Virus record (IMG/VR): IMGVR_UViG_3300020378_000008
Location: 1 to 36,572 of that record
Length of the DNA: 36,572 nt
From: a virus
Reading direction: 5' to 3' (one strand)
The notes beneath the pieces were generated by a model. The model was given only the letters and a program-made list of their open reading frames with translations. It was not told the DNA's origin and searched no databases. How positions within the stretch are numbered: position 1 is the first letter of the stretch; every line of letters begins with the position of its first letter. Shown piece by piece: positions 1 to 36,572 of this stretch. The translations under genes and the position numbers were made by a program.

Positions 1-475
1 CAGGAGCTGGTGGTTGTGTTCCTACTGCCACACCAGTGCTTGAATTTATAACTTGACCTTTTGAATTTACTGCAGTGCCAGATTTGGTTGAAGAGACAAA
101 GGGGAGATTTCTTTTTGCTACCATGTATTCTCTTGCGTTTACTGTAGCGTTCCTGTTTAGAACTGCTGCCCTTTGTTTATTTCCTTGTAGTTGAAAGTTT
201 TCTCCATCATTACCATTAGCACCCTTATAAAATATTTTTTTAGCATCACTATCAGTTATAGTATTTGATCCTCTTGCTTTATTAAGTTGTCTTCTAAATG
301 TTGTCCCATTATTAGTCAGTTCCCATTGAGATCCTTGTCCACTTTGAGTTGCTATAGCAGTTCTTCCAGTAATTCCATGGTCTCTATACATTGTAGCTGC
401 ACCAGTGTCAATATTGACTTCTACCAATACATTCATCCCATACACAGGATATTTTATTTCTCTTATATTGGACAT
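1..475 (-). CDS. Unrecognised phage protein, C-terminus cut by window edge
   Basis: The minus-strand frame is open from an ATG at 475 to base 1, giving 158 codons without a stop. The N-terminus begins MSNIREIKYPVYGMNVLVEV and continues with short beta-like segments (VNIDTGAATMYRD). A polar stretch rich in Asn, Gly and Lys follows, then a Ser/Thr/Gly-rich tail (SSTGVAVGTQPP) near the edge. No catalytic motif, signal peptide or membrane segment is visible. It lies 17 nt downstream of the 130-residue gene and is probably co-transcribed with gp4. I do not recognise the family. A structural or accessory role is inferred only from its position beside head and baseplate genes. Confidence 0.75.
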   Translation of the reverse strand, partial: MSNIREIKYPVYGMNVLVEVNIDTGAATMYRDHGITGRTAIATQSGQGSQWELTNNGTTFRRQLNKARGSNTITDSDAKKIFYKGANGNDGENFQLQGNKQRAAVLNRNATVNAREYMVAKRNLPFVSSTKSGTAVNSKGQVINSSTGVAVGTQPPAP

Positions 476-492
476 TGACTAATGCATCCAGT

Positions 493-885
493 TTAAGTAT
501 TTATCCTAAAATTTTGATATGGAATTGATCTAGCATCATTCACTTCAAGTGGGTATATAATGTGGAGGTTACTTTTGGTTTCATCCCAGGTATAGTTTCT
601 AAAGGGGTCTTGACCTCTTGCTGCCCAGTGATAGTTTATACCTCTAAATCCCCACTGAAATACACCTATACATGCAATCAGGGGGAACTCATCATATTCA
701 ATCCTTGGTGTCTTAGGTAGATAGATGAAGGTGTAGTATCTACCTACATCAGGAACAACTTCTACATCAGGTAGAGCACCAAGTAAAGCAAGCATCCTAT
801 CATCAGGAGTAGGTTCATTGATAATGTCATCAACAACATACTCTAATCTATTTGTGTCGCTTTTTAGATACTCTTCTTGTTCCAT
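493..885 (-). CDS. Unrecognised conserved-looking phage protein, 130 aa
   Basis: This is a 130-residue acidic protein whose start overlaps the 3' end of the gp4 gene by 38 nt in another frame. The first 45 residues are polar and acidic. The core is aromatic-rich and looks conserved (YYTFIYLPKTPRIEYDEFP, then GVFQWGFRGINYHW and FRNYTWDE). It ends with a segment containing IIYPLEV and ARSIPYQNF. In T4 the gene after gp4 is the baseplate wedge gene 53, but I see no resemblance to gp53, so the position alone does not justify that name. A downstream ATG (Met31) would give a shorter form with almost no overlap. The aromatic core suggests a small globular virion or packaging protein. The function is unknown. 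Confidence 0.8.
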   Translation of the reverse strand: MEQEEYLKSDTNRLEYVVDDIINEPTPDDRMLALLGALPDVEVVPDVGRYYTFIYLPKTPRIEYDEFPLIACIGVFQWGFRGINYHWAARGQDPFRNYTWDETKSNLHIIYPLEVNDARSIPYQNFRINT

Positions 886-1318
886 ACTGCTTGATGCCTA
901 GTTCGTTTTCTGTAAGGATGAGAAACTCTACTCCATTATCAAGAGCAAACTCCCTAGCAGCAGCCCACTTGGCTTTATTTATTTCATAGGTAAGACATTC
1001 ATTGATATATGTTTTGGTCACCCTACTCTTCTTAACAGGTGGTTGTGTCTGTCTTGCTGGTTTAATTTCTACAAGATATTTCTTACCATCTTTCTTTTGT
1101 ATCAATGCATCAGGATAGTATCTGTGAACTCTGCCATCCTTTGGAGACACATAGGGGATGGAGAACTCTTCACTTGCCCACTTTACAATGTCAGGAGTGT
1201 GGTCACACCAGTGACAGAAGTGCCTCTCCCAGGAACTTCTGCAAATAATATTATTAGGATCACCCATATACTTCTGAGGGTATGATGGTTTATAAATTGA
1301 CTTTATGCTTTCTCCCAT
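848..1318 (-). CDS. 4: Head completion protein, T4 gp4-like
   Basis: The product is 156 residues, close to the usual length of T4 gp4. This protein is needed to finish DNA-filled heads before tails attach and carries a TnsA/restriction-endonuclease-like fold. Visible features are the N-terminal YKPSYPQKYMGDPNNIICRS, then SSWERHFCHWCDHTPDIVKW, and a nuclease-like core in which RYYPDALI is followed by KYLVEIKPA. That D...ExK arrangement matches the PD-(D/E)xK pattern. A basic tail (TRRVSKKRHK) ends the protein. It is the first gene of the leftward unit; a TATAAATA late-promoter octamer on the minus strand lies 23 nt before the start codon. Whether the nuclease motif is active cannot be told from sequence. 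Confidence 0.85.
   Translation of the reverse strand: MGESIKSIYKPSYPQKYMGDPNNIICRSSWERHFCHWCDHTPDIVKWASEEFSIPYVSPKDGRVHRYYPDALIQKKDGKKYLVEIKPARQTQPPVKKSRVTKTYINECLTYEINKAKWAAAREFALDNGVEFLILTENELGIKQYGTRRVSKKRHK
1291..1298 (+). promoter_or_regulatory. Possible late promoter octamer, rightward
   Basis: TATAAATT matches the T4 late consensus at seven of eight positions and lies inside the 5' end of gp4, about 50 nt before the rightward operon. No other plus-strand late octamer is seen nearer to the start at 1350. The assignment is tentative. Confidence 0.3.
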
Positions 1319-1340
1319 ACATAGTATTAGTAATCACGCC

Positions 1341-1348
1341 TATTTATA
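1341..1348 (-). promoter_or_regulatory. T4-type late promoter octamer, leftward
   Basis: The minus strand reads TATAAATA exactly, the T4 late -10-like consensus recognised by the phage-encoded sliding-clamp-dependent sigma (gp55 family). It is placed correctly for leftward transcription of gp4, leaving an estimated leader of roughly 15-20 nt. The 31-nt gap between divergent genes contains little else. Confidence 0.6.
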
Positions 1349-1349
1349 G

Positions 1350-2186
1350 ATGGCAGGACCAAAACCAAATAGGATAGGGACCTCACAACTAAAAAGCAGG
1401 ATAATGAATCTTGCTCAAACCTCTGTCTATCAAGTTAAAATTCAACCACCTTCAGATGTTGATAAGGCAATGGGTGGTATATATCAACAGTATGGAAGAG
1501 ATCTAGATCTTTTATGTTGTGATACTACACTCCCTGGTAGTTCACTGGCAACTCATGATGTAACCTCAGACTACCAAGGTGTGTCTGAGAAGATGGCGTA
1601 TAGAAGGATATATGATAACAACATAGACATGACTTTCTATGTTGATAAACAATATAATGTAATGGAATTCTTTGATGGGTGGATAGACTTCATCTCTGGT
1701 ATGGGTAAAGGAAGTAGATCTTATAATGGTTATAATGATACCAGGGCAGGATTTAGGGTCTCTTATCCTGAAGACTACAAGACAAGCATCTATGTCTCAA
1801 AGTTTGAAAAGGATGCTGCTGAGAAAGCATTGTACTATAAGTTTATTGATGCATTCCCTATTGCAATCAATGCAACACCAGTCTCATACAATACCAGTGA
1901 CATACTAAAAGTGAATGTTTCATTCTCTTATGTGAGATATACTTTGATCAAAGCATCTGGTATAAATGTGAACACATCATTTGATATTAAAAGTAACATT
2001 CCATTTGAAGCTGGCATTGGAATAGACTTAGGGTATGGAACTTTTGATGGTTCTGAGTTTGATTTCCCCACTAACATTGGAAACTTCTGGGATGATCCAA
2101 TCTCATTCAGCGCTGACTTTAACACTGGAATTCAACTGGGTAGTCAACTTGATTTACCTGCAAGTGACTTGTTCTTTAACCCCTAA
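1350..2186 (+). CDS. Tail-tube-like protein, probably the baseplate tube initiator (gp54/gp19 family)
   Basis: This 278-residue protein begins with a basic segment and then a tube-protein-like entry strand (NLAQTSVYQVKIQPPSD). It continues with LLCCDTTLPGSSLATHD, comparable to the conserved 'C...LPg' region of myovirus tube proteins, and with RRIYDNNIDMTFYVDKQYNV, typical of the 'y.d..l.ltF.vd' strand. FRVSYPEDYKTSIYVSKF and IDAFPIAINATPVSYNTSD precede a VNVSFSYVRYT strand, matching the usual C-terminal order. An extra polar tail of about 60 residues follows. T4 gp54 starts tube growth on the baseplate and gp19 forms the tube. Location at the head of the baseplate operon favours gp54. There is no clear Shine-Dalgarno sequence before 1350; a start at Met19 (1404) has a slightly better GCAGG upstream. 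Confidence 0.65.
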   Translation: MAGPKPNRIGTSQLKSRIMNLAQTSVYQVKIQPPSDVDKAMGGIYQQYGRDLDLLCCDTTLPGSSLATHDVTSDYQGVSEKMAYRRIYDNNIDMTFYVDKQYNVMEFFDGWIDFISGMGKGSRSYNGYNDTRAGFRVSYPEDYKTSIYVSKFEKDAAEKALYYKFIDAFPIAINATPVSYNTSDILKVNVSFSYVRYTLIKASGINVNTSFDIKSNIPFEAGIGIDLGYGTFDGSEFDFPTNIGNFWDDPISFSADFNTGIQLGSQLDLPASDLFFNP

Positions 2187-2189
2187 ATA
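2182..2189 (+). promoter_or_regulatory. Weak late-promoter-like octamer before gp26
   Basis: CCTAAATA matches TATAAATA at six of eight positions. It overlaps the stop region of the preceding gene and lies 28 nt before gp26. It may be a weak internal late promoter. Overlap of the octamer with the previous gene's stop recurs elsewhere in this window. Confidence 0.3.
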
Positions 2190-2216
2190 TTCACACTGAA
2201 ATACCTATAGGTCGTT

Positions 2217-2936
2217 ATGCCTTTACCAACAATTGCCACACCAATTTATGAGTTGGAACTTCCCTCTACAAAAAAGACTGTTAAGTATAGACCTTTTCTT
2301 GTAAAGGAAGAAAAACTACTTGTGCTTGCATTGGAAAGCGAAGATACAAAACAAATTACAAATGCAATCACTGCTGTAATTAAGAGTTGTATTATTACTA
2401 AGGGTATTAAAGTAGAGTCACTTCCTACATTTGATATTGAATATCTCTTTCTGAATATCAGAGGCAAGTCAGTTGGTGAAGAAGTTGAGTTGAATATTAT
2501 TGCACCTGATGATGGTGAGACTGAGATTCCAGTCAAGATTAATCTTGATGATATCAAAGTCATTACAGATGAGAGTCATACAACTCAAATCAAACTTGAT
2601 GATAATCTGATGATGGAGATGAAGTATCCATCACTTGATCAATTTATTAAGAACAACTTTGATTTTAATGATCAGGGTAATATTGATCAATCTTTTGAAT
2701 TGATTGGAACATGTATTGATAAGATCTTTAATCAGGAAGAGGTGTGGGCAACTGCTGATTTTTCTAAAGATGAGATCTCAGACTTCCTTGGACAGATGAA
2801 CTCTAAACAGTTCAAACTGATTGAGAACTTCTTTGATACAATGCCTAAACTTTCTCATACAGTTAAGGTGACTAACCCCAAGACAAAAAAGAAGAGTGAG
2901 GTAGTGCTTGAGGGTTTATCAAGTTTTTTCGCATAG
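2217..2936 (+). CDS. 26: Baseplate hub protein, T4 gp26-like; possible tail assembly chaperone
   Basis: The 239-residue product resembles the T4 base plate protein family that includes gp26. Its conserved features are the N-terminal YELELPSTKKTVKYRPFLVKEEK, a helix ALESEDTKQITNAITAVIKSC, the DIEYLFLNIRGKSVGE segment, and a C-terminal part ending in KVTNPKTKKKSEVVLEGLSSFFA. An AGGT Shine-Dalgarno element precedes the ATG. The gene sits between a tube-like protein and the tape-measure-like proteins. That is the position occupied in lambda-like phages by the tail assembly chaperone that binds the tape measure. It ends in a heptanucleotide T-TTT-TTC followed almost at once by TAG, with a second ORF in the -1 frame. 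Two products are therefore likely: the 239-residue protein and a fusion of about 298 residues. Confidence 0.8.
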   Translation: MPLPTIATPIYELELPSTKKTVKYRPFLVKEEKLLVLALESEDTKQITNAITAVIKSCIITKGIKVESLPTFDIEYLFLNIRGKSVGEEVELNIIAPDDGETEIPVKINLDDIKVITDESHTTQIKLDDNLMMEMKYPSLDQFIKNNFDFNDQGNIDQSFELIGTCIDKIFNQEEVWATADFSKDEISDFLGQMNSKQFKLIENFFDTMPKLSHTVKVTNPKTKKKSEVVLEGLSSFFA

Positions 2937-2954
2937 GCATGATCCATATGGATC
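2910..2954 (+). promoter_or_regulatory. Candidate programmed -1 ribosomal frameshift site
   Basis: Three elements line up. A Shine-Dalgarno-like GAGGG is at 2910-2914. Nine nt later comes the heptamer T-TTT-TTC (2924-2930), in the correct X-XXY-YYZ register for the gp26 frame. Ten nt further is a perfect hairpin of five base pairs, GATCC-ATAT-GGATC (2941-2954). The zero frame stops at 2934-2936, only one codon after the slippery sequence. The -1 frame runs open through CGC ATA GGC into the ATG of the 58-residue ORF. The order resembles the E. coli dnaX frameshift cassette. The register and open frame are seen directly; frameshifting itself is inferred. Confidence 0.6.
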
Positions 2955-3115
2955 TTGAGGGATATTATAAACTCAATTTTGCCCTGATTCAGTACCATAA
3001 ATATTCATTAACTGAGATTGAAAATCTTATCCCTTGGGAGAGAGATGTTTACGTGAGTCTTCTACAGCAACATTTGGAAGATGAAGAACAAAAAATGAAG
3101 CAAAAGAATGGCTAA
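2939..3115 (+). CDS. 58-aa protein, probable frameshift extension of gp26 (gp51-like position)
   Basis: The ORF begins MIHMDLEGYYKLNFALIQYH and contains TEIENLIPWERDVYVSLL, then a charged helical tail ending KQKNG. The 'LPWERDVYVSLL' pattern is common in the second part of phage tail assembly chaperones and in small proteins after gp26 in T4-like phages. It overlaps the following gene by 8 nt. The upstream Shine-Dalgarno options are weak: GAGGG lies before the slippery site and too far away. Independent initiation is therefore less convincing than production as a gp26 fusion through the -1 frameshift at 2924-2930. In T4 the next gene is 51 (hub assembly catalyst); the present protein is much shorter, so homology is uncertain. 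Confidence 0.75.
   Translation: MIHMDLEGYYKLNFALIQYHKYSLTEIENLIPWERDVYVSLLQQHLEDEEQKMKQKNG
2996..3003 (+). promoter_or_regulatory. Late promoter octamer CATAAATA inside the 58-aa ORF
   Basis: CATAAATA is identical to the octamers before the fibre genes at 16904 and 31549 and differs at one base from the T4 consensus. It lies about 105 nt before the first tape-measure-like gene, so it could give that gene extra late transcription. Confidence 0.45.
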
Positions 3116-5351
3116 GATTGTAAGAGGTGGTGGATCTAGTAGAGGTCCCAAAAAACTTGCATCTAAAACTGGGGGTAAGAAGGCGGCTGCTGAAAGACTG
3201 ATCAGAAAACTTAAGGACGCCAAGAAGACTGGAGATATTTCATCTGGATTGGATGCACTGATTGATTCCATCAAAAAAGAATCTTCTAAGGATGATGATG
3301 GTGGATCCTCTGCTCTCTCTATCATTCCTAAAGTATCTGATAGTGAGGGTGATTTAGTTACTGAAGAAGTTGATGAAAGAGTCCTATCTCTTATAGGTCA
3401 AGATGGTGTAGTTGATATTGATTATGCTACATATAAAACTCTTCTTAGGGAGAAAATGGCTGCTGCTAGGATGGCAAACAGCAAAATCCCCACAGAAGAA
3501 ACAGAAATATTAACTGAAGAATTTAAAAGAGTCAAGAGAAAGACAGGAAGATTCAAAGTCAAGAAGAAAAAAATAAGTAAGAATTCTTTCTTTGATAATG
3601 GTTCTGCACCAAAGACTAACCTCAAGGCACTTCCTCCTGCTGTAAACAAGAGAGAAGTAGAGCAGGATGAGAAAGAAGAAAAGATTAATGAACTAGAAGA
3701 GTTTGTTAGAAATATTTTAGCTCCAAGTCTTACAAAAATTCAAGGGAGTCTTCAGGGAGTTCTTGATAATCTCAATAAGCAGACAGAGTTAGAGAAGAAA
3801 GAAGCAAAGGCAGAGGATAAAGCAAGACAAAAGGAAAAGAGAACTGCTAGAGAAGCAAAGTTAGAGGGAGGGGGTAGCGAGAGTGCAGTAAAGAAAACTG
3901 CTGAGAAGATATCTAAACCTGCAATGGGTATCTTTGATTTCATTAAGAACTTTGTGATGCAAACATTAATGGGTGGAGCTTTTGCTTGGTTGCTCAACTT
4001 CCTTAAGGATCCTGCTGGCAACTTTGATAAGATGTGGAAAGGTTTGGTTAATGGTATCATTGGACTATTAAATAATGTGATTAGTTTCCTTTATGATAAT
4101 CTTATAATGCCTATTAATAGAGCTATCAATGCTATTAATACTGCAATAACTGATATGGAAACTCAGATCAATAATGCTCTTTCGTTATTTGGTCAGGGTG
4201 GAATCACTTTACCAAAGATACCATTAATACCAAAGGCACAGATACAAACCATCCCACTTGCTGGTCAACCACCCAATCAGGGTGGTCCAATCACATTCAC
4301 TGCGCCACAGATGGTTGGTGGTGGTTTGATTGATCCTAATACTGGACAGAGAATAAGAGGTATGGGTGCTGACACACAGTTAGTGGCACTCTCTCCTGGT
4401 GAAGTTGTGATGAGTAATAAAGCAGGAGATATGTATGGTAGGGATAATCTACTTGCTGCTAATGCTGCTGCTGGTGGAACCAATAGACCTAGGGTTGGTA
4501 AAGGTGTCTTAGGTTTCAGAGATGGTGGTCAGGTAGGTAGAACAGTGTTTAGTGCTGGTCATTACAACACTGGTTATAATAGTAGTGGTATTCCTATTGG
4601 GTCTGATGGTCTTCCTGTGAGTGGCACAACAGATCCAGGAACTGGAGTTGCAGAATATCAAGCAACAAAACATTTGATTAATACATTGAAGATGTTGGTG
4701 CAAGAGAGGGGTCTGTCTAGCAGAATTGGATTTGAAAATATTACAGCAGAGAGAGGAGATAAAGGACTAAGAGGTGTTCCAACCAGAGTGGAGAGTACAC
4801 CAGGCACACAATTTGTTGACTTGCACTTTGACCAACATGCTCAAGGTGGCACACCAGGTTCAGCAGGTAGGTCAGGTATTATTACAAGAAATCTAAGTCC
4901 TGTTGATAGAGCTCTTGCTGCTGCTTTTGGTGATTTTGGTAGAGGATTCAAGATGGGTAAGATTGGTGTAGCAGAGGCAGGTGGAACTATCCTTGAAGTG
5001 GCTGCTATTGATGATCCAAACATCAAATCATTGCTTAATGAAGTGAAGTCAGGACAAAAAGGTCCACACTCTAGAGCAATGGCTGAAAAGATTCTTAATG
5101 CTACTTTGTCTGGAATGGACAATAAACCAGTCAAAGTATCTCCTTTGTCTTCTAGTAACACTGAAGTTTCTGTGCCTGTATCCCCTGCTCCCAACGTAAC
5201 AGTTGTGCCTGTGCCTGTTGGATCTAATCCCAACTCACAATCCATATCTAATACTGGTGCTAATCAATCAAAGGTTCCAGGATTCTCTGCTATTGATGCA
5301 AACAACTTTGAGATGATGGTTGTCAAATCAATCTATAACATAGTAGGATAA
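3108..5351 (+). CDS. Tape-measure-like tail protein with C-terminal amidase-like domain
   Basis: The product has 747 residues. Residues 1-60 are very basic. A charged coiled-coil stretch spans about 195-255 and contains ARQKEKRTAREAKLEG. Residues 273-336 are hydrophobic (NFVMQTLMGGAFAWLLNFL and NGIIGLLNNVISFLYDNL). A tape-measure-type motif, VALSPGEVVMSNKAG, lies near 425-440. From about 480 the sequence fits the zinc-dependent N-acetylmuramoyl-L-alanine amidase (Amidase_3) order: SAGH with His485, AEYQATKHL with Glu516, FVDLHFDQH with His573, and TILEVAAIDDPN with Glu630. These match the family's DPGH, E, SIH and LvE positions. This would cleave between MurNAc and L-Ala in peptidoglycan. Its middle module (coil plus TLMGG hydrophobic segment) recurs in the next gene. 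Activity is inferred; the fold call should be tested by profile search. Confidence 0.75.
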   Translation: MAKIVRGGGSSRGPKKLASKTGGKKAAAERLIRKLKDAKKTGDISSGLDALIDSIKKESSKDDDGGSSALSIIPKVSDSEGDLVTEEVDERVLSLIGQDGVVDIDYATYKTLLREKMAAARMANSKIPTEETEILTEEFKRVKRKTGRFKVKKKKISKNSFFDNGSAPKTNLKALPPAVNKREVEQDEKEEKINELEEFVRNILAPSLTKIQGSLQGVLDNLNKQTELEKKEAKAEDKARQKEKRTAREAKLEGGGSESAVKKTAEKISKPAMGIFDFIKNFVMQTLMGGAFAWLLNFLKDPAGNFDKMWKGLVNGIIGLLNNVISFLYDNLIMPINRAINAINTAITDMETQINNALSLFGQGGITLPKIPLIPKAQIQTIPLAGQPPNQGGPITFTAPQMVGGGLIDPNTGQRIRGMGADTQLVALSPGEVVMSNKAGDMYGRDNLLAANAAAGGTNRPRVGKGVLGFRDGGQVGRTVFSAGHYNTGYNSSGIPIGSDGLPVSGTTDPGTGVAEYQATKHLINTLKMLVQERGLSSRIGFENITAERGDKGLRGVPTRVESTPGTQFVDLHFDQHAQGGTPGSAGRSGIITRNLSPVDRALAAAFGDFGRGFKMGKIGVAEAGGTILEVAAIDDPNIKSLLNEVKSGQKGPHSRAMAEKILNATLSGMDNKPVKVSPLSSSNTEVSVPVSPAPNVTVVPVPVGSNPNSQSISNTGANQSKVPGFSAIDANNFEMMVVKSIYNIVG

Positions 5352-5354
5352 GAT

Positions 5355-7946
5355 ATGGCTATTCCACTTCTACTAGGTGCAGCAAAGGGATTACTTGGAA
5401 ATACTACAAAGAGGGTAGTCAAAGGAAAGGCTAAGCAAACAGCAAAGAATTTTGGTGGCAGAAAAAAAGGTGGTGCTTTAGTCAAGAAAACAAAAACTGT
5501 TGGATCATCCAAAAAAGCAAAAGTAAAACCACAACAGACTTATACTGGTGCAAGTGTTTCAAACAATACATCATCCTCAAAAGCAAAAATAGTAGGTGGT
5601 GGTGATGTCAGTTATGAAAAACTAACTGAGCAACTTAATAATATTGTTAATCTAAGTTCCTCTTTAGAGAAAGCATTCAAAGTTCAATCCAAAGAGAAAG
5701 AAAAAACTCTTAAGAAGAAAGATAAAACAAGACAAAAAGAAAAAAGAGAAAATAGAGAGGGTCAACTAGAATCCAGTAAGACAAGATCTGGTTCTATTGG
5801 TGGTGGTATTTTTAGTGCAACTAAGAAGTTTGGTATTATGAACTTCTTGTTGAATACTTTGATGGGTGGTCTTGCAGTATTATTTTTAAAGAACTTTGAG
5901 AGTATAAAGAACTTCTTTAGTGAACTTGGTGAAGCGTTTAGTAATAGAATGAATCTCCTTAGGTGGGGTCTAACATCACTGAATGGACCTGTGTCTGCAG
6001 CAGGGAGAACTGTGGTTAAAGTATTCAAACCTCTTCTCAAAAAGATGGGAACAGGTTTGAAGAAGGGTCTTTCAAGTGTTGGTAAATTTGTAGGAACTGC
6101 ATTTAAAAAACTGGGTGTAGGTATATTCAGATTTGCTCAGAATATTTTGGGTAGAGTCACTGGTGTTGGTTCTACTGCTGCAAAGACTGCAGTAAGATCA
6201 GGAACTAGAGGTGCAACCAATGCTGCAGCAAGGACAGCAGCAAGGACAGCAACTAAAAGTGCGACAAAATCTGCTGCTCAGAGACAATTTGGAAAACAGG
6301 GTGCTAAGAGATTGGCTTTATTCTCAAAGGCATTCAAGAGAATACCAATCCTTGGTTCTATTATTGGTATTGGTATTGACCTGGCAATGGGAGAGTCACT
6401 TGATAGAGCAGTTGTGGGTGCCATAGGTGCATCTATTGGTTCAACTATTGGTGCATTTATAGGTCAAGGTTTGATTCCTATTCCTTTTGTTGGAGCAGGA
6501 GTTGGTGCTTTAGTTGGTGGAGGTATTGGTGATTACCTTGCTAAGAAACTTTATAGTGATTTTGCGTCTAACTTAACTGGTGAAGGTCTAAGTCCTCTTG
6601 GGGACACCAGTGAAATTACTTCAAAGATGATTAAAGATAGAAGAAATATGAAAGCAGGTGATCAAAAGCAGATACAAGGGAAGACTATGGTGTGGAATGG
6701 GTTACAGTTTGTAACTCCACAGCAGTATCAGCAACAGACAGGAAAGGCACCAAACACCACTAATACAAGTTCAAGGGGAACTGGATTTGGTGGAAGTGGA
6801 AGACAACAACAGATTTATAATTATCTGAAGTCAAAAGGAATGAGTCATAATCATGCCATGGGTCTCATGGCTAATATTGATAGGGAAAGTAGTTTTAGAA
6901 CTGACCCTGGTAAGGGTAGTGCTGGTGAGATAGGAATGTTCCAGTGGAACCCACAGGTAGGAAGAGCTCAAAGATTTGAGAAAGCAGTTCCTGATTGGAA
7001 AACAAACTGGAAAGCTCAAATTGATTATGCTTTAGGGGAATTTAAAGGTCCTGAATACCTTAGAAAGACATTTGGTTCAGAGAAAGAAGCAGCAGATTGG
7101 TGGATGAATAATTGGGAGATACCAGGTGATCCTATAGGTGCTTCTAGAAAACAAGATGCTTATCTTAAGAGTGCTCCAATCACTGGATCTCCCACTTCAT
7201 CACAGGCATTACGTGCTACATCACAAGTTACCACCTCAACCACAATCCAAGACTTGTATAGAGGTGGATCTAATACATCACAGTTCCCCACCACTGATGG
7301 ATATGGAATGAGAATTCATCCTATTCATGGTGATTATAGAATGCACAAGGGTGTAGATATTGCACCACCTGGTCCTGGATATTTTGTTGGTTTGAAAGTC
7401 CCTGGTAAGGTGACCAGAGTAAGTAATGATCCTGGTGGATACGGTAAGTTTGTTATAATTACATCACAGCAGACTGGTATGAGTTATATGTTTGCTCATA
7501 TGGCTACCATCAATGTTAAGGTGGGTGATAATTACACAGGACAACCAATTGGTGAGATGGGTAACACTGGTGGTAGTACAGGTATTCACTTACATTATGA
7601 GGTATATAAGGGTGGAAAGGATGGCCCAGAAGTAGATCCAACTCCATATATGAACCTTCTTACTATGGGTAAGATTGGTTCTCAAACCACAACATCTACA
7701 GCACAAGTTGTACCAGCAAGAAGCACAACTCAATCAGCGCAGAGTGTTCAGCAGAGAACATCATATGAGGGTGGTGGAAGTCAGGTGGTTACTGTTCCAT
7801 ATCCAGCACCAGGTGGCAATCAGCAGTCTCCCATGGTTGGTGGTGGATCTGGTGGTGGTATAATGATGACTGGTGGTTCCACCAAAGCACTATTAAATAG
7901 TTACTATAAATCCAAGTTGATTGGATTCCTATACAAGCAAGGTTAA
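5355..7946 (+). CDS. Tape-measure-like protein with lysozyme-like and M23 endopeptidase domains
   Basis: The product has 863 residues. The basic N-terminus leads into a coil (KTRQKEKRENREGQLESS) and a hydrophobic NFLLNTLMGGLAVLFLKNF shared with the preceding gene. About 331-400 forms glycine-zipper membrane-like helices (VGAIGASIGSTIGAFIGQG, VGAGVGALVGGGIGDYLAKK). From about 481 a phage tail lysozyme-like domain follows (RQQQIYNYLKSKGMSHNHA, MANIDRESSF with likely catalytic Glu511, EIGMFQWN). From about 645 comes a LytM/M23 domain with GYGMRIHPIHG, HKGVDIA (His664, Asp668) and TGIHLHYEV (His745, His747), the classic zinc-binding set. A low-complexity Gly/Gln tail ends the protein. It likely helps the tail tip pierce the cell wall at infection. 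Only 3 nt separate it from the previous gene, and it is joined to the next by TAATG. Confidence 0.85.
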   Translation: MAIPLLLGAAKGLLGNTTKRVVKGKAKQTAKNFGGRKKGGALVKKTKTVGSSKKAKVKPQQTYTGASVSNNTSSSKAKIVGGGDVSYEKLTEQLNNIVNLSSSLEKAFKVQSKEKEKTLKKKDKTRQKEKRENREGQLESSKTRSGSIGGGIFSATKKFGIMNFLLNTLMGGLAVLFLKNFESIKNFFSELGEAFSNRMNLLRWGLTSLNGPVSAAGRTVVKVFKPLLKKMGTGLKKGLSSVGKFVGTAFKKLGVGIFRFAQNILGRVTGVGSTAAKTAVRSGTRGATNAAARTAARTATKSATKSAAQRQFGKQGAKRLALFSKAFKRIPILGSIIGIGIDLAMGESLDRAVVGAIGASIGSTIGAFIGQGLIPIPFVGAGVGALVGGGIGDYLAKKLYSDFASNLTGEGLSPLGDTSEITSKMIKDRRNMKAGDQKQIQGKTMVWNGLQFVTPQQYQQQTGKAPNTTNTSSRGTGFGGSGRQQQIYNYLKSKGMSHNHAMGLMANIDRESSFRTDPGKGSAGEIGMFQWNPQVGRAQRFEKAVPDWKTNWKAQIDYALGEFKGPEYLRKTFGSEKEAADWWMNNWEIPGDPIGASRKQDAYLKSAPITGSPTSSQALRATSQVTTSTTIQDLYRGGSNTSQFPTTDGYGMRIHPIHGDYRMHKGVDIAPPGPGYFVGLKVPGKVTRVSNDPGGYGKFVIITSQQTGMSYMFAHMATINVKVGDNYTGQPIGEMGNTGGSTGIHLHYEVYKGGKDGPEVDPTPYMNLLTMGKIGSQTTTSTAQVVPARSTTQSAQSVQQRTSYEGGGSQVVTVPYPAPGGNQQSPMVGGGSGGGIMMTGGSTKALLNSYYKSKLIGFLYKQG

Positions 7947-9289
7947 TGTCAAATCAGAACTCAGCATCAGAACCCGCTAATATACTACAAGCCAAGATTA
8001 CTTCCAACACTGGCAGTAAGGCAGTGGATGTTTCTGCTGCAATAGCAGAGTTCAGTTTCTACGAGAGTGTTCTCTCCAATCACACTACAGCAACAGTTGC
8101 TATGGTAGAAACAGGCACTACTGTGGGTGGTGCTATTGATGGTCTTTTGGATAACCTTCCTATCAGAGGTGGTGAGAGATTTGATGTTGTCATGGAAGAC
8201 AACAATGGAAATGAACTAAAGTTCAAGAGTGGGATGTATGTAAACAGAGTTAGGAATGCTATACCTGGAACACAGAAAGACGTTTACTTCCTTGACTTAG
8301 CATCACTTGAATACTTTACTAATGATCAGACTAGAGTTGTAAAGAGATATAAGGAAGCACCCATCTCCACTCATGTATCAACAATCTTAAAAGATGTCCT
8401 TCAAACCCAGTCTAGTATTGATGTTGATGCTACCAGTTTGAACTATAACTTCTTTGGTAATGATAGGAAACCATTCTATGTTTGCACTTGGTTAGCATCT
8501 AAATCTATTCCACAGGTATCAGCAAGTGGTGGTAGTGGTGGCAACACTTTGAATGGAGCAGCAGGATATCTTTTCTATCAGACAAGAGAGTCACTCCACT
8601 TTAAATCTATTGACAATCTCTTTAAGCAATCTGCTGTGAAGAAATATACATACACCAACACAACAGGAGTCCCAGAGGGATATGATGGTCAGATAGTATC
8701 ATATACCATTGACACTGATATTGATGTCAATCAGAATCTCACACTTGGTACTTATAATAACAGAACTATTTTCTATGACCCTGTATCATTCAGTTATGTT
8801 GTAAGGAACTACGGTATATCAGATCAGAAGAATAAGATTACAACTGCTGGAAAATCAACTCAAGAATCTGGTAACCTTTTACCTAAAGGTCTTACACAAA
8901 CTCCTACTAGATTGATGAGTGCTGTTTTGGATGTGGGTTATAATCCACCAGGTGCTACACCAGAAGCACAACTTGAGTCCTGGAAGAACAATCCAAAGGT
9001 TCCCAATTATGATGCCCCAAAGACAATGGTTCAGTCCATCATGAGATACAACCAGTTGTTTACAATTCAAACTAATGTTACAATAAAGGGAGACTTCAGC
9101 ATCAAAGCAGGTGATATGATAAGATGTGATTTCCCTCAAGTTAGGGGCGATAATAGTGCAGATAAGGACATAAATACAAAGACCAGTGGTGACTACCTGG
9201 TAGCACATGTGTGTCATAGAGTCACCCCATCAGAAACATTTACTAGTCTTGGTTTAATTAGAGACTCCTACGGTGTAAAGATAGATTAA
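7946..9289 (+). CDS. Baseplate hub protein, gp27-like (functional analogue)
   Basis: The 447-residue protein has the layout of myovirus hub proteins (T4 gp27, P2 gpD, Mu gp44). Beta-rich N-terminal strands (SAAIAEFSFYESVLSNHTT) precede the LKFKSGMYVNRVRNA region and a PISTHVSTILKDVLQT helix. The segment FYVCTWLASKSIPQ, followed by AGYLFYQTRESLHFKSIDNL, is typical of the point where hubs describe a folded second tube-like domain. Near the C-terminus come IKGDFSIKAGDMIRCDFPQ and SGDYLVAHVCHRVTPSETF, which match the 'i.G...i..Gd.v....p' end of the family. It lies directly before the gp5-like spike gene, the expected partner. A gp27 name is not given because overall sequence similarity to T4 cannot be judged by eye. 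Confidence 0.75.
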   Translation: MSNQNSASEPANILQAKITSNTGSKAVDVSAAIAEFSFYESVLSNHTTATVAMVETGTTVGGAIDGLLDNLPIRGGERFDVVMEDNNGNELKFKSGMYVNRVRNAIPGTQKDVYFLDLASLEYFTNDQTRVVKRYKEAPISTHVSTILKDVLQTQSSIDVDATSLNYNFFGNDRKPFYVCTWLASKSIPQVSASGGSGGNTLNGAAGYLFYQTRESLHFKSIDNLFKQSAVKKYTYTNTTGVPEGYDGQIVSYTIDTDIDVNQNLTLGTYNNRTIFYDPVSFSYVVRNYGISDQKNKITTAGKSTQESGNLLPKGLTQTPTRLMSAVLDVGYNPPGATPEAQLESWKNNPKVPNYDAPKTMVQSIMRYNQLFTIQTNVTIKGDFSIKAGDMIRCDFPQVRGDNSADKDINTKTSGDYLVAHVCHRVTPSETFTSLGLIRDSYGVKID

Positions 9290-12200
9290 TGATAGAGCAA
9301 GGACTTTTTAAAAATCATTTTGTAGGAAGGGATGGATTCCAATGGTGGATTGGACAGGTTCCTGATAGTGACTCATGGTCTGCTAATCTCCCAGATAAAA
9401 CTGTAGCAGGAAATTCAGACCCTGATTATAAGGGTTATAGTGAGAGATATAAAGTTCGTATTATGGGTTACCATACTGCGAATAAGGAAGAGTTGCCTGA
9501 TGATGATTTGCCTTGGGCAACTTTGATGTATCCAGTCACTGCTGGTGGTGGTAGTGCTGGTCATTCTCAGACATCTAATATTGTTCAAGGAACCTTTGTC
9601 TATGGTTTCTTCTTAGATGGTGAGGATGGACAACAACCTGTTATTATGGGTTGTATTGGTTATAATGATTATCAATCAGTGATGAAGAATGTCCCTGATG
9701 TGGGATTTGTTCCCTTTAGGGGTGTTAAACCTGATGTTCCAGTTGGAGCAGCAATTAGACCACTGTCTAAAGCAACTGAAACCACAGGGACTGTAACAAC
9801 AACTGTTGATGGACAGCAGGTAAAAACAGCTGCAGCAGTCAATGGTAATGAGATGTTGTCTCCTGAGGCACCAATCACAACAGAAAGTGAATCTACAAAT
9901 GATGCTGCTAAAGAAAAAACTGAAGTTCTAGCACAACCAAAGACCTGTGAGAAACTTCCTGTAGGAAGAATACAACAGTCAATTAGAAATCTTATCTATG
10001 ATGTAGAGCAGGCAAAGAAAGGTTTATATAATTTTGAGAAAGGTGCTATTCAAGAGTTAGCAGACAAGGAGCAGTGGATTAATGAAAAGATTGAGTTCTA
10101 TGCAGAGCAAATAGCTGGTGGTCTGAAATCAATATACACTGAGATTGAAAAGTTTGTAGAGGACAAAGTTAATGAAGCACTTAAGTTTGCATATGATATT
10201 GCATTCCCTAATGAGAGAGCTGCTGTAAAGAGTACATCAAAAACTATTCTTGATACTATCTCCTGCTTCTTTAGGAAACTGATTGGTCAATTGGTTCAGT
10301 TGATGACTAAGTTTCTCGCTGATGTTGTTGATAGGGTCATCAATGTAAGTAAGTGCTTTGTAGATAACTTCATTGGGGGCATCTTTGGGATGCTAGGTGG
10401 TATCATTGAGGGTTTGTTTTCTGGTCTTACTAGTTTAATCTCTGGTGCTGTTGATATTGGTGGAGAAGCACTTGACCTTGGTAGTGATGTCCTAGGAATG
10501 GTTGATCAACTTCTTTCATTCTTAACTTGTGATGATAGACCAGAGTGTTCAACAGTTAATGAGTGGAATATCATCACAGGTGGTAATCAAATTAACAAGG
10601 GTGATATCACTGATATTGTAGATAGAGCAAAGAACCTCTTCCAAGAGACACAGAATGTGGGTTTACAAGCTCTTGATAATGTAGACATGGTGACTGACAT
10701 TCAGATCAGTCAACTCTTCAATCTTGAGGACTCTTGTAATATCAGGGAGGTTCTTTGTGGAGCACCCATCCTTGAGTTCTTTGGAAGTAATGGAGTTGGT
10801 GCTGCTGGAAATCTGATTATTGGAGCTGCTGGTGATATCATTGGCGTTGATATGCTTAGTTTTGGTAATGGATATGATGCAGATGTAGAAGCAAAGGTTA
10901 TTGATATTTGTGGTAGAGGTAGTGGTGCTGTATTGAGACCAGTTTTTGGTAGAATACCCACTGATGGATCACCCATAGGTGGAGCTGGTGGCGGCACACC
11001 TGCAACAGCACCACCTAACATTGGGTTTGGACCATTTGGACCACAGAATTATCCATTCCCTGGTGGACCTGGACCATCCCTATCTCCTGTTCCTCTTGGT
11101 CCTGTCTCAAATAATACACCACTCTATGGTGTTGGACCTACAGGTTTTGGAGACCAAGCACCTCTAGAGTGTATTGATACTGAGTTTACAGTCACAAGAG
11201 CTGCTGCACTATCTAATGTATTTACATTCAGATTGGTTGATGCTGACCCTGAATTCCTTACTGGTTGGGATTATACTGGTGATGATGTTAGTGGTGGTGA
11301 GACAGAGGGAGGAACAACATACATTGAATGTGTTGTCCCTGGAGTTGATTACCTTGTTCAAGCGTTCCTACCTGATGGTACACCATGTCCCAATCCACTG
11401 AAGATTGATGCTGGTGGATCTACTGTTAGAATGGATGATGCCTGGGATGGTGGAGTAGAGATTATAAATGAAGATGTTGAGGTTGGTAACATTATAGATG
11501 GGGTCAATTTCACAGTTACTACTGATGCTCAATATGCCAATAGAGTTATTATTTCTGGTCTTGATGTCAATGTAGGTAAAGAATTTGATGGCAATCAACT
11601 TAATGAAAATATTTCTAGATCAGTTCAAGTAGGTGTAGTATATGATATACAAATTATTTCTCCTGAGTCAAGAGAATCAGATGGAGGCACAAGAATTAGA
11701 GGTGGTGGAAATAGATTTGAGGTAGAAGAAGCAAGAGACAGTGATTGGACTGATGTCATCATGACTGCTTCACAAGGTAGATTCTTTGATCTTGTCAGTA
11801 ATGCTGATGGCAATTCAACTATTGCAACTGCAAAGTATGTTATTGATGGAAGTTCAACTAAAATTGTCACTCAACAAGTTGAAAGAAGTATTGGATATGT
11901 ATCTGATGGTGACTACCTTGATCTGGTTGTAACTGCAGGGGTTGGTAAGTTTAGAAATGTCAAGAACAATACCTGTCTTTATAGAAGAGATGGAGAGACA
12001 CCACCTGATGGTCCAGGAGAAGCGGTGGCACCTCCACAGATTGGAGTTCCAACTATTCCTGATATTCTTATACCTGCACCTGCTCCTGATGGTGATATTG
12101 GTATTGTTGATGTGATTGTAGTTCAACCTGGAGCTGGTTATCTTCCTGGTCCTGATGGAAGTAAGGGTGGTGATGGTAGAACCTGGGCAAACCCTGATGA

Positions 12201-12744
12201 TACTATTGTGGTAAGAGATGATGGTAGGATTGAAACACCTATCCCCCCTGGTAATTATTTCTGTGTAAAGGCTGGTGATACAGTTGAACTTCCTCCTGGC
12301 ACAGTTGCTGTCACTGAAACTAATGGTGGTGTAGGTGGTGGTGAAAGGATTATTGGTGGAGCACCATACATCATGAGAAATCCTGGATGCTTCACAACAC
12401 CAGAGGGTGGTGAGAGGAAGGATGAAGGTGGTTATCCTGTTCTTCTTTACCTCTGTGATATTATTGTTGATGCTCCAGGTTTTGGTTATGAACCAAATGA
12501 TCCTGTTATTATCAAACCATCCAGAGGTGCAGAAGCAACACTGAAAGTAGATAAGTTTGGTAGAGTCATTGGAGTCAATGTAATACAGGCAGGTGAAGGA
12601 TTCAAAGAGATGCCTACCATTACTATTGATTCAGACAATGGATATAATGCCAAACTTATTGCAAAACTTTGTATAGATAAGGATGTAGAGTTTGAAGATC
12701 CTGAAAAGGTTGTCCAAGTTGTAGATTGTGTGGGTAAATTCTAA
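9289..12744 (+). CDS. Spike/hub protein with gp5-type OB domain, very long extension and no lysozyme domain
   Basis: The product has 1151 residues. Residues 1-130 form a gp5/VgrG-type OB-fold: FVGRDGFQWWIGQVPD, RYKVRIMGYHTANKEELPDD, LPWATLMYPVTAGG, GTFVYGFFLDGEDGQQPVIMG. T4 gp5 carries lysozyme after this domain; here there is instead a Thr/Glu-rich linker (150-220), a long amphipathic helical part (225-320) and a strongly hydrophobic helical block (about 324-410, including GGIFGMLGGIIEGLFSGL). A Pro/Gly linker (about 563-625) and a beta-rich half follow, with two 'PGxGY' units (VVQPGAGYLPG and VDAPGFGYEPN). TAATG junctions lie on both sides, implying translational coupling. The OB assignment is strong. 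The roles of the hydrophobic block and C-terminal half are unknown; membrane contact during infection is one inference. Confidence 0.8.
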   Translation: MIEQGLFKNHFVGRDGFQWWIGQVPDSDSWSANLPDKTVAGNSDPDYKGYSERYKVRIMGYHTANKEELPDDDLPWATLMYPVTAGGGSAGHSQTSNIVQGTFVYGFFLDGEDGQQPVIMGCIGYNDYQSVMKNVPDVGFVPFRGVKPDVPVGAAIRPLSKATETTGTVTTTVDGQQVKTAAAVNGNEMLSPEAPITTESESTNDAAKEKTEVLAQPKTCEKLPVGRIQQSIRNLIYDVEQAKKGLYNFEKGAIQELADKEQWINEKIEFYAEQIAGGLKSIYTEIEKFVEDKVNEALKFAYDIAFPNERAAVKSTSKTILDTISCFFRKLIGQLVQLMTKFLADVVDRVINVSKCFVDNFIGGIFGMLGGIIEGLFSGLTSLISGAVDIGGEALDLGSDVLGMVDQLLSFLTCDDRPECSTVNEWNIITGGNQINKGDITDIVDRAKNLFQETQNVGLQALDNVDMVTDIQISQLFNLEDSCNIREVLCGAPILEFFGSNGVGAAGNLIIGAAGDIIGVDMLSFGNGYDADVEAKVIDICGRGSGAVLRPVFGRIPTDGSPIGGAGGGTPATAPPNIGFGPFGPQNYPFPGGPGPSLSPVPLGPVSNNTPLYGVGPTGFGDQAPLECIDTEFTVTRAAALSNVFTFRLVDADPEFLTGWDYTGDDVSGGETEGGTTYIECVVPGVDYLVQAFLPDGTPCPNPLKIDAGGSTVRMDDAWDGGVEIINEDVEVGNIIDGVNFTVTTDAQYANRVIISGLDVNVGKEFDGNQLNENISRSVQVGVVYDIQIISPESRESDGGTRIRGGGNRFEVEEARDSDWTDVIMTASQGRFFDLVSNADGNSTIATAKYVIDGSSTKIVTQQVERSIGYVSDGDYLDLVVTAGVGKFRNVKNNTCLYRRDGETPPDGPGEAVAPPQIGVPTIPDILIPAPAPDGDIGIVDVIVVQPGAGYLPGPDGSKGGDGRTWANPDDTIVVRDDGRIETPIPPGNYFCVKAGDTVELPPGTVAVTETNGGVGGGERIIGGAPYIMRNPGCFTTPEGGERKDEGGYPVLLYLCDIIVDAPGFGYEPNDPVIIKPSRGAEATLKVDKFGRVIGVNVIQAGEGFKEMPTITIDSDNGYNAKLIAKLCIDKDVEFEDPEKVVQVVDCVGKF

Positions 12745-13334
12745 TGGCTCAACCAGAAAATAGGGAGTATAGATTAGGAACCAAAGATGGTGAGATTAAG
12801 TTTGGTCATAAGACCTCTGACAATCAGATAGATGCTGTCCTAATCAGGAATGTTAAAGGTTTCAAGCACTACATTGAAATGTGTAGCACTGGAGATGACT
12901 TTCGTAAAGATGGCACAATCATCAGGGCACCTGGATCATGTCAGATAAGAGCTGGTGATGCTGTTAAGAAGGGGAAACCTGGCATTGAGATTGATGCAGT
13001 GAGTGGTGATTTGATTCTCAGAGCACCTAGTGGTAAGGTAAGGATTGAAGGTATTGATGTTGAGATCAGTGCAACTGGTGGGACACCAACCACAGGAAAT
13101 GTAAACATCTCAGCAAATGAGAAGTTCATTGTCAATGCTGGTCAGATGGTGGACATTAATGGAACAGTAAGCGTGAAGATTGCTTCTGATAATACAGTAG
13201 ATGTTATTGGAAAATCTGTGTTAAATATCTATGGTGGAATGATTGATGCAGCAGACTCTGCTGCTACAGCTAAATCAAGTAAGGGTTCTAAGTGTGGACC
13301 TTGGGATAATGAAACTAGAGAGAGAATTGCATGA
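12744..13334 (+). CDS. Small beta-rich baseplate spike-associated protein
   Basis: The 196-residue protein starts AQPENREYRLGTKDGEIKFG. Its body is short alternating strands (IEIDAVSGDLILRAPSGKVR, GNVNISANEKFIVNAG, MVDINGTVSVKIASDNT, VDVIGKSVLNIYGG). Strand pairs with Gly turns of this kind resemble the beta-helical tips of phage spikes (the gp5 C-terminus and P2 gpV). It directly follows the gp5-like gene, which has no obvious beta-helix of its own, so the spike stalk may be encoded separately here. The C-terminus is Ser/Lys-rich (KSSKGSKCGPWDNETRERIA). The next gene overlaps at ATGA. The function is inferred from composition and position. Confidence 0.65.
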   Translation: MAQPENREYRLGTKDGEIKFGHKTSDNQIDAVLIRNVKGFKHYIEMCSTGDDFRKDGTIIRAPGSCQIRAGDAVKKGKPGIEIDAVSGDLILRAPSGKVRIEGIDVEISATGGTPTTGNVNISANEKFIVNAGQMVDINGTVSVKIASDNTVDVIGKSVLNIYGGMIDAADSAATAKSSKGSKCGPWDNETRERIA

Positions 13335-14011
13335 AAGTACCTGATCTTTTTGTAGGAAAACAGTTACAAGTTGGTTGTGGAAAACCTGATATTCTAGGAC
13401 GTGGTCCTACACAGGTTAGAGGTTCATCCTATGTGCAAGGTCCAGAACTTGTAGGTGATCCATCACAGTTTCCTGGTGTTGCTGGAAAGGGAGATCCTTT
13501 TGAGTCTGGTTCAGTGATGGCAGGGCAAACTGGAAACCCTGAGATGACACCAGCTCCATTCTATTCATTCTTTGCAACATCATTTGCCAGGATTAAAAGT
13601 TTTCTGAAAGTTGATTTACTCTTGACAGTTAAAGTGATTAAGAGTAAAGTAATATACGCAGAAGTGATTATGGCAAAGGTTAAAAACTTTGCTATTCCTC
13701 ACCCAACTCTACCTAACACCAATCTTGTTTATGCTTGTCTGGAAGGACCAGAGAATGCAGTTTATGTGAGAGGTGTTCTTAGAAACAATAACACTATTAA
13801 ACTTCCTGATGTGTGGAGAGAACTGGTAGACCCAAGAACTATTACAGTTTCACTAACACCAGTAGGTGCTGAACAAGGTCTTGTGGTTAAGAGGGCAACT
13901 AATAATGAAGTGGTGGTGCAAGCAAGACCAGGTATGCCTATTCATTGCCATTATCATGTCTTTGCTGAAAGGAAAGATGTAGAGAAACTAGTAACAGAGG
14001 TTAACATTTAA
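13331..14011 (+). CDS. Structural protein with C-terminal fibre domain (paralogue A)
   Basis: The 226-residue protein has a Gly/Pro-rich N-terminal part (GCGKPDILGRGPTQVRG, VQGPELVGDPSQFPG) that looks like a conserved tip or cap segment. A basic hydrophobic stretch (SFARIKSFLKVDLLLTVKVI) follows. The C-terminal 110 residues begin KNFAIPHPTLPNTNLVYACL and continue EGPENAVYVRG, IKLPDVWRELVDPRTITV, LTPVG and HCHYHVFAERKDVEKL. This matches the domain in the next gene almost element by element and is known from phage fibre and baseplate proteins ('K.F.I.HP...L.H..lEGPE..VYyRG'). It ends in TAATG, overlapping the next start. A structural role close to the spike or fibre attachment is inferred. Confidence 0.7.
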   Translation: MKVPDLFVGKQLQVGCGKPDILGRGPTQVRGSSYVQGPELVGDPSQFPGVAGKGDPFESGSVMAGQTGNPEMTPAPFYSFFATSFARIKSFLKVDLLLTVKVIKSKVIYAEVIMAKVKNFAIPHPTLPNTNLVYACLEGPENAVYVRGVLRNNNTIKLPDVWRELVDPRTITVSLTPVGAEQGLVVKRATNNEVVVQARPGMPIHCHYHVFAERKDVEKLVTEVNI

Positions 14012-14898
14012 TGTTGGAAGCAGTCAATTGGCAAAGTTTATTTAATTATCCTCAGGGTGCTAAGGAAGGCAGTTTACCCTTCAGATTTGAGAACTTTGGA
14101 ACCTTTGCAGGTCCACAGTATCGTTCTGAGAACTACAACTATGACACTGCATCAAAGGAGGGTCTTTGGCACACCTTAGTTCCTGGTAACTTTTCATTTG
14201 AGAATGATGATTTAGGTGCTTATCTGTATAATAACAGGGGCAATTATGTTGGTTTCCATTGTGATGGCGTGTCTACTGCAATGATGACTCTTGAAGCATC
14301 ATATGGTAATATTCCTGTCTTCAATGTTTTTGCAAAACAAACTAATGTAAAAGGTAATATACTTGCACTTGGTGATATTGAATCCATTGGCAATATCACA
14401 ACAAATGGTAACTTGACATGTAATGGAGTTTTTGATTTTCAAGGTCCAATGAATCTATTGGGTATTGGTGATGTAGCAAAAAATATTATTGATGCAAAAT
14501 CACAGCCTGCTAAACCTTTTGATATTAAACACCCAAGTAAAGCAAATCACAGACTAAGACATGTATCTTTAGAGGGTCCAGAGATTGCTGTTTATTATAG
14601 AGGAAAGTTAAAAGACTCTGGTGTTATTGAACTGCCTGATTATTGGAATGGTTTTGTTGACCCAGAATCGATCACTGTAAATCTGACACCTATTGGATGC
14701 TATCAAGAGTTGTTTGTTGAGAAGATTGAATGGGGTAGAAACATCATTGTCAAGAATCAAAGTGGTGGTCCCATTGACTGCCATTACACAGTGTATGCTG
14801 AGAGAATTGACTTGGATAAATTAATTGTTGAGTATGAGGGAGAATCTATACATGATTATCCTGGTCAAGACTTTATCAATATAAAGGAGAGTAAATAA
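14011..14898 (+). CDS. Structural protein with C-terminal fibre domain (paralogue B)
   Basis: The 295-residue protein differs from its neighbour in its N-terminal half: LFNYPQGAKEGSLPFRFENF, then AYLYNNRGNYVGFHCDG and VKGNILALGDIESIGNITTN. These short beta repeats resemble fibre shaft segments. The C-terminal 110 residues (KPFDIKHPSKANHRLRHVSL, EGPEIAVYYRG, IELPDYWNGFVDPESITV, LTPIG, CHYTVYAERIDLDKLIVEYE) are paralogous to the end of the preceding protein. This pattern suggests tandem duplication of a shared end domain on unlike front parts. A Shine-Dalgarno AAAGGAG lies near its end for the next gene. A virion role is inferred; no enzyme motif is seen. Confidence 0.7.
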   Translation: MLEAVNWQSLFNYPQGAKEGSLPFRFENFGTFAGPQYRSENYNYDTASKEGLWHTLVPGNFSFENDDLGAYLYNNRGNYVGFHCDGVSTAMMTLEASYGNIPVFNVFAKQTNVKGNILALGDIESIGNITTNGNLTCNGVFDFQGPMNLLGIGDVAKNIIDAKSQPAKPFDIKHPSKANHRLRHVSLEGPEIAVYYRGKLKDSGVIELPDYWNGFVDPESITVNLTPIGCYQELFVEKIEWGRNIIVKNQSGGPIDCHYTVYAERIDLDKLIVEYEGESIHDYPGQDFINIKESK

Positions 14899-15978
14899 AT
14901 GGCTTCAGTTTCATTTGGAGTAACAACGTATGACAATCAACCTCAAGGAACTTTACGAGCTCAGACATTATCAATTGATCAGGGATTAACTGGCACTAGT
15001 GCTAATCAAACTTTAAGGACTCAAGAATACAGATTTAATCTTTATGTTGGTCCATCCAGTAACATTGACAATAAAACATTAACAACATTTGTTGATCCCA
15101 ATAATGCTGCAAAGAACTCCATCATAGGTATTGGAAATGTAACTACATTTGATGCATCACCTATTTTTTATGCATCAGATACAGATGCAAAAGCTGCTGC
15201 AAGTTCTTTGTATGGACAAGCATCTGAGTCAAACACTAATGGTGTTGCATCTGGAGTTGAGTCTTATCTAAGTGCTTATGTTGATGATGTGATAGGTGGA
15301 TCTTATAGTGTAGGTGATACTGTTGTGAATGGATTTGGAACTGCAGTTGGAACTGTTGCTATACCAAGAACTCTTGTTGGTGGTGGTGCAGGTCTTGGTT
15401 TTACTGGATTCTTGCAGATTAAGAGTTGGTCTGATTCTATCTCCATTGGATCTACATTGACAGCATCAGGTATCACAACTACTGTGATTTCCATCAACTA
15501 CATTGGAGTTGCTAGTATTTTCCAAGACATTGTGTCTGTCTCCAAATTTCCACAACTTGAACCACCTGACCCATCAGTGACCAATCCCCTCTCAAATCAC
15601 TCAAGTATTGTTTTAGATTCTACAAATGCGGGTCAAGGTGTAGGTAATACATTCTATGCAAATGGTTTACAGTCCAATACATATGATGACTTTGTGTTTA
15701 TTCAATCTGGTGTTCCATTCTTAGGTGATGCTCTTGCTTTTGACACCTCTAAGGACACTGCATCAGCAGCGTCTATTGCTGCAAATAGAGCAACAGTTGG
15801 CACTAATAGAACTGGAGTGACCTCATATATTTCAGCATCAAATGCAGTGAAAGATCTTAAGTCTGATGCTTCTGAAAATGTATGGGTTCTTAAGAGAATG
15901 GATCCAGTCCTCAATGATTTCAAAAACAATACCAACGCTGCTATTAGTGTTTTGGATGACCCCACCTTCCAATCTTAA
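14899..15978 (+). CDS. Virion structural protein, unrecognised family
   Basis: The 359-residue protein begins ASVSFGVTTYDNQPQGTLRA and is beta-rich and low in Cys. It includes TLTTFVDPNNAAKNSIIGIG, a central SVGDTVVNGFGTAVGTVAIP and GGAGLGFTGFLQIKSWSDSI segment, and a helical Ala/Asp-rich C-terminal part (TASAASIAANRATVGTNRTG, VLKRMDPVLNDFKNNTNAA). The GDTVVNGFGTAVGTV region resembles small repeats in cyanophage structural proteins. AAAGGAG upstream is a good ribosome site. It is the last gene of the baseplate operon, before a promoter-containing gap. I recall similar proteins in cyanomyovirus virions but cannot assign a T4 equivalent. Confidence 0.65.
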   Translation: MASVSFGVTTYDNQPQGTLRAQTLSIDQGLTGTSANQTLRTQEYRFNLYVGPSSNIDNKTLTTFVDPNNAAKNSIIGIGNVTTFDASPIFYASDTDAKAAASSLYGQASESNTNGVASGVESYLSAYVDDVIGGSYSVGDTVVNGFGTAVGTVAIPRTLVGGGAGLGFTGFLQIKSWSDSISIGSTLTASGITTTVISINYIGVASIFQDIVSVSKFPQLEPPDPSVTNPLSNHSSIVLDSTNAGQGVGNTFYANGLQSNTYDDFVFIQSGVPFLGDALAFDTSKDTASAASIAANRATVGTNRTGVTSYISASNAVKDLKSDASENVWVLKRMDPVLNDFKNNTNAAISVLDDPTFQS

Positions 15979-15990
15979 AACTGTCCACTA

Positions 15991-16013
15991 ACCCTTGACT
16001 CATGTTCAAGGGT
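15991..16013 (+). repeat. Inverted repeat overlapping the -35 element
   Basis: ACCCTTGA (15991-15998) and TCAAGGGT (16006-16013) form a perfect stem of eight base pairs with a 7-nt loop. No T-run follows, so it is a poor intrinsic terminator, although it sits right after the baseplate operon. Its left arm contains part of the TTGACT -35 element, so it could also be an operator. The role is not determined. Confidence 0.45.
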
Positions 16014-16023
16014 GCTTTATACT
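15995..16023 (+). promoter_or_regulatory. Near-consensus sigma70-type (early) promoter
   Basis: TTGACT (15995-16000), a spacer of exactly 17 nt and TATACT (16018-16023) form a strong vegetative promoter. Transcription would start near 16030, just before the ATG at 16045. This contrasts with the late octamers elsewhere in the window and suggests that the small-ORF/tRNA insert is transcribed early by host RNA polymerase. Confidence 0.7.
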
Positions 16024-16044
16024 AAAGGAAATCGCCCAGGCACT

Positions 16045-16272
16045 ATGGAAATCCATCCTGAAGACTACACTGTAGACAATGAAGATGATGAGTATCTGAC
16101 CAGAGTTGTTGTGGACACTCAATCACGTAAGTTCTACCTGTACTCTAGTGGTGGAAGTGATAGGGTTGTGGAATGTGATACTGTTGATCAATTCATGAGT
16201 GTGATTGAACTCATCAGAGTTGTGGTTGATGATGACATTGTTGTGTACTGTGAACCAACAACTGCCTCCTAA
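16045..16272 (+). CDS. Small acidic protein of unknown function, 75 aa
   Basis: The ATG at 16045 gives a 75-residue acidic protein starting MEIHPEDYTVDNEDDEYLTR. VVVDTQSRKFYLYSSGGSDR and a hydrophobic strand-helix end (MSVIELIRVVVDDDIVVYCE) follow. A longer GTG start at 16012 was set aside because it would lie upstream of the -10 element and the predicted transcription start. Many T4-like cyanophages carry small acidic proteins of this style beside tRNAs. I cannot assign a function. The likely early promoter implies a role in host takeover rather than in the virion, which is inference. Confidence 0.7.
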   Translation: MEIHPEDYTVDNEDDEYLTRVVVDTQSRKFYLYSSGGSDRVVECDTVDQFMSVIELIRVVVDDDIVVYCEPTTAS

Positions 16273-16326
16273 ACCAAAATCAACTTTTAGTTTCAAAAAA
16301 GGGGCAAAAAATTCTCCAGGAAAAAA

Positions 16327-16353
16327 TTGACCCTATTACTTTTTTCGTATGAA
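16327..16353 (+). promoter_or_regulatory. Possible second promoter in the 122-nt gap 16273-16394
   Basis: TTGACC (16327-16332) and TATGAA (16348-16353) resemble sigma70 boxes, but the spacer is only 15 nt. The gap also has AGGG-CAA at 16300 onward that can pair imperfectly with TTG-CCCT near 16327-16335. It may instead be a processed leader or weak terminator. Nothing else is recognised in this gap. Confidence 0.3.
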
Positions 16354-16394
16354 TAACTACCCCCCAAATCTGTACCAAGAGATCCTTAAATGCT

Positions 16395-16583
16395 ATGAGT
16401 ATGAGACAAGAAACTCGTCAATCTATGGAAATGTTATTCTCAGCGAAGTGGAACTTACCCAAAGCAGCAAGGAATGCCAATCTGACATACAAGGAGACTA
16501 AAATCATATTCAATGAATATTGCAATTTGAATGATGCTGTTTATAATGAAGCAGGTGAATACATTGGGAGTATGGCGGAATAG
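16395..16583 (+). CDS. Small HTH-like protein of unknown function, 62 aa
   Basis: The 62-residue product begins MSMRQETRQSMEMLFSAKWN and contains NLPKAARNANLTYKETKIIF followed by NEYCNLND. The AkaArna-lTykE-k pattern looks like a small helix-turn-helix. The family looks familiar from cyanomyoviruses, where the function is unknown. Two alternative Met codons (1 and 3) are possible; no strong ribosome site distinguishes them. Its last 18 nt are also the first 18 nt of the tRNA-Leu, so the stop codon lies within the tRNA D-arm region. That overlap makes the C-terminal residues (GSMAE) dependent on tRNA sequence. A regulator role is inferred only. Confidence 0.6.
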   Translation: MSMRQETRQSMEMLFSAKWNLPKAARNANLTYKETKIIFNEYCNLNDAVYNEAGEYIGSMAE

Positions 16584-16649
16584 GTAGACGCATCAGACTT
16601 AAAATCTGCTGACTGCAAGGTCGTGAGAGTTCAAGTCTCTCTACTCCCA
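16566..16649 (+). tRNA. tRNA-Leu (anticodon UAA)
   Basis: The 84-nt gene folds as a class II tRNA. Acceptor arms GGGAGTA (16566-16572) and TACTCCC (16642-16648) pair perfectly, with discriminator A at 16649. The anticodon loop is CTTAAAA with anticodon TAA at 16600-16602, the variable arm has a GAC/GTC stem, and the T-arm is GAGAG-TTCAAGT-CTCTC. CCA is not encoded. UUA is a common codon in this AT-rich DNA, so the tRNA probably supports phage codon use. It lies between two small ORFs in the early-type insert. Confidence 0.95.
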
Positions 16650-16665
16650 TATATAAATCAAAAAT

Positions 16666-16848
16666 ATGAAAATCAACCTGTGGTATTGTGAAAGTATGGA
16701 GCAGTGGCGTTGGACACTTGTGGAAGAATGGAGAAATGGTGAAGTTCACACTGAGCAGCATTCAGGTCAAAGACCTGATCTCAGAGTTGCAATGAATGAT
16801 GTGGCAAACACAGTAGAATATATACTTGACAAGACCAAAGAACACTGA
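16666..16848 (+). CDS. Small protein of unknown function, 60 aa
   Basis: The product starts MKINLWYCESMEQWRWTLVE and contains SGQRPDLRVAMNDVANTVEY before a Lys-rich end. It has two Trp-rich strands followed by an amphipathic helix. The pattern is familiar from small cyanophage proteins without assigned function. It starts 16 nt after the tRNA, and TATAAATC at 16652-16659 is a late-like octamer seven bases identical to consensus, so late transcription is possible. A strong terminator follows 27 nt after the stop. No enzyme motif is visible. Confidence 0.65.
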   Translation: MKINLWYCESMEQWRWTLVEEWRNGEVHTEQHSGQRPDLRVAMNDVANTVEYILDKTKEH

Positions 16849-16875
16849 TATAGTAATAAGGTGTGAAGGAAGTGC

Positions 16876-16897
16876 AAACCCCCCTAGGGGGGTTTTT
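16876..16897 (+). terminator. Strong intrinsic terminator
   Basis: A GC-rich stem (AAACCCCC paired with GGGGGTTT around CTAG) is followed by a T-run. It closes the small-ORF/tRNA unit and separates it from the fibre cluster, whose first late octamer begins 6 nt later. Confidence 0.9.
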
Positions 16898-16903
16898 CTA
16901 CGT

Positions 16904-16911
16904 CATAAATA
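16904..16911 (+). promoter_or_regulatory. Late promoter octamer CATAAATA
   Basis: It differs from TATAAATA at one base and lies 37 nt before the start of the 1959-residue fibre gene, directly after the terminator. This is where a new late transcription unit is expected. Confidence 0.7.
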
Positions 16912-16940
16912 ATCCATAATAGATATCGTGTGCGAGAAAG

Positions 16941-19900
16941 ATGCCGCTATCAAGACTTGATAACTTCCTCAAGAATGTACGTGGAAATATTCTTTATGTG
17001 AGTCCTAATGACCTGGATGCCACTGATGATATTGATAATCAGGGTAATTCACTAGGACGTCCATTTAAGACCATCCAAAGAGCACTGATTGAGGCATCAA
17101 GATTCTCCTATCAAAAGGGTCTTGATAATGACAGATTTGGTAAGACTACAATTGTATTGTATCCTGGTGACCATATAGTTGATAATAGACCAGGATGGAT
17201 TCCATTAGATGGCACAGTTTATAGACTGAGAGATGGAACATCCTCTAGTGACTTTAGTCCATATAGTTCTATTAGTAACTTTGATTTAGATTCACCATCA
17301 AATGAACTGTATAAACTTAACAGTGTTCATGGTGGCGTAATTATTCCACGTGGTGTGTCTATTGTGGGTATGGACTTGCGTAAAACCAAGATTCGCCCTA
17401 AGTATGTACCTAATCCTGAAAATGATAATATTGAAAGAACTGCTCTGTTTAGAGTAACTGGTGGTTCTTATTTCTGGCAGTTCACTATTTTTGATGGCAA
17501 CCCAAATAGTCAAGTATATAAAGACTATTCAACAGCAACATTTGTACCTAATTTTTCACACCATAAGGTAACAGCATTTGAATATGCTGATGGTGTAAAT
17601 GATGTCTACATCAATGATGCTTTTATTAGTAATACACAATTCTCAAGAACTGATCTTGAGATGTATTATGAAAAAGTAGGACTTGCATATGGTCCTGCAT
17701 CTGGTAGAGCAATTCAACCTGATTATCCTTCATCTGGTCTTGACATTGAAGCAAAGATTGATGAATTTCGTATTGTTGGACCTGCAGGTGGTGCTGTTGG
17801 TATCAGTAGTATCAGAGCAGGTGATGGATCCACTGCAACCACAGCTATTACTGTTGAATTAGAGTCACCTGGTCTCCCTGGTCTGAATGTAGACACTGCT
17901 TTCCAGGTCAATGATTGTGTAGATGCAGCATATAATGGTTCATTCTTAGTTGATAGTGTCATAACCAGAGACGCAACCACTGGAAATACCACTAAGTTCA
18001 CATATAATGTAGGTAATGCTCCTGTTGATCCCCTAGAAACACCAGTATCTGCAACTGTTGTATTGGATAGTGATACTGTAACATCAGCATCACCTTATAT
18101 CTTTAACATCTCATTGAGATCTGTTTTTGGTATGTGTGGTCTCCATGCAGATGGCAGTAAAGCAACTGGATTTAAATCCATGGTTGTTGCGCAGTTCACT
18201 GGTGTATCACTGCAGAAGGATGATAATGCGTTCCTGAAATATGATAAGACAACAGGAACATTCTTGTTTGCTAATAATGTCCCCAACATTCATAGTGACC
18301 CTGATGCAAAATATAGACCAGAATATTCTAACTTCCACATCAAGGCATCCAATGATTCTGTATGTCAGTTAGTCTCCATCTTTGCTATTGGTTATCATCA
18401 GCAGTTCATAACAGAAAGTGGTGGTGACTTCTCAATTACTAACTCCAACTCCAATTTTGGTGAGATTGCTCTTAACTCCATTGGATTTAGAAATAAGTCA
18501 TTCTTACAGGATGATGTTGGATACATCACCCATATTATTCCACCACAGGAGATTCAAACTAATAACTTTAATCTTGAGTATGATGCTATTGATGTAACTA
18601 ATACCATTGGTATCTCTTCATCTAATAGACTTTATCTTTATAACCAAATCAACCCAGCAGTTAGACCAAAGGGTGTTTTACAGGGTTATAGAATTGGTGC
18701 AAAAGTAAATGACCAATTGAATGTTGGCATCACTAGTGATAGTACCCTTAGAACAAAGTCTGCACGTATTGTGATGCAGGGTACTGAAAATAGCAGTGAT
18801 CAAGTCACAGGAACTAAAGTAAAAACAGTTGGTAGAACATCTGCTGGAATTAACAGTATCACTGCAAATGTAATTACATTTACAGAGAATCATAATTTCC
18901 TCAATGGTGAGACTATTAGATTTGTATCTGATACAGCAAGACTCCCTGATGGTCTGATTAATAACAAAGTCTATTTTGCAATCACTAATGGTTTAAATAA
19001 TGATCAAATTAAAGTTGCATCTTCATTTAGTGAAGCAGCAGCAAGTCAATCAATAACCATCAATGATAAAGGTGGAACTATTCAGGTACAGAGTAGAGTT
19101 AGTGATAAAATTGTAGGTGATGTTGGACACCCAGTTCAGTTTGATACCATCAATCAGCAGTGGTATGTTAATGTTGGAACTGCAGCATCAGATAATACAA
19201 TCTATTCAACTCTTACAGGTGTTGGTGTAACAGAACTAGGTGCAGCAACATCAAGAACCTTCATCACTAGAAGATCAGATGATAGGTCTCTGAGTGATAA
19301 AATCTATAAGTTCAGATATGTTATCCCATCTGGAGTTGGAATCACATCAGCAAGACCTCCAAGAACATCATTTGTTCTCCAGGAGTCTAATGATGTAACT
19401 GGCGCTACAAATGCTGAAGTTGCACTGAAATACAACCCAAATGTTGTCACAATGAGCAACTCTGCTCAGATGAGGAATTTTAGATTCCTCAGTAATGCAG
19501 AATTTGACAGTGGCCAACTCAACTTTACTACAGAAATTCCTCATGGTCTGAAAGTAGGTGCAAAAGTTGAAATTAATAATGTAACAAGCACAGTTAACAC
19601 TGTTGGACTTGCTAACTCTGGTTTTAATGGAACTTATAATGTTCTGAATGTATCTGGATGCAATAAGTTTTCAGTGGCATCTCCTGCCACCAATCCAGGA
19701 ACATTTACTAACAATACTTCACAGAGGACAACATCACTTCCTACTTTCCAGAAGATTGAAGTTCCAAACAATTATTATGTCTATGATATTGATACTGTAA
19801 GAGAGTATCAGAATGGTGTTCAAGATGGTGTTTACTATCTCACCATTGTTGACTCAAGCAGCACACCAGAGATTGCTCCTTTCAATGATTCTGATAGGTT

Positions 19901-22820
19901 CTCATTTGCACAACCCATCAAGGATCTTTATCCACAATATGATAGAGATAACCCTGATTCTGATCCAAACCCCACTATTTCTTATGCATCTGCTGATATT
20001 TTGGGTCAGGTTGATGTTGATGACATCAAAAATAGTAATACTAAAGCTGCTATCTCTAATGCAGAGAGTGACCTTGCTGTTGGCATTGCAATCACAGACA
20101 TCAGGTCTAATGCTGCTGGAACAGCGCATACCATCTATACTAATGTAGAGCATGGACTGAATAGAATTGTAAAACTGCAAGTTGTTGATGGTGGTCTGGG
20201 ATACGGTAATGGAACTGGTGCAGTTGAGAATCTCTACAATGCTAAGTTTATTGCTGGTGCTGGTGTCACAGGAAGAATGGCTACTGGTAGAATCACAGTC
20301 AATGGTTCAGGAACTATTGTCAGTGGTGATGATATTGAGATGATGGATCCTGGTTCCAACTATAAAGTTGGTGATAACCTGACTGTTATTGGTGTTGCTA
20401 CAACCACTGGTCATTCTGTTGCTTCTGTTGCTGTCACTTCAATCTATAACAATATTGGTGATACTGTTAGAATCAGTGGCATCACATCATTTGCATATGG
20501 TGGATACAATCAACTCTACACAATTACTGGTTTCTCATCTACAACTGAGATTAATGTCAAGTCACTGAATGCAATTGAAACTTCATCTGCAGATGGTGTA
20601 GGTGCAGATAATACAAATTATGGAACTGCCATTGTTACTGGTTCAACAATAAGTGTTTCATCTTTATCTTATGATAATGTAACTGGTCTTGCTACTGTTA
20701 CTACTTCCACTAATCATGGATTCAGATCAAATAATGCAGTTACATTATCTGGTGCTGATAGTGCATTTTACAATGGAAACTTCACAATCAATAGGATTGT
20801 TGGACTGACTGAGTTTATTGCCAATATTGGTGTTGGAACTAATGTTCCTGTTACAACAGGTGCAATCAAGGCACATAATCCTGGTCAAGCAGCACAACCT
20901 GGTCTAATCTCTCTATATGATGAGAACTTTGGTGGCAGGATCCTTAACATCTATGATGGTATCACTGCACAACTTTCATCACAGGTTTCCAATGTCTCTG
21001 TTGATGAAGTAAACATCAATAATCTTACATCTTTTGACTTCAAGATTGGTGACTACATCAGAATTGATGATGAGATTATGAGAATCAAGACCACTGTTGT
21101 TTCTAACCCAGTTAAGGTATTCAGAGGTCTTCTTGGCACACAGGCAGCAATCCATGCAACTGGTTCTGTTGTTAAGAGAGTTAAGATCAGTCCACTTGAA
21201 CTTAGAAGACCATCTATCATTCGTGCTTCTGGTCATACATTTGAATATATTGGTTATGGACCTGGCAACTACTCAACTGCTTTGCCTGAAAAGCAATCAA
21301 GACAGTTAACTATCAAAGAGCAACTTGTCTCGCAGTCATTCAATAGTTCTGGTGGTATTACAGTATTCACTGGTATGAATGATAGGGGTGACTTCTTTGT
21401 TGGTAACAAGAAGATATCATCTAATACTGGTAAAGAAGAAGTCTTTGATACTCCAGTTCCTACTGTTACAGGTGAGGATATCTTTGCTCTTGGACCAGAT
21501 ACAGGAACAGACCTTATCAATCCTGCTGATGTCACAGTTTCAAGAACTATTAGGGTTGAGGGTGGTCAAGCAGGTAACTTACTTTCACAGTTTGATGGTC
21601 CTGTACTCTTCTCTAAGAAACTCACATCAACTTCACTTGATGGCATTGAGTCAAACTCAATCTTCCTTCAAGGTAATGCACCAGTATCTAGAAAGATTAC
21701 AGTAGGAGTAACAAAACCAACACTGGCAGGAACCCCTGGTGATATCGTCTTCAATGCTAATGTTGATGCTAGCACTAATGGTAGTGAAGTGGGTTATGTA
21801 TTCACTAAACAAGGAAGTTGGAATCCTTTTGGTGCTGTTAGTATAGATCAAAACTCTAACATACCTACATTTGCTGGTGTTGGTGTTGGAACTACAACTC
21901 CTGGAAATTGCACCCTCAAAGTAGGTTCAGGTGCATCAATGTTCTGTGTTGATGGTGATGGGGTTGGTATTGGAACCACTGCTAATGGCGTGAGTCTAAG
22001 AGTTAATGGAACAATTTTTGCTAATCAGTTTACTGGTGATGGTTCTGGATTGACTAATCTTGCTAATGATAGTCTTTGGCAGGATGTTGGTGCTGGTGGA
22101 ACAGGAATCTATCAAAGAGATAATCTCAATGTTGGTATTGGGACAACCATTCCATCAGGTTCATACTCATTAGAACTTGGAAGTCCTGGTGTAGCTGGAA
22201 CAAACCTCTATGTTGTTAACGCATCCAGATTCATTGGAACTGCTGATTTTGGTGATGTCAACATTGGTGGTAAGTTTGTATCTACCAACTATGACTTGAA
22301 TTCCACATCAGGTTCATTGGTTGTTGGTGTTGCCACTGCTACCAATATTCAAGTTGGTTCTGGTGCAACAATTCTTACTACAACATCTAATGGTGTAGGA
22401 ATCAACTCAACATCACCTTCAACTGAACTTGATGTTGATGGAAGAGCAAGAATTCAAACTGTATATTCCATTGCTCAACCTCTGACAAGTTCTAGTAATG
22501 TTGTTACTATTGACCTTTCAAGAGGTCAGATATTCAATCTAAATACCATTGAAGACATCAATCAATTTGTTCTTGATGGTGTGAGAGCAGACGCTGCACA
22601 GTCATTCAGTATTAAGATTACACAGGGTTCAACACCTCGTAATGTGGGTATTGCTACATTTAAGACAAGTGGTGGAGTAGATATACCTGTTCTCTTCCCA
22701 GGCAATGGATTATTGCCCACTGTGACTGTATCAGCAGGAGCAACTGATATCTACTCATTTATGACATTTGATGGTGGACAATCACTCTATGGTGTAGTTG
22801 GAGGTCAGAACTTCTCATGA
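16941..22820 (+). CDS. Very large beta-rich fibre/virion protein, 1959 aa
   Basis: The first 300 residues have a parallel beta-helix (pectin-lyase-like) look, with ILYVSPNDLDATDDIDNQG, RPFKTIQRALIEASRFSYQ, TTIVLYPGDHIVDNRPG and GVIIPRGVSIVGMDLRKTK. The middle part repeats small beta units with 'HGl.vG..V.i.n' cores (TEIPHGLKVGAKVEINNVTS and STNHGFRSNNAVTLSGADS). Around residues 1690-1760 come fibre motifs ANQFTGDGSGLTNL and NVGIGTTIPSGSYSLELG. The C-terminus (SYSIAQP region, VTVSAGATDIYSFMTFDGGQ) is globular. Similar long proteins are structural in cyanomyoviruses; a baseplate-attached fibre is the best inference. It starts a late unit and overlaps the next gene by ATGA. No S74 peptidase motif is seen. 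Confidence 0.75.
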   Translation: MPLSRLDNFLKNVRGNILYVSPNDLDATDDIDNQGNSLGRPFKTIQRALIEASRFSYQKGLDNDRFGKTTIVLYPGDHIVDNRPGWIPLDGTVYRLRDGTSSSDFSPYSSISNFDLDSPSNELYKLNSVHGGVIIPRGVSIVGMDLRKTKIRPKYVPNPENDNIERTALFRVTGGSYFWQFTIFDGNPNSQVYKDYSTATFVPNFSHHKVTAFEYADGVNDVYINDAFISNTQFSRTDLEMYYEKVGLAYGPASGRAIQPDYPSSGLDIEAKIDEFRIVGPAGGAVGISSIRAGDGSTATTAITVELESPGLPGLNVDTAFQVNDCVDAAYNGSFLVDSVITRDATTGNTTKFTYNVGNAPVDPLETPVSATVVLDSDTVTSASPYIFNISLRSVFGMCGLHADGSKATGFKSMVVAQFTGVSLQKDDNAFLKYDKTTGTFLFANNVPNIHSDPDAKYRPEYSNFHIKASNDSVCQLVSIFAIGYHQQFITESGGDFSITNSNSNFGEIALNSIGFRNKSFLQDDVGYITHIIPPQEIQTNNFNLEYDAIDVTNTIGISSSNRLYLYNQINPAVRPKGVLQGYRIGAKVNDQLNVGITSDSTLRTKSARIVMQGTENSSDQVTGTKVKTVGRTSAGINSITANVITFTENHNFLNGETIRFVSDTARLPDGLINNKVYFAITNGLNNDQIKVASSFSEAAASQSITINDKGGTIQVQSRVSDKIVGDVGHPVQFDTINQQWYVNVGTAASDNTIYSTLTGVGVTELGAATSRTFITRRSDDRSLSDKIYKFRYVIPSGVGITSARPPRTSFVLQESNDVTGATNAEVALKYNPNVVTMSNSAQMRNFRFLSNAEFDSGQLNFTTEIPHGLKVGAKVEINNVTSTVNTVGLANSGFNGTYNVLNVSGCNKFSVASPATNPGTFTNNTSQRTTSLPTFQKIEVPNNYYVYDIDTVREYQNGVQDGVYYLTIVDSSSTPEIAPFNDSDRFSFAQPIKDLYPQYDRDNPDSDPNPTISYASADILGQVDVDDIKNSNTKAAISNAESDLAVGIAITDIRSNAAGTAHTIYTNVEHGLNRIVKLQVVDGGLGYGNGTGAVENLYNAKFIAGAGVTGRMATGRITVNGSGTIVSGDDIEMMDPGSNYKVGDNLTVIGVATTTGHSVASVAVTSIYNNIGDTVRISGITSFAYGGYNQLYTITGFSSTTEINVKSLNAIETSSADGVGADNTNYGTAIVTGSTISVSSLSYDNVTGLATVTTSTNHGFRSNNAVTLSGADSAFYNGNFTINRIVGLTEFIANIGVGTNVPVTTGAIKAHNPGQAAQPGLISLYDENFGGRILNIYDGITAQLSSQVSNVSVDEVNINNLTSFDFKIGDYIRIDDEIMRIKTTVVSNPVKVFRGLLGTQAAIHATGSVVKRVKISPLELRRPSIIRASGHTFEYIGYGPGNYSTALPEKQSRQLTIKEQLVSQSFNSSGGITVFTGMNDRGDFFVGNKKISSNTGKEEVFDTPVPTVTGEDIFALGPDTGTDLINPADVTVSRTIRVEGGQAGNLLSQFDGPVLFSKKLTSTSLDGIESNSIFLQGNAPVSRKITVGVTKPTLAGTPGDIVFNANVDASTNGSEVGYVFTKQGSWNPFGAVSIDQNSNIPTFAGVGVGTTTPGNCTLKVGSGASMFCVDGDGVGIGTTANGVSLRVNGTIFANQFTGDGSGLTNLANDSLWQDVGAGGTGIYQRDNLNVGIGTTIPSGSYSLELGSPGVAGTNLYVVNASRFIGTADFGDVNIGGKFVSTNYDLNSTSGSLVVGVATATNIQVGSGATILTTTSNGVGINSTSPSTELDVDGRARIQTVYSIAQPLTSSSNVVTIDLSRGQIFNLNTIEDINQFVLDGVRADAAQSFSIKITQGSTPRNVGIATFKTSGGVDIPVLFPGNGLLPTVTVSAGATDIYSFMTFDGGQSLYGVVGGQNFS

Positions 22821-25800
22821 TGAATTTCTTCCAAGTAACCCCCACAGAACTCCATCTCAATGGACCTAATGTGGGGTTTACAACAGTGCCTCAGGATGTT
22901 TCAGTGTCCTCTGGTATTGCTACATTTGTTGCAATAGGAACTGCTACATTTCCCTACAATAGCACTGATGGATCCTTTGGTTTTCAGTGGTATTTTGATA
23001 ATAAAGAGACTTTAAATTCATCAAGTAACACTATTATTGAAACAAATAGTGGAATATCTACCTTGACACTTACAGGTCTTACAGATCTAGATAGTGGTAA
23101 AGAAATATATTCAGTAGTTAGATATATTCCTGGACCAGATGAGGCAATCATTGATTATCCAGCAGAGGGTATTGGGAGAAGCACATCGCCATCTGCAACT
23201 TTATTAGCGCCACCAAGTATAGTCATATCAAATCAACCAACCAGTGTTGTGATTGGTGCTGGAAATACTGCATCTTTTGATGTAGAGGCAAGTGTTGTGC
23301 CTGGTGGTGGAAGTATTCAATATCAATGGAATTTGGAGGGAATTAATCTTACAAATGGATCTAGCACCAGAACAGTTCAAGACTCTGGAGTTAATGATTC
23401 TCTCCCATCAATGCAGGTAACCAGTGACAAAAATGATGTTTTCAATTTAAATTGGAATGAACTTACTACATTTAATGGATTTGTACCTCACAGAACTTAT
23501 ACTCTCACTGTAACTGGTGGTGATTTAACCACAACTTTAACAGCAACAGGTGCTGGTGGTGGAAAATCAAGGGGAGTGCAGATTCCTGGTGGTAGAGGTG
23601 GAAAATCCACTGGAAAATTTACATTTAAAAGTGGACAAGTATACAAACTTAGAATTGGTGGTGCTACAGCAGATACTGGTGTTGCTTTAGGGGATGTAAG
23701 TTCTGGTGCTGCTGGATTCTCTGGTGGTGGTAGGTCTTTTATCAGTGGCGTAACTGTACAAGGTGGTGGCGGTGGTGGATTCACAGGTCTTTTTGAAGAT
23801 AGTATCACTCAAGCAAATGCCATCATCATAGCTGGTGGTGGAGGTGGTGGAGCATGGGGTAATGGTGCCAGTGCTAATTCTAATGGTGGAAATGGTGGTG
23901 GATTGGTAGCTGGAGATGGAGAAACTTCAATAAGTGGCACTGGTGGAACGCAATCTGCTGGTGGTACTGGTGGATTAAATAATGGAGCAGCACTTCAAGG
24001 TGGAGATGGTGCAGCAGGTGGTGGTGGTGGATATTTTGGTGGTTCTGGTGGAACCACTCAGTTTGGTGGTACTGCTCTTGGCGGCAATGATGGAGCAGGT
24101 GGTGGTGGATCAGGATTTCTTCATGCAACTAAAATAACTGAAGGGACAACTATAAACGGAGAAGGTGGATTTGTTGGCACCACTACAGTGAATGCAGATA
24201 TTAACAGTGGAAATGGAACTTTCACTATTACAAGGGTAGCAACAACAAAAGAAGTGGTCACCAGAGTAAGTGGTGCTAATACATCAAATCTTAAAATTTA
24301 TACTGATGATCAAGACTTTGGTGGGTCTTTAAAATGTGTTATGACTGCCACTGGTGTGCTTAACTCACCACTTGATAGTAGTGTTGTTTCTTATGATGTA
24401 GTCAAACCTAGAATTATTCTATTATTTGAAGCATTTGATACTAATAATAACATTAAGACCACAAGACAAGATCTTGGACTAACAGGATCATTTGCTGTTA
24501 CCTCAAACACTTTTGGTTCTGATTATAGTATTATTCAGTTCACTTCAGTTGAAAAGAATTCTAGTTTGACATTAGAATTAAGAGGTGCTGCAGGCACTAG
24601 TAATGGATCTAACGCTGGTGGAGAGGGTGGAGTTGCTTCCATCAATGTTGAGATTAAGAAAAATGAAGAATATACAATTATTGGTGTTGCAGATAACACT
24701 GCTGTTTACTTATATGAAAAATCTTCATTAATAGCTGTTGTTGGTCAAGGTGGTGATGCTAGTACTGGTGGTGTTGGTGGTGCAGGGGGAGGTATCAATG
24801 TAGGTGGTGATGATGGAACTGGAACTAATCAAGGTTTGGGAGGTGATGTTCCAGATTTAAGCCTCACAGGAGTTTTTGGTTCTGTTGTCAATAACTCAAG
24901 CAATCAACCTACTCTCTATACAGGTGATTCTATTGCTACAGTTCCTGATGGTGGTAGAACAGTAATATGCAGCAAAGGAAGTTATTATGTGAACCAAGGA
25001 ATCAATCCTTGTTCAGATATTTCAACTGGTGTTGTTCAATTTAGGTCTATAGATGGGACATTAGTTTCAGATAGTTCAAGTTTACTTAGGGGATTTAAAC
25101 CAGGATATACTGTCACTGAAACACAAGGACAATCCTCTGCAACAGGTGGAGGAAATGGTGGAGCAGGTGCTCAAGGTGGGAGTGGTTCAAGATCCAATAC
25201 TGCAGGTGGTGGTGGTGGATCTGGATGGACTAATCGCACATCATCATTGGTAAGATCTCAATTGGGTGGAAATGCTACTCAGTTTGCTAGTGTTGTGTTT
25301 AATCCCAACACTGCAGTTGAAGACTCAAGTTACTATGTTGATGCATTTGGTAGAATACTTATCTATTCTTGGGGTCTGACTAATCCAAAAGATTCCATCC
25401 CTGCTACAAAGGAAGATGCAGAACCAGCTTCAAAACCTCTGAATCCATCTCTGCCAAGAACATTTGATCCAATTGCAAACACTAATACCATAACAACAAG
25501 TAGACTCCTAATGGAGAAAACAACTGGGAAGGTTTTACCAACTGATGAGCACAAATGTATTGATGATGCAAGATGGAGAGCAATTCTTGATAAAGCAAGA
25601 GATGGGACTCAAAACTGGAGACTTAGTGCTACCAGGTGGAATGATCCAAGAATCTTTGCTAATGCTCATGACAAAAATATCTACAGAATGATGAGAGCAA
25701 ATGTATATCCACTTGAAACTGGACCAACGCTTGATCCAAACGGAGTTGCTCTAGGTAGAGTAGCAGGACCACCATCTCTCTCATCCTGGTTAGATGCAGG

Positions 25801-26101
25801 GTATGCACGACCTACACGACCTACAGGGGGAGCTTATTATTTGGCTTCAGATGAAGTTTATGATGGGGATACACTTACTTATGGTGATTACTCACAAATT
25901 AGATTTGAACCTGATATGGGTGGCAGAGCTTCAGGTCAATATGGTTACAGGTACTCAGGTCAATCAACATATCCTTTCTTTAAAGTAGATACTGGATATT
26001 CAATAGGTGCCAACTTCTGGATTCTTCCTCCTGGAGTCCCTGAATTTACAAATGCACTACCAACAACTGGTCCTGATGGCATCATGTTGGCAGGAGCATA
26101 G
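22817..26101 (+). CDS. Fibre/adhesin with Ig-like domains and ALK-like glycine-rich insertions, 1094 aa
   Basis: Residues about 20-130 look like an Ig-like domain (FGFQWYFDNKETL, then DSGKEIYSVVRY). A second Ig-like half, TSVVIGAGNTASFDVEAS to IQYQWNLEGINLTNGS (about 140-185), is interrupted. A glycine-rich part (about 228-473; TLTATGAGGGKSRGVQIPGG, VYKLRIGGATADTG, IIIAGGGGGGAWGN) follows. The Ig continues only at 478-528 with NLKIYTDDQDFGGSLKCVMT. The inserted part fits the Gly_rich family known from ALK/LTK receptors, whose polyglycine II helices pack in a lattice. A second Gly-rich region spans about 569-831. The C-terminus has WRAILDKARDGTQNWRLS and ends in FWILPPGVPEF. An extracellular host-binding role is inferred. 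Confidence 0.75.
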   Translation: MMNFFQVTPTELHLNGPNVGFTTVPQDVSVSSGIATFVAIGTATFPYNSTDGSFGFQWYFDNKETLNSSSNTIIETNSGISTLTLTGLTDLDSGKEIYSVVRYIPGPDEAIIDYPAEGIGRSTSPSATLLAPPSIVISNQPTSVVIGAGNTASFDVEASVVPGGGSIQYQWNLEGINLTNGSSTRTVQDSGVNDSLPSMQVTSDKNDVFNLNWNELTTFNGFVPHRTYTLTVTGGDLTTTLTATGAGGGKSRGVQIPGGRGGKSTGKFTFKSGQVYKLRIGGATADTGVALGDVSSGAAGFSGGGRSFISGVTVQGGGGGGFTGLFEDSITQANAIIIAGGGGGGAWGNGASANSNGGNGGGLVAGDGETSISGTGGTQSAGGTGGLNNGAALQGGDGAAGGGGGYFGGSGGTTQFGGTALGGNDGAGGGGSGFLHATKITEGTTINGEGGFVGTTTVNADINSGNGTFTITRVATTKEVVTRVSGANTSNLKIYTDDQDFGGSLKCVMTATGVLNSPLDSSVVSYDVVKPRIILLFEAFDTNNNIKTTRQDLGLTGSFAVTSNTFGSDYSIIQFTSVEKNSSLTLELRGAAGTSNGSNAGGEGGVASINVEIKKNEEYTIIGVADNTAVYLYEKSSLIAVVGQGGDASTGGVGGAGGGINVGGDDGTGTNQGLGGDVPDLSLTGVFGSVVNNSSNQPTLYTGDSIATVPDGGRTVICSKGSYYVNQGINPCSDISTGVVQFRSIDGTLVSDSSSLLRGFKPGYTVTETQGQSSATGGGNGGAGAQGGSGSRSNTAGGGGGSGWTNRTSSLVRSQLGGNATQFASVVFNPNTAVEDSSYYVDAFGRILIYSWGLTNPKDSIPATKEDAEPASKPLNPSLPRTFDPIANTNTITTSRLLMEKTTGKVLPTDEHKCIDDARWRAILDKARDGTQNWRLSATRWNDPRIFANAHDKNIYRMMRANVYPLETGPTLDPNGVALGRVAGPPSLSSWLDAGYARPTRPTGGAYYLASDEVYDGDTLTYGDYSQIRFEPDMGGRASGQYGYRYSGQSTYPFFKVDTGYSIGANFWILPPGVPEFTNALPTTGPDGIMLAGA

Positions 26102-26111
26102 ATTCCTCTGG

Positions 26112-26119
26112 TATAAATA
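26112..26119 (+). promoter_or_regulatory. Late promoter octamer TATAAATA
   Basis: This is an exact match to the T4 late consensus, 44 nt before the next ATG and 11 nt after the previous stop. A GAGG ribosome site (26147-26150) lies between it and the gene. Confidence 0.75.
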
Positions 26120-26155
26120 ATAAAAACTGAGGGGATAGTGAACCTCTGAGGACTT

Positions 26156-27100
26156 ATGGCTGTAAACAAGAATTTTGTAGTCAAAAACGGGATAGAGATT
26201 GCTGTAAATTTAATTTATGGTGACTCTGACCTACAGAAAGTTGGTATTGGTTCCACTACCCCACGCAGTTTGCTTGATGTTCATGGTGACTTCAGAGCAG
26301 AAAAGGGTGCCTATGTTACAGGTATTGCTACTGCTGTTGATGAACTAAATGTTGGTCTTGGTGGGACTACTCTAACTGTACTAAACTCTAGTGGATTTGC
26401 AGGTTTTAACATTGCATCTCCAATATACAATGTAGATGTTAGAAGAAGCATAGGTGCTGGTAACACAGCAGCATATTTTGATGGTCAAGTTGATGTAAAT
26501 GGTACACTAGTTCCAAACAACCTTAGGGTTGCTGGAATGTCTACCCTCTCCAATGTTAATATTGACAATGGTGAGGTTGAGATTTCTAAGTTAGAAGTAA
26601 CTGGTCTTTCCACATTCACAGGCATTGGTACTTTTGTAAGTGACCTATATGTTGGTGGGAACCTAAATGTTGTTGGTGACTTAGTATATGATGAAGTAAC
26701 AGGTAGAAACATTAATATCACTGGTGTATCCACATTTGTAGGTGTGGCTACATTTAAAAATGATGTATTCATTGATGGTGACTTGAATGTTACTGGTGAT
26801 ATTGTATATGATGAAGTAACAGGTAGAAACCTCAATATCACTGGTATTGCTACCATTGGTATTGTTACTGGAGCTACTTATTTTGGTGATGGTTCAAACC
26901 TAACTGGAATTGCAACTGAACTAACAGCAACAATTGGTTTAGGTTCTGAAGGCACATTTATTGGTGCTGGAGTTACTCAAATCAATTTTAACTCAACAAG
27001 TGGATCTGCAATCTCTGTTGATGCTGCAACTGCTGGTATTGCAACAGTAACACTTACACCTGGTGTGTCACTTGGTCTTGCAATCGCTCTTGGTTCCTGA
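26156..27100 (+). CDS. Tail-fibre shaft-like protein, 314 aa
   Basis: It begins AVNKNFVVKNGIEIAVNLIY and then has fibre-type units: KVGIGSTTPRSLLDVHGDF, DVNGTLVPNNLRVAGMST and GNLNVVGDLVYDEVTGRN. Two near-identical units of about 40 residues carry VYDEVTGRN(I/L)N(I)ITG. After them come ATYFGDGSNLTGIAT and a small beta C-terminus. Such 'v.g.l.v.g....' repeats are typical of trimeric beta fibre shafts. The 989-residue gene downstream has a related front part (TYEDVTNIDAVGVITARNG). A good Shine-Dalgarno GAGG precedes the ATG. No binding-domain call can be made for the tip. Confidence 0.75.
   Translation: MAVNKNFVVKNGIEIAVNLIYGDSDLQKVGIGSTTPRSLLDVHGDFRAEKGAYVTGIATAVDELNVGLGGTTLTVLNSSGFAGFNIASPIYNVDVRRSIGAGNTAAYFDGQVDVNGTLVPNNLRVAGMSTLSNVNIDNGEVEISKLEVTGLSTFTGIGTFVSDLYVGGNLNVVGDLVYDEVTGRNINITGVSTFVGVATFKNDVFIDGDLNVTGDIVYDEVTGRNLNITGIATIGIVTGATYFGDGSNLTGIATELTATIGLGSEGTFIGAGVTQINFNSTSGSAISVDAATAGIATVTLTPGVSLGLAIALGS
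26653..26854 (+). repeat. 120-bp tandem unit inside the 314-aa fibre gene
   Basis: A 27-nt block at 26684-26710 is repeated exactly at 26804-26830, a 120-bp period equal to 40 codons, and flanking bases are also similar. This fits in-frame unit duplication of a shaft repeat and may allow length change by recombination. Confidence 0.85.
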
Positions 27101-27106
27101 TAAATA
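27099..27106 (+). promoter_or_regulatory. Late promoter octamer GATAAATA
   Basis: It matches the late consensus at seven of eight positions, overlaps the TGA stop of the preceding gene, and lies 28 nt before the next ATG. Confidence 0.65.
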
Positions 27107-27126
27107 CCTCTAACACTTAAAGAAAA

Positions 27127-27663
27127 ATGGCAGAAGTCTTTACAAACGCACTAAAAAGTTCAACTGGTATTGTGACCACCAGTAGTAGTGCAACTATTGG
27201 TGCCAATGCAACCACAATCACTGGTATTTCAACTATTGGTGTTAATGTTGGTGACATGGTGGATACCCAACATTTCAGAGGGGGAGCTAAAGTCACAGCA
27301 ATTAACAGTCCCACTCAGGTGACTGTTGATAAGACATCAACCAACACTGCTTCTGCTGGAAGTCAAGTAGTGAAGTTCTTAGGACCAACAACAGCATATT
27401 CTTCACCAACAGGAACTAAATCAATTCTTATTGGTGGAACATTTGCTAATCTAACAAACAACAGTGTGAACATTTTTGTTGAGGTAAGTTCAGGTTCTAC
27501 TTCAACTAAAATTGCTAATGATATTCCTGTTCCAACAGGTAGTTCCTTTGTTATTAGTGATGCTGGTAAGACAGTTCTACTTGGTGATGATATAATTAAG
27601 ATTTATTGTGATACTGAAGGTGCTATTGACGCAACACTAGGCATTCTTCAAGGAGTTAGCTGA
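27127..27663 (+). CDS. Small beta-rich fibre-cluster protein, 178 aa
   Basis: The first half has fibre-like text (STGIVTTSSSATIGANATTI, GDMVDTQHFRGGAKVTAINS). The second half is a beta-sandwich-like domain with GTFANLTNNSVNIFVEVSSG, IANDIPVPTGSSFVISDAGK and a hydrophobic DDIIKIYCDTEGAIDATLGI. The second half parallels the 133- and 134-residue proteins of this cluster in strand order and in the position of the 'vp.g....i....k' turn. It overlaps the next gene at TGATG. Possibly it is a connector or chaperone for the neighbouring fibre; this is inferred from position only. Confidence 0.6.
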   Translation: MAEVFTNALKSSTGIVTTSSSATIGANATTITGISTIGVNVGDMVDTQHFRGGAKVTAINSPTQVTVDKTSTNTASAGSQVVKFLGPTTAYSSPTGTKSILIGGTFANLTNNSVNIFVEVSSGSTSTKIANDIPVPTGSSFVISDAGKTVLLGDDIIKIYCDTEGAIDATLGILQGVS

Positions 27664-28442
27664 TGGCAGATAAGGGTGGTTACATAGGAAGAAATCCTGG
27701 TGACTCAGCAGTTACCATATCAAGACAGACTAATGAACCCACTGGGGTTCAGACATCATTTAATTTCTTATCTCAATACACTCCAGGTCTTCTGGATGTG
27801 TATGTCAATGGTGTAAGACAAATTGACATTACTGATTATTCTGCAACTGATGGATCAACTATAAGTTTGACCTCTGCAGCAAATAATGGTGATGTACTTG
27901 AGTTTGTTGCTTATAAAGCATTTAATGTAGGTAATGTAGATTCTGCATCTGGAAACTTCACAGTAGGAAATAATCTTACTGTTAATGGTTTCATCTCAGC
28001 AGGTGGTTCTGTTACTGCAGCATCATTCCATGGGGATGGTTCTGGACTCACTAATGTGGGGATGGATACATCAGTTATCAATTCTAACACCATTGATACT
28101 GGATCTATTAATATAACTGGTCTCACTACTACAACAAATCAGATTGAGATTAGAAGCACTGATGCCACTCCTGGTAGAGTTGACCTGTATTGTGAGGTAA
28201 GTAATGCTCACTATGCAAGAATTCAAGCACCTCCTCATGCTGAATATAGTGGCAATGTAGTTTCTATTCTTCCTAAGATATCTGGAGATCTTATTGCTGG
28301 TGACACATCATCTCCAATTGATCAAAGTGTCAATACAACTGGAATTATAACTGCTGCATCTTTTGTTGGGTCTGGAGCTAATCTTACCGATTTGAGTATT
28401 CCAGCAAGTTTTAATGAACTTGATGCTGCACTTTTCAACTAA
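27663..28442 (+). CDS. Fibre protein, 259 aa
   Basis: It begins ADKGGYIGRNPGDSAVTISR and has a front domain TGVQTSFNFLSQYTPGLLDV, YVNGVRQIDITDYSATDGST, and GDVLEFVAYKAFNV. That matches the start of the 235-residue gene (YRINALDVFRNGVKL, DFRANDGST, GDEVQFHIFDDFRV), so the domain is reused. FHGDGSGLTN and FVGSGANLTDL are the fibre motifs also found in the large fibres. The short C-terminus ends IPASFNELDAALFN. It is likely part of a small fibre; no receptor-binding motif is visible. Confidence 0.7.
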   Translation: MADKGGYIGRNPGDSAVTISRQTNEPTGVQTSFNFLSQYTPGLLDVYVNGVRQIDITDYSATDGSTISLTSAANNGDVLEFVAYKAFNVGNVDSASGNFTVGNNLTVNGFISAGGSVTAASFHGDGSGLTNVGMDTSVINSNTIDTGSINITGLTTTTNQIEIRSTDATPGRVDLYCEVSNAHYARIQAPPHAEYSGNVVSILPKISGDLIAGDTSSPIDQSVNTTGIITAASFVGSGANLTDLSIPASFNELDAALFN

Positions 28443-28445
28443 ATA
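28438..28445 (+). promoter_or_regulatory. Weak late-promoter-like octamer
   Basis: ACTAAATA matches the late consensus at six of eight positions and overlaps the stop of the preceding gene, 27 nt before the next ATG. The spacing copies the better octamers in this cluster. Confidence 0.3.
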
Positions 28446-28464
28446 ACTCTAAAAGTATATACCA

Positions 28465-28866
28465 ATGGGACTTCAAAGAACTAAACTATTAGGAATTCAG
28501 GCAGTTACTGGTATCAACACTGTTGGTATTTTGACGGTTGGAGTCACACAGACTGCTGGTGGTGTTGGTATTGCATCTACCACATACTTGAGAGGTGTAG
28601 TGATGCATAACACTGGGGAAGCATCTGCAACCTCATCACTTTATATCTATCCTGATGGTGTAGAGGCAAATGGTATTGCTCACACTGCCTATAGATTAGC
28701 AAGAGTTGATCTTAGTACTAATGAAACTTTCTTTTATGAGACAAACTATCCATTAGTCCTAGTCAATAGGGATAAGATTGTTGTAGAGGTTACAGCACCA
28801 GGAAGTGGAGGAACAGGTATTGGAAGTGCTGTAAACTTCCAAATCCTTGGCGACACAGATATTTGA
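28465..28866 (+). CDS. Small beta protein placed before a glycine-rich adhesin, 133 aa
   Basis: The product starts GLQRTKLLGIQAVTGINTVG and has strands YLRGVVMHNTGEASATSSLY, FFYETNYPLVLVNRDKIVVE and VNFQILGDTDI. It has no signal peptide or enzyme motif. The layout matches the 134-residue protein that also directly precedes a glycine-rich gene (starting at 35284), although identity is low by eye. A ribosome site GAGG at its end serves the next gene. A role in fibre assembly, as connector or partner of the adhesin, is inferred. Confidence 0.6.
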   Translation: MGLQRTKLLGIQAVTGINTVGILTVGVTQTAGGVGIASTTYLRGVVMHNTGEASATSSLYIYPDGVEANGIAHTAYRLARVDLSTNETFFYETNYPLVLVNRDKIVVEVTAPGSGGTGIGSAVNFQILGDTDI

Positions 28867-28877
28867 GGTAGATAAAA

Positions 28878-31043
28878 ATGGGAGTAAGATCTACTGGTAT
28901 TCATACTACAACAACTCAAGCAGACGGACACCTTTTAGAATATTTTAGAAACACTTTTAGTGCTGGTGGTGGCGCAGCTGGTGGTGGTGGAGGTGATCCA
29001 CAAGTGCCTGGAATGCAGGCGACTGGAGGCATCATTAGTGACTATACTTCTGGTAGTGACGTTTATAGAGCACATATTTTTACTTCATCAGGAACTTTTA
29101 ATGTAACTGATAACACATCACCATTTGGATCTAACATAGAATATCTTGTAGTTGGTGGTGGAGGAGGAGGTGGTTATACAAATACTTATCACACTGGTGG
29201 TGGAGGTGGTGGAGCAGGAGGTTTAAGAACTAATCTTGATTCACATCCACTTTCTGGTGGTGCATTTGCAGTCACTGCACAAGAATATACAGTCACTGTT
29301 GGTGCTGGTGGAGCAGGTGGATTTAGTGGCACTGGTGGTGCAAATGGGGGAGATAGTGAATTTCATGCAGCACCAATAACTTATCCAAATTCTAGTTTTA
29401 TTCGTGGTGCAGGTGGAGGCGGAGGATCATCAGCTGCTCCTGGACCATCTGGAAAATCTGGAAATGTAGGTGGCGGTTCTGGTGGTGGCACCACGGGTTA
29501 TAACCCAAGTACTGCTGGTGGGGCTGTTGGTAGCAGTGACCCAAATCATCCAGCAATTTCTGGTTATCCTGGTGGAAATGCTAGTCCTGGCAATAGTTGG
29601 GGCGCCATATCTGGTGGAGGCGGTGGTGCTGCTGCTGCAGGAGATACTGGCAGAGCACCCAGCTTACCATTAACTGCTCCTCCACATGGTGGAAAAGGTG
29701 GTCCAGGAGTTCAAGTATTGATTTCTGGACCACCATCAAGTGATCAACCAGCGGGATCAACAGATGGTGGTTCTGGTGGTGGATGGTTTGCTGGAGGTGG
29801 TGGTGGAGGACTTCTAGCAGGTCCTGGTACAGTTACCTTTAGTCCTTCAACATATACAGCTCCTCCAGCAGGTGGTGGAGGACAAGGATATATGGGTCCT
29901 GGTCAAGGAGCTGGGGATGCTGGTCAACAAAGCACTGGTGGTGGAGGCGGTGGTGCTGGTAGTTGTGAACCAGGTGACATCCCATCTGGATATCCTTCTA
30001 GAACTGGAGGTAATGGTGCTTCAGGAATTGTAGTAGTTAGATATAAAATAGGATCAGTATCAGCAGCAAAGGCAACTGGAGGCAATATTAGTTTTTACAA
30101 TGGAAAGACTATTCATTCCTTCACAAGTTCTGCTAGTTTTAATGTAACTAATGGTCCAATAGCAATAGAATATGTTATCATTGCTGGTGGTGGAGGCGGT
30201 GGTGCTTCTGGGGCTGGCGGAGGTGGAGGCGGTGGTGCTGGCGCTGTTGACACAGGCACAGGAACTGTTACTGATAGCACCAATTATGCAATAACAGTTG
30301 GTTCTGGAGGTGTTGGTGGCTACCAATATATTAACGGATTTGCGGTGACCTATGGTAATGTGGGAGGAACATCATCCATTGCTGGTGCTGGATTGAATGT
30401 TTCATCTATAGGTGGTGGTGGTGGTTTACAAGGTAATGAATCATATTCATATCCTTTTTATGCTTCAGGTGGTGGAAATGGTGGCAACTATAATTACCCA
30501 ACATATCCTTTAAGACCTGCAGGTCCTGGTGGTGGTCACCCTGGAGGTTCTTCAGATTCAGGTCCAAGTAATGATAAGGGATTCGCTGGTGGTGGAGGTG
30601 GAGGACATGGTAGTGCTGGTGGTGATGCATATTCTACCTCATCACCCCTCAGTGCTAATGGGGGACATGGTGGTGCTGGTGTTCAACTTCCTGCAACATT
30701 TAGAGATCCAAATTCAAATGTAGGTGCTCCTGGACCAGGTGGAGAGAAATTCTATGTTGCTGGTGGAGGTGGAGGTTCTGGTGGTGGACCAGCTTCATTG
30801 CCACCAGCAACTGCCAATCCTGGTTCTGGTGGAGGTTCTGGTGGACCTTATGCTGGTGGTGGCAATGGTGGTAATGGATATATTGAACCATATCGTGGTT
30901 CTTTAGGTGGAGAAAACACTGGCGGTGGCGGTGGTGGAGGTGGATATCCTGGTAATGAGGGTGGTCCCACAGATCCTAATTTTGCATCATATAGAGGAGC
31001 TTCTGGTGGATCTGGTATTGTCCTCATTGCTTATCCCACTTGA
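28878..31043 (+). CDS. Glycine-rich adhesin-like fibre protein, 721 aa, two tandem modules
   Basis: Glycine is very abundant. Module 1 (about residues 47-390) starts QATGGIISDYTSGSDVYRAH, then FTSSGTFNVTDN and IEYLVVGGGGGGGYTN. It has many GGGG runs separated by non-glycine loops and ends GNGASGIVVVRYKIG. Module 2 (about 393-721) repeats the plan: KATGGNISFYNGKTIHSFTS, IEYVIIAGGGGGGASGAG, and an end SGIVLIAYPT. The plan recalls the polyglycine-rich adhesins of T-even relatives (gp38 type) and the ALK-type Gly_rich domain, in which polyglycine II helices form a lattice and the loops bind. A receptor-binding role is inferred. GAGG precedes the ATG. Confidence 0.75.
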   Translation: MGVRSTGIHTTTTQADGHLLEYFRNTFSAGGGAAGGGGGDPQVPGMQATGGIISDYTSGSDVYRAHIFTSSGTFNVTDNTSPFGSNIEYLVVGGGGGGGYTNTYHTGGGGGGAGGLRTNLDSHPLSGGAFAVTAQEYTVTVGAGGAGGFSGTGGANGGDSEFHAAPITYPNSSFIRGAGGGGGSSAAPGPSGKSGNVGGGSGGGTTGYNPSTAGGAVGSSDPNHPAISGYPGGNASPGNSWGAISGGGGGAAAAGDTGRAPSLPLTAPPHGGKGGPGVQVLISGPPSSDQPAGSTDGGSGGGWFAGGGGGGLLAGPGTVTFSPSTYTAPPAGGGGQGYMGPGQGAGDAGQQSTGGGGGGAGSCEPGDIPSGYPSRTGGNGASGIVVVRYKIGSVSAAKATGGNISFYNGKTIHSFTSSASFNVTNGPIAIEYVIIAGGGGGGASGAGGGGGGGAGAVDTGTGTVTDSTNYAITVGSGGVGGYQYINGFAVTYGNVGGTSSIAGAGLNVSSIGGGGGLQGNESYSYPFYASGGGNGGNYNYPTYPLRPAGPGGGHPGGSSDSGPSNDKGFAGGGGGGHGSAGGDAYSTSSPLSANGGHGGAGVQLPATFRDPNSNVGAPGPGGEKFYVAGGGGGSGGGPASLPPATANPGSGGGSGGPYAGGGNGGNGYIEPYRGSLGGENTGGGGGGGGYPGNEGGPTDPNFASYRGASGGSGIVLIAYPT

Positions 31044-31049
31044 TAAATA
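31042..31049 (+). promoter_or_regulatory. Late promoter octamer GATAAATA
   Basis: It matches at seven of eight positions, overlaps the stop codon of the glycine-rich gene and lies 35 nt before the next ATG. Confidence 0.65.
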
Positions 31050-31076
31050 AATACAAACAACTAGTCAAAAATAAAG

Positions 31077-31511
31077 ATGGCTCATTTTGCACAATTAGAT
31101 GGTAACAATGTTGTGACCCAAGTCATTGTTGTGAGCAATGATGACACATCCGATTCCAATGGAGTAGAATCTGAAAGCATTGGCGTTGCTTTCTGTCAGA
31201 AACTCCTTGGTGCTAATACAAACTGGAAGCAGACCTCATATAATGGTAACATGAGAGGAAACTATGCAGGTATTGGTTATACCTACATGGAAAATGTTGC
31301 CACTCTGGGTGTTGGATCTACTGACATCTTTATCAGTCAGCAACCTCATGCTTCTTGGACTATTGATGCTACAGCAGCACAGTGGAAATCACCTATTACA
31401 GAACCCACTCTGTCTGATGCAGATAGAGAAGCAGGTAAATATTATGAATGGAATGAGACAGCATATCAAGGAGATAATACACAAGGTTGGGATCTTAAAA
31501 CTATGGAATGA
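31077..31511 (+). CDS. Conserved small structural protein, 144 aa
   Basis: It begins AHFAQLDGNNVVTQVIVVSN and contains AFCQKLLGANTNWKQTSYNG, MRGNYAGIGYTYMENVA, and a C-terminal part typical of this family (QPHASWTIDATAAQWKSPI, DREAGKYYEWNETAYQ). I recall close relatives in many marine phages of different tail types, usually called structural or hypothetical. Wide spread and small size suggest a fibre-associated domain. It forms its own late unit, between a late octamer and a strong terminator, so it may be needed in larger or separately controlled amounts. Confidence 0.75.
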   Translation: MAHFAQLDGNNVVTQVIVVSNDDTSDSNGVESESIGVAFCQKLLGANTNWKQTSYNGNMRGNYAGIGYTYMENVATLGVGSTDIFISQQPHASWTIDATAAQWKSPITEPTLSDADREAGKYYEWNETAYQGDNTQGWDLKTME

Positions 31512-31518
31512 TAATTGC

Positions 31519-31543
31519 AAGGAGGGGCAACCCTCCTTTTTTT
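31519..31543 (+). terminator. Intrinsic terminator with GCAA tetraloop
   Basis: AAGGAGGG and CCCTCCTT pair perfectly around the GNRA-type loop GCAA, followed by a T-run. It ends the 144-residue gene unit; a new late octamer begins 6 nt later. Confidence 0.9.
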
Positions 31544-31548
31544 ATGCT

Positions 31549-31556
31549 CATAAATA
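31549..31556 (+). promoter_or_regulatory. Late promoter octamer CATAAATA
   Basis: It is identical to the octamer at 16904 and, like it, lies directly after a terminator. It is 25 nt before the next ATG. Confidence 0.7.
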
Positions 31557-31573
31557 ACTAAAAACATATTACC

Positions 31574-32281
31574 ATGGCAATTGGTAGACCGATATCATTA
31601 ACAGACAATGTAGCGTCAAAGATATTGACTGCTACAGCAACTGATGGGCAGACTGTTTTTACAGTTACTGGTGGTTACCGCATCAATGCTCTTGATGTGT
31701 TCAGAAATGGTGTAAAACTTGCTTCTGGTGTAGATTTTAGAGCAAATGATGGTTCAACAGTAGTATTGATCATTGCTGCAGCAGCAGGTGATGAAGTTCA
31801 ATTTCATATCTTTGATGACTTCAGAGTATCAGATGCTATTCAGTCTGCTGCTGCTGATCAAACCATTGATGGCAATCTTACCATCACAGGAACTCTTACA
31901 GGTGCTGCAGTAGGTATCAACTCAGCAGGAACAGTTGTTGGTGCAGCTAAGACACTCAACTTTATTGGTTCTGGCAATACTTTCCTTGACAATGGTGATG
32001 GCACTGTTGATATCAGCATCTCTGGTGGTGGTGGTGCTGGTGGAGGAGGAATTGGCACTGTTGTTAACTATGCCAATGGTCAGGCAACTCCATTCAGTTA
32101 TATTGATAGAGATGCAAAGATAACTTCAGACCTTCTCATTGATACCACAAATGCAGGTGTCAATACATCTATTGTTGTTTCAGTTATACCCAATATTGAG
32201 GTTGTATCTGGTGTAGCACTGACTGTTGGTGCTGGTAAAACTATGGTTATTGATGTTCTAGAAATTGGAGACCTCTTCTGA
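31574..32281 (+). CDS. Fibre protein, 235 aa
   Basis: The N-terminal domain (GQTVFTVTGGYRINALDVF, KLASGVDFRANDGSTVV, GDEVQFHIFDDFRV) is paralogous to the start of the 259-residue gene. A shaft-like section (DQTIDGNLTITGTLTGAAVG) follows, then NTFLDNGDGTVDISISGG, a short GGGGAGGGG hinge, and a C-terminal beta domain with FSYIDRDAKITSDLLIDT and VGAGKTMVIDVLEIGDLF. This end resembles the fold order in other small proteins of the cluster. TGATG overlap with the next gene suggests coupled translation. It is likely a fibre or connector for the propeller-repeat protein. Confidence 0.7.
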   Translation: MAIGRPISLTDNVASKILTATATDGQTVFTVTGGYRINALDVFRNGVKLASGVDFRANDGSTVVLIIAAAAGDEVQFHIFDDFRVSDAIQSAAADQTIDGNLTITGTLTGAAVGINSAGTVVGAAKTLNFIGSGNTFLDNGDGTVDISISGGGGAGGGGIGTVVNYANGQATPFSYIDRDAKITSDLLIDTTNAGVNTSIVVSVIPNIEVVSGVALTVGAGKTMVIDVLEIGDLF

Positions 32282-35250
32282 TGTCAAAAATAATTACTAA
32301 TCAGATTTCACCAAGAAGTGGTGATACTGTTTCAATTAATGGCAGTCTATCTGTAGGAGGTACTATCACATATGAGGATGTAACTAACATCGATGCTGTT
32401 GGTGTAATTACTGCAAGAAATGGTATCAATATTGTTGGTGGTGGACTAACTGTTACTGGTATTTCAACTTTTAATGATGATATAAAGGGAGACTCTGCAA
32501 CAAATATATCTGGAATAAATTCTGTAACTGCCACAACATATTATGGCAGTGGTGCTAACTTAACCTCCCTAGATGCATCTAATCTATCATCGGGTACTAT
32601 TCCCAACGACAGATTCCCGACTGTACTACCTGCTGTTGATGGTTCACAACTTACTGGTATTGAAGCAGGTTCAGCTAATTTTGTGGCATCTGGTAATATC
32701 CATAATGGTGCAACAGTAGTCATCAATACTGATGGAACTGTTGGTATTGTGACTGCATCAGGTTCACCAAATCCAATTATTTCTGAAGCTTCCATATTTT
32801 CACCAGGTGGAACTGGTGGTGCATCTGGTGTTGAATACACCGTAACTTTATATGATCCTGTTAATAAAAAAATAGTTGTTGCTTACACGGATCAAGGTGA
32901 TGCCAATAAGGGTAAAGCAGTTGTTGGTACTGTAGTTGGAACAGGTATTACTTTTGGTTCAGCAGTGACATTTAGTGGTACGAGTGCTGCTACAAATATG
33001 TCAGGTGTCTATGACCCAGATGAAGGAAAAGTAGTTTTTGCTTTTGCTGAATGGGGCAGTGGATATGGTAAAGCTGTTGTTGGAACTGTATCTGGTGATA
33101 GTATAACTTTTGGTTCAATGAGTAGTTCATTTAGTGGTACTAGCAATGTTGAAGGCACCACAACAACATATGATACTACCAATAACAAAGTAGTTATCGC
33201 TTATAGGAGGGTCAGTAGTAATGAGGGCACAGCAGTTGTTGGTACTGTATCTGGAAACAGTATTAGTTTTGGTAGTGAGGTTTTAGTCGAGGCAGGGGGT
33301 GAACAATTCGGTTCTACATTTGACCCAGATGAAGGAAAAGTAGTTCTTTTTTATTATAATGGCAGCGGTGCTCAAGCAGTTGTTGGAACTGTATCTGGAA
33401 CTAGTATCAGTTTTGGTACTAAGGTACAATTTAACTCTGGATATAACTACTATTTTAGTGGCGTTTATGATACTACCAATAACAAAGTAGTAGTTGCTTG
33501 GACTGACCCAGGTGGTAGTGGTAATGGTAGATCAGTTGTAGGTACTGTATCTGGAACCAGTATTAGTTTTGGAACAGGTGTAGTTTTTCACGCTAATGCT
33601 AACACGCCACATATCGCTACTGCATTTGATTCTGTCAATGGTAAAGTGGTTATCAATTACAGAGATCAAAGTTCAGGTGCTAATAACGCATGTACAGGAG
33701 TTGTAGGCACTGTATCTGGAACCAATATCTCATTTGGTGCTGAATCAGTGATTGATATTACAAATAGTAATAGTTCTGGAAATAATGATTACATTTCATG
33801 TGTGTACGACTCCACTAATGGTAAAGTAATCACCAGTTTTGCTTTTCACTACTCTGGCACTTATGATGATGGTAGATCTGTTGTAACCACTGTGTCTGGA
33901 ACTGATCTTTTTGCGGCTAGTTCAAAGGTATTCAATAAAGCATCCACCAAAGATATTGTATCCACATATGACACTGTTAATAATAAAGTTGTTATTGTTT
34001 ATCGGGATGATGGTAATTCTCAATATGGTACAGCAATCGTAGGAACTGTGGCTAATGACACTATCAGTTTTGGTTCTGAGGTGGTATTCCATAGTGCCAA
34101 CACCACCAATATTTCATGTGCATTTGATTCTGTAAATGAAAAAGTACTTATCGCTTATAGGGATGGTGGTGATTCCTATAAGGGTAAAGCGATTGTGGGC
34201 ACTGTTTCTGGATCTAGTATCAGTTTTGGTTCTGAATATGAATTTGAAAGTGGTGCTATTCAATATACTTCAACAGTATTTGACTCTGTTAATGGAAAAT
34301 TTGTAATTTCATATAGAGATACAGGTGATGGTAACAAGGGAAAATCAGTTGTTGCCGATATATCTGGTGGTGGTATTTCTTATGGTGCTATAGCTGAATT
34401 CAATAATGCATCCACTCAATATATTTCAAGCACATATGATGTTGTAAATGGAAAAGTAGTTGTTGCCTATCAGGATACTAGTTATTCTAACACTGGTATG
34501 GCAGTTGTTGGTACTGTAGATGGCACTACCATTACTTTTGGTACTGAAGTACAGTTTAACCAGAATTTTGATGATATATCCAACACAGCAATTACCTCCA
34601 TCAATGGTAAAGTAGTTATCGTTTTTATAGATAACACCAATTCCAATCAGTGTAAAGCGATTGTGGGCACTGTTTCTGGATCTAGTATCACTTTTGGTTC
34701 TGAGGTGGTATTGAATAGTAATCAGTGCAATTATCCACAAGTAATTGTTGATACTCAATCCACAGCGATAGGTGGTGGTGATGTTATTAATATCGTTGAA
34801 GAAGATTCAACTGATAATTGTATTAAACTACATGTGGGTAAATTAATTGGTTCAACTCTTTCCTTTGGTTCTACAAATGTGGTTACTGATACGTACACTG
34901 ATAATATGTATCTTTCATTAGTATATGATCCTGACAATATTCAATCAGTCCTTTCTTATACTGATGAACTTGGTAATGTTTCTTGGGGTAGATCATTGGT
35001 TCTTAAATCCAACAGTATCTCTGCTAATCTAACATCTGAAAACTACATTGGAATCGCAGCAGAAGCAATTTCTAATGGGGCAACAGGTAAAGTCAACATT
35101 GTGAGTGGATTAAATTCAGCTCAAACTGGTCTTACAACAGCTAAAACACATTACCTTTTGAATGATGGTTCTTTGTCCACCACTTCTGCTGATCCAGTAG
35201 TGGTTGCTGGAACTGCAATCTCTGATACAAAGATTATCGTGAAGGGATAA
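32281..35250 (+). CDS. Fibre protein with about 14 propeller-like repeats, 989 aa
   Basis: Residues 1-120 are fibre-like (GTITYEDVTNIDAVGVITAR, TYYGSGANLTSLDASN). From about 191 to 915 the protein repeats a unit of about 52 residues: 'tYD..NgKVViaYrD', then 'gkavVGTVsGtsIsFGsevvF', then a variable loop leading to 'iSs'. I count 14 units, the last two degenerate. Four strand-like segments per unit fit beta-propeller blades, and 14 would make two seven-bladed propellers. The C-terminal 75 residues (NYIGIAAEAISNGATGKVN, ADPVVVAGTAISDTKIIVKG) resemble known fibre end domains. Sugar or protein binding at the host surface is inferred. Near-identical DNA blocks between units show recent exchange. 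Confidence 0.75.
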   Translation: MSKIITNQISPRSGDTVSINGSLSVGGTITYEDVTNIDAVGVITARNGINIVGGGLTVTGISTFNDDIKGDSATNISGINSVTATTYYGSGANLTSLDASNLSSGTIPNDRFPTVLPAVDGSQLTGIEAGSANFVASGNIHNGATVVINTDGTVGIVTASGSPNPIISEASIFSPGGTGGASGVEYTVTLYDPVNKKIVVAYTDQGDANKGKAVVGTVVGTGITFGSAVTFSGTSAATNMSGVYDPDEGKVVFAFAEWGSGYGKAVVGTVSGDSITFGSMSSSFSGTSNVEGTTTTYDTTNNKVVIAYRRVSSNEGTAVVGTVSGNSISFGSEVLVEAGGEQFGSTFDPDEGKVVLFYYNGSGAQAVVGTVSGTSISFGTKVQFNSGYNYYFSGVYDTTNNKVVVAWTDPGGSGNGRSVVGTVSGTSISFGTGVVFHANANTPHIATAFDSVNGKVVINYRDQSSGANNACTGVVGTVSGTNISFGAESVIDITNSNSSGNNDYISCVYDSTNGKVITSFAFHYSGTYDDGRSVVTTVSGTDLFAASSKVFNKASTKDIVSTYDTVNNKVVIVYRDDGNSQYGTAIVGTVANDTISFGSEVVFHSANTTNISCAFDSVNEKVLIAYRDGGDSYKGKAIVGTVSGSSISFGSEYEFESGAIQYTSTVFDSVNGKFVISYRDTGDGNKGKSVVADISGGGISYGAIAEFNNASTQYISSTYDVVNGKVVVAYQDTSYSNTGMAVVGTVDGTTITFGTEVQFNQNFDDISNTAITSINGKVVIVFIDNTNSNQCKAIVGTVSGSSITFGSEVVLNSNQCNYPQVIVDTQSTAIGGGDVINIVEEDSTDNCIKLHVGKLIGSTLSFGSTNVVTDTYTDNMYLSLVYDPDNIQSVLSYTDELGNVSWGRSLVLKSNSISANLTSENYIGIAAEAISNGATGKVNIVSGLNSAQTGLTTAKTHYLLNDGSLSTTSADPVVVAGTAISDTKIIVKG
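32851..35020 (+). repeat. Array of about 14 protein-coding repeats, period about 155 bp
   Basis: Units begin at YD-type codons and share the 'VVGTVSG..ISFG' core. A 50-nt block at 34186-34235 recurs at 34654-34703 with one mismatch. A 24-nt block at 33013-33036 recurs exactly at 33322-33345. Other units are diverged in DNA but alike in protein. Confidence 0.85.
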
Positions 35251-35259
35251 TTACAAACT

Positions 35260-35267
35260 GATAAATA
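35260..35267 (+). promoter_or_regulatory. Late promoter octamer GATAAATA
   Basis: It matches at seven of eight positions and lies 24 nt before the next ATG, in the 33-nt gap after the propeller-repeat gene. Confidence 0.65.
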
Positions 35268-35283
35268 ACTAAAAAGACATAAA

Positions 35284-35688
35284 ATGGCAAACCCAAATCT
35301 TCTTGGAATTAGTAATGTTGAAGCAATTACTGCTTTCCACTCTGGTATTGCTGTAACTACTGGAGGAAAGGGTGCTTTAGGAATAACCACTGTGGTGTCA
35401 AATGCAGCATCAAGTGGTAAAGTATTGAAAATTAACTCCTTAACTGCTGCTGCAATTGGTGCTACCACTGGGGTTACACTACAATACTTTAATGATGTAA
35501 ACCATGCATCTGCTGGTAGCACAGTGTCAATTGGTATGACACTATCTGTACCATCATTTTCTACACTTGCAATTATAACTAAAGATAATACAATATATTT
35601 ACAGGAAAACACTGCACTTGGCATTATAAGTCAACCAGAAACTGGTGGAACCATAGATGTGGTTTGTTCATATGAAGAAGTTAGCTGA
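35284..35688 (+). CDS. Small beta protein placed before a glycine-rich adhesin, 134 aa
   Basis: The product starts ANPNLLGISNVEAITAFHSG and has strands GKVLKINSLTAAAIGATTGV, TLQYFNDVNHASAGSTVSIG and a C-terminal TIYLQENTALGIISQPETGG followed by VVCSYEEVS. The 'IYL.E...L' and 'SYEE(I/V)S' end is one I recall from small cyanophage fibre-cluster proteins. It occupies the same place relative to a glycine-rich gene as the 133-residue protein at 28465. The stop codon is embedded in the ribosome site (TGAGGAGA) of the next gene. It is probably a fibre connector or cap; no function is established. Confidence 0.65.
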   Translation: MANPNLLGISNVEAITAFHSGIAVTTGGKGALGITTVVSNAASSGKVLKINSLTAAAIGATTGVTLQYFNDVNHASAGSTVSIGMTLSVPSFSTLAIITKDNTIYLQENTALGIISQPETGGTIDVVCSYEEVS

Positions 35689-35699
35689 GGAGAATAAAA

Positions 35700-36572
35700 A
35701 TGGGATACCTTGGCAGAAGAATTGGAAAATCTCAAGACACTGGTAATCCATCACCTGATGGTAATGGTGGAGGTTTATTAGATTTAATTTCTCATGGATA
35801 TTTTGAAAGACAAGACAAACTTACAGGAGCATTTGCTCCAGCTGGACCAGCAATAGAAGCAACTGGTGGTGTAATAAGTGAATATGAAGATTCTGGATTT
35901 AAGTACAGAGCTCATGTTTTTACCAGCTCAGGCACATTTAATGTAACAGCATTAGCTGAGGGTGATTTACCTAACGCTGTTGAATATCTTGTTGTCGCTG
36001 GCGGTGGCGGTGGCGGTGGAGGATATTATGGTGGTGGAGGAGGTGCTGGTGGTTTAAGAACCAATATGTCATCAGTTCCCATATCAACCAATAATCCAGA
36101 TATTACTGTAGGAATACAACCATATACCATTACAGTTGGTGCTGGTGGATTTGGTGGAGCTAGTAATGGTGCCAGTGGTTCAGATTCATCTGATGGAAAT
36201 CCATCGTCACTTACTGGACCAAATATTAGTTCCATTGAGTCTTTAGGAGGTGGTGGAGGAAGAGGAAGAACGAACTGGGGTTATCCTGGTCTGCCTGGTG
36301 GATCTGGTGGTGGGCAATCATATGGACCTGGAGTTGGGGGTTATGGATATAATCCTAGCACTCCAGGTCCTGTTCTCAATGCAGCTGCTCTTCCAAACCC
36401 ATATAACATAACCCAAGGCAATCAAGCTGGTAATTGCCCTCCTTCTTACTATGGAGGAGGTGGTGGAGGAGCAGGACAACAAGGTAGTGGTATTAATGAT
36501 GATCTTCCTTGGCCTGCTTCTTATGGATATCCTGGTGGTGGAGGAATGCAGGTTCTCATAGCTGGTCCTGCT
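35700..36572 (+). CDS. Glycine-rich adhesin-like fibre protein, 3' end outside window
   Basis: The frame is open from the ATG at 35700 to the last base (291 codons). It starts GYLGRRIGKSQDTGNPSPDG. It then repeats the plan of the 721-residue protein: EATGGVISEYEDSGFKYRAH, FTSSGTFNVTAL, VEYLVVAGGGGGGGGYYGGG, AGGLRTNMSS and YTITVGAGGFGG. Further GGGG runs alternate with Tyr/Asn/Pro-rich loops (YGPGVGGYGYNPSTPGP). A GAGGAGA ribosome site lies 6 nt before the ATG. The gene is clearly a paralogue of the one at 28878 with diverged loops, which suggests a second receptor-binding variant. Where it ends cannot be seen. Confidence 0.8.
   Translation, partial: MGYLGRRIGKSQDTGNPSPDGNGGGLLDLISHGYFERQDKLTGAFAPAGPAIEATGGVISEYEDSGFKYRAHVFTSSGTFNVTALAEGDLPNAVEYLVVAGGGGGGGGYYGGGGGAGGLRTNMSSVPISTNNPDITVGIQPYTITVGAGGFGGASNGASGSDSSDGNPSSLTGPNISSIESLGGGGGRGRTNWGYPGLPGGSGGGQSYGPGVGGYGYNPSTPGPVLNAAALPNPYNITQGNQAGNCPPSYYGGGGGGAGQQGSGINDDLPWPASYGYPGGGGMQVLIAGPA

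Follow-up and report, generated by a model that had tools for sequence, protein, structure and literature searches.

The gp5 protein of bacteriophage T4 is the virion enzyme that opens the cell wall at entry, and its lysozyme is inserted in gp5 itself. In other phages, a wall hydrolase sits inside the tape-measure protein of the tail, and PMC6116005 cites mycobacteriophage TM4, T5 and staphylococcal phiIPLA35 as cases. An enterococcal survey found that tape measures held lytic transglycosylases only (PMC10194240). In actinobacterial contractile injection systems, Sle1-type effectors join a tape-measure-related coiled-coil carrier to a variable functional domain (PMC13277306). The hub protein gp15 of the Anabaena myophage A-1(L) combines lysozyme, endoglucanase and peptidase domains, as recognized by structure, and two domains are active on Anabaena cells (PMC10966104). 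In Synechococcus phage S-SCSM1, the products of ORF213 and ORF214 have both been detected by mass spectrometry in purified virions (PMC9602691).

Here, we analyze a two-gene locus in the tail module of a marine T4-like cyanophage of Kyanoviridae type, encoded on a viral DNA stretch of 36,572 nucleotides (IMG/VR record IMGVR_UViG_3300020378_000008; hereafter the window). The two genes, called slot 1 and slot 2, lie in the order gp26-gp51-slot 1-slot 2-tail protein-gp5, which is preserved among relatives (Table 1). The small reading frame in the gp51 position overlaps the 5' start of the slot-1 gene, and the tail protein downstream of slot 2 is, by its position, probably the counterpart of the T4 hub protein gp27. 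In both slots, a conserved N-terminal part and a conserved C-tail flank an enzyme cassette that is swapped wholesale among relatives. At a probability of roughly 0.7, we read the locus as a pair of tape-measure-like carriers with recombining wall-hydrolase cassettes that are delivered at entry and stand in for the gp5 lysozyme.

Table 1. Features of the slot-1/slot-2 locus, with positions in the window
Feature	Residues	Position	Strand	Basis or remark
T4 gp26-like baseplate protein		2217..2936	+	upstream anchor of locus; PF12322, E 7.5e-73; phrog_150
58-aa ORF, gp51 position (baseplate hub assembly catalyst)		2939..3115	+	same position annotated gp51 in relatives
Slot-1 protein, 747 aa		3108..5351	+	N-scaffold, amidase cassette, C-tail
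Slot-1 conserved N-scaffold	1-469	3108..4514	+	kept in relatives with differing cassettes
Core common to both slots, slot 1	202-362	3711..4193	+	hhalign
Amidase_3-fold cassette	467-676	4506..5135	+	AlphaFold2 pTM 0.81; Foldseek; VIA-align
Predicted zinc ligand	His485	4560..4562	+	invariant; directly after first strand in model
Predicted zinc ligand	Glu516	4653..4655	+	invariant; opens helix H50-67 in model
Predicted zinc ligand	His573	4824..4826	+	invariant; within strand E101-109 of model
Predicted catalytic residue	Glu630	4995..4997	+	invariant; within strand E161-167 of model
Slot-1 conserved C-tail	690-747	5175..5348	+	proposed hub anchor
Slot-2 protein, 863 aa		5355..7946	+	N-scaffold, lysozyme + M23 cassette, C-tail
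Slot-2 conserved N-scaffold	1-428	5355..6638	+	conserved in relatives
Core common to both slots, slot 2	88-243	5616..6083	+	hhalign
Three Gly-rich hydrophobic segments	330-391	6342..6527	+	Kyte-Doolittle peaks 1.4-1.8
Phage_lysozyme2 domain	484-602	6804..7160	+	PF18013, E 5.8e-16; Glu511 at 6885-6887
Peptidase_M23 domain	662-755	7338..7619	+	PF01551, E 3.1e-17; HxxxD, HxH
Slot-2 conserved C-tail	781-863	7695..7943	+	proposed hub anchor
Conserved tail protein		7946..9289	+	phrog_350 'tail protein', E 9e-97
gp5-like central spike, 1151 aa		9289..12744	+	PF06714 (OB domain), E 4e-7; PF00959 not detected

Compared with these systems, the window shares its two-gene locus with S-SCSM1, in which ORF213 and ORF214 are the glucosaminidase and VanY proteins of the slot-1/slot-2 pair and thus also represent two different wall hydrolases, whereas the window has an amidase in one slot and a lysozyme with M23 in the other; the scaffolds, their pairing and cassette exchange are not described for S-SCSM1 in the part of PMC9602691 considered here. 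A-1(L) gp15 likewise brings three hydrolytic domains into a cyanophage virion, but all three are in one hub protein next to a separate tape measure, unlike the paralogous pair with exchangeable cassettes seen here. The window also resembles TM4, T5 and phiIPLA35 in placing wall hydrolases inside tape-measure-like tail proteins, and differs from the single hydrolase class of enterococcal tape measures in distributing up to three types over two paralogous proteins. In Sle1-type proteins, which are bacterial effectors, the variable domain is C-terminal, whereas the phage wall hydrolases here lie between scaffold and tail.

A preliminary description made from the DNA letters had proposed that a pair of neighboring tail proteins in a T4-type phage carries three wall-hydrolase classes. 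Both reading frames and every residue named for them were recovered on re-checking, and domain and fold matches support the three classes. The slot-1 assignment, an Amidase_3-like set, is not reached by direct sequence searches. Pfam and NCBIfam searches returned no match for the 747-aa protein, a PF01520 profile search over the whole window found nothing, the cassette gave only noise matches against PDB sequences, and a profile built from three close cassettes matched none of these sequences. The cassette in the same slot of a relative (L032) does match Amidase_3, with an E-value of 5.2e-5 and 23.8 bits over nearly the whole profile. The curated PF01520 cut-off of 27 bits lies above both the window protein (no match) and this best slot relative, and the cassette is therefore called amidase-3-like and not filed as a PF01520 member.

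The structure model carries the assignment further. The cassette was modeled by AlphaFold2 with pLDDT 79.7 and pTM 0.81, and all 21 PDB chains that the model matched at E<=0.001 in Foldseek are Amidase_3-type amidases. The best structural alignments were to Rv3717 (Z 13.4) and Nostoc AmiC2 (Z 12.3), and the match of the model to Amidase_3 is well beyond chance. Furthermore, H485, E516, H573 and E630 are invariant in nine cassettes, the relatives being 47-84% identical to the window, and their sites in the model (the first just past the opening strand, the second at the head of a helix, the other two within strands) are those expected for Amidase_3. The preliminary description had named the lack of an amidase fold or a zinc site as what would speak against its reading; the model has the fold and places the predicted ligands accordingly. 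The cassette thus resembles Rv3717/Ami1 and AmiC2 in fold and in its H/E/H/E residues, but differs from them in its low identity (10-18%, as to all solved amidases), in falling below the Pfam cut-off and in being carried by a phage tail-module protein. Pairwise comparison of the amidase subtype profiles gave a strong B-C link and a fair A-C link, with A-B and A-D weak; given these weak links, the window's amidase call draws less on the subtype chain than on structure and residues. In addition, a pattern-based, non-exhaustive scan of bacterial and archaeal genomes with the cassette profile returned no relative that might point to a cellular source.

From this fold, the slot-1 cassette is predicted to act as a zinc amidase that cuts the MurNAc-L-Ala bond. 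A cassette with an amidase fold might instead act on a different bond, such as one in a poly-glutamate, cyanophycin-like or peptide substrate, since the same fold occurs in phage poly-gamma-glutamate hydrolase (Z 8.4 and 7.9), N-formylglutamate amidohydrolase (Z 7.3) and the cyanophycin dipeptide hydrolase CphZ (Z 6.8), and the identity to every solved amidase is so low. We consider this unlikely, as the amidases score clearly higher (Z 10.7-13.4), occupy all 21 best Foldseek places, and the sibling cassettes of the slot are wall hydrolases.

Slot 2 is recognized directly by profiles, and both of its proposed domains held up. Phage_lysozyme2 scores 59.4 bits against a cut-off of 28.2, and the conserved N-terminal Glu corresponds to Glu511 in 'IDRESSF'; Peptidase_M23 scores 63 bits against 28.7, with zinc motifs at His664/Asp668 (HKGVD) and His745/His747 (HLH). 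Because the AlphaFold model of slot 2 is too poor (pLDDT 44.5), this half was assigned from profiles alone. The lysozyme-type domain is predicted to cut glycan and the M23 endopeptidase to cut peptide crosslinks. The Gly-rich segments of the scaffold, whose hydrophobic peaks have counterparts in most slot-2 relatives checked, are a possible membrane-inserting part.

The two scaffolds are paralogous. Profiles made from separate, non-overlapping slot-1 and slot-2 sets align over 155 columns with a probability of 98.3 and an E-value of 2.6e-14 in hhalign. Iterated scaffold profiles drew in members of both slots together with coiled-coil stretches of gp5, and were therefore used solely for cassette borders. 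The preliminary description had called both proteins tape-measure-like, which agrees with their position, helical paralogous scaffold and hydrophobic segments and makes a tape-measure role plausible, but homology to T4 gp29 was not detected: the slot profiles gave <1% probability against gp29 and 13% against the putative tape measure of HTVC008M, each a single sequence and hence an insensitive comparison. Attempts to deepen these two families yielded near-identical sequences only, and profile comparison of the slot scaffolds with the phiN3 protein in the same position gave no clear link either. As no sequence link to gp29 was detected, the term draws on position, on annotation and on features of a general kind.

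On these scaffolds, the cassettes are exchanged between related phages. The kinds found in the slots include amidase, M23, VanY, lysozymes, SLT, glucosaminidase, GH19, Hydrolase_2, RlpA-like and Tlde1-like domains, although type frequencies are biased because some loci (L062-L078) were fetched for carrying these amidase types. The flanks are conserved: L002-L008, which bear mutually different cassettes, have a slot-1 C-tail 64-71% identical to that of the window, and L003, L004 and L009, with cassettes unlike those of the window, have a slot-2 C-tail 59-66% identical to its counterpart there. The isolates RN05-S and RB11-B (L054/L056), both from Synechococcus MW02, share 88-98% DNA identity on the flanks of the two cassettes and cannot be aligned within them, the aligned blocks (92.7%, 88.5% and 97.8%) ending at both cassettes. 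Similarly, L003 and L004 are 96.3/94.7% identical outside and unaligned in the slot-1 cassette only. On a scaffold tree of 35 rows, 16 cassette-type changes are needed against a minimum of 7, and the window-type amidase, present in 9 rows, requires 8 changes, the number reached when it is placed at random. Close relatives bear different cutters on near-identical scaffolds, which we explain by recombination of the cassettes as units. We found no earlier description of such exchange in open-access full text.

Most of these loci are metagenome contigs, in which shared flanks can mislead assemblers, but chimeric assembly is a highly improbable source of the pattern: the genomes of RN05-S and RB11-B are complete and come from isolates, the RN05-S cassette version recurs independently at 97% in S-B05 and S-H68, and the junctions coincide in several unrelated pairs. 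It is also very unlikely that the domains have lost catalysis and persist as folding or plug modules that serve tail assembly. Cassette activity is predicted from sequence and model; the catalytic residues do not vary between cassettes that are about 50% identical, and the alternative cassettes are unrelated enzymes that have only wall cutting in common.

The preliminary description had found it unusual to see the three classes side by side. This is not supported, since many T4-like cyanophages have 1 to 3 wall hydrolases within these two genes, and a slot-1 amidase is combined with a slot-2 glycan-cutting domain plus M23 in the close relatives L015, L016, L056, L062 and L075; the rarity of the combination was accordingly rejected. 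The exchangeable-slot pattern is more interesting than the co-occurrence itself. Neither this exchangeability nor the missing lysozyme of gp5 was visible to the author of that description.

Two genes downstream of slot 2, the gp5 homologue of the window keeps the OB domain, whereas the cutters are in other proteins. Pfam detected no PF00959 lysozyme domain in the window's gp5 or in that of ten relatives, and T4 gp5 as a positive control gave an E-value of 1.3e-12; gp5 here is thus without a Pfam-detectable lysozyme domain, though a divergent one could escape Pfam. Because the spike shows no such domain, the slot cassettes probably replace it, and the wall-drilling kit of the virion has most likely shifted from the spike to exchangeable slots. 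One could argue that the cassettes are endolysins fused to structural scaffolds for late cell burst, as GenBank labels slot-1 or slot-2 proteins 'endolysin' and the S-SCSM1 authors leave both entry and release open (PMC9602691). However, this is improbable given that the domains are fused to conserved scaffolds with conserved C-tails and encoded in the tail/baseplate cluster, that the same source places the S-SCSM1 orthologues in purified virions, and that gp5 is without T4's own entry lysozyme domain.

We therefore prefer paired carriers acting at entry; their tail location, their use at entry and not at release, and the cause of the exchange are what we infer from this evidence. The conserved helical N-scaffold and C-tail would hold each slot protein in the tail, with the hydrolases on the cassette between them. 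Sheath contraction would deliver both proteins into the periplasm, where amidase, lysozyme-type and M23 cuts may jointly breach the cyanobacterial wall at one spot and let the DNA through, and recombination between related phages would exchange cassettes as units. More tentatively, and with less confidence than even odds, the proteins might form a co-assembled paralogous tape-measure pair in which cassette identity is under diversifying selection and reshuffled independently of the receptor-binding fibres. T4 Spackle inhibits gp5, and comparable inhibitors from the host or competing phages could, for example, be the selecting agents under this tentative reading.

Little has been described of the way cyanophages get through the wall of marine cyanobacteria, and the genes of both slots are often still annotated as endolysin or hypothetical protein. 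This locus of two genes offers a general rule for locating likely entry enzymes in abundant cyanophages, and its cassettes would account for the missing lysozyme domain of gp5. RN05-S and RB11-B, near-identical phages that differ in both cassettes and come from one host strain, provide a natural experiment on the purpose of these enzymes, and the three kinds of cut predicted for a single virion make a possible cooperative digestion system. Should an arms race at the wall lie behind cassette turnover, this turnover would represent a layer of phage-host conflict apart from receptors.

The window is an entire 36.6-kb virus record encoding a gp26-like protein, a gp51-sized ORF, a phrog_350 tail protein, a gp5-like spike, head closure and DNA end protector proteins, tail fibres and baseplate wedge proteins. 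On this gene content, and because its best relatives are Synechococcus phages RN05-S, RB11-B, S-B05 and S-H68, we grouped it with the marine T4-like cyanophages; database records classify several further relatives as Kyanoviridae. Two neighbouring tail-region ORFs each match phrog_17490 and phrog_28536 (function unknown), suggesting a tandem duplication. The fibre/baseplate region has two large ORFs, one of 1094 aa matching phrog_24848 (function unknown) and one of 989 aa with no PHROG match at E 0.001.

The preliminary description placed three wall-cleaving domains in two adjacent tail proteins of 747 aa (slot 1) and 863 aa (slot 2), and the positions of both ORFs and every residue it named are correct. 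In slot 2, Pfam finds Phage_lysozyme2 (PF18013, E 5.8e-16) and Peptidase_M23 (PF01551, E 3.1e-17), both far over the cut-off. Since no Pfam family matched the 747-aa protein, relatives of its middle enzyme part, or cassette, were gathered. In an aligned set of nine sequences (47-84% identity to the window), H485, E516, H573 and E630 never vary. In the AlphaFold2 model from this set (pLDDT 79.7, pTM 0.81), the conserved residues occupy the sites usual for the Amidase_3 fold. Foldseek against the PDB returned 21 chains at E<=0.001, all Amidase_3-type N-acetylmuramoyl-L-alanine amidases, the next match (0.08) being an unrelated protein. In a structural aligner the model scores Z 13.4 against M. 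tuberculosis Rv3717 and 12.3 against Nostoc AmiC2; the best score for any other fold class is 8.4. The proposed amidase could have failed on a different fold or a missing zinc site; the fold matches and residue placement yield an amidase fold with a predicted zinc site. Computation thus shows the domain identities, the fold and the conserved residues, as it does the paralogy and cassette exchange described below.

Slot 1 and slot 2 are paralogues. Their profiles, built separately from non-overlapping protein sets, align over 155 columns (probability 98.3%, E 2.6e-14); against an unrelated coiled coil, that of gp5, the best these profiles reach is E 7e-4. The N-scaffold and C-tail of both carriers are kept in relatives with a differing middle part, and Gly-rich hydrophobic segments precede the slot-2 cassette in most relatives checked. 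Because tape-measure C-terminal helices of Anabaena myophage A-1(L) dock on the central spike (PMC10966104), we propose by analogy that the conserved C-tails may anchor both proteins at the hub.

Coordinates of the features (nt, nucleotides; aa, residues)
Feature	Source	Position
Slot-1 gene (747 aa)	window	3108-5351 nt
N-scaffold, slot 1	window	1-469 aa
Shared core, slot 1	window	202-362 aa
Amidase cassette, slot 1	window	467-676 aa
C-tail, slot 1	window	690-747 aa
Slot-2 gene (863 aa)	window	5355-7946 nt
N-scaffold, slot 2	window	1-428 aa
Shared core, slot 2	window	88-243 aa
Phage_lysozyme2	window	484-602 aa
Peptidase_M23	window	662-755 aa
C-tail, slot 2	window	781-863 aa
gp5 spike	window	9289-12744 nt
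Neighbouring tail-region ORFs	window	13331-14011, 14011-14898 nt
1094-aa ORF	window	22817-26101 nt
989-aa ORF	window	32281-35250 nt
Slot-2 cassette, extra domain	L063	6146-7864 nt
Slot-2 cassette, extra domain	L073	
His-rich slot-1 cassette	L003	7354-7842 nt
His-rich slot-1 cassette	L005	
Tlde1-like slot-1 cassette	L030	7558-8052 nt
Tlde1-like slot-1 cassette	L057	
Slot-1 ORF ending within its cassette	L058 (S-B43, MN018232.1)	5563-7701 nt and onward

The combination of three domain classes, initially regarded as unusual, proved not to be so among its kin: other T4-like cyanophages fill the same two genes likewise, and three cut types spread over the pair are a recurrent design in the group. 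By Pfam, these genes encode glucosaminidase and VanY in S-SCSM1, GH19 (slot 1) with a lysozyme2+M23-like match (slot 2) in B23, Phage_lysozyme2 and M23 in Sf-CH11, SLT and VanY in DSL-LC03, T4-type lysozyme and M23 in ACG-2014f, Amidase_2 with a weak Hydrolase_2 match in ACG-2014b, and glucosaminidase and M15 in S-RIM2. SynMITS9220M01, S-SRM01, S-H9-2 and P-HM1 have one hydrolase each; S-WAM2 and ACG-2014j, with a single gene at the slot position, have none by Pfam. In the nearest relatives an amidase in slot 1 is often paired with a slot 2 that combines M23 with a Hydrolase_2-like or RlpA/DPBB-like glycan-cutting domain, some below the cut-off. Among related loci, L063 and L073 have an extra unassigned domain (KIAVLAYGTNEWG...) between the glycan-cutting region and M23; the slot-1 cassette of L003 and L005 has several conserved His and only a weak DUF5715 match; and that of L030 and L057 resembles Tlde1 (E 0.009, below cut-off), possibly an L,D-transpeptidase-like fold within a phage tail protein.

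The middle part of the carriers is exchanged as a unit. The complete genomes of RN05-S and RB11-B are 92.7% identical over 7.2 kb ending at the slot-1 cassette, 88.5% between the two cassettes, slot-2 scaffold included, and 97.8% downstream of the slot-2 cassette, with no alignment within either cassette. Both phages were isolated on Synechococcus MW02, so the cassettes cannot be explained simply as a key to the host strain. The RN05-S version recurs in S-B05 and S-H68 (97%). Loci L003 and L004 (96.3% and 94.7% identity outside it) differ solely in the slot-1 cassette, M23 in L004 and a domain without Pfam assignment in L003. The window scaffold is 71% identical to both, though their cassettes are unrelated to its amidase; to RN05-S it is only 42% identical, and the cassette 49%. 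Mapped onto a tree built from the scaffolds of 35 slot-1 proteins, the eight cassette types (our own labels, from clustering and alignment) require 16 changes, against a minimum of 7 and a mean of 22.8 after shuffling; the sample was partly picked by cassette type, a bias that touches frequencies and not intermixing. For its 9 rows the window amidase type requires 8 changes, equal to random placing. In S-B43, a slot-1 ORF with a scaffold 99% identical to RN05-S terminates within a different amidase cassette, followed by reverse-strand fibre genes; this is either a rearrangement or an assembly error.

Packaging in virions is published for one orthologous pair. The S-SCSM1 slot-1 glucosaminidase (ORF213) and slot-2 VanY (ORF214), noted in GenBank as 'virion protein', were seen by mass spectrometry of CsCl-purified virions, and the authors considered that they might act in entry or in release (PMC9602691). 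T4 gp5, our control, has a lysozyme domain (PF00959, E 1.3e-12), whereas Pfam detects none in gp5 of the window and ten relatives; the window protein and eight of those relatives do match the OB domain, with several such matches falling short of the cut-off. Given a spike with no detectable lysozyme domain, the simplest reading is that entry wall cutting shifted to the two carriers. The proteins would sit in the tail tube or at the hub and be ejected upon contraction, and the three predicted enzymes would digest the wall in three ways, replacing the gp5 lysozyme. We found no description of the cassette exchange in the open-access literature searched, although an earlier account is possible. 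Virion-associated lysins in tape-measure-like proteins are a known kind; paired paralogous carriers with cassettes swapped as units, in phages whose spike has no detectable lysozyme domain, are a notable variant.
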